Shown here: one piece after another, positions 1-64,000 of the stretch | Numbering within the stretch: position 1 is the first letter of the stretch | How the letters are laid out: each line of letters opens with the position of its first letter | Assembly (NCBI GenBank): GCA_903813345.2 | Contig: CAIIXF020000007.1 | Span: 13,188,714 to 13,252,713, forward strand | From: Owenia fusiformis | Taxonomy: Eukaryota > Annelida > Polychaeta > Sabellida > Oweniidae | Reading direction: 5' to 3' | DNA: 64,000 nt | The notes under the pieces: generated by a model | The model's input: the letters and a program-made list of their open reading frames with translations, nothing else | What the model was told of the DNA's origin: nothing | Databases searched by the model: none | Program-made: the position numbers and the translations under genes

Positions 1-2511
1 GCCGGTGATGAGTTTGGTGGCTCTCCTTTGTATTTTCTCAATCTTATTAATGTCCAATTGATATCTGGGATTCCAGGCTACGGTGCAGTATTCCAGGTGG
101 GGGCGGACTAGGGTTGTGTATAGGGGGAGGAAAATATCTGCATCTTTGTTTGAGAATGTTCTTTTGATTGCACCCAAAATCTTATTTGCTTTGTTTACAC
201 AGTTGGAGACATGGTCATGGAACTTTAAATCCTGGTCAATGGTCACGCCAAGGTCACGTTCTTTGGTGACATCTTCCAGTGGTTGGTTATCTAGTGTGTA
301 TTTGTGGTTGTTGTTATTGTTCCCCAGATGAAGAACTTTACATTTGCTGGAGTTGAATTTGAGCAGCCATTTTTCGGACCACTTGACAAGTTCGTTAATG
401 TCTTCTTGTAGTTTAGTGATGTCGTCTTGTCTGGGAATGGCATTGTACAGCTTCGTGTCATCAGCGAAGATTTTCAAAGTGCTTTTAACTTTCTCGGGAA
501 GATCGTTTATGTAGATTATGAAGGCCAGTGGTCCGAGGCTCGAGCCTTGAGGGATACCACTGGTGACTTCAGTCCAGCTTGAGAGGCTACCATTGACTTT
601 GACTCTCTGTCTTCGTTTAGTCAGGAATGCAGTCAGCCACTTTAGAAGGTTCCCCTTGAAGCCATAGCTGTTTAGTTTTTCAAGTAGTCTGCAGTGCGGT
701 ACGCTGTCAAACGCCCGGGAAAAGTCAAAATATATTACGTCTATTGGGTTGCCAGTATCGAGTAGACTTGTCCAATCCTCAAGTACTGTAAGCAACTGGG
801 TGCTACATGAACGCCCGGGTACAAACCCGTGTTGGGCATCTGTTAATAAGCCCAGTGTCACCATGTGGTTTACCATTGCATCCCTAATTATGGATTCCAT
901 GGTCTTACACAGGATACAAGTTAGCGATATTGGACGGTAGTTGCTGGGAGCTGTTCTTTTACCCTTTTTGTGGATGGGTGTTATCTCGCCGTCTTTCCAG
1001 ATTGATGGTAATGTTCCTGAATCTAGGGATTTGGTAAAAAGCAGACTGAGAGGGAGGGCTAGTTCATGTGAACATTCCAGTAGAAATCTTGCGGGAATAT
1101 TGTCGGGGCCGGGGGATTTGCAGGCTTTGAGCTTTTTGAGTTTATGTAGGACTAGTTCCTCTGTAAATTCTATAGTTTCCAAGGTTTGGGTTGATCTGGG
1201 AGTTATTCTGGGGATGTTTGTGTCGTCTTCTACAGTAAACATGGTGGCGAAGTATTGACTTAGGATGTTTGCCATTTCCGTATTCTCATCTGTTGTACTA
1301 CCATCTGGCTTGTCTAGTGAGCTGATCTTGGGGCGCGTCCTGAGTTTAGAGTTGACGTATGCCCAGAAGGCCTTAGGATTAGTCTTTATTTGTTTGGCTA
1401 TATCTTTCTCAAATTCTTTACATAGCTGTCTGCATAGTCTTCTGGTTTCATTGCTTGTTTTCTTCGCTTTCAGGTAGTCTTGATACGTCTTGGTTTCTCT
1501 GTAGTGTTTCCAGGCCTTGGCTTTTCTTCGCAGTTGCCTTAATCCTCTTAGTGTCATCCATTTTTTCCTTTTCTTTTTGTTGGTTTTGAAAGGAATATTT
1601 GCTTCAATGTTGTCCATGATGGTTCTATGGAGTATGTTCCAGGCTGTCTCTGTAGTTTTCCCACTGAGTTCTTGTTTCCAGTTTATGTTTTTAAGGTTGT
1701 TCCTGATTGTATCATAGTCTCCTTTGTTGAAGTTTCTGGGTGTTGGGGAATCAAGCGGGGGTATGGGCTTCTGGTCTAACATGGTAAGATTGAACTTGAG
1801 TGTAAGATGGTCGCTGAGTCCTAGTGGTGTGTCGTAGCTTATGTCACTTATGGTATGTTCTTCTTTCGTGATAATCAGGTCAATTAGAGTGTCTCGTTGT
1901 CCATGGCGTTTCCGTGTGGGTTCTGTAATGTGCTGGTATAAGAATAAGTTCTGGAGACAGTTTACGTATCTTGTACTAATATGGTCTTCACATGCAGATG
2001 ATGTCATGTCTTCCCAGTTGATCTCTGGTAGGTTGAAGTCCCCTATAATGCACAGTTGAGTGTGACTGGATGAGGCAAGTTCCTTTGTGAGCTCTATAAG
2101 TTCTGTTTGCTGGTCTGTTGTGTCTCTAATGCTGGGGCTTCTGTAGATTCCACATAGTAGTAGCCTTGTTTTGTCCTTAAGGGTCACTGTGAGAGCTAAG
2201 TGTTCAATGAATCTACTTTCTGTTGATTCGTATGACTGTACATCTATGGTGTTGTTAACGTATATGACTATTCCCCTCTTCGTTTTTTGTGATTCTGATG
2301 TGTCATCAAAGTTCCTGTAGCAGTCGTATGTATCGTTTGAGATCCGAAGTTCGCTGAGAGTCATTGGGTCCTTTCTGTTTTTACACAGGGCTTCTGTAAT
2401 AATTATTATGTCTGGGTTTTCAGACTCTGCTGTTAGTTCAAGTTCTTTAATTTTATTTGATAACTGGTCTGCGTTGCTGTACAGAAATTTTATGGGGGGG
2501 TGGTTGCCTAG
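1..2511 (-). CDS. LINE ORF2 (endonuclease-reverse transcriptase), partial, no upstream AUG
   Basis: This is the catalytic polyprotein of the LINE: the endonuclease nicks target DNA and the RT copies the RNA at the nick. Endonuclease blocks are NADQLSNKIKEL, DIIIITEA, IGDFNLPEINW (about 2014-2045), RDTLIDLIIT and GLSDHLTL (about 1820). The linker contains NPKAFWAYVNSK. RT blocks are KSPGPDNIPARFL, NYRPISL, QHGFVPGRSCSTQLL, YFDFSRAFDSVPH (near 711-735), GIPQGSSLGPLAF and FADD (457-468), then the thumb-side WNPRYQLDINKIEKIQRRA reaching base 1. ORF2 is in the same frame as ORF1 and follows it directly after TGA. The first in-frame ATG lies well inside the endonuclease domain, so ORF2 has no obvious start of its own. 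The frame is open to the window edge (837 codons seen), and the RT C-terminus and 3' UTR lie outside. Confidence 0.92.
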
Positions 2512-2514
2512 TCA
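2508..2514 (-). promoter_or_regulatory. Candidate stop-codon read-through site (UGA CUA G) between LINE ORF1 and ORF2
   Basis: On the minus strand ORF1 ends AAC CAG TGA and continues CTA GGC AAC in the same frame into the endonuclease. UGA-CUAG is the best-known leaky stop context, as in alphavirus nsP3/nsP4 and several animal read-through genes. A C7 run sits nine bases after the stop. The sequence is seen directly; use of read-through is inferred. Confidence 0.5.
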
Positions 2515-4332
2515 CTGGTTGCCTGCAGCCTGGGACAGGCCGTCAAGGTCACATGGGGCTTTTCCACAGTTTTGAGAGAGTGGGGGGCTTGTTGTATTTG
2601 GTCTGCATTCTGGGAGTGATGGGGCGTCTGTGGGGGGTGCTTCCTCTGTTTCCACAGGACTTTCATGAAGTGGGTCTATTTCATCTGAGCTGCTGGACTT
2701 AACACTGCAGGTGTCGGATCTGTCTGGGACCTCGACATCCGAAGTTGTATAGTCATTATCGAGGTTACACAGGATTTCAAAGGTTTTTTCGATTTGGATT
2801 GGCTGAAGTTTCGAGTTTGACGGATTTTTTGGCCTGACATCGCAGTGCAATGTAGTTGGTTCGGATTTGTTGTTCTCTGGCTTGTCTGTTGAATCAGTAT
2901 TTTTAACATACGTGGATGTAGGCTTGTCTGGCTTGGATTGGTTTGGTTTTCTTATGTCTGCATTGGTTGAGGAGAGGGATAGGGTTGACTCGGAGCGGGG
3001 TAAATTTCCATCGCAGTATTTGAGTCGCATATCACGATCTCGGAACCTGGGTGGTATTTGGTCACGAGTCCTCTGTGGTCGTCCTCCTCGGGGAGCTGCT
3101 CCACCCCTACCTCGTTGCCTGTAGGACACAGTGTCCCTCTGCTGTTGGGAGTTTTGTTCATTTTGTGGAATACTCACTATTTTTCCTCGTCTGATAGCTA
3201 GATTTTCTTCACCTAATTCTCTTCTTCCTTTCAATTCTTCTCTTAATCTCCTAGAGATTTCACGGTCTTCGGGAGATTGGTCGGGGTGGATGTATATGTT
3301 GTCCCATCGTCCTTCGTATCTGAGTCTGCGTGCGCGGGACAATATTTGTCCAGTGTATGTGTCATCCTTCATCATTACTAGTAGGAGTCTAGGCTTGTTA
3401 AGTTTTCTACCTAATCTGATTGTTTTGATAATCTGGATATTTAGGAGTTCAAGGCCATCCTCAAATATCTGTTTAACTTCTTCTAGGTCTTGGGCCTGGG
3501 CAGTATTAGGATTGGGGGATGTGGGCTCTTCCAGATTGTGAAGGACTATGTTCTTTTTACGTCTTTCCTGGTCATTTACACTTCTGAATCCAGTTTTTAC
3601 AGATTCTAGGACATTGGGATAGATTTTGTTTTCAGAATTTTGAACTACTGCTGAAAAGGATTTGCTAAGCTGGGTAACTTCTTTTAATGATTTTTCTACT
3701 GATCCTTTTCCAAGATTTATCTCTTTGAGTGAATCACTGAATGTTTCAACTTTTTGGATTACATTCTCGTACAACCCCTGGAGGTGGTTCACTTTGGTGG
3801 AGACTGAGTCCAGGCTCTTCTTTGCCTGGGTTTGATCTTTTTTGATGGATTGTAGGGAATGAGCAACCGATTTTGCAACTTCAACGATACCTGCTTTTGA
3901 TTGTGCCAGAATATATTTGACCTGGGGTTCACATTCATGACAGTACCAGTGGGTTTGGTTGGTTGATGCAGTGAGTAGGGCAAGATCGTTTTTGTTGAGA
4001 TTTTCACAAGAGTTGCAAAGCCAGAGATCGCAAAATTCACACCCTAGAAGATTTGAATTCGGGATATCACATCTGTCACAATTATGTTGAATAGAAGTAT
4101 GCTTACCAGCTGTAGATTTCGCGCCGCCTGCGCTCTGGGTCTTCTCTAAAATCAGTTTTGGTGAGATGATTTTTTTCAATTTTTCAAGTTTTGATGACTT
4201 CTCGTTTGACTTCTCGCGGGATTTAAAACCCCTTTTTGACTTACTGTCATGTCGTTCTAGGTCGGTTTTATTCACCTCAGTTTCGTCTTCATTTGCGGCT
4301 GCTTGTTCAGTAGATACTCCTCTGGTTCTCAT
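2512..4332 (-). CDS. LINE ORF1 protein, 606 aa (PHD-like finger + coiled coil + RRM-like domain)
   Basis: This is the nucleic-acid-binding ORF1 protein of the LINE. It would coat the element RNA and help target-primed reverse transcription. In order: a basic N-terminus (1-80); a Cys-rich PHD-like finger with candidate ligands C85, C88, C98, C101, C106, C109, C131 and C134, ending in the typical WYCHEC; a coiled-coil-prone stretch (about 140-250); an RRM-like block beginning RRKKNIVLHNLEE (257-350); a charged helix with REELKGRRELGEENLAIRRG (365-385); an RG-rich patch (about 405-425); and a long Ser/Thr/Pro-rich tail. The start ATG at 4332 is the first in frame. The stop is TGA at 2512-2514, and the frame stays open beyond it into ORF2. 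PHD-bearing ORF1 proteins are known in CR1-type elements. Confidence 0.9.
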   Translation of the reverse strand: MRTRGVSTEQAAANEDETEVNKTDLERHDSKSKRGFKSREKSNEKSSKLEKLKKIISPKLILEKTQSAGGAKSTAGKHTSIQHNCDRCDIPNSNLLGCEFCDLWLCNSCENLNKNDLALLTASTNQTHWYCHECEPQVKYILAQSKAGIVEVAKSVAHSLQSIKKDQTQAKKSLDSVSTKVNHLQGLYENVIQKVETFSDSLKEINLGKGSVEKSLKEVTQLSKSFSAVVQNSENKIYPNVLESVKTGFRSVNDQERRKKNIVLHNLEEPTSPNPNTAQAQDLEEVKQIFEDGLELLNIQIIKTIRLGRKLNKPRLLLVMMKDDTYTGQILSRARRLRYEGRWDNIYIHPDQSPEDREISRRLREELKGRRELGEENLAIRRGKIVSIPQNEQNSQQQRDTVSYRQRGRGGAAPRGGRPQRTRDQIPPRFRDRDMRLKYCDGNLPRSESTLSLSSTNADIRKPNQSKPDKPTSTYVKNTDSTDKPENNKSEPTTLHCDVRPKNPSNSKLQPIQIEKTFEILCNLDNDYTTSDVEVPDRSDTCSVKSSSSDEIDPLHESPVETEEAPPTDAPSLPECRPNTTSPPLSQNCGKAPCDLDGLSQAAGNQ

Positions 4333-4490
4333 AGTCGGTTGTTAGATGGATCCCAGCATAATACTATGATCTTGGTATGGGGACGTTGATGTCGTAAAGT
4401 TTTCAACCGGAACAATGGGGTGTCCACTTTAAGCGCCGATTACTGCAAGATGCGTCGTGCTAGTCTCGAAAGATCCTGTGCATCTGGTAG
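4333..4490 (-). other. Probable LINE 5' UTR / internal promoter region
   Basis: About 160 bases precede the ORF1 start on the minus strand and are GC-richer than the flank beyond 4500. LINE 5' UTRs normally carry an internal promoter; I see no TATA box. The outer boundary is approximate. Confidence 0.4.
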
Positions 4491-4613
4491 GAGAGAGATT
4501 AAAGACTAACATTTCCTTTAAAAACCTTTAAAAGATCATTTAATTACTCTTAAATCATAAGGATCACAATTTTAATGTTAAATCACATTCGCATGTCAAT
4601 AAGTTCTTATATA

Positions 4614-4740
4614 CAGGGTGCTCAGGAAATAAAGACAATAATCTCATAACTTTTTTATTTGCTCATAGATTTCTCTGAAATGATCAGGGATTATAGTTTA
4701 AACATATTCAAACTCATTGTTGGAGTTTTTCAGCTTCAAG
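4614..4740. mobile_element. Isolated mariner-like terminus
   Basis: TA followed by CAGGGTGCTCAGGAAATAAA matches the CAGGGTG... end shared by the TA-flanked mariner-type elements at 25014, 30825 and 35329. No facing CACCCTG end is present before the exon at 5373, so this is a truncated copy. The right limit is a guess. Confidence 0.45.
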
Positions 4741-5372
4741 CAATTAGATTGGTTGATTCTGTGGTTGTCATAACAATGCGAGTAACGCCAACGCTAAGGT
4801 AGAATAACTGCAGTAGTTTCTGTGTGACATTTGGCATGGTTAACTGATTTTGACTCCATTTGCAAAGCTTTCTTGGTGGATCTCCATGCTTTCTTGATGC
4901 ATCTCCATGACAACATTCTTCTTTTGTTTTGTTTTGTGATGTCATAGTCAAACAATGGCATTTTAATGATATTCAATGGGTTTTTCTTGCAACTTTTGCT
5001 GTGTGTCATAGGCAAATTCCAATCAGTCACATCACCTTTTTAATTTTAAATTTCAAAATGGCGCCTTCACAAAGCACGATTGAACAGAAGTCAAATATCA
5101 AATTGAGGGTTAAATCAGATACATTCCAATTGTGTTTTGAGTTGATCCAAATGGAGTTACATGTTAGATCAAGAAATTAAGTGACTCTTCCAATATGTTT
5201 CAATGTATTCTGGCCCTACCAACACCCATGCTGCCACTTATTTTTCCATTTATATAGAAAATGGTCAATTGTTAGAAATTTCATTTCCCTGCTCTTCTAT
5301 ATCGATGGCAGAATAAATTTATTTTTAAAATAAATTTCATTTTCTAATTATAAAACTGTTTTTTCTATGCAG
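4741..5372 (+). other. Intron sequence upstream of EF-hand exon
   Basis: AT-rich with no coding segment I can support. It ends in a good acceptor (TTTTTTCTATGCAG) at 5372. Upstream exons of the EF-hand gene are not visible and must lie beyond the LINE, outside the window. Confidence 0.6.
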
Positions 5373-5566
5373 GGAAACTCAAGGAAAAAGCTGCAGATGA
5401 TGTCATTGAGTTTTTCCAAACGCATGCAACAGCTTCAAAGGCAGGGGTTAGATCTGAGATAATGGCTGCAACAGGCACAGTACAGCAAATGTTAGCAGGA
5501 TGGAAAATTAAAGACAATCCAGCTGCAATTAAAGGATGGCGGTCTGGATTTTCCCTTATGTTCAAG
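5373..5566 (+). CDS. EF-hand gene, penultimate coding exon
   Basis: The exon enters in phase 2 (two bases, then AAA CTC AAG) and encodes KLKEKAADDVIEFF through SLMFK. The acceptor AG is at 5371-5372 and the donor GTGAAC at 5567. No stop occurs in this frame. Confidence 0.82.
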
Positions 5567-6183
5567 GTGAACCTTTAAATATTTGAGGAGTTATTTAATA
5601 ACCCTTAATAATATCTGACATGCATATTGTGAACTTGGATTGATTATGTCTTGTAAAAATGCAGAAGGTTGCTCCAAAAGTTCTGCATCAGTTGCTTTAA
5701 TTTTTTTCAATGAATAAATTACAAGTATTTGAAGAATATTGTTCATATTTGGCCTATTTAGTGGTTTCAGTTTGTGTAAAAAGCAATGAATTCGCACAAA
5801 ATATTCTGGTTACCATAGAAACATGACAATGTGGTAGGTAGAGCATGATTATTCATCAAATAAGATTTTTAGAGCAAACAGTGCAGACCTTTTTGATCAA
5901 CCCTCTTATATATCCATGCCAGAGGATGATGAATTGGTAATTGCCTTGTTTTTAGATATTTGATTTGAACTCCTCTGGTTTCGTAACATTTGATGAATAC
6001 TTGGTTTTCTGGCTTGTTTATGGCCTTGATCTACGCTTTGCAAGGATGCAGTTTGACTACATGGATACAGATGGAGATGGGAAAATATCAGAGGAAGAAT
6101 TTGTTGGCGCCGCCATTGATTATATTCGAAACACAGAGTTGGACACACCAAATCGCTTCTATGGACCATTAGTTAAATATTAA
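5373..6183 (+). CDS. EF-hand Ca2+-binding protein (calexcitin / sarcoplasmic Ca-binding protein-like), last two coding exons
   Basis: This is the C-terminal half of a cytosolic calcium-binding protein, exons 5373-5566 and 5956-6183, joined in phase (AAG|GTGAAC donor, TTTTTAG acceptor). About 140 residues are encoded here. The first exon gives a helical segment with MLAGWKIKDNPAAIKGW and LMFK. The second gives two canonical EF-hand loops, DLNSSGFVTFDE and DTDGDGKISEEE, with Asp/Asn/Ser ligands at positions 1, 3 and 5, Gly at 6 and Glu at 12. The protein ends NRFYGPLVKY. The closing FYGPL resembles the FGTL/FFGPL ends of squid calexcitin and invertebrate SCPs, which bind Ca2+ in muscle and neurons. 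The exact subfamily is uncertain. Upstream exons are outside the window. The gene converges on CCNH. Confidence 0.82.
5956..6183 (+). CDS. EF-hand gene, last coding exon with two EF hands
   Basis: The exon begins in phase 0 with IFDLNSSGF and ends with TAA at 6181-6183. It holds both recognisable EF-hand loops. The 3' UTR follows and runs at least to the transposable element at 6325; I see no clear AATAAA before that element. Confidence 0.88.
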   Translation: MFDLNSSGFVTFDEYLVFWLVYGLDLRFARMQFDYMDTDGDGKISEEEFVGAAIDYIRNTELDTPNRFYGPLVKY

Positions 6184-6324
6184 GATCTTGCTGTCAGTAA
6201 TCTCCAGCTTGCATAATAATAGTTCTAAATATACACTGTCAGTTAATGCAAGAGTTGTGATAAAGGATAAGATGTCACTTCTTAAAAATATGAAACAGAC
6301 TGCCGTGATCTGTACAGCAGACCT

Positions 6325-7341
6325 GAGGCCCCATTCATGAAAGCTCCGCAAGCCTGCGCAATTCCGCAACTCATTGCAATTCACGGAAGGACCGCAAAGT
6401 TAGCATCACCGCAGATATCTTGCGGTACCGCGAGAATTACGCCAATCTCGTGCGGTACCTCTATTCTTCCCGCAAGTCACTCCCTGATAATTTAGAGTAA
6501 TAAATCGTCTTGAGAACTCATTTAACATTACATTTCAGCGATAGAAATACGTACATGTGTATTTCTTGTATCGTCCTTTCATTTTTCCCAATGAAAAAAG
6601 AAAATTTGGAATGTGAAATAGACGTTCAAATATGGATGTAAAAGCAACAAGTTCAGAAAACCTTTTTAAGGTTGCGGAACATCGCACCTTTAATCATGGT
6701 CAATTTAGATATCAGTAACAAGTACCCCCTAGTAGCAATTTGGAGAAACGTGAGGCGTAAACGTAATTTTAGAGATTCATAGAGGTAAAATCCACTAGGG
6801 ATTTTGACGAACAATACTACAAAAATATGCATTCTTTTGTCCAATGTATATTATAACACATATTACTAGAATCCTCAGAATGATCCGTAGTATCGAACAA
6901 AGGAATCCTTAGCACTTCCCCATTATTGCACATAAATTGTTGTAATTATATTCTCCGAAGTATGTCTCACTTTCCGAGAGGGTGGCCTTACTATAATACA
7001 GACACAATTTTAGTGCATCTTCCCGGCTCGGTTATACTAAGGCAATGCACTAACAGTATTTTGATGTAAAACCATAATTTAGAAGTAATAATTATTGTAC
7101 AATGGCATTGTTTGATTATAAGGGACACTAAAAGTCAAACTGACATTTGTGATTGGTGTCCTAATAGGTGACGCGGTCGTCAAGGACACGGATTGCGGAC
7201 ACAGAGATTACATTCGGAAACTCGACAGATTTGCGGATAGCTTTATGAATACCACGCAATGTAATAGAATGCTGACATGTTATGAGTCCACAAGTACACT
7301 ACGGACATGCAAGCATGCGGAGCTTTTATGAATTAGGCCTC
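6325..7341. mobile_element. Non-autonomous DNA transposon with terminal inverted repeats, about 1.0 kb
   Basis: The left end reads GAGGCCCCATTCATGAAAGC and the right end reversed reads GAGGCCTAATTCATAAAAGC, followed by related CTCCGCA-rich sub-terminal sequence. Interior parts near 6400-6480 and 7160-7320 carry several short GCGG/CCGC motifs in both orientations. No transposase is visible. The superfamily is not assigned because I cannot define a clean target duplication. It lies between the EF-hand stop and the last CCNH exon I can find. Confidence 0.65.
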
Positions 7342-7788
7342 TGACTCAGTGCTCATTGGCGACTATAGACTGTATACAGGAACAAAATCTTAGATGATTC
7401 CTATGTATGAATATTAGGCCAATCTGATCACTTTCTCTTAGTTTTCACTCTAATACAAAGTTTAATACAAGTTTTTGAGTTTCATAATGAAATCTGAACA
7501 CTGACATCTACGTATAAATGCTAGCTATATCATTTCCAAATTGTTCAGACCATTACTCCTTATGTAATCACTTATCATGTGAAAGTCATTGCCAGTAACA
7601 GATATTGCCTTAACCCTTGACATTTACTACATATTTGTCTCAAACTAATCTTACCATTTACTTGATTTGAGTTACCAACCACTATATTAGAAAAGATGTC
7701 AAACACATGACACTGACCACCAGCTGCACTATTAATAAGTTGAGGCTTACAACAGTATATGACACGGGAAGTAATATAATAATCTTAC
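7342..7788 (-). other. Intron or 3' region of CCNH; no exon recognised
   Basis: This lies downstream of the donor of CCNH exon 7. I translated the minus strand in all frames looking for the cyclin H C-terminal helix and tail and found nothing convincing. Confidence 0.5.
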
Positions 7789-7859
7789 ATTTTATGTTTT
7801 CTGTGGTTTTAGCTGCTTGTTCCTTTGTTCCTGAACCCAGGATAAACTCTGTAGCATAA
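7789..7859 (-). CDS. CCNH: CCNH exon 7 (last recognised)
   Basis: It completes Ser and encodes [23 protein letters not shown], aligned with human [24 protein letters not shown]. The acceptor is AAATTTTAG and the donor T|GTAAGA. Similarity here is weaker than in the earlier exons. If the donor were not used, the frame would run on without cyclin similarity to a stop about 35 codons later. Confidence 0.75.
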
Positions 7860-10800
7860 CTAAAATTTAAAGAAATATATATAAAAAGGCAATTAATACC
7901 AAGTCAGTGTGTCTTTTCACAAACTAATTTGTAAGAAGGTCAGGTAAGGAACACTTAATAAAAACAACATTTATATTTTTATCAGGTCCCATATTTGATA
8001 GTCACACTCACATACATGTATCTATTGTATAAAATCAATGATATTCTCCCTCCTGTTAATATGAGATACTCACACTCACATACATGTATCTAATGTATAA
8101 AATCAATGATATTCTCCCTCCTGTTTATATGAAATACTCACACTCACATACATGTATCTAGTGTACAAAATCAATGATATTCTTCATCCTGTTTATTTGA
8201 AATATTCACACTCACATACATGTATCTAGTGTATAAAATCAATGATATTCTCCCTCCTGTTTATATGAAATATTCACACTCACATACATGTATCTAATGT
8301 ATAAAATCAATGATATTCTCCCTCCTGTTTATATGAAATATTCACACTCACATACATGTATCTAGTGTATAAAATCAATGATATTCTCCCTCCTGTTTAT
8401 ATGAAATACTCACACTCACATACATATATCTAGTGTATAAAATCAATGATATTCTCCCTCCTGTTTATATGAAATACTCACACTCACATACATGTATCTA
8501 GTGTATAAAATCAATGATATTCTCCCTCCTGTTTATATGAAATACTCACACTCACATACATGTATCTAGTGTATAAAATCAATGATATTCTCCCTCCTGT
8601 TTATATGAAATACTCACCTATCTAAGTTGATTCCAAGTTTAGAGGCACTGGAGAGCAATGCAGATAATGCAATCTGAAATCAGTAATCAAATTGAATTAA
8701 ACCTGTTTCAGTCACAACTAATACATATTAATTCATTCATTCAGATTCAAACATGACATTCTCTAATTTAGTTTCTCAACCTATCAGAATGCAGCATAGT
8801 CATGCTCCAATTCTTGATACATGAACGACCATGCATCTATTCATGGGATTCTATTAATTGTGTTGTACTGTGACGTCACATCTGCAAATTGCAAAATTAA
8901 CAAGAAGGGTTCGTTATTTCAAGCACCTCAATCCCTGATTCTTTGAACAATGTTTTCATTTTTTTATGTTTGAATCGGAATAAATAATGATAGATCATTA
9001 AAAATGGTGAAATACGACATTCAGTGAACAGAATATCAGCACAAATTCACTCACCTTCGGTTCATGCTTTGTACAACACGCTGCATTTCACCATATTGAA
9101 TGGCCTCGTTATCATTAATTCATTACGTATAACTTAAATATAACATTATAGAAAGGGTTTTTACATGTAATTAAAAATGCAACTTCTCAATTTCTATTAA
9201 TGAAAATGCAACTTATTAATTTCACCACAATTCATTATATCCTAAAAATATGAAGAGAAGAGGTGAATGGCTGTTCTTGAAGAATTACCTTAAACAAGAA
9301 GAGTATTTACCTGTGAAGGTGCATACAACACGAAGCGTATTTACCTGTGAAGGTGCATACAACAAGAAGAGTATTTACCTGTGAAGGTGCATACAACAAG
9401 AAGAGTTTTTACCTGTGAAGGTACATACAACAGGAAGAGTATTTACCTGTGAAGGTGCATATGGCAAGAAGAGTATTTACCTGTGAAGGTGCATACAACA
9501 AGAGGAGTATTTACCCGTGAACGTGCATACAACAAGAAGAGTATTTACCTGTGAATGTGCATACACTAGGAAGAGTATTTATATGTGAAGGTGCATACAC
9601 CAGGAAGAATATTTACCCGTGAAGGTGCATACAACAATAAGAGTATTTACCTGTGAAGGTGCATACAACAAGAAAAGTATTTACCTGTGAAGGTGCATAC
9701 AACAAGAAGAGTATTTACCTCTAAAGGTGCATACAACAAGAGGAGTATTTACCTGTGAAGGTGCATACAACAAGAGGAGTATTTACCTGTGAACGTGCAT
9801 ACAACAGGAAGAGTATTAACCTGTGAAGGTGCATACAACAAAAAGAGTATTTACCTGTGACGGTGCATACAAGAAGAGTATTTACCTGTGAAGGTGCATA
9901 CAACAAGAGGAGTATTTACCTGTGAAGGTGCATACAACAAGAAGAGTATTTACCTGTGAAGGTGCATACAACAGGAAGAGTATTTACCTGTGAAGGTGCA
10001 TACAACAAGAGGAGTATTTACCTGTGAAGGTGCATACAACAGGAAGAGTGTTTACCTGTGAAGGTGCATACAACAAGAAGAGTATTTACCTGTGAAGGTA
10101 CATACAACAAGAAGAGTATTTACCTGTGAAGGTGCATACAACAAGGGGAGTATTTACCTGTGAACGTGCATACAACAGGAAGAGTATTTACCTGTGAAGG
10201 TGCAAACAACAAGAAGAGTATTTACCTGAAAAGGTGCATACAACAAGAAGAGTATTTACCTGTGAAGGTGCATACAACAAGAGGAGTGTTTACCTCTGAA
10301 GGTGTATACAACAGGAAGAGTATTTACCTGTGAAGGTACATAGAACAAGAAGAGTATTTACCTGTGAAGGTGCATACGGCAAGAAGAGTATTTACCTGTG
10401 AAGGTGCATACGACAAGAAGAGTATTTACCTGTGAAGGTGCATACAACAAGACGAGTATTTACCTGTGAAGGTGCATACGGCAAGAAGAGTATTTACCTG
10501 TGAAGGTGCATACGACAAGAAGAGTATTTACCTGTGAAGGTGCACACAACAAGAAGAGTATTTACCTGTGAAGGTGCAGACATTTAGAAGCGCATTTACC
10601 TGTGAAGGTGCATACAACAAGGCAGCGTCTGTCTGGAGCACTCGATCTAAGAACTCATCTGCACCCTGGCGACTTCTGTCCACTTCTTCAGGTTTAAGAG
10701 ATTTGCAACGAGTCTGAAAGGTAATTTTTTTAACTTTTATCCTCAACCTTACTCAAATCATTATACCTATGATCACACCTACTTATATCATAAAGTACGC

Positions 10801-13800
10801 ACAATTTCTCTGGCAATTGAATGTCATTCAAGAATATCTGTTGTTTCATGGAGTTTATGCGATTCATTATTCAAATTGAATTTGATTAATCAGGTCAACC
10901 TTAAATGGTTATATGAGACATCACAAAGTAGTACTATGTTCCATGTTGGAAGAAAATTCAGGAATTTAAATTTATGATACTTTCATGAAACCCACATTTA
11001 TATCAATGACTAATCTCTCTAGAAACCTTTATATTAATGACTAATCCCTCTGGTATCTCACCTTTGTATCAAAGACTAATCCCTCCGGTATCTCACCTTG
11101 ATATAAATGACTAATCCCTCTGGTATCTCACCTTTATATCAAAGACTAATCCCTCTGGTATCTCACCTTTATATCAATGACTAATCCCTCTGGTATCTCA
11201 TTATTATATCAATGACTAATCCCTCTGGTATCTCACCTTTATATCAAAGACTAATCCCTCTGGTATCTCACCTTTATATCAATGACTAATCCCTCTGGTA
11301 TCTCACCTTCATATCAATGACTAATCCCTCTGGTATCTCACCTTTATATCAAAGACTAATCCCTCTGGTATCTCACCTTTGTATCAAAGACTAATCCCTC
11401 CGGTATCTCACCTTGATATAAATGACTAATCCCTCTGGTATCTCACCTTTATATCAAAGACTAATCCCTCTGGTATCTCACCTTTATATCAATGACTAAT
11501 CCCTCTGGTATCTCATTATTATATCAATGACTAATCCCTCTGGTATCTCACCTTTATATCAATGACTAATTCCTCTGGTATCTCACCTTTATATCAAAGA
11601 CTAATCCATCTGGTATCTCACCTTTATATCAATGACTAATCCCTCAGGTATCTCATTATTATATCAATGACTAATCCCTCTGGTATCTCACCTTTATATC
11701 AATGACTAATCCCTCCAGAGGTCTGTATGGGTTGTGTACTGTCAGGTGATAAGTCAATTCATGCATTAATAATAGTTCATAGCTGAGAATCATGTCAGTC
11801 ATTTTCTCCCTATTTGACTTGAGATTCTTCACAAACTGCATGATTGACACATTGAATTCCTCAACTTTACATCCCAAATATACACAAGTCAACCTGGAAT
11901 TAATTCAATACAAAATCATATGTTATATTTTTTCTGCAACAAAAAAGAGGAAACCCAAATAGTACATAATTTTATAACATTGAGCATATTGAGAAAGCTC
12001 TTCCTTAAAATTATTGTCAGCTTTCATGATTTTAGGTATTTTAAACTGCATTGATTTTTGTTTATCAAATACATGTACATATTATTCAAACAAGGTATCC
12101 ACATAGATAGCCTTATATTGAATTAACTTCAGGTCTGCATTAACTTACATGATGTCCTTTGGATGATAATCCATTATAGAATTATTCAAGTAAAACCTCC
12201 TGAAGTACATCATTGATGTTCCCTATAGAAAAACAGAGGAGCTTATTATCTTCAAGAGTTAGAAATTCTATTTCAGATTCATGATAAAATGAGCAGCAAT
12301 GAACTTTCACAAATATTCAAATTAAAGTACATAATATTTCTACATAAATTACATAAGTAATCTGAACTTCATATTTTTGCTTAATGCAAAAGAATTCGTA
12401 GTACCTAATGATGTTCAAAAATAACTTACAATTACATATTTGGGCATAGGAGGCTGAAACTGCACACAAAACTCTCTTAGGGCATTTATATAAAATCTCA
12501 GTAGCACATATTCTTCCGTTGGTGACAGGAACTTTTCACTCCTTTCTTCTTCCTAAAATTAGAGTAAAATAAGATTCGTATTTGAACTTTCTTGGCTCGC
12601 TCCCTGGGATCCCTATTGCTCATCATTGAAGTTTTTGTTTTCACATATTCCATCACTGGTATGTGTTTTCATTCAGAAGTATTATTATTATGTCGCTTTT
12701 ATTCCCATAATAAAATGGATTAAACATGTAAACATAAATCAATCAAACAATGCAACAATAACCAAAACATATACAACATTTACACACGCAATAAACAAAG
12801 AACAAAACATAACAAAACAAATAAAAATAAAAGTTTACAAAGTTAAAAGCAAGTAAAAATTGCACCTCTGGGGTTTTAATTGCATGTCATAACTCAACGG
12901 TTATAGCTTATTGGAACGGTGTGTTTAATTCTACATTAGAGTTTTTAATTATATTGCTAAAGTAAGGCAACACAATGTTTACCGTTTTCTAATTAACACA
13001 GTCGCTAAAACAAGACTGTGTTTATTTGAAAACGGTAAACATTGTGTGAAATCATGTGAAATACATGTGAATGGGTCCTTCAAATAAAATAAGCACCATA
13101 AAATAAGATCTGTATTTGAACGTTCTCACTTCATAGAATTTATAATGGCAACCATTGGAGTTGATGATTACATAATAATAAAATAATAATAATATATTGT
13201 GTAATTGGAGAAGTATCTTGTAATATCTTATATTATCCCATAGTTGAGGTCAAATCTGTATTGGCGGATCTGGGAAGCAAAAAGGGGGAGGGGCAAATTT
13301 TAGGTCTGAATTTTGGACTCCTAAAATCAAAAAGTGGGCCCAAATTTTGAAATTTATATATTATATTTACTTGAATATAAAGTGTTCCCAAAATCAATTC
13401 TCTTATCATTGAGGTGTTTACTAAGGGTATATGAAATATGGTTTTTCAGCTTCATGACCACGTTTGGTCCAAGTTTGACAATGATGTGACAAGAATCATC
13501 TAAGGACCTATCAATAAAAATTCCTAGGTATTTATATGTTTGAACCTCATTTAATTTTAGATCTCCCAAAGACCAAAGTTATCAATTTTCTTACCTACGA
13601 CCATAATTTGGGATTTTTTCTCACTAAATCTAAAACCAAATTTAATTTAAGAAGTGTTCTAATCATTTATGTACCTCCATACTTAATGGATTCGTAGAGT
13701 ATCATATCAGTTCCCACTGCTTCACCATTTGGAAGTCGTTTTATATGTGAAGCTTAAAGGAATATTCCTTGCCAAACCATCTCTCTCCTCACATGGTAGC

Positions 13801-16800
13801 TATAACCATATATATGCTTGCCATGTTTAGCAAAACACGCAAAAATGTTTTGATATGGTCAAATTTGATCACTTAGAAATGTGATGCTCAATTCCAGTAA
13901 GCTGCCATTTATTAAAATTTCACACAGGATGTGATGTCATCGACTCTCAACTTTGCATATAGCATTAGGTGAGGAGCTATTAAGAATTACAAAACCAGCT
14001 AAATATTCTTTTTCAACTTTGTATCTTATTTAATCCTTCTGAAAATCTCTTCTTTAATTCTAAGTTGACAAGCCCTGAAAATATTTTTGCATAGAAAGTA
14101 ATGATCACTTGTCTAGAAGTGATTTTGTGCTACTTTCCTATACTGTTATGGGAAAGGTTATAGAAGTTGAGAGTTGATGACATCACTTCCTGCAAGAAAT
14201 CTTAAAATATGGCAGCCCACTGGAAATAAGCACTAGATTTTTAAATGATCAATATTGACCATGTTAAAACATTTTCTCATGTTTTGCTAAATATGGAAAC
14301 AATATATATGATTATAGCTACCATATCAAGAGAGAAAGGATCTGGCAAGGAATATTCCTTTAAGTTTTGGAATCAAAGATGAGTTGGTCGATGATATCAA
14401 AGTCGAAATGGCGGTAATGCGGATCATTCAGCTTGTTTTCAATATTGTCAAGCTCCAAGCATATTTTGATATTTCAATCTCTGGTGATTGTGGGTTCCAA
14501 TTTTTGGGGCCAACATTAGCCCAGTAGTCATTCATTATTTTAATTTAGCAACTCGTTTTGGGTCATCAATAATTATATCCGGGTATTCAGGGTGTTGTAC
14601 TTTTATGGGGGCATCATTTTGTTGATTAAACATATTAAGAGTTCGCCAATAAGATCTTGAGCTTGATCATTTTTGGAAGCATTTTTAGTAAGAACCTTTA
14701 TGTGTTTTCTTACCATCTTTTCTTTAATATATTGCCTGATTCTGTCTTTCCTTCCATTAATATTTTTCCAAATATCGTCATAACAATCGAGGTCAGTGAG
14801 GTTTGAAGCTCGCCAGTACCTACAAAACTGGATAGCTTCCTTCCGACTCTGGCACTGGTGATCTGCTCGATTACGCTGGTTACCGTAACGGTTCATTTTG
14901 GTAACAAAATGTCGGAACGTCGAAGGTACGGTTTTTCCTTTTTCCTTATTTCACGCGCTGTAGGCAGAATCCCCACAACGTTTTTTCTCACAAACGTATA
15001 TCAGTATCATATGTTTTAGAAAATGTATAGGTTTGCGAAAAAATAGCTCAGAAGACAACACAATCGTCGATTTAATTCCTCACTTAAGTAACATAAACGG
15101 TTTGGGTTAAAAGTGAAGATCTTAACTGTTTTCGAAATACCGTTTATGTAACTTAAGTGAGGAATTAAATCGACGATTCCGTTGTCTTCTGAACTATTTG
15201 TTCGCAAATATGTACATTTTCTTAAAGTGCCCGATAAACTATAAAATGCGCATGCGTCCAGGTGTTGATAAACTATAAATAGCGAAAATCCAGGGTTTGT
15301 CACCACAAGGTAAGCCAGGACGTGTTGAGAGAACAGCTAGTGTTGATATTGAATTTATATGTAGCCAGATAAGTTTCCTTATTGAAATTACATATGGTTA
15401 TTAGCAATACTTTGTAGGTGCTAAATAATAAAATATTTAGAGTATATATGAGAGAAATTGGTCATTTCGAACCTGTTGAAAAGTTTGTGGCTCTCGGCTA
15501 CACCGGGGAATTTACTTCCATGAGTACACACATAAATGTGGGGTTCCCCAAGAGGTACGCGACAAGGTGACCTGGCATCAAATGTGCGACTAAATGCTAC
15601 TATCGAGAAGATTAAATAACGAATACGACAATAAGTTATTGCATGTGACAATTCCGAGCCTTCATCTCACTGAAGTATTTTGAAGTGAAAATAGGATTTT
15701 TGTTTTGATACATGGATTCAGATGAACGTAACTTTATTCTGACAACTAATCAAAACTGAACAAAATTGATTGTACGTAACAGACAATTTATTGTTTTACA
15801 ATGTTTTGATTTGCTAAACGAATGAAACCAACAAATTATGACATGTAAAATGACATTTTTGAAATGTGAAATTTAAAAGTGACAAACACAACCTCCCTAT
15901 CCACTCTTTGGGAGCCCTAGTAAATTAGTAATATGTACATGCAGTGGTAGTGTACAGCTTATTATCACACTACGCTTTGTATTCTAAAGCCTGTTGTTTG
16001 TAACAACACTGTTCACTCAACGTATGTTTTGTGTGTGGGCAGTCAACGATAATCATTGTTTTATCCCGGTTATATGACCTCGGCAATTATAACAGAACCG
16101 TACTAAACGAAAAAACGCAAATAAGAGAAAGCTTTCACACACATATAAAAAATGAACTAGTCTAATCCGCCAGTATAAACTCTGTACTATACGTAGCCTG
16201 GTCAGGCGGACACTTTAAACATATGATACTGATACATGTTTGTGGTAAAAATGTCGTGGGAATTCTGCCTACAACGTGTGAAATAAGGAAAAATCGTACC
16301 TTCGATGTTCCGACATTTTGTTACCAAAACGAACCGTTTCGGTATCCAGCGTAATCGAGTGGATCACCAGTGTCTGGATGAGCTTTTTTAGTTCTTTATC
16401 CCAAAAGGATCTATGGCTAAGTGATATGTTCATGTGACCAATCGTGTTATTCCCTGTATTAATGACTTTATCCCTAAAACAGACCCACATTTCTTCAGGG
16501 GTTGCAAAAACTCTGAGGTTCCAGTCTGCAAATTCATCATTTAAAGCAGATTTAAAAAGTTTCTGATCTGTTTTATCATTCATATTCCAAAGGCATGCAT
16601 TAGGACTGGTTTTGTTAATATGTTTCAAAATTGGTTTACATGTATTTGTATGATTTTTTCAAAATCCGTCATTATCATGCAGTGGTCGCTTTCGATTGAA
16701 AAATTGCCTTCCTCATCAATTGTCATAGAGGAAAGCTTATCATAAAGGGCTTGGTTACATAACAAATAATCAATTGTGGATGTTAAATTTCATCGAAACC

Positions 16801-17873
16801 ATGTATATGAACCATTACACTTACTTGATAAATTAAGGACCTACATGTTTGTGACTTCACATAATGTTTCAACCATTTCACCATTAGGACTAGGGGAGTC
16901 ATTTTTATTGAACTGCTTTAGCTTGCCATTGAAATTACCCATTAATAACACAAAATCACCTGTATTTTCTAGAGTTGCAATATTTGACATTAATTCATCA
17001 GTAAGAGCATGACTACGTTTGGGGTCTTTACCATCATTAGGATAATAGGCAATACCAAGTTACCAACACTAAAAGTTTGATCCTATATTTTTACCCGATC
17101 CAATATCGTTCAAAATCATTCCTTTTTGAGCTCAAAAAGGTCGTCATTTATAAAGTACTATCATTTTAATTCACTCATTGATATCAATATCTGAACTCAT
17201 TTGTTACACGATCAACTTGTGGAGAAAAATAATATCACTTAAAATCATAGGATATCCTATTGAGTGTTCTCCCCAGAATTTTTTCTCAAGTGGGTGCAAA
17301 ATTCTTGTTTTCACAATCAGATCAAAATTGGCCAAAATATGCCAATTTTTCATGATTTTTCTCATTTTCAAGTTCAAGTGGGTTCAAATGGATTTTCAGT
17401 TGGGTGCTGAATGAATATAATTGTCTATGTAAATGGGAAATGCAAGATTCCATATTGATTTTATATTATCAAGTCCTTTGTTTTTAAAATCATCTAAATA
17501 AGGCAAATGCTATTTTACTATTGAGAAAATCAAAATGGCCTCCAGTTTTTTAGTTATTTATTTTGCTTGTGCAAATCAATAAAAAAACAGCTGATAGGAT
17601 AAACATTAGATTGAGGTATGAACTCTGATTATGCAAAGGAGATACATGAAGGCATGCTTGACACAATAATTTGGGACTTTATGAGTGGCTATCGTGTATA
17701 AGGCTGGAATAAACAGATTTCAGCTGATTCTGGGAAGAGTAAAATAGATCACTCACATTAAGATGCTCTCCAAAGCCATCCACATATTTTTTATTTGCTT
17801 TTTCTCTGAGTTTCTTTAGGTCATCCTCTCCACTGAACATCCAGTGTTTCCTTTGAGTGCTGGTGGGAAACAT
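7789..17873 (-). CDS. CCNH: Cyclin H (CAK/TFIIH regulatory subunit), seven coding exons, C-terminus not found
   Basis: Cyclin H partners CDK7 and MAT1 in the CDK-activating kinase; within TFIIH this kinase phosphorylates the Pol II CTD. Exons on the minus strand are 17873-17757, 12552-12430, 12222-12149, 11893-11692, 10713-10600, 8673-8618 and 7859-7789. All join in phase with GT/AG introns, giving 252 residues. The N-terminus [19 protein letters not shown] matches vertebrate cyclin H (MYHNSSQKRHWTFSSEEQL), keeping Ser5. Cyclin boxes follow: [77 protein letters not shown] and [15 protein letters not shown]. An in-frame TGA two codons upstream supports the start. Human cyclin H has 323 residues, so about 70 C-terminal residues are missing here. 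Introns 4, 5 and 6 carry splice-site minisatellites; intron 1 (5.2 kb) carries transposons. Confidence 0.93.
7985..8617 (-). repeat. 68-bp minisatellite (about 9 copies) in CCNH intron 6, starting at the 5' splice site
   Basis: Nine copies of a 68-bp unit, spaced 68 bases (caatgat at 8035, 8172, 8240, 8308, 8376, 8444, 8512, 8580). The copy next to exon 6 begins with the functional donor. In CCNH sense every further unit also carries GTGAGTATTTC, the exact donor plus intron start, preceded by a second GTGAGT instead of exon sequence. Confidence 0.9.
8618..8673 (-). CDS. CCNH: CCNH exon 6
   Basis: It encodes [18 protein letters not shown] plus two bases (phase 2), equivalent to human IALTAILSSASRAGI. 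The acceptor is ATTTCAG and the donor GTGAGTATTTC. The 68-bp array begins at this donor. Confidence 0.9.
8674..9295 (-). other. CCNH intron 5, unique part
   Basis: AT-rich intron sequence between exon 6 and the 34-bp array. I see no exon or element in it. Confidence 0.6.
9296..10599 (-). repeat. 34-bp minisatellite (about 38 copies) built from the CCNH exon 5 end and its splice donor
   Basis: In CCNH sense the unit is the last 21 coding bases of exon 5 (codons LLYAPSQ) followed by the donor GTAAAT and seven intron bases. The array directly abuts the real exon 5 donor at 10599 and fills most of intron 5. Units vary at one or two sites (GGC, GAC, AGG variants), with occasional shorter units. 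Each unit keeps CACAG|GTAAAT almost unchanged and is preceded by a pyrimidine-rich CTTCTTGTTG, so it resembles an acceptor and donor back to back. Confidence 0.95.
10600..10713 (-). CDS. CCNH: CCNH exon 5
   Basis: 38 codons, [15 protein letters not shown] through LLYAPSQ, matching human [24 protein letters not shown]. The acceptor is ACCTTTCAG and the donor GTAAAT. Its last 21 bases are copied in every unit of the downstream 34-bp array. Confidence 0.93.
10714..11002 (-). other. CCNH intron 4, unique part
   Basis: AT-rich intron between exon 5 and the 35-bp array. It includes the poly-pyrimidine acceptor of exon 5. No other feature is seen. Confidence 0.6.
11003..11691 (-). repeat. 35-bp minisatellite (about 20 copies) built from the CCNH exon 4 end and its splice donor
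   Basis: In CCNH sense the unit is the last 24 coding bases of exon 4 (EGLVIDIK) plus 11 intron bases starting GTGAGA. The array abuts the true donor at 11691. Units far from the exon are the most diverged (near 11010-11060). A run of nine units near 11057 recurs near 11371 with the same variants, indicating block duplication of about 315 bp. Several units keep AAAG|GTGAG intact; some have TTATTATAT in place of CACCTTTATAT and so lose the donor. Confidence 0.94.
11692..11893 (-). CDS. CCNH: CCNH exon 4
   Basis: It completes Met, then encodes [16 protein letters not shown] through [14 protein letters not shown]. The donor is GTGAGA. The last 24 exon bases plus the first 11 intron bases form the repeat unit of the array that starts at this splice site. 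Confidence 0.94.
12149..12222 (-). CDS. CCNH: CCNH exon 3
   Basis: It encodes [15 protein letters not shown] and IMDYHPKDI, equivalent to human GTACMYFKRFYLNNS. The acceptor is TTTTTCTATAG and the donor GTAAGT after AT, so the next codon is split (phase 2). Confidence 0.93.
12430..12552 (-). CDS. CCNH: CCNH exon 2
   Basis: 41 codons, [16 protein letters not shown] through MPKYVI. The acceptor is CTAATTTTAG and the donor GTAAGT; phase is 0 at both ends. It corresponds to human PHEEMTLCKYYEKRLLEFC. Confidence 0.93.
12971..13046. repeat. Near-perfect 76-bp palindrome (hairpin)
   Basis: Arms of about 33 bp (CACAATGTTTACCGTTTTC... and its complement) flank a loop of about 10 bases. It lies in CCNH intron 1. 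It resembles a minimal fold-back MITE or the two termini of a deleted transposon; no target duplication is clear. Confidence 0.75.
13758..14359. mobile_element. TTAA-flanked fold-back MITE (Kolobok/piggyBac-like), 602 bp
   Basis: Both ends read AGGAATATTCCTTGCCA inward and are flanked by TTAA (13754-13757 and 14360-14363). The arms are about 200 bp each, imperfectly complementary along most of the element, and share GATGTCATC...CTCTCAACTT near the centre. A TTAA duplication is typical of Kolobok and piggyBac; the AGG start suggests Kolobok. It is inserted in the LINE remnant. Confidence 0.8.
14853..16372. mobile_element. Transib-like non-autonomous element, 1.52 kb, long TIRs, 5-bp target duplication
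   Basis: The termini begin CACTGGTGATC on both ends, with about 155-165 bp of inverted repeat (14853-15016 and 16217-16372). The flanks carry the direct repeat TCTGG (14848-14852 and 16373-16377). A CAC start and a 5-bp GC-rich duplication are the hallmarks of the Transib/ProtoRAG lineage, which resembles V(D)J recombination signals; the heptamer here (CACTGGT) deviates from CACWRTG. The interior has no long ORF. The element splits the linker of the LINE remnant, so it is younger than that LINE. Confidence 0.6.
15018..15226. repeat. About 209-bp palindrome inside the Transib-like element
   Basis: The left arm (AGAAAATGTATAGG... AGAAGACAACACAATCG...) is complementary to the right arm ending ...GTTGTCTTCTGAACTATTTG, around a loop of about 35 bases near 15110-15145. 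The central 50 bp of each arm are nearly identical. It sits immediately inside the left TIR and could be an inverted duplication or a nested MITE. Confidence 0.75.
17757..17873 (-). CDS. CCNH: CCNH exon 1
   Basis: It encodes residues 1-39, from ATG at 17873 to ...GFGEHLN. The donor is GTGAGT at 17756-17751 and the exon ends in phase 0. The codons just upstream read CCC TGA AAG, fixing this ATG as the start. Confidence 0.92.
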
Positions 17874-18128
17874 CTTTCAGGGAAGGTTGGGTGAACTCTC
17901 TGTGATGCTCCTGGTCAAGAAGTGAATAATGAAGAAATGAGAAAAACAACAATGATAACCAAATAATGGACAGTCTGAAATAAAAGAATTTAGTCCTCTG
18001 AATGGAATAGACCTTATCAAGATATCATTTGTTTCACTGTCATTTGATTTGGTGGCAGTTGAGTGTGATTTGCAGGTTTTATGGACGATTTCTACTAAAT
18101 TAGGTTAGTCTCTGGTAGTTCATTGACC
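17874..18128. promoter_or_regulatory. CCNH 5' flank / probable promoter region
   Basis: Sequence upstream of the CCNH start on the minus strand. It should hold the 5' UTR and promoter, but I see no TATA box, CpG-rich stretch or other clear signal; an upstream non-coding exon is possible. Confidence 0.3.
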
Positions 18129-19312
18129 CCTGTTACACTGGACGGTTAAATTGCTTTGTTACGAAGCATTTTGACAAAAAGCTTCGTAACGAAGCAATTT
18201 TTCTGAAGCCTTCCGTGTGTGGAAGGGTAAACTTTTGAAATTACGTAAGATATGCTTACTAAAGAAAATTATGTGGCATATATGTTTAATATTTAGATTT
18301 TTTGCTCCTCGTATAATCATCATACCTTGAATATAATTGGGTGTTAATACCATGATACTATTGCTTCCTGGTGAATCACATCAGGGATTTAGCTGATTTA
18401 ATCTATACAAAAATGTCCCTACTCAGAAATTGTATTCAACTGGTTATTGCCCTATTGCAATTCTTATTTGGTCGTTCCATCATTTCATTCTTTGACGATT
18501 TTAAATTGTTATTGAAGTTAAACTTCATGTTTAAATAGATTGAATTAACGTTTCAAAACTATCATATACATATGCAGTAAGACCTGCGAACAAGGAACGC
18601 TCTCAGGACTGGTCAAAACTGTTCCTTGTTGACAGGTATTTGCTACAGAGAGGGTCAATGTTTTTGGCCAGCCCCAAAAACCGAAGTCCCGCTTAAGCAT
18701 TCATTATTGTTGCCTTTGAATTATTGACGTGTCCTCAGACAATGCTCACAACTGATATTCAAGTTTCTTCCTATTTGCGTCATTTTGGAATTCAACTGAT
18801 GGCTGATGGATTAACATACTATTTTATGGGCAACTCATTCAAATATGAATGGAATAGTGGTGGGTAATATTCATATTAAAATGAATTGGTCATGAACAAA
18901 TGTTTTCCAAGGGAAATTATAGAAAAATGAGAAGAATACTTGTAATGATATTGACTGAAATATGTAAAAATACTTGTAGTAATTGGAAAAATGTATGGAG
19001 ACATGTACGGAATGATCACATTCATCTGGTTTTATTTTCCCGAGAATTTTGAACTCCATGTAGTCGTTTTCTGTACATAATTGTTAATATAAAGTTTAAA
19101 AGTTATGATCGTTGATTTATATTAAAATAATAAGAATATTAATAAATAAGTGGGTGTGGAAGATGAGTAATCTCACGCGCAACAAAGCATTTTAAGTGCA
19201 GTGTAACACCAAATAATTGTTGGGGTTAGATAATGCCAGTGTGGACACAATTTTTTTCTCTAACCTTAGTTACAAATATGCTTCGTTAGACTCAACCCAG
19301 CAGTGTAACAGG
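18129..19312. mobile_element. TIR DNA transposon remnant, about 1.2 kb
   Basis: Ends CCTGTTACACTG and CAGTGTAACAGG face each other, followed by related AACGAAGCA motifs inside each end. No transposase is recognised and no target duplication is found. The right end overlaps the insertion target of the adjacent hAT element, whose 8-bp target GGTACCAC includes its last bases. Confidence 0.45.
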
Positions 19313-19318
19313 TACCAC

Positions 19319-19788
19319 TAGTGTTGTCGTGATGTGCCATAATTGTACATCGATGCATCGGCAATTTTCAGTAGTAAACATCGATGCACATCGCGATGTA
19401 CATCGAGAAAAAGTTCGAGAAAAGTGCACTGAAATACCGAACGCTAATGCACTAAAATATCGAACAGAACAAATTAATAAGAGTACGTTGGTACATCCGG
19501 GAACATAGTAACGGTGAAATGAAAGTAAAGTAATTTTTTTTAGATTAATGGTTCATTTCGACTAGCTAAAAAAGTTTTAAAGCGAAAGAATATCAGAAAA
19601 CATTTGAAAATGAAATAAGACATGAAAAAAGGTTTAGCAATTTGCGTCAAAATAAGATAAGAAAGGGCGATTTTTAGCAAATTAAATTTTTTTTAAAACA
19701 TCGATGGTTTGTTTCAGACATCGATGCATCGCCAGAACCAGTTTTGGCGATGTATATCGCGATGTATCGATTTATCGCGACAACACTA
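19319..19788. mobile_element. hAT-type MITE, 470 bp, with 8-bp target duplication
   Basis: Termini TAGTGTTGTCG and CGACAACACTA are flanked by the 8-bp direct repeat GGTACCAC (19311-19318 and 19789-19796). Subterminal regions are rich in ATCGATGCATCG and ATCGCGATGTA motifs in both orientations, as expected of transposase binding clusters in hAT elements. No coding capacity. Confidence 0.88.
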
Positions 19789-19861
19789 GGTACCACTGTC
19801 CTAAACTCAGCCAATTGAAGACTCTTTTATCGATTCTGATAGTCTTATGTTTTGACCCTAA

Positions 19862-20158
19862 AGTCTGTTAATTTTACTTCATAATCATCAGTTGAACCTA
19901 AAAATAAGAAAGTCTGTGGCCTCTTTATATTTTGATGCTGTTCCGCCATGTTAATTCTGAAAAGAGTATGAAAAATAAACATGGCTGAAAACCTCAAATT
20001 AATAGGGCACAGGGTTTTTGCACTAAAAACTAAATAATCTGAAATAAACAAATGATGAATATGTTTTTTCATATATCATTCACAATGGTCTTTAGATTTC
20101 TTATTTTTTAGATTCAACTAGTGACAATGGGTGATTATGAAGTAAATTTAACAGACTA
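19862..20158. mobile_element. Fold-back element, family copy 1
   Basis: TIRs of about 30 bp (AGTCTGTTAA...TTACTTCATAATCA) enclose a core with GTGTGGCCTCTT-like and GCCATGTTAAT/AACATGGC motifs. The core and inner arms match the element at 26701-27089 in reverse orientation, so this is a dispersed family in at least two diverged copies. Confidence 0.65.
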
Positions 20159-20513
20159 CAGTGTGAATCTTAGTTGATTTCAAAACTTGCTTCAATGTTT
20201 GGAATTGGATTGATTTCTGAAAAATAAAACTAGAATTATTAGATCTAGTCTATGTCTATGTCAATAATCTGCAAAAGGCTAATAAGCCCATATAAAGCAG
20301 ATATATAATTTAACAGTGATAGAATTTGAATAGAATATGATTTAAAACCTTAACATTTAAAAATAGATCTATGGTTTACAACTCATTTTACCTGGGGAGA
20401 CTGTCAGGCTAACCGCGTTGACATCACCCCCTTTTACCAGTAGTGCAGGCTTGTTGCTGTGCACTGGGGACCATTTACATTAAAACATAGATCTATATTA
20501 AAAACACACCTAT

Positions 20514-20853
20514 TTAATTGCAGTTATTGACATAGGCATAGTATGATGATTTAAAACTATTTAGACTGTCACAGTCTAAGATGTCACCAGGTAGAGTGTT
20601 CCATTTAGCTATTGTCCTAGGGAAATAGCTAAATTTGTATGCATCCGTTCTAGCTGATGGTTGTATGAACTTAGAAGGATGATACAACCTAGTGTTGGTA
20701 TTGATCTGTTGGCGGAAGTATGGAGGCACGTCGATGGCTGCTAGGTTCTGCTTTCCTTTGTAGAAAAGGAAAACTCTAGCAGCCTCTCGACGCTCCTTCA
20801 GTGGCTCCCACTGTAGGTCTTGAAGAGCTTTGGTGACGCAGCCTAGTCCTACA
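20514..20853 (-). mobile_element. 5'-truncated LINE tail (RT C-terminus)
   Basis: One open frame encodes LQDLQWEPLKERREAARVF, FYKGKQNLAAIDVPPYF and RTIAKWNTLPGDILDCDSL, ending VNNCN. This is the classic C-terminal tail of CR1/jockey-type ORF2 (RR...RTI..WN.LP). The 3' UTR probably runs to about 20400. The 5' truncation is typical of LINE insertion. Confidence 0.8.
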
Positions 20854-20859
20854 ACTACA

Positions 20860-21880
20860 ATTATCTTTTACATATGCATATAGTGTTCTTGGTGCTATAA
20901 TGGTTATTACTAATAATGATGAAGACGACATCGCACTAAATAATATAAATTTCAGAAAGAATGTTTTTGTAAGCTTACCTTTCAATCATTCAATTTTGCT
21001 TTTTAGTTTTTAACTTTGTGCGCTAACGCTAATTTAAGAATTATGGAGTGGAGAATCAAAACGGTTATGATAAATACGATTCCTGGAATTTCAATCCATT
21101 TCAGACTAAAATTTAACATAAACAGATCAATGGAAAAGTATTCGGTTTATGTTCAAATGATGAAACTATACAAGAGATTGATATAAGACTTTTGACAAGT
21201 TGAAGTTTGTTACCACCTAAAGAATTTTCTAAATTAAGATTTATCGAATTTTCCCACAAACTATTTCGTAAAATAACGGGTAAGTATTGCATATGTGCTA
21301 TCTTTAATGTTGCTTATTAATTTTTCAACATATACTTAAAATAACGCCTATTTAAATCTTCCTTTTGTTGGCTACATTTCTACATAAACTCAACACATGG
21401 ACTATTATCCCTATTATCGCCCATGAACGTTCTTTGAAAGCTTCATTCATTCATGTCACAGGGGCTTGTCTGGAGGGTCGGGCAAGCCCTCCGATGAGTG
21501 TGTACTTCTTATTAAGAGTATAAGGGGGGTCGTTTTTGATGCTTCCTGAAATTTGTAGAAAATGATTGTTATATATATCCAGTAAAAACATAAGAAATCC
21601 TTTCAATAATCGACATGCTGATTCAAACAACACTACAGAGCAAAGTTACCCAAAATGGTAGCAATCCATCCACTAGTTGCTGAGAAATCTGAAGAATATG
21701 TAAAGAAGTGATTAAAATGCAAGAACCGGCAATTTTCACATCCAAATTATTACCTCCAGAGTCGATTTCTTCCTCAAGACACGTCCACTGTTAAAAATTG
21801 GTAGTTCCTAGAGTTCTTTGTTTCCTTAGGTTCATTCCCGTATATTATTTTTAACGAAGGACAGCCTATAACGACTGCTA
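20860..21880. other. Intergenic, nothing recognised
   Basis: AT-rich sequence between CCNH and RAMAC with no gene, RNA or element that I can support. An upstream RAMAC 5' UTR exon may lie here. Confidence 0.5.
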
Positions 21881-22117
21881 CAGTTGGGGACATAAATAAA
21901 TGACAGGTGGATTTGCTGAAGTGAGGATTTCCCATGTTAAAAATAAGAGAATTTACAAGAGGCCATACATCAGTGGATGAGATTATACAAAATGTAAAAT
22001 ATACAAATTTTAAGGGATATATATCTAGACAATATTTGAAATTATGGGCTCTCAGACCACCATAATTAGGAAATGGTGATCGAAAATCGACCTGTCATTT
22101 ATTTTTGTCCCCAACTG
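21881..22117. mobile_element. Tc1/mariner-type MITE, 237 bp
   Basis: Near-perfect TIRs of about 28 bp (CAGTTGGGGACA... and its complement) are flanked by TA on both sides (21879-21880, 22118-22119). No coding capacity. Confidence 0.85.
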
Positions 22118-22740
22118 TATTGGCAAAAAGATGCATGAAATTAGAAGTCTCGCGGGATTCTGCGCGACATCCACCTAAATTCGTGGGACATTCAAGGGAT
22201 TTGCGTGATTGGGACTTAATGTAAAAGTACTCAAATCAACTTTCACGGATACTGATTACATGTAATCAAATATATATTATGATGCACTTAACTAAATAAA
22301 TGTCAACACAATTTCACACAATAGCCATAGGAACATTATTAAACGTTATTGTAATTTATCAAAAACAAAAACCATGCATCAGGTGTGTGTACCGTAATTT
22401 GTTCCTGTTCCTCTTTATTTTGACACCAAATAACTAGGTACTTGAGAAATTAACTATGGCGTGATTTGGATCAAAATCATAGTTTTTAAATGGACTATAT
22501 GGGGGTCATACCTTTTGGCAGATGGATAGGGAACCTCACACCTTCACCACTTTCACATCATCAACTTTTGTGAAGGACACTGAACGAAAAACGATCAGAA
22601 TCCTTTTAAGAGTAATGCTTAATGCTCCTGCACTTGCCTTTTCAGCTATTTTTGCATTCATGCTCACAAATATTTTCATGAACTGATTTGTTTTCTTTCT
22701 GAGTGTATTTTTAAATTTTTAGGTGTTTCTGCGCGTGAAT
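22118..22740 (+). other. RAMAC upstream flank
   Basis: Holds no element I recognise. An acceptor-like TTTTTAG at 22716-22722, 18 bases before the RAMAC ATG, suggests that the start codon lies in the second exon, after a non-coding first exon. Confidence 0.45.
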
Positions 22741-22831
22741 ATGGCTAATAATGATGACATCACAGTGAGTGTTGCAGAAATAGAGAAAATTATTGCTGAG
22801 TTTGAAGTTCTGTTTAAAGACAGATACACAG
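22741..22831 (+). CDS. RAMAC: RAMAC coding exon 1
   Basis: It encodes MANNDDITVSVAEIEKII through KDRYT plus one base of the next codon. The donor is CAG|GTAAAG. Confidence 0.87.
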
Positions 22832-24083
22832 GTAAAGTCCATTTCACTTTTTTTCTCTGTCAAAAAAACTAAAAAGCAATCAAAAGACCACATTGCTTAT
22901 TTTTTAGGTTTAATTGAAATATAAATAGTGAAATTGACTAAAATAATATACTGTATTCCCTTTAATTTTTGCGTGCTACTATATTTCGCGCTTTTCGCTA
23001 GATTTGGAAAATTCAGGAAATATGAAAGCTGCGAAATTCCAACAGTTTTAATTCGCGAAATTTCAAAAAATTGAAAATAAGCTAATTATAATAGCCGTAA
23101 AATTTCAAAATGCCCAAAACGCAAAATATCATAGCACTGACAATGACACTTTTGGTAGAAGGTGGCCATTTTGAAAAATGCCCACCATTTTAACATATTT
23201 TACTATAACTCGAAAAGTAGTAGAGCGTGTTTGTTCATATTTGGTATGTGAATACTATAAGCATGGCACACTGTCCAATGTCACTTTTGGTAGAAGGTGG
23301 CCATTTTGAAAAATGACTGCCATTTTTGCTATATACATGTACTTGGTAAATATGCCAGCCATGGCTGTTCGATGGGATTTGCTACGCTTTGGTGTTGCTG
23401 TTGTCTAGTTAAATAAACCCCAAACAAAACCTTTATCTTTGTAATTTCATTGACTCTTTCGGACAATAAAATATTGGTTATATTCCAGATGCAGATGCTG
23501 ATTATGTTGCCATGACAACCAAGCCTGTTGGTCCTCCACCATGTGTTGAAAACTGGTACACACGACCTAAAAGAACATTTGATTGGACAAAGTAAGATTT
23601 ATATATGTTCTTAAAGATTTTTACTCCAAGTTATTTCCTAATTTCTGTCCCATCCATGTTTTCTCCACATTACACTTATTACTTTGATATGAACATCGGG
23701 AACCAATTCATTATTATCCCATCGAATGAAGAATGCATATCTTCCTGCTTTGATATATTGTATTTCCCTCAGATATACTCTGTATCAAAAACCTCAGATA
23801 TACTCTGTATCAAAAACCTCCCATTGAATAACCTCTACTTATTTAGTCATATCTAATACATTTATTCATTTTCAGTCAACGAGGAGACAGAGGTAGGGGG
23901 CGTGGAAGAGGTTACTATGGCCACCAGGGTCAGAGGTCACATGACAACTACAACAGGAATAACAGGGATTATAGAGACCAAGGTCAAGGTCATCAAGGCA
24001 GGGTTCACTATGCAGGTAGAAGACAAGACTATGAAGGTCAAGGTCATGGACAAAATAGATACCAGCCCTATGGAAGGAGATGA
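22741..24083 (+). CDS. RAMAC: RNMT-activating miniprotein homologue (RAMAC), complete, 133 aa in three exons
   Basis: RAMAC (RAM, FAM103A1) is a small nuclear cofactor that binds and activates RNMT, the mRNA cap guanine-N7 methyltransferase, and binds RNA through its C-terminus. Exons 22741-22831, 23489-23591 and 23876-24083 join in phase with GTAAAG and GTAAGA donors. The N-terminal activation segment FEVLFKDRYTDADADYVAM (residues 21-39) aligns with human FEEMFASRFTENDKEYQEY, and GPPPCVENWYTRP with SPPIVEEWNSR. The rest is an R/G/Q/N/Y-rich tail (RGDRGRGRGRGYYG... GRR), the RNA-binding region. Human RAMAC has 118 residues, so the length fits. The first in-frame ATG is used. It is transcribed divergently from CCNH. 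Confidence 0.88.
23157..23330. repeat. Two-copy duplication of about 125 bp in RAMAC intron 1
   Basis: TTTTGGTAGAAGGTGGCCAT recurs 125 bases apart (23157 and 23282), with similar sequence following each copy. In the next intron a 29-bp unit (CTCAGATATACTCTGTATC...) is also doubled near 23763-23820. Confidence 0.65.
23489..23591 (+). CDS. RAMAC: RAMAC coding exon 2
   Basis: It encodes DADADYVAMTTKPVGPPP, then CVENWYTRPKRTFDWT. The acceptor is TATATTCCAG and the donor AA|GTAAGA. It carries the conserved Trp-containing core. Confidence 0.9.
23876..24083 (+). CDS. RAMAC: RAMAC coding exon 3
   Basis: It encodes the RG/Q/N/Y-rich RNA-binding tail and ends at TGA 24081-24083. The acceptor is CATTTTCAG. 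Confidence 0.88.
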
Positions 24084-24600
24084 TGGTTGGAACATTATAC
24101 AAGACACCAGAGTGCAATTAACTCTCATTGAAATAGAGAATGACTCTTAAAGGCAGAACCTTAATGAAATTTGAAACTGTTGTTACTGTAATGGGGTATG
24201 AGTTGTTACCATGGTGGTGGTTATCTATGGTAACTACATAACTGATCACATCAAGTTGTTAGCCTTTGAAAGGTGCAGCATCACCAACATGCAAATATCA
24301 ATGTTTTTGCTATAAATTAAGCAATAACATGGTCTACAAGACCTGTGATAAAACATATAAGTGACATTATTATCACAAAATTATTGTCATTGTTGGTTTC
24401 GTAAAATATGTTTCAGAATTGTTTCTATATGTTAGATAAAAAATTATCAAAAATAAATGTAACGGAGGGGGAGAACTGTGTCTTTAAGACATATGATAAG
24501 AGATGTAACTTGACTTTATTTCCGATAACTCCAAATGTTATTTTGTCATTGAATATATTATATTATTGATCTATTGATGAATAAATATATTCTATAATTT
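24084..24600 (+). terminator. RAMAC: RAMAC 3' UTR with two AATAAA signals
   Basis: AATAAA occurs at 24452-24457 and at 24580-24585, each a plausible poly(A) signal after the stop at 24083. Which is used cannot be told from sequence. Confidence 0.55.
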
Positions 24601-24609
24601 TTGAATAAT

Positions 24610-25013
24610 TATACTTTCTAAATTATTATTTTTGTAGAAAACAAGATGTATATTGTTGGGGGATAACTGACGATAGGCTCCTTTTGGCACCATTATTTTT
24701 ATTTACATTCATCACTGAAATGACAATATCTCTAGTTCTATTCAGTATTTAAATGTGATAATCCTTAGTAAACAAAATTATTTCAGTGATAAAATTTAAA
24801 GTATAGGTCCCTGGGTATAGGTAATTCGCTCTTATCCATCACCAGGCCAACATTTTCCTCGTCGGGAAAGGGTTAACACAGTGGTCTGAAAAAAATATGA
24901 TTAGACATGGTTGGGATATTATATCTAGTATCCTTAAAGATGCAGTATACCATAGGTTTCTCGCCCAGACAATCAATGATGTGCTTATTAGTGCTCATAT
25001 AATATCTCTTATA
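24610..25013. other. Intergenic, nothing recognised
   Basis: AT-rich sequence between the RAMAC poly(A) region and the next MITE; no feature seen. Confidence 0.5.
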
Positions 25014-25577
25014 CAGGGTGGTCAAAAAAAATGGAAACCCTGCATTTTCCTAATATCTTTGTCATTTTAGAAAATATTTCACATATTTGTACATCATTCA
25101 ATTTCCTACCACCCTACTAAATTTCATGACCATTAGACTGATAGTCACAATTTTACAGCACTTTGAATAACATGCTTCAAGTTTGGCCATCATCGCGCTG
25201 TAGGCTAACCTGCACAGTTATCAATGGGCCAAATGCATTCCTCAGCAGGTATGGCCTGAATGATACGGATGATCTCACTTTTGAGGTTTGTGATTGTCCT
25301 GAGGTCATTCTTATACACTTTTTCCTTGCCATGTTCCTACAGGTAGGGACATTTTGGACGGCGAGTGCAGGTGGCCCGACAGCGCAATATTGGCCACTAG
25401 GGCATGTTCTGTAAAGTGCTGTAACATTGTGACTATCAATCTGATGGTCATGAAATGAAGTAGGCTGGTAGGAAATTGAATGATGTACAAAAATGTAAAA
25501 TATCAGGGAGTTATTTCTTAAAATGACAAATATATGAGGAAAATGGTGTACAGGTTTCCGTTTTTTTGACCACCCTG
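25014..25577. mobile_element. Mariner-type MITE, 564 bp, fold-back
   Basis: Ends CAGGGTGGTCAAAAAAA and its complement are flanked by TA (25012-25013 and 25578-25579). Subterminal stretches are inverted copies: ATTTCATGACCATTAGACTG on the left, and its near-complement with ATCTGATGGTCATGAAATGA on the right. The 164-codon minus-strand frame overlapping it shows no transposase similarity I can recognise. Confidence 0.85.
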
Positions 25578-25579
25578 TA

Positions 25580-26700
25580 CCATGGATATATCTTGAAAAT
25601 AATTTATTGGTAATGATTGCCAAAATATTGAAACAATCAACAGAACAACCAACCTCCAGAGTTAAACACAATCGATTGCTCGGCTAGCGAGGGAGAACCT
25701 GTTGAGTCACACAAGCGCCCACACACGCCTTGAACCAGGCAGCCAATCATGTTCATGATAAAAAAAACCAACGGACAATCAGATAATAGGGGGATTTGCC
25801 TGGTATATTCAAACTTCAGAATGAATTAGTATCCACAAAAATAATTAGATAAGTCAGCACAATTGCAAAATTAACACAGAAAAAAGTGGGGGATTTGGGA
25901 CTTCTTCATTGGTAAGTAGATACAGTGTAGGTGAATATGTGGTGAAACTCAATATGCAAAAAGGTCCAGACTCTTGATTGTGCTATCCTATGGTATAGAG
26001 CCTCTTTAAAAGAAATGACACATTATAGCCCCATTATAGATGATTTGTAATGTTGAACAGGTGTAATGTAATTCCCTAACAATGACAGTTGTCTGTTCCT
26101 TGGATGACATGGAACATCACAGGTTTGGGACTGACTTTTTAAAGGTGTTCTTATGAGTAAAAGAGTTTTTTAAATGTGAGTCAATGATAATACTATATGT
26201 CATGATGATAGATTTTTAAAATGTCACAGTTCATATAATTAACAGTTGCCAGTGCACTGTAAGTTTGTCTGCCAGTCAGTCCTTGTCCAAGTCCATTAGT
26301 ATTAGTTCATGTAGTACGTATTTGATTTATAGATGGCATTGTTGTTTTCTCAAACCGGAAGTTGACAGAAATGCAGAAATTTAAAGGTAACTTTTTTGTT
26401 TTGGTTCTTATGTTTAGTGTATATCTCTGAATTTGTTTGTAATTAGTATATTTCATCCTTTCGGATTATTCAATCACATAAAAAGGTAAAGACTTGTTTA
26501 GTTTGAAATATACTTCGAATTCTTTGTTCATTGAAATTGTTTATGAAATCAATTTGCATCTGCATCATGTGTTTTTTCTTTTCCAACCAATTCAAATGCT
26601 TTCTCGTGCGGGATAACAAATGCTATACTTTCCAGTTGAAGAATGTTCACAAAACCATCTTATTAGCATTTTCATTTTCACTTCCAGCTACTGTAGCTGA
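25580..26700. other. Intergenic, nothing recognised
   Basis: No supported gene or repeat; only short spurious frames. Confidence 0.5.
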
Positions 26701-27089
26701 AGTCCATTTCACTGCTTCATTTCGTCAGTAGAACGGCAAAAATAAGAAATTGGGAGACCATTGTGCAATAATATATGGAAAAGTATATTCATAATGTACA
26801 TGAATGACATTTGTTTATTTCAGATTTTTTAGTTTTTTGTGCAATAAGCCCGTGCCGTCTTGTAATTTGAAGAATTTCAGCCATGTTAATCTTATTGAAA
26901 ATAACATGGCAGAGAAACATCCAAATATAAGAGGCCACACACTTTATAAGCCAAACTAGAAGCAATCCAAGATATACAAATGTCATTCATGTACATTATG
27001 AATATACTTTTCCATATATTATTGCACAATGGTCTCCCAATTTCTTATTTTTGCCGTTCTACTGACAAAATGAAGCAGTGAAATGGACT
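26701..27089. mobile_element. Fold-back element, family copy 2, about 121-bp arms
   Basis: Arms beginning AGTCCATTTCACTGCTTCAT are almost perfectly complementary over about 120 bp (26701-26815 and 26977-27089). The core between them holds GCCATGTTAAT...AACATGGC and matches the reverse complement of 19890-20060. The high arm identity suggests a recent copy or arm correction by gene conversion. Confidence 0.8.
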
Positions 27090-27125
27090 CTAGCAATCTA
27101 CTATATGGTCCCTCGCCAGATCTGG

Positions 27126-27549
27126 TTCTGGTTAGAGTTTACTTAGTTTGCACAAAGCTAGATCTATCTCCTGAGAGATAGCTTTGCATACATCGATATT
27201 CCCAGTCCTTTATAAAGGTCTTTTGTAAAAATGTAAGGAATCTTGGAAACATTTACCCTACGGTTACATTCATGCGCATTGGCAAGACTTCCTGGTCAGA
27301 CGACATGGAAAATAACAAGTTCCAAATACATTTTTCGTCAATTACACTGTCTCCCGACTCCAGATAACCTGATATGGTGAGAAAAACGATACTTTAGAAT
27401 GTTATACATCGATTGAAGTAAGGTAAATGTTTCCAAGATTTCTTACATTTTTGTAAAAGACCTTTAACATGGGCTGGGAATATCAAGATATGCATAGCCA
27501 TCTATTTAAAGATGGTTATGTGCAAATATAGTAAGTTAGAGTTAGGTTT
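27126..27549. mobile_element. Fold-back MITE, about 425 bp
   Basis: The left arm (TTAGAGTTTACTTAGTTTGC ... GATATTCCCAG ... GGAAACATTTACC) is complementary to the right arm (GGTAAATGTTTCC ... GGGAATATC ... TAAGTTAGAG) over about 150 bp. The superfamily is not determined. Confidence 0.7.
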
Positions 27550-29634
27550 AGGGTTTGGGTTCTTCTGTCAGTTTACGTCACATCACAACAAACAGCCAAT
27601 GAAAGCAAATGATCACATCATCCAATGGAGAGATATAAAGAAGTCTGATGCATTACCTACTGCGCCATACATGGCTATACGTATATGATACCTCCCAAAT
27701 TCTAAAACCATATAAATAATTTTAAAAAAGTAATATAAATGTACTTCTTTTATTACAAAATTAAGGAATAAAGACCAAGATTTTATGATTTTTGGCGTAA
27801 TATGACCGAAACTTTTATTCTGTTCATTGTTAAAAGACCGAAATCGAGTAGCGATTGAGGTCTTTGGCAATGGCCAGAATAAATTTTGAGGTCATATATT
27901 TGACATAAATCATAAAATCGAGTTATTCTAATAAGATAAACAGACAAGAAACACGACTATTTGCATTTATGAATTTTATCGGTCATACATACTCATATAG
28001 ACCAGTAAATCAATTGTTCTAGCTAGTGTGACATCACGTATCATATTAGAATGATCACTATACGACTGATAATGTTGAAATGTATGTTTTTGCAAGTTTT
28101 TTCATCTGAATTTATAAATAACGGTGTTTTATTGAGCATAGAACTTTCCTTCGTCGGTCTTGGCAAATACAATCAGTTACTGGGATATTAAGCCCAGACA
28201 GCATTTTTATCAAAGGTTGAAGCACATTGAAGCGGGTTATTTAACTTAAATTTCGATTTTAGACTGATGTAAGTGGAAATTACGGCTGTGAACAACTGTC
28301 AAATTGATGCCTTTAACAAATTAATTGAAGCCTCAACCTTTTCACCTTTAAGTAGTTAGTAAGTTTAGTAAGATGTGGAATATAAATCTGTATTATTGCA
28401 AGGAGTTTAAGATGTGGAATAATGCTGGAAGATCACAAAACAGGCAATTGATTGATGAACACTATAATATACTTTTCTGTAGTAGGTAAATTTAGCACAG
28501 GTTTGAAATAAGAACATGTTTCTTTGTGCCCTTGTAAATTTACCTCAAATCCTTTTGAACCCCCCCCCCCCTTGCCCCTACATACTTTGCCTCCATTGAA
28601 TTATTTTAGACTATTCTTTACACTATCTTTTGCTGTTAAAAAGATTCAATTCATTAATGAGAGCATTAGGGTATGCCTGAACAAAATTTTACAGACATTT
28701 ATTCTGAGGATCTTCAACAATTTACCTATGGAAATGAATGATATCTTGGACTTTATACCCTTTTAGCCTAATTTGCCTTGTCTTTATTTGCCCTACCAAA
28801 ACTTTAATTTTTACTACAGCCCTGCAGACTATAATAATCTAAAATGGATATTGTATCAACATATAGTCTAATACTGTTTATCTAATTTGAGAGGGAATAG
28901 ACCTTGAGTTAAAGTGCAATGATATTTTGATTTGACACATTAAGGGAGTCCCATGGATCCCCTATTGAGAAATGATCATTAATCATAAAAAGCTAACTCT
29001 AAACTGCAGTAAACATTCCAGGAGAGATAAAAAAGAATATTTCTAAATGTATTTAGCGCGAACATCAAATAATTCTTAATCATAAAATCATATGAATGCT
29101 TGTATGGAAGTCTTTCTCTTTATTTAAATAGATGGCATATTATACCTTGGTTATCTTTTACTGTTACATTGGATGCCATACAGCATTAATACCTCACTAT
29201 TATTACGAAAATGAGTTGCAGATCTTAAATTTTGTTTATAGAACAAAAGTGAATTTTTGCTTCATATTTATCGGGGATGCAAAAATCATAAAAGCAAGTT
29301 TGTACAGAACATTGGTCAATTTAGTGTGTGGTCAGAGAGGACCAATTAGATCCCGGCTTTCATAAACGTGGTTGTTTACATTTTAAAAATGATTTTTGTT
29401 TTCAAGAATTGGGAGAATTTTGCTAAATTTCAGAGATTTTGAGGACTTTAAGGTAAGAAATTTAAGTCCCGATACCATCCTGAAATTATTTATTTTTGTA
29501 CTGCAGAAGGTCGGACCAAGTGTTCTTGTTATTTTGGTAATTCTGCGGGATTTTCATGAAAATCATTCAAGAATTCTGCAAGATTTTGAAGTTTTGACGA
29601 ATTCCGTCCGTGGCGCGGAATTACGGAATACTAG
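27550..29634. other. Intergenic, nothing recognised
   Basis: AT-rich, with a poly-C run at 28561. No gene or repeat that I can support. Confidence 0.45.
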
Positions 29635-29840
29635 CAGGCCCGTAGCCAGGGGGGGTTCGCAGGGTTCGGGCGAACCCCCCCCCTGGCCAAAAATTCTTTC
29701 AAAATCATGCAGTTTTTCACCATTTTGAGCACTTTTCAAGTGATTTTAGCCATATTTGGGGCAAAATTGTCAAATGTGAACTCCCCATGGAAATTTTTGA
29801 AAATTGAACCCCCCCTTGGCAAACCCTGGCTACGGGCCTG
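29635..29840. mobile_element. Short MITE with CAGGCCCGTAGCCAGGG termini, 206 bp
   Basis: TIRs of about 17 bp (CAGGCCCGTAGCCAGGG / CCCTGGCTACGGGCCTG) are flanked by the direct repeat ACTAG (29630-29634, 29841-29845). This terminus type is widespread in invertebrate genomes. Inner G- and C-runs (GAACCCCCCC) form a second inverted repeat. Confidence 0.8.
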
Positions 29841-29845
29841 ACTAG

Positions 29846-30762
29846 TATCTATTTTTCATGGCTATTTATGAGAGTTCTAGTACAAATTGAATAATTGTTA
29901 CAGATAGGCAGCATTTAGTAGTGTTATGTTCTTCTGGTCTGATTTTTGAACTAAATCAAAAAAATATCTATATTTTAAAGAATGAAGGTGAATTCCAAAG
30001 GGTACTAAGGTGTTGAATCTATTGATTTCCTTTGTAGATAATCTAATTTCGAGGTGTTTCATTTACTGTGCTCTTATCTGCTTATCAATGTCCAGTCTGT
30101 AGCCATAGCACTCATGGGACCTATTTGAAGCCAATATGTGTAGGATAGACAGTGGCCCAGCTATTGATTTTTATGATGAAATGTATACACCACTGTATTG
30201 TAATCACATGGCACTGGACGATAGAATGTCATCGCACTTTAAAGATTTCAATAATTTGGAATGTATTATATTGAAAATCATTTAAAAAGGCCTTGTAAGT
30301 ATGAAATCATTTTGATCGCTTTGCAGCTCATTTATCTACCAGGAATTGCATGGGTTAGAAATGATATAGAAGACATTAATGCCATTTCAACATTATTACT
30401 AGAAGAAAGCTAGAAACACAGATTAATAATTGATATGTGTTGAAAATATATCTCTTTGACCACATGATTAATATGAACCAGTAGCTATCAACTAGCAATT
30501 CAGAATGAGTTACCAAGTTCTGGAGGATTCTAATCAGATTACGTCCTTTTCAGATCAGATATTGCAAATGATACTAATATGAGAACACTTTAATTAAGCT
30601 TAACTTATTTACTTAGCTCTTGTTCCCTTTCGTAAATATTTACAATTTGTAGAGTAATGCTTGGTGCTTTGTCAGACTTAGGATTAAGGGTACCTGTCTC
30701 ACTGTTCTTATAGTGTTAGTGAATATGGGCTATTCTGGAGATTTTCTTTTGTTTGTCCTAGT
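29846..30762. other. Intergenic, nothing recognised
   Basis: No gene or repeat that I can support. Confidence 0.45.
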
Positions 30763-31660
30763 TATGTTTGTATTATATATGTTTTACTGTACATTAATGA
30801 TTTCAAGGGTACATTTGGATTGTTCAGGGTGGGCCAAAAAAAGACGCTATAACTTTTTTATTATTTTCCAACCTACATACCCCAAATTTTGCAGATATAT
30901 AGTGTCAAGGGTTCTTAGTAATAATATCATATAACAAGTCCTTCAATTTGGATTATATTTGATCTAAAAGAGTAGTTCAATTGGTCCGCCATCCTATTTT
31001 GGTGATCGATTTTAGTTTTAGTCGCCTTGCTGATATAGCAGTATCAATGAAATGTTAGCTAATTTTTTTTCAACATGTCTTAATTGCCAGCTTTAGTTGA
31101 GCAATCTTTTAGATTGGGTGCTATCATACCATCTCCTAGAGATCTCCCCATACCCTATACTCACTTGGGTTTGCATCAGGGCTATTAGCTTGTCGGTCAT
31201 CAGGCCGTATCAGTTCAGGAACATTTTGCAAATTATGCTTATTTCTCATGGCACACCACATGTTTAAGTGAGACGCTGGTGACATATTTTATTCAAGTGA
31301 AAGTGTATAATTCATGATCCATGGCTAGATAACAACCTCAAGTTTCATTTGGTATGCAAATTATGATTTAGTATCAAAAAATAAAAAAGTTATAGCATTT
31401 TGAAAAAAAGTGGCGTTTTTTTGGCCCACCTTGTGTATATGTTTTACTATACATTAATTTCAAGGGTGTGTGTATTATATATGTTTTACTATACATTAAT
31501 TTCAAGGGTGCGTTTGTATTTTATGTGTTTTGACTATACATTAATTTAAAGGGTGTGTTTGTATTTTATGTGTTTTACTATACATTAATTTAAAGGGTGT
31601 GTTTGTATTTTATGTGTTTTACTATACATTAATTTTAAGGGTGCGTTTGTATCTGATAAC
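30763..31660. repeat. About 46-bp tandem repeat (about 6 units), split by a MITE
   Basis: Units read TTGTATTTTATGTGTTTTAC then TATACATTAATTTCAAGGGT. One unit lies at 30763-30812, left of the MITE, and about five lie right of it (31434-31660). The element therefore inserted inside, or at the edge of, an existing array. Confidence 0.75.
30825..31433. mobile_element. Mariner-type MITE, 609 bp
   Basis: Ends CAGGGTGGGCCAAAAAAA and TTTTTTTGGCCCACCTTG form TIRs that extend inward through a TATAAC/GTTATA motif. The flanking dinucleotides are degenerate (TT and TG), so a TA duplication is not clear. It is inserted in the 46-bp array. Confidence 0.8.
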
Positions 31661-32151
31661 CCTATTTTCTCTTATTTGCAAATTTTACAAATGGATTCAT
31701 GTAATGTTGTTAACAACATTTGCTTATACTCAATGAAAGAGAGTTTTATGACCTGTTTTTCATGTTATCAATCAAATGATTATTCAATAATTAGAATTTC
31801 AGGAAGAATTTATTTATCATTTTATTATATTAATAACAAGCAGACATGATCAGACTCTCATTTTTATGTGGATTATTTTATTTGAAATATTAGCTATTTA
31901 TGTGCTTTTTAGTGTTTCCCACAGTTGTACATTCTAGATAAACACAGACATTGTAAATATTGAATTTGATATTATTATAGCAATTAAAATGTTATAAGAA
32001 TTCACCATTACTGGTTTTATCACTGATTCTGTATATCTGAGTAGACTGCCGTGAGTGTTTTCTCTCATCTAAAGGTGTCCCATTTTCTTCCCTGTGTGCA
32101 GAGTCTAGTTAAACTACACTCTGCCTAGTAGAGACCATATTACAGTTTAGT

Positions 32152-32374
32152 AGCCCCGCCCCCACGACGGGTACCGGTGACAGTTTTGGTAAATCACTTT
32201 TGACCTACACGCTGACCTTCCACCAATCAGCGAACTTGAAGAAACATACGCCAAATGCGTTCTAATTAAATATGCACATGTCATTGGTCAATTCTGGGCT
32301 CAACGATGACGTCAGAAGGAATGACCATATAAAGAACGTCGGTCAAATTTGGCCAACGAACACTGATTGGCGCG
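32152..32374 (+). promoter_or_regulatory. Strong Pol II core promoter: GC box, CCAAT boxes, CRE, TATA
   Basis: Ordered on the + strand: GC box AGCCCCGCCCCC (32152-32163), CCAATCAG (32223), inverted CCAAT ATTGGTC (32283), a palindromic CRE TGACGTCA (32307-32314) and TATAAA (32328-32333), predicting a start near 32358. Another inverted CCAAT (GATTGG) lies just after it. A donor-like GCG|GTGAGT occurs at 32374, which would make a very short first exon; CCGT|GTAAGTT at 32943 is another candidate. CRE, CCAAT and TATA together suggest a signal-inducible gene running rightward. No coding exon was found for it. Confidence 0.6.
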
Positions 32375-33149
32375 GTGAGTTCACAGGTTTATTTTAGTTT
32401 GAAAGGGTGAAGACGAAGCTCTCTTCTAAGAAGTGAAGTCAAACGAATGCAAAGGGTACCCATTTTCCCAACCAACTTGATAACGAAATTATTGAGAAAG
32501 TGATTAGCATAAAATAACTGGCAAGGGTGAAGAACTGAGAAGAAAGTTCTATTTAATACAATTACAACATTTCATCACTACAAAGTACATGTATCTTTTT
32601 AACAGAAAGAAATTAAGCTTAGTTTAACAGTTACCAGTGTTCATTAGAATAATTTACAACAATCTAGTTCGCCTCACTAAAATTTGGAAATTTTTCTAGT
32701 AATTATATTGACCAAATAAAGAATAAACTTGGATGGCACTGTGGTGACTTCCGGAGAATGAGAGTTAAAATGCATATACCAAACTACAAATGGTAATCTA
32801 GTATCCTTTTAGTTCTAGCTGGCACATTAGCGTGGGCTCTCTATTCATTTAGACCGTTGACAAACATCTCATAAGCAATTTCTTTTTGCCAAGTACTTCA
32901 GAAAATAAGTTCATTTAGTAAGCTAAGAGGCATGGTGACCGTGTAAGTTACATTATAGCCATTTTATTAGACTTTTGGCAGTTTTTATTATCATGTTAAC
33001 ATTCTCATATTCATTTTTTGCTGCAATTTAAGCTTTATCCTGTTCATGCTTAGAATATGGAACAAGTAAAACAATGTCATAAAAAACATAAAGGATTAGT
33101 TTTATGGCTATAATGTTAAAAGTGATGGCTAATTGATATCCTCTGTAAC

Positions 33150-34322
33150 CAGGCTTGTAGTAGTATATGTAAATAGAAGTGAACTAAGAGAACTAAGTCT
33201 GGGATTAAAACCAGTACCCCTCCTCCATTCCCTCCTTAATGTGGGTGTAGTAGGACATGTAAATAGAAGTGAACTAAGAGAACTAAGTCTGGGATTAAAA
33301 CCAGTACCCCTTCTCCATTCCCTCCTTAATGTGGGTGTAGTAGTACATGTAAATAGAAGTGAACTAAGAGAACTAAGTCTGGCATTAAGACCAGTACACC
33401 TCCTCCATTCCCTCCTTAATGTGGGTGAATAGTACATGTAAATAGAAGTGAACTAAGAGAACTAAGTCTGGCATTAAGACCAGTACCCCTCCTCCATTCC
33501 CTCCTTAATGTGGGTGAGTAGTACATGTAAATAGAAGTGAACTAAGAGAACTAAGTCTGGCATTAAGACCAGTACCCCTCCTCCATTCCCTCCTTAATGT
33601 GGGTGAATAGTACATGTAAATAGAAGTGAACTAAGAGAACTAAGTCTGGCATTAAGACCAGTACCCCCCCTCCATTCCCTCCTTAATGTGGGTGAGTAGT
33701 ACATGTAAATAGAAGTGAACTAAGAGAACTAAGTCTGGCATTAAGACCAGTACCCCTCCTTCATTCCCTCCTTAATGTGGGTGAATAGTACATGTAAATA
33801 GAAGTGAACTAAGAGAACTAAGTCTGGCATTAAGACCAGTACCCCCCCCTCCATTCCCTCCTTAATGTGGGTGAGTAGTACATGTAAATAGAAGTGAACT
33901 AAGAGAACTAAGTCTGGCATTAAGACCAGTACACCTCCTCCATTCCCTCCTTAATGTGGGTGAATAGTACATGTAAATAGAAGTGAACTAAGAGAACTAA
34001 GTCTGGCATTAAGACCAGTACCCCCCCTCCATTCCCTCCTTAATGTGGGTGAGTAGTACATGTAAATAGAAGTGAACTAAGAGAACTAAGTCTGGCATTA
34101 AGACCAGTACCCCCCTCCATTCCCTCCTTAATGTGGGTGAATAGTACATGTAAATAGAAGTGAACTAAGAGAACTAAGTCTGGCATTAAGACCAGTACCC
34201 CTCCTTCATTCCCTCCTTAATGTGGGTGTAGTAGTAGTATATGCAAATAGAAGTGAACTAAGAGAACTAAGTCTGGCATTAAGACCAGTACCCATCCCCC
34301 ATTCCCCCTAATGTGGGTTTGA
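33150..34322. repeat. About 90-bp minisatellite, about 13 copies, with dimeric higher-order pattern
   Basis: The unit holds GAAGTGAACTAAGAGAACTA, AGTCTGGCATTAAGACCAG and a C-rich CTCCATTCCCTCCTTAATG stretch. From the fourth copy, units alternate between GGGTGAATAG and GGGTGAGTAG starts, giving a dimer of about 178 bp repeated about four times. Length varies mainly in a C-run (C5-C8). Frames across it in both strands are repeat artefacts. Confidence 0.92.
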
Positions 34323-35328
34323 ATGACAGATGGGGAGGGGGAGGCAGAGACTTGATGCAAGAGCAGCAGGAAAGATATTTTATTGATATTATTTTTATGA
34401 AATACATTTTGAAAAAGTTGTTCATTTTAAGGTTTAAACATTTCTAAGTGTTAAAATTATAATGAGACTAATTGATATAGCTTCACTTGCAATCTTGTAA
34501 AGCTGATATCCCATATTCTGGCCCATTAACCCATTTTACATGTCATCATTTGCCTTTTATTATTTTTACCCTATTTACAATATGCTAATTATTGTCCATA
34601 GTGACATATTAATAATTACATGAATCAATATAATCTTTAATATAAAAATATAATAAGCCATAAAAGCTTAAGCCTGTTGTGTGCCTTACAAAGTAATTTA
34701 ATTAGTTGAGAGGCCCAGTTATCTTAAACACTGGATTAATTGTGATTCTCACAGGTGGCTTCCTCCCAGTGTGCCTGATAACGATTGAACATGATAGATT
34801 ATTTCTTCAGTTCCATTATTGCTTCTTCTCATTCTATTGATGGCTTAATAAGAAAAACATTGCTTTTATATAGTGACACATTTGCTACATTGATGCATGG
34901 GCTAACGCTTTCAAGAGAAATAGTTGATGTTCATTTAGACGGAGATGCTTTTAGGAGTTTTCAGGCATATTTTGATAAAATTAGGAATAATTGTTTCTTA
35001 TTTTTTAAATATGCAATGTTAATCAAAGATAATATAAGAATATTTAGTAAGTTAATTCAATACTTTGTCCTGGGGTGTTATTAGTATTATAGCAGACAGG
35101 ATTCTGGTGTTTATGAAACAAAACCCAATAAATGCACTCCTACTACAATGGGGCACCTAATGGGGAATACAACATGGTGAGAAAGATGTTTTGCAAAGTG
35201 GCACAAGTAAATATTAAGGTCTGCACAAAGTACTGGTATGCAGAGTAAGCCATTGAGGAGTGTAGGATTAAAGCAAAATGTTTAGCAGGTGGATGCTGAT
35301 TTGTGAACTCATCCACTAAGTCAAAGTA
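34323..35328. other. Gene-poor stretch, nothing recognised
   Basis: AT-rich. A 99-codon frame at 34785-35084 has no similarity I can identify and no splice or start context. Confidence 0.4.
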
Positions 35329-36076
35329 CAGGGTGTTCAAAAAAAAACGCAACCCAAAGAAATCGCTATATCTTGGAAAATACTAGTCCAATTGTGTTCA
35401 TTTTTTCAGGAAGGAAAGAAGAGACTGTGTATGTATAGCTCATGTTGTTAGTTAGTTGTAAAACATGATGCCTTGGACAAATGCTCAAAAGACATTAGTA
35501 TTGGAAAGATACGAAAAACGCAGTCAGAGACTACTGCCACAGCAATAAAACCAAATAACTTTCTAACCATAGTGTTTTGGCTATTCAAATTTGGCACAAA
35601 TCATCTTCATTCAATGTATGATAAATCTGTAGAGTGAAATCAAAATCACTCCAGGGACTTTACAGTTTTGGTTGAAATGCTTTCAAAACCCAGTCAAACA
35701 CCCTGGTTCAGCCAGATTTAAGAAGGCATTTTGACCATGACTGTAAAGTCCCTGGAGTGATTTTAATGAAACTCCCCCAATTCACTACACATTATATGAA
35801 GATAATTTGTGGTGAATCTGAAGTGCCAAAACACCATGGTTAGAAAGTTAGTAGGGTTTATTGCTCTGGCAGTCACCTCTGATTGCGTTTTTCGTATCTT
35901 TCCAATACTAATGTCTTTTGAGAAGGTGTCCAAGGCATCATGTTTTACAATTAACTAACAGCAGGAGCTATACACACATAGTCTCTTCTTTCTTTCCTGA
36001 AAAAATGAACACAATTGGATAAGTATTTTCCAAGATATAGCGATTTCTTTGGGTTGCGTTTTTTTTTAACACCCTG
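35329..36076. mobile_element. Fold-back mariner-type MITE, 748 bp, palindromic over its whole length
   Basis: Ends CAGGGTGTTCAAAAAAAAAC and its complement are flanked by TA (35327-35328, 36077-36078). Complementarity continues almost to the centre: CACTCCAGGGACTTTACAG near 35648 pairs with CTGTAAAGTCCCTGGAGTG near 35740. The arms are therefore about 330 bp around a short centre. No coding capacity. Confidence 0.9.
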
Positions 36077-36078
36077 TA

Positions 36079-36981
36079 CAATGCGTGTTTAAAAAACGCA
36101 ACAGAAAATTATCTCGGAAAAGCACAAAACCAGTGATAACAGCATTGATTTCATTCAATGTACCATAAAGCCATGTGTCTCCTCTTTCCAATAGTATATC
36201 ATTCGTTGAAATTGGGTCTTGGTTGAGCGAGTAATTATTATCCCAAAGAACGAAGTTCAATAGGGATATAGTGAAGCCGTCCGTCCATCTGTCCATCTGT
36301 CCGTCAGTCAGTCAGTCCATGTCATTCATTCACAGGGAGTCATGGCTGGCCGAAGAATCATTAATTTCACAAATTGGGGCAAAGTTCAGCTCCAACCCAA
36401 GTTTTAAACATTGCAAAAGTCAGTGCATGGGGCATAGAGGCTATTGGAAGAAGATGTGGCAGGTGTGACATAGACAGTAAAGTGTTCATACTCATACTCT
36501 TGCGAGAATACATCCTATAACCCTCCAAATGGCCACCACTTCTTTGCACATAATGAAGTGCTCTTTTCTCCATGTCATGCATGGTTCAGCCCTTAGTGAT
36601 CTGTGGGTTAAGGTGGAGAAAAGCTGCCTATTGGCAGTTCTTTCTCGAAGTTTTGCAATATCTGGTGGAGGAATAGTGAGCACAGATGCTCCTGAGATAG
36701 CTCCAAAAGAAAAAGTCACAACAATTCATGTCAGGAGAACTTCCATTGGCACCTAGCCCTTGCACTGGAATTTGCAATATCTGAAACTTGGTCAAGAGCC
36801 AACTTTGACCCACTGTGCAAATGGAAGGATTTCTCACATAACCATGACCACATATGAATGAATGACATATCATTGCAAAGAGGGACGTGGCTTTATGCAA
36901 CATTGAATGAAATTGATGTAGTCATCACTAATTTTGTGATTTTACGAGATAACTGCTTGTTCCATTTTTTTATATGCCCTG
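36079..36981 (-). mobile_element. Relic mariner/IS630-type transposon with transposase C-terminal fragments
   Basis: The element has imperfect TIRs and a TA on each side; its left TA (36077-36078) is the right-hand TA of the neighbouring MITE. Minus-strand reading gives SPDMNCCDFFFWSYLRS near 36720-36770, the hallmark SPDLxPxDFFLWGYLK block of mariner-like transposases. Further on come IPPPDIAKLRERTANRQLF (about 36620-36690) and RALHYVQRSGGHLE (about 36510-36560), the usual C-terminal tail. These blocks lie in different frames and the N-terminal half is missing, so it is inactive. Confidence 0.75.
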
Positions 36982-37350
36982 TAGTTGTAGATTCTAATTA
37001 AATAGTCAGAGAATATGATACTAAAACAATTCACGAATGAAACCATACTGAACAATCAGTCTTCAACAATTCTTGTATTAGATAAGTTAGAAACATAAAA
37101 ATCTCAATAAAGGGTGAAATCTGCAATACCCCTTTGGATACCCTCTTTATGTTACCTCTCCTTTGCAGTTGGTCTTATATAACAGATTCACTTTATTCAA
37201 GTGCATTGAATGTCTGACGTCATTGATATCTACTAATAATTGAAGGCAAGAGTTCAAATGGTAAAAAGCATTGATTCGGGAATCAATTAAATATAGCCAG
37301 TTATGAATGTCAACAAAGACTACTGATATGTTTTATAATTTTCCTTTTAG

Positions 37351-37502
37351 CTCTTGGAGTCTGAGGTTACATCAATTTGAGATATTGATATCTGAACAAG
37401 GAAATCTCATCAGATCAAGCAGTTAACGCTTCCATGCAACAAAGATTGCAAGACTTGAGAGGGATGAATTCAAGATACTGAGTGTTATAACCAGTTTATA
37501 AG
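37351..37502 (+). ncRNA. Candidate non-coding (5' UTR) exon
   Basis: A 152-base segment is bounded by a strong acceptor (TTTTCCTTTTAG, ending 37350) and a perfect donor (AAG|GTAAGT at 37503). All three frames contain stops. It could be a 5' UTR exon of the transcript begun at the 32.3-kb promoter. This rests only on splice signals. Confidence 0.4.
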
Positions 37503-38425
37503 GTAAGTACATGTACTTCTTATATACATGCTCAGTGATGGATGAAATATACAAGCATCTAACTTATTCCTTTAAAGCAAAATTGTAGTTTGGGCTTTAA
37601 ACACCAAGCAAAATTGTTTTTTCTCTATTTTACCTTAGAAAGACATAATTGCAATATAGGCTGAGTACTATCTTGTCAACTAGATTTATCTTTTACTTGT
37701 TTGAAAAGGTACTTGAATCTTTTTGTGGTAAACCGAAACTCGTATAACTCCATGATAGTATCACATGATCCCACATAGGTGACTATATAATATATTGTTA
37801 CATGGACTTCTATCAGAGACCTATGCCAGGTGACAGTCTGTGTAAGTTTTTCCTATTGAAAGCATTGTTACATGTTTTGCTTCAACGGCATTTTCAAATT
37901 GTAAGGTGTGTTTGGTTTGATTTTTGGTAAAGAAGTAGATGCTTAATGAATCTTAAGTTTGTACAAAAATGGGTGTCTTAATCATTGAATAATTAATTAA
38001 AAAATCATATACGTATTTTTTTCTATAGCAACAAGTCTTATTTACATGAAGTTACCAATAAAACATGCAATCAAGTTTGTTGTTGTTTTCATTTTAGAGT
38101 AGGGGTGGGAGTAAGATTATAATATTTTTAAATGGGTTGATGACTTCAATTGCATGGCATATGAAACGGTCCCCAATAATTCCCTGCAGATAGTATTAGA
38201 GAAATTGTTTTCATTAGGAGGAGGAATGTGTTTAGTGTTACCTTATTGTCTTCTGATTATAAATCCTCTCAGAGAAAGGCATAAAAGATAATTAGCATAA
38301 ATCCATTTCAGAAGCAACTTTCATCTCTAATGCCTAATCTTCTAAGACATAGTGTGCTGATGTAGCACAAGCCCTTTCCATTGAGGGATTCTTCTGTGAG
38401 AATGTTTCTTACTTAAAACACTCCT
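37503..38425. other. Gene-poor stretch, nothing recognised
   Basis: No supported feature between the candidate exon and the 27-bp array. Confidence 0.4.
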
Positions 38426-38692
38426 AGGAAAGTAAGTTTGCCAGGGGTTCCTAGAAAAGTAAGTTTGCCAGGGGTTCCTAGAAAAATAAGTTTGCCAGGG
38501 GTTCCTAGAAAAGTAAGTTTGTCAGGGGTTCCTAGGAAAATAAGTTTGCCAGGGGTTCCTAGAAAAGTAAGTTTGCCAGGGGTTCCTAGAAAAGTAAGTT
38601 TGCCAGGGGTTCCTAGAAAAGTAAGTTTGCCAGGGGTTCCTAGAAAAGTAAGTTTGCCAGGGGTTCCTAGAAAAGTAAGTTTGCCAGGGGTG
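38426..38692. repeat. 27-bp minisatellite, about 10 copies, each with AAAGTAAGT
   Basis: The unit is TTGCCAGGGGTTCCTAGAAA plus AGTAAGT. Every copy carries AAAGTAAGT or AAAATAAGT; the former fits a strong 5' splice site on the + strand. Because 27 is a multiple of three, frames stay open on both strands (PGVPRKVSL and GTPGKLTFL repeats); I do not call these proteins. Confidence 0.92.
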
Positions 38693-38699
38693 CCACAGC

Positions 38700-41600
38700 T
38701 CAGTGTTCTGAATTTCAAGGATGCTTCCGAGTATATCAATCTACTTGTTTTGAGATTTTGGACATGCTGCTTGATGGATTGATTTGAACTTTTTTAAAGA
38801 TTTTTTTGGTGTATGTATGTATGTAAGTAATTGGCATGTACAAATGTACATTGTATTATTTAATATTTGGTATGAAAATTTAGAGCTACTGTAATTAGAT
38901 TTTGGGCATATTTGGAGAAGGAGTTATTCATTTTAAAATTTCCATTTTATATTCATTGCCAAACTTTTATGCTTACTAAGGTAATATGCATTAATTGATA
39001 AAAAACTCATGTATGCGCATTGTCTTGTTAATTTTTCATAATTTCAAAACTGAATTCTTGGAAAACTAATTCAGTTCAGTTGAAGGGAAAATGTTACGAA
39101 CCCCTTATAGGTTTCAATTTGACATAAATGACCCTCAATGTTATAAATAAATAATAAATTACACCCAAAAGACTCAAGCTGTGAAATATATGATCTCATG
39201 AGTCTTAATTAGTGGTAAAGCTGATGAAAAATTGTTCTCACTTGTGAATAATAGATAAGCTAAACTATTCTTATGAAGTGTAACTTGATAGTCACATATT
39301 TTCTTGACTTTTTTTATAACCTTTGTGGGATTGATTCTTATAATAACTGCATGTCCTTTGTTACGATAAGGAAGCTCTGACTTAAAACAAAATCAAATGA
39401 AATTCATTGTCAAACATTTTACAGCAGATCCCTCCTTCTTCAAGAAAACTGATAATATACATATCTCCATGGCATACTAATGGCATATTTTTTCACTATT
39501 TTAGGCAACTAAATTGTCAGCATCCGTAAAACTTTGTGGCCTCTGTTCAATGAGCATATCTCTGGTTCGATAAGGAATCATCTCAACTCAAGTAAAGACG
39601 AGTGAAATATTTTACATGTGCAGAACAACCATTGCTACATCAAATTCTAAACTGGTATTTTCCTTATGTTCTGGTAATATATATATACAGTACACTCAAT
39701 CTTTTGATTGTTCGTAAAAATCATTGATATTCCTATGTATTCTTTCATTGGTTGACAAAATGACTCTGGCACGGGTGTTATGACCTGGGTTGTCAAAGAG
39801 AGTCAATTTCAATGCATGATGATTCTCTGTCATACAACTTTCATAATACTGGCTCTGATTTAGCACATAGTTTTCTACAAACTGAATAAAGACTAGGTCA
39901 CCCCAAAGTTCATGTCGCTCTCTGATTGAAATTGCCATTATGTATCCTGAAGTATATGTTTGGCATAAAAGAAATATTATATTTTCTTCAATTGGGGTAT
40001 TGAATGTTTCCCAGTAGGAATATTGTATTTACCCCAGGGACTGAATATTCAATTGTCATAGATACTGCTCTTAGTATCGCTTTTATAAGCTCACATGGTG
40101 GGCCATTTTTACAATCAATGTTGAATCAATCGATAATCAATAATCTATGGCAGAATTGTTTATTTGGGACAATGACTGTCAGAATGTAGTTAATAAAACC
40201 AACAATGATCTTTACGTTGGTCCCAAAAGTCTAGACGTTTTTGCATTATCAGATTTTGGCTAAAAATCTTATAAAGAATTTTTCAAAACTTTTGAATGGT
40301 TCTTACTTTTATTAAAAATAAATCACCATGTGAGCCAAGTACCTCTGGTTATATTTTATTATACCAATAATATTTTGCTTTGAAAAGTAATTCTTACTTT
40401 ACATAATGCTATTGACACAGAATTACAACTCCATGTATACTAGTATAACTGAGTATCGCAAGAAGTTCATTGTAATGGGCAAGTACTGAAAGTAACCATT
40501 TCTGTTATGTGATTGTGCCAGTATAGGGCCTGTTTTTTGACTGTTTATTTGGTTTATCCGATTGTCATTTATGAATGGGTCGAGTGAATCCCACAAATTA
40601 CATCTAGTAGTGGCTCTATATCTTCCTGAAGTGGTTCGATATCAGCAGTAAAGCAATTTTGCAGATTTATTATGAGATCAGGATAAACAAATGTTTACCA
40701 AGAAATCAATTTGAATCTGCAATTTTAGCTGAACAGCTTGAAAGAGAAAAAATTGTCATTAAATTATATTGACTTTGGCGAATATTATCCTTTAAGTGGT
40801 GAATCACAGATGAATTGTTGGAGAATTTGTAACACATTTGAAGAACTATGAGAGAGAATTACCAGTTTTCAATCAAAGCGGACTTTTATTTTGTCAGTCA
40901 CATAGTATTTTCTGTTACTCATTTTCTGTGTTACGGATTACATAGAGTAAAGTGTAAAATGCCATTGAGCCAATTTTTTTAGTTTTTGCAACATATTCGT
41001 ACTTACTATTGCTACGGGTCATATGGGACTTATTTCTAATAATTAGTTTGAGACCTTGAGCAATTGAGCAAATCTCTATGATGATATTGTAAAAGGTTGT
41101 TAATTCCAACCCAATGCAAACTTTCTCCAAGTGTTATTTTAAGAAACCTTGAATCTCCCTCAGCTTAGCATTCTTTTATTATTATAGGTGGTTTTACACT
41201 CTCTATACTCATCTCAAATGTAGCTTTTACAGCCTTTTATGGGAATTTTGAAATTTGAAATGTACTTTAACTTCTAACAGCAAGCTAACATAATAGTCAT
41301 GTTGTTTAGTGAATCTGTTATTTAAAGAGTTGAGACCAGGTCAGCATCTTATGAAGGGTATATTTAAAAGCCATTTAGTATAAATTACATTGATACCAAT
41401 GATTCTCTTAATGGATGATCACTTATAGTGACACAGTTCTACATGAATCAAAAATGAATAAAAATACCACCATGTATAATTTGGAATTGTTACTCTGATA
41501 ATCTTCAGCACTTGAGCAAGATATATGCCTATCATGAAAATGTCAATACTGCTAATTATTTGATCTAGAATATAAAACTAGTTGATAAGAGCAAGTAGGC

Positions 41601-44200
41601 AATAATTGTAAAAATCAATGTTAATTATAAGGTGTAACTTGTTGGCCAGATAATGCTGTGAAACCTGAAACGCTGGATGTCCAACATTTGTAATTGTCAT
41701 ATACCACATTTAGGTAAGTTAGACAGTTCTTACTACCTTCACCATTGCCTCTCAGATTTCTACTTCAATATTTTAGATGATCCCAAAAATCTGATGCTCA
41801 TAGCATCTCTCTCTGTTGCATCACATCTCCAGAAGGACAGAGATGTAGAGGGCTTGGCTTACCACGATGCCCAAAGGTGGTAAAAACAGAGCTCAATTTT
41901 ATTCCAAAAAACAATCAAAAAGATGTTGAGCATGTTTAGGAAAAATGATAAAATCATTTTAGCAGACTTTTCCTATTGAGATAAGGATATGATGTATATT
42001 AATTTCAACATTATAGCTACAAAATATATGCTTCGACCCAGGGAATATTGGATCATTGATGAGGTATTTTATATTCAGATAATGTAAAGGCAGCTGCATG
42101 TTGATTCCTCTATTCATTGTTTTCTTTCTGAGTGATCTCTTAAGAAACAAAAGGCAATTTCTAAGAATATCACAATGCCTGCTATTGTCTTCAAGATCAT
42201 AAAAGATAATTGAGCTTTGAGAATTCTCATTCATATTAAACTTTCTTTTCGCAATTACAAAAACCTTCACAAAAATGTAATATTTTGTTCAGGCTACTTT
42301 TATGTTTGAAATATTTTAATGGGCCCTTCAAACCTCTTTTGAAGAGGTCAGTTTGATTCTTGTAAATGAAAATGAAATTTGAAATCCAATGTGTTAAATA
42401 TGTTTTCTAGTATGGTAGTTTTCATGTACTTCCCCATGTGTTTACGGACTCTTATCTGGACCTATCACTTATCTGGGATGTATTTACTTTAGCTACCACA
42501 TACCTGCATATAAATAGAAAAATAGATGGCATCATGGGTATTCTTAGGGCTAAATAATATCGCAACTTAATAGCAAGAATCACTTAATTTCTTGATTTAA
42601 CTAGTAATTCCTTTGGATCAACTAAAAACACCATTGGAATGTAACTACATGATATTATTGTCACGTGGATTGTGATTTCACATTAAAATTGTGATCCTTA
42701 TAAGAATAAATGAACTTTTAAAGGCTTTTCACCATTGTGTGAATGGGGATTTAGCCCGACCATTTTTAGAAAACTTGAAAATCTCTAGAATTTGAATAAA
42801 AGCAAATAACAGTCCAAATCAAAATTGTTTTGATAAAAAATTATACACAAAATTAAAATATGCCATCAAATAGAAGAAAATCTTAGTCTTTAGTGGTTAA
42901 AAATGCAGATCCCCTAAAATCCCATTAAAAACGAGACTTTAACAAGATTTCTTTCCTTGGGTTGGTTCAGTTATTTGGTTCTTATCAAACTTAATCTTGC
43001 TATGATCATAAGAATATAAAAAACAAAATTAGCTTGGATGATTACAGTGTATTTGAAATTTAATCTATGTTGTAGGCTTTGTCTCATATGTGTCAGCCGA
43101 ATCTGATTCAATTAAGTCAATGTGGATGATATCAGTGCCCCTATTATATAGATACCCAGAAACATCTGATACAAGAAACACATCATCACATTGTCACATG
43201 CCCTCCCTTAATAGAAAGCATTTTTATTACAACAGGATAAGCTTCATTTCATCAGCCAGGCATGTTAAAGTGACAGCTATCCATTAGGAGAGGATAAAAT
43301 GGTTGAAAATAACATTTTTCTTGCTATACACATGATTGCATTAGTCTAAAACCTTCTCTGGTGAATCTATTTTTGAAACATATGAATGAAGGTCAATTCA
43401 AAGCTAAAGGTCGATGTTTAAACTTTTAAAAAGATTTTTCTTTTGAGATTTTTCTCGGTATACTGGAAATAAAACAGTCAAGAAAACAGTGATAATGTTC
43501 TTCTTAAGAAGCAAGGAAGTCAACATGTTCCTGATAGAAATCATATAAATCAATTGAAGATCATTAAGAAGGATTTAAAATCAAAATGAACAGCAAAATT
43601 TGAAAAAAGAAAATCGCTTTCTGGACATTAGAGAACATGCTTCTGGATTTATATCTTAGTTTTATTGATTGTACAAATATGTTTTTTATTTGCCTGGTAT
43701 CTGCTTAGATGTGTTATGTATATTTGAGTTGATTATTAAGTCAAAAAATAGTTTGTTCAGTCTAAGTATTGGATGTCATTTTGTCTTGTCCTGGGATGTA
43801 ATTGAACTGCCTCTACATCTTAGAATTCCTTTAATGAGATGAATACTACTTATATTTCATTCCAGGGAGAACATGTAGCATGTTTACCAAGATATAAGGT
43901 GATGTGTTTATTGTTTCTCTCACCAAGTTAACATGTCCTGACAATTGATACCCTTAGCAATATTGGCTTGCCCCAATGCCCTCTTATGATAGACTAGGAT
44001 ATGATTTGTATGATCTCCAGTAAAGTTTTTTTTATTTTTTTTTGTTAAGTTTGGATATAAGAAATTAAGAAGGAGTGTTTATTCAAACTCTCTCCTGCAA
44101 AGGGGAGACATATATAAGGTATATGTTTAGTTTTTTTTCTCAGCCAGTTAACTTGTCCTAACAATTGGTGTAGTTTCAGCTGGAGCTGATTGGGATGTTG
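38700..44200. other. Gene-poor 5.5 kb, nothing recognised
   Basis: Long AT-rich stretch without a coding exon, RNA gene or transposon I can support; it may be intron of a gene running rightward from 32.3 kb. Confidence 0.4.
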
Positions 44201-44201
44201 A

Positions 44202-44876
44202 TAAGTGATAGACCACTGTAAAGGGCCATAGCCTCAAGTGATAGACCACTATAAAGGGCTATACCCTTAAGTGATAGACCACTGTAAAGGGCCATACCCT
44301 CAAGTGATAGACCACTGCAAAGGACCATACCCTCAAGTGATAGACCACTGTAGAGGGCCATACTCTCAAGTGATAGACCACTGTAAAGGGCCATACCCTT
44401 AAGTGGTAGACCACTGTAAAGGACCATACCCTCAAGTGATAGACTACTGTAAAGGACCATACCCTCAAGTGATAGACCACTGTAAAGGGCCATAGCCTCA
44501 AGTGATACCCCTCTGTAAAGGACCATGGGTCCATGCCCTCAAGTGATAGACCACTCTAAAGGACCATAAACTCAAGTGAAAGACCACTGTAAAGGACCAT
44601 ACCCTCAAGTGATACACCACTGTAAAGGGCCATGCCCTCAAGTGATAGACTACTGTAAAGGGCCATGCCCTCAAATGATAGACCACTGTAAAGGGCCATG
44701 CCCTCAAGTGATAGACCACTGTAAAGGACCATGCCCTCAAGTGATAGACTACTGTAAAGGGCCATACCTGCAAGTGATAGACTATTGTAAAGGTCCATAG
44801 CTTTAAGTGATAGACCACTGTAAAGGGCCATACCCTCAAGTGATAGACCACTGTAAAGGGCCATGCCCTCAAATGT
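44202..44876. repeat. 33-bp minisatellite, about 20 copies
   Basis: The unit is AAGTGATAGACCACTGTAAA then GGGCCATACCCTC. Variants include CTACTGTAAAG and GGACCAT. The 33-base period keeps frames open on both strands (11-residue repeats such as GMALYSGLSLE), which are artefacts. Confidence 0.92.
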
Positions 44877-47800
44877 CCTTGTCATTGTATATTGTCATTG
44901 TATCATAGTCATGGCTCCTTTACTGTTTATTAGGCATTATATGTTATTATATATTTTGTTATGTTTTTTTTTTTTCTAAATAATTGTTAGTCAGCCATTT
45001 ATCAAAGTGTGACAAAACTCAATTAGTTCATGTTAAAAATAAATTGCCCTCTCATGGTGGTATTAGGAAGTTTGGCACAAATGTTCTAACCAACTGCCAA
45101 TAAGTCAACATGTCTATAATCATCATCTTCCACACTTCATCTTTGTATTTCTTGACATTCCTTGCAATTAGACATGACAAAGTCTGTATGTAAAACAAGC
45201 AATGTTATGTTTTCCCTGCTGCTGCCTTTAAACAGCTGCCCAAAGGTGTTAGTAGCAAACCAAGATTGATCAAATGAGAAAAACATCAGAGTTGGTTGTC
45301 ATGTTTGAAATGTGGCGGGGTCAAAATATTAATGTTCATTTATATGGAGACAAAATTACTTTCACAAGAGGGAGGAGGTTTTTGGGCACTTTCATTGACC
45401 AAAAAAACATTGATTCATCGGATCTGAATACTAAATATAATTGTACTTTTCTACTTTCCCGGGCACAATGTTCCGATAAAAAGGCTTGTTTTCAGTAGCT
45501 CCAGAGCCTTTTTTGTGTTGACAGGTCACCAATATTGGTAAATAAAGACGATAATCCATTCATTTTTCAATTAAATTTCTGACCTAAACTTTCGTCTAGG
45601 AGGGAGGTAGGGGTTGATTGTTGTCCAAACATTGATATTTTGACCCCACCCCTTAATAGAGTGGAAAAGAGTGGAACAAGTTACGTTTAAAGTAAATAAT
45701 CATAAAATACAGATTTCGCCATACTTTTTCAATTAATAATTTATTATGAACTTTCTTGTGAAAAAATAAATCTTGCAGCATTTGTTGACCAGCAGAAATC
45801 AGCTACTCCCTCTCCATTCATTATTACCAATCCAATGAACTAGGAATGTAAGGCAATTTGGTCTAAATTGAAATGTTAACTCGTTAAAAGAGAAAATTGT
45901 ACAATGTGCAAAAGTACAATAAGAGAGAATTGCCTGTCTGTTTCGTGTGACTGTTTCATTCATAAATGTCTTGCTAGTTGTTCAGACTCAAAATATAATA
46001 TTTTACAGCAGTATTTCAAGCTCACAGATGCAGGTAATAAATTGCAAAGTGCCAATTGTGGCAATCCTGTTTCAACATAAAGTACAGTGTATAGAACCCC
46101 TGGCAGATCTCATGAATGAATGAATTGAGGTGTTTGGTAGAATTGATACCTGGCTCATAATCAGGCGTACGTGAAGGTACGCAACTACTTCTCTTCAAGA
46201 CGATCCAGACAAGTAACATTTCAGAGTCTGATATCACTCAGAATGCACCATTTAAGGTCCCCTAAGTTTTGCTTGGCCTTCGGTCTCACGCACCTGCTAT
46301 CAAAATCCTGGTTACGCCACTGAATACATCCGGTTTGTGTGTAGTTCTCCCCAACATAGATTGGGCAATAGTCTTGCATTTAGAGCCTGATTATGTCTTC
46401 TTTTTTACTAAAGAGGGAGTTACAGGTACACATATTGCAGGGAAATATTTAGAGATGACAAGAGGCTTGGTGTAAGATTATGTGTTATGATTGTCTAGAC
46501 ATTGTTTAATAGACTTCAAACCAGTCATCTTCCTACAATATATCAGAGCATTAATCTAAATATTTAAGGGAATCTACCTTAGCCTGTACTTTGCGGTTAT
46601 CGAGCAACACCACATTGCCTCTATCATAGGCCTTTGTGTTCAAGTCTTTGATGGGAGCTTCCTTCATTTATCAGTTTAAAATGCCAGTGCATGCTTCATG
46701 TACTAGGATGTGAGGGACAAGGGCAGTTAAGGCCAGAACAATAAAGTTTTACAATATCAACATTGAAGAAGTGGTGACATAATGTAAGCCATTCATCATT
46801 TTGTGAGCAGTGTTCAAAGTTTGACAGCAGTCTGTAACAGTGTTTTATACTTTTTTTGACAATTTGTAATAACTCTGATGGTGACAGTTTGTCATTTTAA
46901 TGACTAATGTTTGAAAGCACAGAATTGTGTTAATGTATTTGTGTTGTTAGCGCACATGGTACAAATTGGGGACAAATCCACATCGAAGTAATTTTTGAAA
47001 GGTCTCTTGGAATTTATATGCAATGACAAATTTTAAGATATTGGCTTTTTACTTTAATAGGTTACCTCCCTTCGCTTTATTCATCTATATCAAATTAATT
47101 AAATTAGAATTTGTTTGAACGTAAAATTCTCCAAAAAATAATTTTTAATCAAATTAATCATCTATATTAAATCAATAAAATTATAACAAGCTCATAAATA
47201 TAAATAAAACGCGGAAATGCATTTTTTGAAGGGAGGGCGAAAACAAGCTTGACAAACCAATAACTATGACATTGCTCAGTATTATTCTAGAATTCCTCTC
47301 TCCAGCACTTATTCTCGGCAACTCCACCCCTGAAACTATACCCGACGTGTAGATAAGTTATTTTCTTCTGTTCCCATATGAGGGATCTTTAGTTCACTGA
47401 ATATACCGGTCATTTGCAAATCCCGAGAATCCTAAAGTGTATACTGGACGAAACAGATTCAGTCAAAAATCATTGGCACATGTAAATCAAAGTGCTTACC
47501 CCCGGGAAGACAATCTTCGTTAAATTCTTACGCCTGGGGGGAATATTGTGTATCAAATTCCTTACCCTCCCCGCATGGGGGGGGGGATCTCACTCTCACT
47601 CTCACTTTTGAATGGTGCATTACTAACAATAATCTTGCATTCATTATACAACTCTACATATTTTATGTGCTCATATTCTCCAGGAAGCTCTCCAGTCCTT
47701 ATTTATGTTGCAATATTTGTGCTTCTATTTGCTCAATTGTTGCTAACTAATTGATCTTTTAAGCATCTTTTTACAGAGGTCATTGTTCATATAATGATAA

Positions 47801-47943
47801 AGAATGAGGTCTAAAACAGAGATTTCTACATTAAGATGTAATTATCTTTGGGTTTAAGACAGTGTTAGTTGAAAGCAAGGATTCCCCAGGGTCATTGGTA
47901 ATCACAGCTAAATCTTATATATGTTTCTGAAGTTAGAAGTTAA
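44877..47943. other. Gene-poor stretch, nothing recognised
   Basis: AT-rich with a G-run at 47578-47587. No supported gene. Confidence 0.4.
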
Positions 47944-48305
47944 AGGGAGAATCAGATATAGCGAGCAGGCTAAACAAAAATTGTCATAACTTCAGAATAT
48001 TTTTGGCTCATATCATTCGTTGTCATGTCTATTTTCTAAAAATCACAAAAGTGCATACTTTATTCAAGGAAAACTTAAGATTTTTACAATAATGTATTAT
48101 TTTACTATAAGAATGGTTACCATTCTTATTATTTGGGAGAATTTCAGCCATTTTTGCACTTTGAATCATGAATAACTTTACCAATTTATAAGATATTGTG
48201 AATATTTTGGGAGATATTGTATTTGATATTGTAAGGAATATATTGGTAGGTCAATTATACAAGTTGCTTGTAATTTTATCACCCCCTATAGATCTGATTC
48301 TGCCT
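47944..48305. mobile_element. TTAA-flanked MITE (Kolobok/piggyBac-like), 362 bp
   Basis: Ends AGGGAGAATCAGAT and ATCTGATTCTGCCT are flanked by TTAA (47940-47943, 48306-48309). It shares the AGG start and TTAA target with the element at 13758 but has otherwise different sequence. Confidence 0.75.
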
Positions 48306-48309
48306 TTAA

Positions 48310-51300
48310 CTTTTATAGTCAATTCATTTTCCTCTTTTTAAAGCAAGCACTTGCTTGGTGTTATTGTTGAAATAAGGTATATGGGCTTCATACTGATTAT
48401 CCCACCAAACTAAGTTTTGTTTGATTTAATTTTGCATCCTTAACTTTGTAGGTTGAATTAATGTTTTTGTTGTTTTCTATTGACTGTGCCTCACAACTGT
48501 TCCAGTTTCCTTATCAAGGAAAGCTTTGAAACTGGCTTAATGGATCACTATAGGAAATCCCTATGTCTTATTTACATAGTTAACATTTGAGGATGTTTTT
48601 GATGCCTCTGTTATAAGAAATGTTATGTGCATGAAGCATCAGATAAAAGGAATGTTTTCAGGGGTGGATTTTGAATGTGGCCTTGCAACAACCCCATCTA
48701 CTCCCATGGTGAGATATCACAGCCTTCTCTCAGTTTCTTTCTAGAATTCTTGTGCACAGCATAGATGGTCTGAGTATCAGAATGATCTGCTCCCTTCCCA
48801 ATGTTTTTTTTCACAAATTAGTTCACAAAAAAGAAAATGTCTAGCTATGATATCAGTGTCTTGCTATAAAAATGTCTTTGTTTGCACATATTGTCCTAAA
48901 ACTGGCAAACAGAACACAAGTTGACAGCTGTCATTTCATCAGCTTCAGACAATTCATGTCCTCAATTTGGCATTGATCATGGAAATACTAATGTATATTT
49001 TCTTCCAGATGCCCTGGATATAAAACCCTGGATATACCAATATGTTTTAATCCCAATTGTAACTTTTGACCATTTTAAATCAGATGGATGGTGAACAACT
49101 ACAAAAATTATACTATTTAGAGATGTTTTCATAATTGGTTACTATTTGTTTGATAAATATTTAGTGATTAAAATTTATCCTACATCCACCTTTTTTTAAA
49201 CTTAAAACACATTAATCATTTGATAAGGCTTCCTTCCTGAGTTTAAATTAAGCTGAAGACACACAGCTTTTGTTATGATTTCCTAACACCTTCACCTAGT
49301 CTACCAATTAGATTCTGGTGCGAACATCAATTAGGAAAGGGGGAAGTGTAAATATAACACTATATGTCAAGATGGCTCATGGGTTAGATGAATTAACAGG
49401 CTTTATAGCCATTCTGTTCTAGTTGAGACATAGGTGAAAGCACAGCTTTTACTAATTTCATTTGCTATCCTTTTAAAAGTTAAATTACTGCTACCATCTG
49501 GACCTCAGATTGATTTTAACAGCCAGTATCATACATTGTAGAATTTAGATTTTAGATTTAACTGTTTTTATAAGTCAAATAAATATTTACTAATATGGTC
49601 CGATATAAGAGAGCATTATAATAAGATGATGATAATTAAGAAATACATGCCAATAAAAGCTGTTTGTCACTTGAAATGAGAAATATTCATTTCAGAGGGA
49701 CTATTTGGTATTATAAATTGGAATTAGATTCCATTGGTACAAACACTTGTCAAAAACATGATTATTCAGGAAATCGCAGCTGATCACATTGAATCTCTCA
49801 CTGGACAAGTGGATCACAAGCTACCTACTCTATCTAGATCATTGGATAAACTCTAGGATTGATAAATTAGTTGCACTCAATAATCCTTACCTCCCTTTAT
49901 TGTGAAATGAACTCACTCATACAAGTAATATAAATCAGTCGCGGGAGGCATCAAAAGTTCGATGTCGGATCGAAAAACTAAATAAATCTAGTAAGGGGAG
50001 GGATTTCAATGACATTTCAGTTTGCTGACAAATTTCAACATTTCATATTTTTTGCAATTTTGAATGACTTGGAATGGTTAAGATTTACCTGATGCTGAAT
50101 AAACAAAAACTAGATTGTTTTTAGAAAGAATTTTCCAAATGCTCAAACCGGAAGTAAGGGTTCTCATTTTCAATTGCTCGAAATTGGGTATTTTATTGTA
50201 TTGATGCGATGGTTTTGATCCAACATAAACACATTTTATCGTAAGTTAATGATAATTCTTCACATATTAGAATGATATTGGGTATACAATGAGAGTCTTT
50301 GTGTAAAACTATTATAAAGTCAGCGATCAACAGTCAAAACTAACACCTAAATCTAACACCTCTCCCTACTTGTTAAGCAGAAGATATTATGAGAGGGGTG
50401 TTAGGTTTAAATGATGCCATCTCTGATTGTCTGTCCCATATAATTCAATAAGCTGATGAATGTTGTAGCATTCTAATAGAATTTTTTACAACTTTTTGAA
50501 AGAGAACCAATTCATCACACTGTAGCTTAATCAGGGTTTTGCTCATAATGGCGCTCAAATGAAACATCGTAGTTTGAGGCACAAATGAATCGATTGTTTA
50601 TAGTAGAATATTATCTTCATTCATGGGGGATTTGTCATAAGCTTAATTAATGAATGAATTTTCTCATTTTAAGTTGTGTGTACTTTCAACTTGCATTCTA
50701 GCAATGATGATTTTTCATTTACTGGATGTTCAAGGATTAGGACTTAATGACTGTTGAAATCTCAATGACTATTAGATATTCAAAATTTAGTTATTTTGAA
50801 ATCATTTTTGAAATCTACCTACAAAATACAATTGTTCATCAACTTTTATATTGAATCTTTTTTTGGAAATATGATATCGGAAGCTGAATCAATCTATTAG
50901 AATGGGTATATATGGAGATTATCCTTTATGAGGTTCAATATATTGGGATTATCCCGAGGCAAATATAATATATCTGCCAGAGGGCCGCATCAGTATGTAA
51001 TGTCACATTAATATTCCAGTGTCTTCTGAGAAAACAGCCTTGTTTCATCAATAAAGTTGGTTGTAAGTTAAGTTGAACTAAGATAAATTGTATATTCATA
51101 TCTTTCACAGCTTTTTCCCAAGAGTATATTGTTGGAATTTACTTTCTAATTCACTCAGTCTTTGGCATGGCTACAGCTTACACATTTGTTTTATAAATGC
51201 CAGAATTATACCAAGTGCTATTATCTGGCCTCACATCCTAGCCATTCTTTATCAACTCATTTGCTTTTTGATATCTCAGTTTCCCCAAACAGGTCATTAC

Positions 51301-53540
51301 TCTTTGGAAATACTGAAAATGACATGCATTGATAAAACATTTTTATTTATTATTATTAAAAATATTTTATTCGTCTATATGTTTTACATACATTATATTA
51401 ATACAATTTGACGAAATGGATCGGGCAAGAGGCTTTCGCCTATTCTAAGTCCTCTCCATTTTATTGTAGATGCATCATAGATTTCATTGTTCTACTTCTT
51501 TACCCCAAATTTGTGCCCATACAGCATATATTAGTTTCTGTGTAAAACACAAATGAAAGCCTTCTGATTCTCATCGCAGAGTCCTCCAACATAATCTGGC
51601 ACAGTTTATAATGATTGAGTGCCAAGTGGCATGATGCATTCTGGACATATCAGTGCTACATCTTTGAGTATAGCTGTATCATTATTGTTAACTAAGATTA
51701 ATTGCTTTTGTAGCATAATGTGATGAGTAGCTCTTATTGTCTTGAGACTACTTACCGGCTACTTACCGGCTCCTTATATTGTATTGATCCAAAACTCTTC
51801 AAGTCTCCAGTCCATGTCTGGCCAACTTTAATCAAAGGGGCTTTTTAACATCCTTTGAGAAATATTCCATATTAATGATCAGTTGTAAATTGATTGTTTA
51901 ACTGTAATCTTAATTCATCAATTTTTTATTCAATGTTGCACAATTTCATCACATAAGGGATATCATTGTGTTCTTCTATTGCCATCATCAAACTAAGTTC
52001 ATATCTTAATTCTGTTTTATAAGTATAACCCCTTGTTCATATTTCTGAAGAATAATTTAAAACACACAACTGGTGTTCATAGTTAGCCTGATAACTTTGA
52101 AGCTGATCCCAGAAAAAGGCATTCAATGGATGAAACCGTAGCAACACTTTGTATCCAAATAAGGAATAATACCTGAATAATGACTCTATAAATGAGTCCC
52201 ATTCTGCGCCTCATATTGAAATGAAGTTTAAGTGTCATGAATGTAACAATAATACAGGTATAACACTAAGAATATAAAACATTGTTAGAATAGAATTAGA
52301 AATAGAAAGAATAGAAAGTAGAATTAGGACAAGGTGGGACTGATTGGCATACTGTAACTGTCACTGTGACAAGGACACCCCCTAAGTTGAATCTGAATAA
52401 GGATGAACCATGACACTGAGTATTTGCTGGCTTTGCATATTAACAATTTCTGCTAATAATTTTGTGATATAAGGTCCTACATTACTAATGATCGATAGCA
52501 ATGTCACAAATGTAATTGTCACTGAAGTTCTAATGGGCCATATTATGGGTTACTGTCACATTCTTTGCTTGGTGAAAACATTGTGAAAAATGATATTGTG
52601 TTTTTGGCTTGGCTAGCATGGTGAGCCTATATGTATTCACGTCCATGGATTTGCCTACTCTGTTTGTCTGTAATCTGTCTGTCATTACATCACCAAATAC
52701 AAACTGCCATTTGTCTGAACAATTGCCCATATATGTTTTATTGGTTCTAGACTGGTAACCCGCACAATCTGTCCCAGCTCTTACTCTTAACCCATTTAGG
52801 AATCAAAGTCTGTTAATATGAAAACAATGATTATTATCTCAAATGAAACATCTAAACAGATCAAGTTTTTCACCCACATTTTGTACATCATGAAAATATT
52901 TGCATGCCATCCCAATCCATAATGATTTATAATATAATTAATGATAAAAGAAGATTACAAAGATGCCGTGACAATGCTTACCAAATAGAGATCATAATAG
53001 ACAAAAACCTCAGTGTTCAACAATACAAAACACGAAGCTCTTAATTGATTTATTATGGAGTATTGCAGCTCAGTGTAGCTTATGAATCATATCTATAGCT
53101 TATGTCTAAAGCCATCGTGCCTATTAAGAGAGTTTGTATAACTTTTTGACATTCTTCCTTCATTGATGAAAAATCAATGTGCCAAGTCAGCAGTTCAATA
53201 TAAACATTCTACAATGCAAAGAGGAATGAACAAGTGCTTATGTTTAGGAATACCCTGGCTTGTTGTGGCTGAGGTGTACTACCCTCTTACTTTGACTAAA
53301 TCTAGGAGATGGGCATGCATAAAGTCTAACCAAAAGCAGCCAGGAAATAAGCAGTTAAAAAATAGTGAAAAGTGATTGAAGATTTGTATTATTAATTTGG
53401 CTCCCTTCAAATCTAGGACTGATTAAAGAGATTGGGTAATCTTGCTTCAACCAAGCCTTGTAAGAAGAATGTAGAGGCTTTTGGTTCCCTTTTAGAATGT
53501 AGAGACTTGATGCAAAACTTAGAGGAACTAGCAAACATTG
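48310..53540. other. Gene-poor 5.2 kb, nothing recognised
   Basis: AT-rich sequence with no feature I can support. Confidence 0.4.
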
Positions 53541-54141
53541 TAAGGGACCCATAGAGTGAGAAACATTTGCAGTCCACTTATTACAACAGCATAAGGGACC
53601 CATAGAGTGAGAAACATTTGCAGTCCACTTATTACTACAGCATAAGGGACCCATACAGTGAGAAACATTTGCAGTCCACTTATTACAACAGCATAAGGGA
53701 CCCATAGAGTGAGAAACATTTGCAGTCCACTTATTATGACAGCATAAGGGACCCATAGAGTGAGAAACATTTGCAGTCCACTTATTACGACAGCATAAGG
53801 GACCCATAGAGTGAGAACCATTTGCAGTCCACTTATTACGACAGCATAAGGGACCCATAGAGTGAGAAACATTTGCAATCTACTTATTACGACAGCATAA
53901 GGGACCCTTAGAGTGAGAAACATTTGCAGTCCACTTATTACAACAGCATAAGGGACCAATAGAGTGAGAAACATTTGCAGTCCACTTATTAAAACAGCAT
54001 AAGGGACCAATAGAGTGAGAAACATTTGCAGTCCACTTATTAAAACAGCATAAGGGACCAATAGAGTGAGAAACATTTGCAGTCCACTTATTACGACAGC
54101 ATAAGGGACCCATAGAGTGAGAAACATTTGCAGTCCACTTG
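53541..54141. repeat. 51-bp minisatellite, about 12 copies
   Basis: The unit is AAGGGACCCATAGAGTGAGA, AACATTTGCAGTCCACTTAT and TACAACAGCAT. A sub-block of three copies carries GGGACCAAT and TTAAAACAG, showing local duplication. The 51-base period keeps long frames open on the minus strand (17-residue repeat SGLQMFLTLWVPYAVVI); no start, domain or splice context supports a protein. Confidence 0.92.
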
Positions 54142-55320
54142 TTGTAAAGCTAAGAGTATTGAGCCTATAAAGGGTCAATAAAATGAAAAAGAACAATATT
54201 TCTGAATGTATGCGGAAGGGATTGTTTGGATTGATCATGTTGTTGTAGATCAATACAGAAAGGGATCAATCATTTCTTGTATTGTAATGATGTATCAATA
54301 GAAATTGTGTTTACTTGTTGTAAATAAACAAAACAGCCTAGATGATACTCTAGAAAGTAAACAAAAATGTTAGAAAATCAGATGTATTTTAGAAAAAATT
54401 GTAGAAAAGGCATGACCTGAGAGAAATCTTTGGCATGCATGGATTAAAATTGATTTCCTTTCACTTTTATTGTCTAATTCTATAACTAATTTATTTCTTG
54501 AATGGAGTGTCTAAAATTATCTGATTCAGTTTTCTGCCTTTGTTTCACCACACGCATTGGTAATATTGAGAACCAATCATCTCAATGAGGAGACTCATTG
54601 TTAATTAAAAGTGCAGCCCCCTAATATTAGCAGTGATTCTGTAAGCTTGCTTGTTGTATCAAATGTAATAAATGCCCTATTTTAGAAATTACAAACATGC
54701 TTTTGAAATTGGTCACATTCTTTTGCAGTTTCCTGTCAATTTAAGGTAGATATATTCTTCTTTCTAACCCTATTCCATCGTACCCAATTGAAGACAAAGT
54801 CCATAATTAAAAGCTGCATCTCTTATGAAACCAATCATGAGGGATCTGAATCTAATGATTTTCTGATCAGTATATCTAAGGTAATTAGAACAGATGCTCA
54901 TCCTTGAACCAGTAGTTATTCATTTTCTGCTATAACAATGATCAGAATAATCACATTAGGAGGTTTATAAGGATAGGCAACTGGTCCTTAGCTGATTGGG
55001 TTTTCTTAGGACACAAACGTTGAGACATGGAGATTGCCAGGATATCGTAATAAGTCCTTTGCCAGAATAATTTGTTTCTTCTAATGAACTATTATTGTGT
55101 CCCCACCACATAGTATTGGGCCATATTGTCTCTAAAACTGCTACAGATATCACCTTCACATTTTCAGGCATAACTTTTGAGTAAATACAGATGTGGTAGA
55201 AATTTTTTTGTCACAATACCTACTTCCTGTTGGCCATTTTCAAGTCAAATGCTAAAATCCTTGTTGGCCATTTTGGATTTTTCTGTCTTAAAATCTTGTT
55301 AGTCTTGTTTACATGTTTTC
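54142..55320. other. Gene-poor stretch, nothing recognised
   Basis: Flank of the large satellite. Near 55220-55270 GTTGGCCATTTT occurs twice. No gene. Confidence 0.4.
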
Positions 55321-55329
55321 TGGCTTAAT

Positions 55330-58300
55330 GCCCTTGTCAGTGGTATATTGCCCTTACTACTGGCCTTTTCTCTTCCAATAGGTCATTACCTTGCAAATGA
55401 CTTAAACCAATAGCACATTGCCCCAACTAATGGCCTTTTCTCTTCCAATAGGTCATAACCTTGCCAATGACTTAAACCAATAGCACATTGCCCCAACTAA
55501 TGGCTTTTTCTCTTCCAATAGGTCATTACCTTGCCAATGACTTATACCAATAGCACATTGCCCCAACTAATGCCTTTTCTCTTCCAATAGGTCGTTACCT
55601 TGCTAATGACTTATACCAATAGCACATTGCCCCAACTAATGCCTTTTCTCTTCCAATAGGTCGTTACCTTGCTAATGACTTATACCAATAGCACATTGCC
55701 CCAACTAATGCCTTTTCTCTTCCAATAGGTCGTTACCTTGCTAATGACTTATACCAATAGCACATTGCCCCAACTAATGCCTTTTCTCTTCCAATAGGTC
55801 GTTACCTTGCTAATGACTTATACCAATAGCACATTGCCCCAACTAATGCCTTTTCTCTTCCAATAGGTCGTTACCTTGCTAATGACTTATACCAATAGCA
55901 CATTGCCCCAACTAATGCCTTTTCTCTTCCAATAGGTCGTTACCTTGCCAATGACTTATACCAATAGCGCATTGCCCCAACTAATAGCTTTTTCTCTTCC
56001 AATAGGTCATTACCTTGCCAATGACTTATACCAATAGCACATTGCCCCAACTAATAGCTTTTTCTCTTCCAATAGGTCATTACCTTGCCAATGACTTAAA
56101 CCAATAGCACATTGCCCCAACTAATGCCTTTTCTCTTCCAATAGGTCATTACCTTGCCAATGACTTATACCAATAGCACATTGCCCCAACTAATGGCCTT
56201 TTCTCTTCCAATAGGTCATTACCTTGCCAATGACTTATACCAATAGCACATTGCCCCAACTAATGGCCTTTTCTCTTCCAATAGGTCATTACCTTGCCAA
56301 TGACTTAAACCAATAGCACGTTGCCCTAACTAATGGCTTTTTCCTTCCAATAGGTCATTACCTTGCCAATGACTTAAACCAATAGCACATTGCCCCAACT
56401 AATGCCTTTTCTCTTCCAATAGGTCATTACCTTGCCAATGACTTAAACCAATAGCACATTGCCCCAACTAATGGCCTTTTTCTCTTCCAATAGGTCATTA
56501 CCTTGCCAATGACTTATACCAATAGCACATTGCCACAACTAATGGCCTTTTCTCTTCCAATAGGTCATTACCTTGCCAATGACTTATACCAATAGCACAT
56601 TGCCCCAACTAATGGCCTTTTCTCTTCCAATAGGTCATTACCTTGCCAATGACTTAAACCAATAGCACATTGCCCCAACTAATGGCTTTTTCCTTCCAAT
56701 AGGTCATTACCTTGCCAATGACTTAAACCAATAGCACATTGCCCCAACTAATGCCTTTTCTCTTCCAATAGGTCATTACCTTGCCAATGACTTATACCAA
56801 TAGCATATTGCCCCAACTAATGGCCTTTTTCTCTTCTAATAGGTGATTACCTTGCCAATGACTTATACCAATAGCACATTGCCCCAACTAATGCCTTTTC
56901 TCTTCCAATAGGTCATTACCTTGCCAATGACTTAAACCAATAGCACATTGCCCCAACTAATGCCTTTTCTCTTCCAATAGGTCATACCTTGCCAATGACT
57001 TATACCAATAGCACATTGCCCCAACTAATGGCCTTTTCTCTTCCAATAGGTCATTACCTTGCCAATGACTTATACCAATAGCACATTGCCCCAACTAATG
57101 CCTTTTCTCTTCCAATAGGTCATACCTTGCCAATGACTTATACCAATAGCACATTGCCCCAACTAATGGCCTTTTCTCTTCCAATAGGTCATTACCTTGC
57201 CAATGACTTATACCAATAGCACATTGCCCCAACGTGTAGGTTTTTCTCTTCCAATAGGTCATTACCTTGCCATTGACTTATACCAATAGCACATTGCCCC
57301 AACTAATAGCTTTTTCTCTTCCAATAGGTCATTACCTTGCCAATGACTTATACCAATAGTACATTGCCCCAACTAATGGCTTTTTCTCTTCCAATAGGTC
57401 ATTACCTTGCCAATGACTTAAACCAATAGCATATTGCCCCTACTACTGGCCTTTTCTCTTCCAATAGGTCATTACCTTGCCAATGACTTATACCAATAGC
57501 ACATTGCCCCAACTAATGGCTTTTTCTCTTCCATTAGGTCATTACCTTGCCAATGACTTATACCAATAGCACATTGCCCCAACTAATGGCTTTTTCTCTT
57601 CCAATAGGTCATTACCTTGCCAATGACTTATACCAATAGCATATTGCCCCAACTAATGGCCTTTTCTCTTTCAATAGGTCATTACCTTGCCAATGACTTA
57701 TACCAATAGCACATTGCCCCAACTAATGGCTTTTTCTCTTCCAATAGGTCATTACCTTGCCAATGACTTATACCAATAGCATATTGCCCCAACTAATGGC
57801 CTTTTCTCTTCCAATAGGTCATTACCTTGCCAATGACTTATACCAATAGCATATTGCCCCAACTAATGGCCTTTTCTCTTCCAATAGGTCATTACCTTGC
57901 CAATGACTTATACCAATAGCGCATTGCCCCAACTAATAGCTTTTTCTCTTCCAATAGGTCATACCTTGCCAATGACTTATACCAATAGCACACTGCCCCA
58001 ACTAATGGCCTTTTCTCTTCCAATAGGTCATTACCTTGCCAATGACTTATACCAATAGCATATTGCCCCAACTAATGGCCTTTTCTCTTCCAATAGGTCA
58101 TTACCTTGCCAATGACTTATACCAATAGCACATTGCCCCAACTAATGGCCTTTTCTCTTCCAATAGGTCATTACCTTGCCAATGACTTATACCAATAGCA
58201 CATTGCCCCAACTAATAGCTTTTTCTCTTCCAATAGGTCATTACCTTGCCAATGACTTATACCAATAGCACATTGCCCCAACTACTGGCTTTTTCTCTTC

Positions 58301-61300
58301 CAATAGGTCATTACCTTGCCAATGACTTAAACCAATAGCACACTGCCCCAACTAATGGCCTTTTCTCTTCCAATAGGTCATTACCTTGCCAATGACTTAT
58401 ACCAATAGCACATTGCCCCAACTAATGGCCTTTTCTCTTCCAATAGGTCATAACCTTGCCAATGACTTATACCAATAGCACATTGCCCCAACTAATGGCT
58501 TTTTCTCTTCCAATAGGTCATTACCTTGCCAATGACTTATACCAATAGCACATTGCCCCAACTAATGGCCTTTTCTCTTCCAATAGGTCATAACCTTGCC
58601 AATGACTTATACCAATAGCACATTGCCCCAACTAATGGCCTTTTCTCTTCCAATAGGTCATAACCTTGCCAATGACTTATACCAATAGCACACTGCCCCA
58701 ACTAATGGCCTTTTCTCTTCCAATAGGTCATTACCTTGCCAATGACTTATACCAATAGCACATTGCCCCAACTAATGGCCTTTTCTCTTCCAATAGGTCA
58801 TAACCTTGCCAATGACTTATACCAATAGCACATTGCCCCAACTAATGGCCTTTTCTCTTCCAATAGGTCATAACCTTGCCAATGACTTATACCAATAGCA
58901 CATTGCCCCAACTAATGGCCTTTTCTCTTCCAATAGGTCATAACCTTGCCAATGACTTATACCAATAGCATATTGCCCCAACTAATGGCCTTTTCTCTTC
59001 CAATAGGTCATTACCTTGCCAATGACTTATACCAATAGCACATTGCCCCAACTAATGGCTTTTTCTCTTCCAATAGGTCATTACCTTGCCAATGACTTAT
59101 ACCAATAGCGCATTGCCCCAACTAATAGCTTTTTCTCTTCCAATAGGTCATACCTTGCCAATGACTTATACCAATAGCACACTGCCCCAACTAATGGCCT
59201 TTTCTCTTCCAATAGGTCATTACCTTGCCAATGACTTATACCAATAGCATATTGCCCCAACTAATGGCCTTTTCTCTTCCAATAGGTCATTACCTTGCCA
59301 ATGACTTATACCAATAGCACATTGCCCCAACTAATGGCCTTTTCTCTTCCAATAGGTCATTACCTTGCCAATGACTTAAACCAATAGCACATTGCCCCAA
59401 CTAATGGCCTTTTCTCTTCCAATAGGTCATTACCTTGCCAATGACTTATACCAATAGTACATTGCCCAAACTAATGGCTTTTTCTCTTCCAATAGGTCAT
59501 TACCTTGCCAATGACTTATACCAATAGCATATTGCCCCTACTACTGGCCTTTTCTCTTCCAATAGGTCATTACCTTGCCAATGACTTATACCAATAGCAC
59601 ATTGCCCCAACTAATGGCTTTTTCTCTTCCATTAGGTCATTACCTTGCCAATGACTTATACCAATAGCACATTGCCCCAACTAATGGCTTTTTCTCTTCC
59701 AATAGGTCATTACCTTGCCAATGACTTATACCAATAGCACATTGCCCCAACTAATGGCTTTTTCTCTTCCAATAGGTCATTACCTTGCCAATGACTTATA
59801 CCAATAGCACATTGCCCCAACTAATGGCCTTTTCTCTTCCAATAGGTCATTACCTTGCCAATGACTTATACCAATAGCACATTGTCCCAACTAATAGCTT
59901 TTTCTCTTCCAATAGGTCATTACCTTGCCAATGACTTATACCAATAGCACATTGCCCCAACTACTGGCTTTTTCTCTTCCAATAGGTCATTACCTTGCCA
60001 ATGACTTAAACCAATAGCACACTGCCCCAACTAATGGCCTTTTCTCTTCCAATAGGTCATTACCTTGCCAATGACTTATACCAATAGCACATTGCCCCAA
60101 CTAATGGCCTTTTCTCTTCCAATAGGTCATTACCTTGCCAATGACTTATACCAATAGCACATTGCCCCAACTAATGGCCTTTTCTCTTCCAATAGGTCAT
60201 AACCTTGCAAATGACTTAAACCAATAGCACATTGCCACAACTAATGGCCTTTTCTCTTCCAATAGGTCATTACCTTGCCAATGACTTAAACCAATAGCAC
60301 ATTGCCCCAACTAATGGTCTTTTCTCTTCCAATAGGTCATTACCTTGCCAATGACTTATACCAATAGTACATTGCCCCAACTAATGGCTTTTTCTCTTCC
60401 AATAGGTCATTACCTTGCCAATGACTTAAACCAATAGCATATTGCCCCTACTACTGGCCTTTTCTCTTCCAATAGGTCATTACCTTGCCAATGACTTATA
60501 CCAATAGCACATTGCCCCAACTAATGGCTTTTTCTCTTCCATTAGGTCATTACCTTGCCAATGACTTATACCAATAGCACATTGCCCCAACTAATGGCTT
60601 TTTCTCTTCCAATAGGTCATTACCTTGCCAATGACTTATACCAATAGCGCATTGCCCCAACTAATAGCTTTTTCTCTTCCAATAGGTCATACCTTGCCAA
60701 TGACTTATACCAATAGCACACTGCCCCAACTAATGGCCTTTTCTCTTCCAATAGGTCATTACCTTGCCAATGACTTATACCAATAGCATATTGCCCCAAC
60801 TAATGGCCTTTTCTCTTCCAATAGGTCATTACCTTGCCAATGACTTATACCAATAGCACATTGCCCCAACTAATGGTCTTTTCTCTTCCAATAGGTCATT
60901 ACCTTGCCAATGACTTATACCAATAGCACATTGCCCCAACTAATAGCTTTTTCTCTTCCAATAGGTCATTACCTTGCCAATGACTTATACCAATAGCACA
61001 TTGCCCCAACTACTGGCTTTTTCTCTTCCAATAGGTCATTACCTTGCCAATGACTTAAACCAATAGCACACTGCCCCAACTAATAGCCTTTTCTCTTCCA
61101 ATAGGTCATTACCTTGCCAATGACTTATACCAATAGCATATTGCCCCAACTAATGGCCTTTTCTCTTCCAATAGGTCATTACCTTGCCAATGACTTATAC
61201 CAATAGCACATTGCCCCAACTAATGGCCTTTTCTCTTCCAATAGGTCATTACCTTTCCAATGACTTATACCAATAGCACATTGCCCCAACTAATGGCCTT

Positions 61301-64000
61301 TTCTCTTCCAATAGGTCATTACCTTTCCAATGACTTATACCAATAGCACATTGCCCCAACTAATGGCCTTTTCTCTTCCAATAGGTCATTACCTTGCCAA
61401 TGACTTATACCAATAGCACATTGCCCCAACTAATGGCTTTTTCTCTTCCAATAGGTCATTACCTTGCCAATGACTTATACCAATAGCACATTACCCCAAC
61501 TAATGGCCTTTTCTCTTCCAATAGGTCATTACCTTGCCAATGACTTATACCAATAGCACATTGCCCCAACTAATAGCTTTTTCTCCTCCAATAGGTCATT
61601 ACCTTGCCAATGACTTATACCAATAGCACATTGCCCCAACTAATGGCTTTTTCTCTTCCAATAGGTCATTACCTTGCCAATGACTTAAACCAATAGCACA
61701 CTGCCCCAACTAATGGCCTTTTCTCTTCCAATAGGTCATTACCTTGCCAATGACTTATACCAATAGCACATTGCCCCAACTAATGGCCTTTTCTCTTCCA
61801 ATAGGTCATTACCTTGCCAATGACTTATACCAATAGCGCATTGCCCCAACTAATAGCTTTTTCTCCTCCAATAGGTCATTACCTTGCCAATGACTTATAC
61901 CAATAGCACATTGCCCCAACTAATGGCTTTTTCTCTTCCAATAGGTCATTACCTTGCCAATGACTTATACCAATAGTACATTGCCCCAACTAATGGCTTT
62001 TTCTCTTCCAATAGGTCATTACCTTGCCAATGACTTATACCAATAGCACATTGCCCCAACTAATGGCCTTTTCTCTTCCAATAGGTCATTACCTTTCCAA
62101 TGACTTATACCAATAGCACATTGCCCCAACTAATGGCCTTTTCTCTTCCAATAGGTCATTACCTTGCCAATGACTTATACCAATAGCACATTGCCCCAAC
62201 TAATAGCTTTTTCTCTTCCAATAGGTCATTACCTTGCCAATGACTTATACCAATAGCATATTGCCCCAACTAATGGCTTTTTCTCTTCTTATAGGTGATT
62301 ACCTTGCCAATGACTTATACCAATAGCACATTGCCCCAACTAATGGCTTTTTCTCTTCCAATAGGTCATTACCTTTCCAATGACTTATACCAATAGCACA
62401 TTGCCCCAACTAATGGCCTTTTCTCTTCCAATAGGTCATTACCTTGCCAATGACTTATACCAATAGCACATTGCCCCAACTAATGGCCTTTTCTCTTCCA
62501 ATAGGTCATAACCTTGCCATTGACTTATACCAATAGCACATTGCCACAACTAATGGCTTTTTCTCTTCCAATAGGTCATTACCTTTCCAATGACTTAGGC
62601 CTATACCAATAGCACATTGCCCCAACTAATGGCATTTTCTCTTCCAATAGGTCATTACCTTGCCAATGACTTATACCAATAGCCCATTGCCACAACTAAT
62701 AGCTTTTTCTCTTCCAATAGGTCATTACCTTGCCAATGACTTATACCAATAGCACATTGCCCCAACTAATAGCTTTTTCTCTTCCAATAGGTCATTACCT
62801 TGCCAATGACTTATACCAATAGCACATTGCCCCAACTAATGGCCTTTTCTCTTCCAATAGGTCATTACCTTGCCAATGACTTATACCAATAGCACATTGC
62901 CCCAACTAATAGCTTTTTCTCTTCCATTGGGTCATTACCTTGCCAATGACTTATACCAATAGCACATTGCCCCAACTAATGGCTTTTTCTCTTCCAATAG
63001 GTCATTACCTTGCCAATGACTTATACCAATAGCACATTGCCCCACCTAATGGCTTTTTCTCTTCCAATAGGTCATTACCTTGCCAATGACTTATACCAAT
63101 AGCACATTGCCCCAACTAATGGCCTTTTCTCTTCCAATAGGTCATTACCTTGCCAATGACTTATACCAATAGCACATTGCCCCAACTAATGGCCTTTTCT
63201 CTTCCAATAGGTCATTACCTTTCCAATGACTTATACCAATAGCACATTGCCCCAACTAATGGCTTTTTCTCTTCGAATAGTTCATTACATTGCCAATGAC
63301 TAATACCAATAGCATATTGCCCCAACTAATGGCCTTTTCTCTTCCAATAGGTCATTACATTGCCAATGACTTATGCCAATAGCACATTGCCCCAACTAAT
63401 GGCCTTTTCTCTTCCAATAGGTCATTACCTTGCCAATGACTTATACCAATAGCACATTGCCCCAACTAATGGCCTTTTCTCTTCCAATAGGTCATTACCT
63501 TGCCAATGACTTATACAAATAGCACATTGCCCCAACTAATGGCTTTTTCTCTTCCAATAGGTCATTACATTGCCAATGACTTATACCAATAGCACATTGC
63601 CCCAACTAATGGCTTTTTCTCTTCCAATAGCTCATTACCTTGCCAATGACTTATACCAATAGCACATTGCCCCAACTAATAGCTTTTTCTCTTCCAATAG
63701 GTCATTACCTTGCCAATGACTTATACCAATAGCACATTGCCCCAACTAATAGCTTTTTCTCTTCCAATAGGTCATTACCTTGCCAATGACTTATACCAAT
63801 AGCACATTGCCCCAACTAATGGCTTATTCTCTTCCAATAGGTCATTACCTTGCCAATGACTTATACCAATAGCACATTGCCACAACTAATAGCTTTTTCT
63901 CTTCCAATAGGTCATTACCTTTCCAATGACTTATACCAATAGCATATTGCCCCAACTAATAGCTTTTTCTCTTCCAATAGGTCATTACCTTTCCAATGAC
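55330..64000. repeat. 70-bp satellite, about 124 copies, continuing past the window
   Basis: The unit contains CATTGCCCCAACTAATGGCC, TTTTCTCTTCCAATAGGTCA, TTACCTTGCCAATGACTTAT and ACCAATAGCA. The period is 70 bases, with rare 1-base deletions (GGTCATACC) and one 6-base insertion (TAGGCC near 62600). Variants (GGCC, GGCT, AGCT; CACATTG, CATATTG, GCGCATTG; TTATACC, TTAAACC) recur in the same order in distant blocks. Each unit has three CCAAT motifs (unit positions 30, 49, 62) and a pyrimidine tract ending CCAATAG|GT. The first units, near 55330-55400, are the most diverged, as expected at an array edge. The right edge is outside the window. Confidence 0.97.

Follow-up and report, generated by a model that had tools for sequence, protein, structure and literature searches.

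A minisatellite across the exon 5/intron 5 junction of CCNH in the annelid Owenia fusiformis, probably a tolerated mirage

Tandem repeats that span exon-intron boundaries are termed 'mirages' in amphioxus, where, according to excerpts of the two papers concerned, they occur in Adh3, the globins BflGb6 and BflGb9 and troponin C, and PGBD5 contains similar repeats (PMC3087553, PMC3902484). These excerpts place mirages at 5' or 3' boundaries, with units of 10 to ~160 bp and, in many cases, AG/GT signals. On the basis of Adh3 data and globin RT-PCR, they are said not to disturb regular splicing. One globin mirage has 6 and 3 units in two haplotypes, and mirages have been proposed as a source of new introns (same excerpts of PMC3087553, PMC3902484). 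In the literature that we found, this named class is described from lancelets. The human IFI6 (6-16) gene reportedly contains a minisatellite with multiple splice donors, to go by the title of a 1995 study by Turri and colleagues. Two downstream repeat units of IFI6 are said to serve as donors, giving rise to three mRNAs (excerpt of PMC4526556). In one model, introns are also gained by tandem duplication of AGGT segments (the Rogers model, vertebrate ATP2A1 and a 24-bp exonic repeat of fission yeast) or by duplication of an intron-exon piece, as in potato RdRp (excerpts of PMC4974935). Among annelids, large minisatellites occur in intron 1 of earthworm metallothionein (excerpt of PMC12783039). 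Junction-spanning arrays in annelids are not described in the literature that we found, which is weak evidence given that few subscription journals were covered, nor in the excerpt of PMC12153100.

We identified such arrays in CCNH of O. fusiformis, which is encoded on the minus strand of a 64,000-nucleotide stretch of DNA (the window). Exons 1-7 form an open frame of 252 residues, the translation of which matches the cyclin C-terminal and N-terminal domains and is up to 61% identical to cyclin-H proteins among the matches listed. No exons beyond exon 7 were identified within the window. The homolog search covered lengths of ~139-441 residues and found 469 proteins, the best 120 of which were listed; no Owenia cyclin-H protein is among these 120 of 469, where one of ordinary length should rank first. 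The parts of the gene are as follows (window coordinates).

17757..17873, minus strand: CCNH exon 1, with the start codon at 17873 (splice model)
12430..12552, minus strand: CCNH exon 2 (splice model)
12149..12222, minus strand: CCNH exon 3 (splice model)
11692..11893, minus strand: CCNH exon 4, ending ...LEGLVIDIK (splice model and homolog alignment)
11691-10714, minus strand: CCNH intron 4 (splice model)
10993..11715, minus strand: junction array of CCNH intron 4, 35-bp unit, 20.8 copies (repeat finder and reading of the units)
10600..10713, minus strand: CCNH exon 5, ending ...LLYAPSQ (frame open, match to the cyclin C-terminal domain, final residues conserved across 120 aligned homologs)
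10598..10599, minus strand: exon-adjacent donor of CCNH intron 5, CAG|GTAAAT (read from the sequence; putatively used in the mRNA)
8674..10599, minus strand: CCNH intron 5, 1926 bp, phase 0 (splice model)
9293..10621, minus strand: junction array of CCNH intron 5, 34-bp unit (Tandem Repeats Finder and unit-by-unit count)
8618..8673, minus strand: CCNH exon 6 (splice model)
8617-7860, minus strand: CCNH intron 6 (splice model)
7998..8617, minus strand: array of CCNH intron 6, 68-bp unit, 9.1 copies (repeat finder and reading of the units)
7789..7859, minus strand: CCNH exon 7 (splice model)

Other repeats lie in and beside the window. A LINE-type retroelement with a reverse transcriptase frame occupies 1-4300 on the minus strand (reading of the sequence). 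A 70-bp satellite-like array of ~134 copies (9.4 kb) runs from 55347 to the window's end at 64000 and on to window-relative 64733, and is strongly GC-skewed, the plus strand being rich in C. Three long arrays are present at window-relative -18772 to -863, and by eye their right-hand ends resemble the acceptors of exons from an EML-like and an EF-hand gene.

Exon 5 terminates CTTGTTGTATGCACCTTCACAG|GTAAAT at 10600/10599, and the 34-bp unit of intron 5 consists of the 22 nt of the exon 5 end and 12 nt of the intron, so that units read ...CACCTTCACAG|GTAAAT. Tandem Repeats Finder places the array at 9293-10621 (period 34, 39.2 copies), and counting by unit gives 39: the exon-adjacent unit, 37 full-length units and one of 31 bp at 9873-9843. 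An earlier note on this DNA had proposed ~38 tandem copies of the exon 5 end plus its donor, and 38 extra copies were indeed counted. Its unit composition (exon end plus donor) was right, although the exon part is 22 bases rather than the last 21, and its description of intron 5 as 'filled' by the array was too strong, as the last 619 of the 1926 bp lie outside. The picture of one true 5' splice site followed by dozens of near-identical copies is borne out, with GT preserved in 36/37 full extra copies. The nine-base core of the true donor, CAG|GTAAAT, is the same in most donors of the array. A genome pattern search with the intron 5 core sequence, allowing at most 1 mismatch, returned 32 matches, all within the intron 5 array and none elsewhere in the genome.

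That note named intron 5 alone; CCNH has three arrays at donors, in the consecutive introns 4, 5 and 6, while no array large enough to be counted (unit of at least 12 bp, at least 2.5 copies) lies in introns 1, 2 or 3. The 35-bp unit of intron 4, present in ~20 copies, comprises 24 nt of the exon 4 end and 11 nt of the intron, and reads TTGATATAAAG|GTGAGA; by inspection, no pyrimidine tract precedes AAG|GT. The donor GT is kept in 16/19 full extra copies, and a AATAATGAG variant recurs among the units. The array of intron 6 begins exactly on the donor G and has no exon sequence in its unit. Its repeated copies carry GT without an AG before it, and the joins between copies read GTGAGT|GTGAGT; the original breakpoints may therefore have carried a short repeat.

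The anatomy of these units bears on a second proposal of the earlier note. Recursive splice sites (ratchet points) have AG|GT back to back. Intron 5 units end ...ACCTTCACAG|GTAAAT, a back-to-back AG|GT that had been taken for an acceptor and donor in recursive layout, by which intron 5 would be removed in steps of at least one unit. The AG lies ahead of the GT because the exon end was duplicated together with the donor: it is the exon's own CAG end, and every duplication of a CAG|GT junction will show AG|GT. The acceptor-like part is missing from the units of introns 4 and 6, and a pyrimidine-tract acceptor directly joined to a donor was not found as a feature common to the arrays, the intron 5 unit alone resembling one by inspection. 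In addition, the intron is 1.9 kb long and one step would remove 34 bp, which is shorter than usual spliceosomal introns. A ratchet role is not supported by the unit anatomy of introns 4, 5 and 6, and we regard it as very improbable.

Use of a later donor would add whole 34- or 35-base units in introns 5 and 4, respectively, and at least 62 bases in intron 6. Alternative donors were tested in intron 5 (36, being those that read [A/C/G]G|GTAAA), intron 4 (15) and intron 6 (14), and each of the 65 leads to a premature stop before exon 7 ends. The expectation that a later donor 'usually' shifts the frame was too weak, given a premature stop in 36/36 intron 5 donors tested. Insertions at CCNH junctions 4|5, 5|6 or 6|7 are absent from all 120 homologs listed (of 469 found).

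The exon-derived parts of the array copies vary like non-coding DNA, with replacement changes near the neutral expectation. Replacement/silent variants number 17/5 in intron 5 copies (14.7 replacements of 22 expected under neutrality), 9/2 in intron 4 copies (8.0 of 11), 26/6 in a donor array of the neighbouring gene PIKfyve (24.4 of 32) and 19/8 in a donor array of NUB1 (20.2 of 27). Where the real exon of PIKfyve differs from its array consensus, the differences are synonymous only (3/3 sites); the NUB1 exon (69 of 83 exon bases compared) differs from its consensus at one synonymous and one M/V site. Donor GT is retained in 36/37, 16/19 and 46/49 copies of the arrays. A functional reading would likewise predict such high retention, though recent amplification explains it.

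The possibility that several array donors are used, as reported for human IFI6, with copy number tuning the amount of productive CCNH mRNA through nonsense-mediated decay, draws on the donor core shared by most copies and on the premature stops, which provide a setting where leakage would cut output. Against this, GT is lost in 3/19 intron 4 copies, and the donor core there is more variable per column than the rest of the unit (~1.3 variant cells vs 0.9 elsewhere), the reverse of intron 5 (~1.1 vs 2.1; both counted from the unit alignments). Selection to keep decoy donors is rejected on this ground, as the core is better kept in intron 5 and worse in intron 4. The deposited NUB1 protein uses the exon-adjacent donor. 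The suggestion that the array could tune output is unsupported, and we consider it unlikely; compared with the remainder of the unit, the donor core is not more strongly conserved in any consistent way.

We conclude, with a probability of roughly 0.85, that the intron 5 array is a mirage minisatellite that arose by tandem duplication across an exon-intron junction and is tolerated with the exon-adjacent donor in use. We envisage that a tandem duplication across the exon 5/intron 5 junction was followed by expansion to 38 extra copies inside the intron, and that array length may rise and fall by slippage or unequal exchange. The spliceosome would take the exon-adjacent donor and the whole array would be removed with one intron, making the array near neutral, and any leak to later donors would yield transcripts with early stops. 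The array would be tolerated because the exon-adjacent donor is used, as we infer for CCNH. Tolerance by first-donor preference, one of the options in the earlier note, gains from the truncation that 65/65 later donors tested would cause, from the absence of insertions in all 120 homologs listed (of 469) and from NUB1 and PIKfyve proteins that skip the copies; the preference itself is predicted for CCNH.

PIKfyve is located on the same contig, at window-relative 143-193 kb to the right, with NUB1 further right, and both have arrays at junctions as well as deposited Owenia proteins. We identified the following (window-relative coordinates).

147853-154249 (contig 13336566-13342962): PIKfyve intron whose donor end carries an 83-bp unit in 59 copies and whose acceptor end carries a 60-bp unit in 22 copies
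144614-146186, 172255-173335, 184468-184757, 180719-182221 and 171783-172028: other PIKfyve arrays, each overlapping an acceptor or ending at most 5 bp from one
203097-205252: NUB1 donor array, 116-bp unit, 18.7 copies
211992-212384: NUB1 acceptor array, 69-bp unit, 5.6 copies

The 83-bp PIKfyve unit, composed of 81 bases of the exon end plus GT, is the most extreme case with its 59 copies. In intron 22 of the PIKfyve model the array is interior. A 37-bp array at 229150-229297 copies the final coding bases of the terminal NUB1 exon together with its stop region.

A splice model of PIKfyve that uses exon-adjacent sites throughout (24 exons, 23 GT-AG introns) reproduces the deposited O. fusiformis protein P0121 at 1559/1559 residues. 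Of the 23 introns behind this protein, 4 carry acceptor-touching arrays, the copies of which are skipped. The deposited Owenia NUB1 protein P0241 joins LLEQNVK|HGSQ across the donor array with the 116-bp unit and PNA|ESRLRS across the acceptor array. No residues from array copies occur in the deposited Owenia NUB1 and PIKfyve proteins. The NUB1 protein is 95% identical to its Owenia match and 45% and 48% identical to two listed from Branchiostoma. With the full PIKfyve match, these figures identify the DNA as Owenia and rule against amphioxus as its source. These deposited proteins probably derive from the annotation of PMC9977687, which, according to an excerpt of that paper, used RNA-seq splice junctions, with 99.29% of transcripts RNA-seq supported. 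The same excerpt states that 5,779 repeat-overlapping gene models were removed (PMC9977687), and our guess is that this removal could explain the missing Owenia cyclin-H. The deposited PIKfyve protein stops short of the kinase exons, the part of the gene with its largest arrays. Repeat filtering may remove real genes, with CCNH and the kinase end of PIKfyve as candidates among Owenia proteins.

Tandem arrays are easily mis-assembled. An assembly artefact is nonetheless highly improbable here: the three CCNH arrays differ from one another and have unit-specific variants, including AATAATGAG in intron 4 and the 31-bp unit in intron 5, and the PIKfyve exons between arrays are intact and yield a protein identical to the deposited one.

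Arrays with units of at least 9 bp make up 68.7 kb (26%) of the 264 kb around and including the window. The junction count took arrays with a unit of at least 12 bp and at least 2.5 copies; 43 introns of CCNH, PIKfyve and NUB1, excluding PIKfyve introns 164754-156660 and 156565-154760 and several of NUB1, contain 21 such arrays, and 11/21 touch a junction, meaning that they reach to within 5 bp of it (a donor in five cases and an acceptor in six). With expected counts calculated for uniform placement of each array within its own intron, and minus the three arrays that led to the genes, 8/18 touch vs 0.54 expected (Poisson-binomial P ~5e-9). Past window-relative 165 kb, where almost every PIKfyve intron is covered by the deposited protein (the array at 191631 is in an intron outside it), the figures for PIKfyve are 4/9 vs 0.25 expected (P ~4e-5). 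An earlier count over 34 introns had 10/18 arrays touching, and 7/15 minus the three index arrays. By the repeat finder's coordinates two arrays lie 21 bp and 125 bp from a junction, but a diverged last copy carries each of them up to it; both remain classed as interior in these statistics. The arrays of CCNH introns 4 and 6 were no part of the earlier note's finding.

Neutrality alone does not account for arrays sitting at junctions so often. One candidate cause, which would add to the tolerated-mirage reading and is compatible with it, is that junctions are hotspots for minisatellite birth through some mechanism linked to splicing or transcription, such as R-loops, paused polymerase or U1-marked sites. 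The excess of 8/18 vs 0.54 (three index arrays out) and that of 4/9 vs 0.25 in the PIKfyve introns beyond 165 kb speak for it, as do the two arrays that meet a junction through a diverged last copy and the PIKfyve intron with arrays at both ends. However, PIKfyve and NUB1 were not chosen blind, having been noticed since their array units read as protein, and any enrichment of donor motifs over all array units is slight at best. In a set of 60 arrays from the region (unit of at least 15 bp, at least 2.5 copies), units with donor-like motifs at 7 bits number 20/60 vs a mean of 14.0 in shuffles (reached by 3/100 shuffles), followed by 11 vs 8.6 at 8 bits (18/100), 5 vs 4.7 at 9 bits (49/100) and 2 vs 2.5 at 10 bits (75/100). 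Strong enrichment of donor motifs across array units is thus rejected, and because the enrichment is at most slight, there is no need to regard the majority of the region's arrays as donor arrays. A donor-specific (U1) cause is insufficient, since donors and acceptors are both affected. Taken together, we give junction-targeted birth somewhat less than even odds. The broader proposal, that in this annelid minisatellites are actively born at junctions, where ongoing directed duplication repeatedly copies donors and acceptors and inflates introns while preference for exon-adjacent sites makes the genome immune, is put forward tentatively, as less likely than not.

The presence of three arrays in one annelid gene, and of more in two neighbours, suggests that at least one spiralian genome has many such arrays and that they add to intron growth. 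They may hide genes from annotation. Each array also represents a natural test of how the spliceosome chooses one donor among dozens of near-equal ones, a long-standing question.

Comparison with the known systems places the Owenia arrays closest to mirages. As in amphioxus, the units of CCNH introns 4 and 5 cross an exon-intron boundary, whereas the intron 6 array does so only at its edge. The unit lengths of 34, 35 and 68 bp fall inside the amphioxus range of 10-160 bp (excerpt of PMC3087553), and AG/GT is carried by most units of introns 4 and 5, while intron 6 copies have GT without AG. Unlike the amphioxus cases, the host is an annelid, and the copy numbers, known from one Owenia assembly, are 38 extra copies in CCNH intron 5 and up to 59 in PIKfyve vs the 6 and 3 units of the globin mirage. 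Moreover, one Owenia gene has arrays in three introns in a row, and a single intron has them at its two ends. As in IFI6, a minisatellite beside an exon repeats its splice donor, but every later CCNH donor tested truncates the protein. The tandem copies resemble intron-gain duplications in carrying AG and GT able to pair as splice sites (excerpts of PMC4974935); they differ in that they sit in an existing intron, and a new intron is not needed as an explanation. The earthworm metallothionein gene shares large minisatellites within an annelid gene intron, although the excerpt of PMC12783039 does not describe its units as containing an exon end or donor. The intron 5 unit has the AG|GT of ratchet points, but this derives from a duplicated exon end, the intron is short, and the sister arrays are without this layout. 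The structure is real and is ordinary in kind for a mirage; what is new, as far as the literature that we found goes, is the phylum, the copy number and the share of the arrays in the examined genes that lie on junctions.
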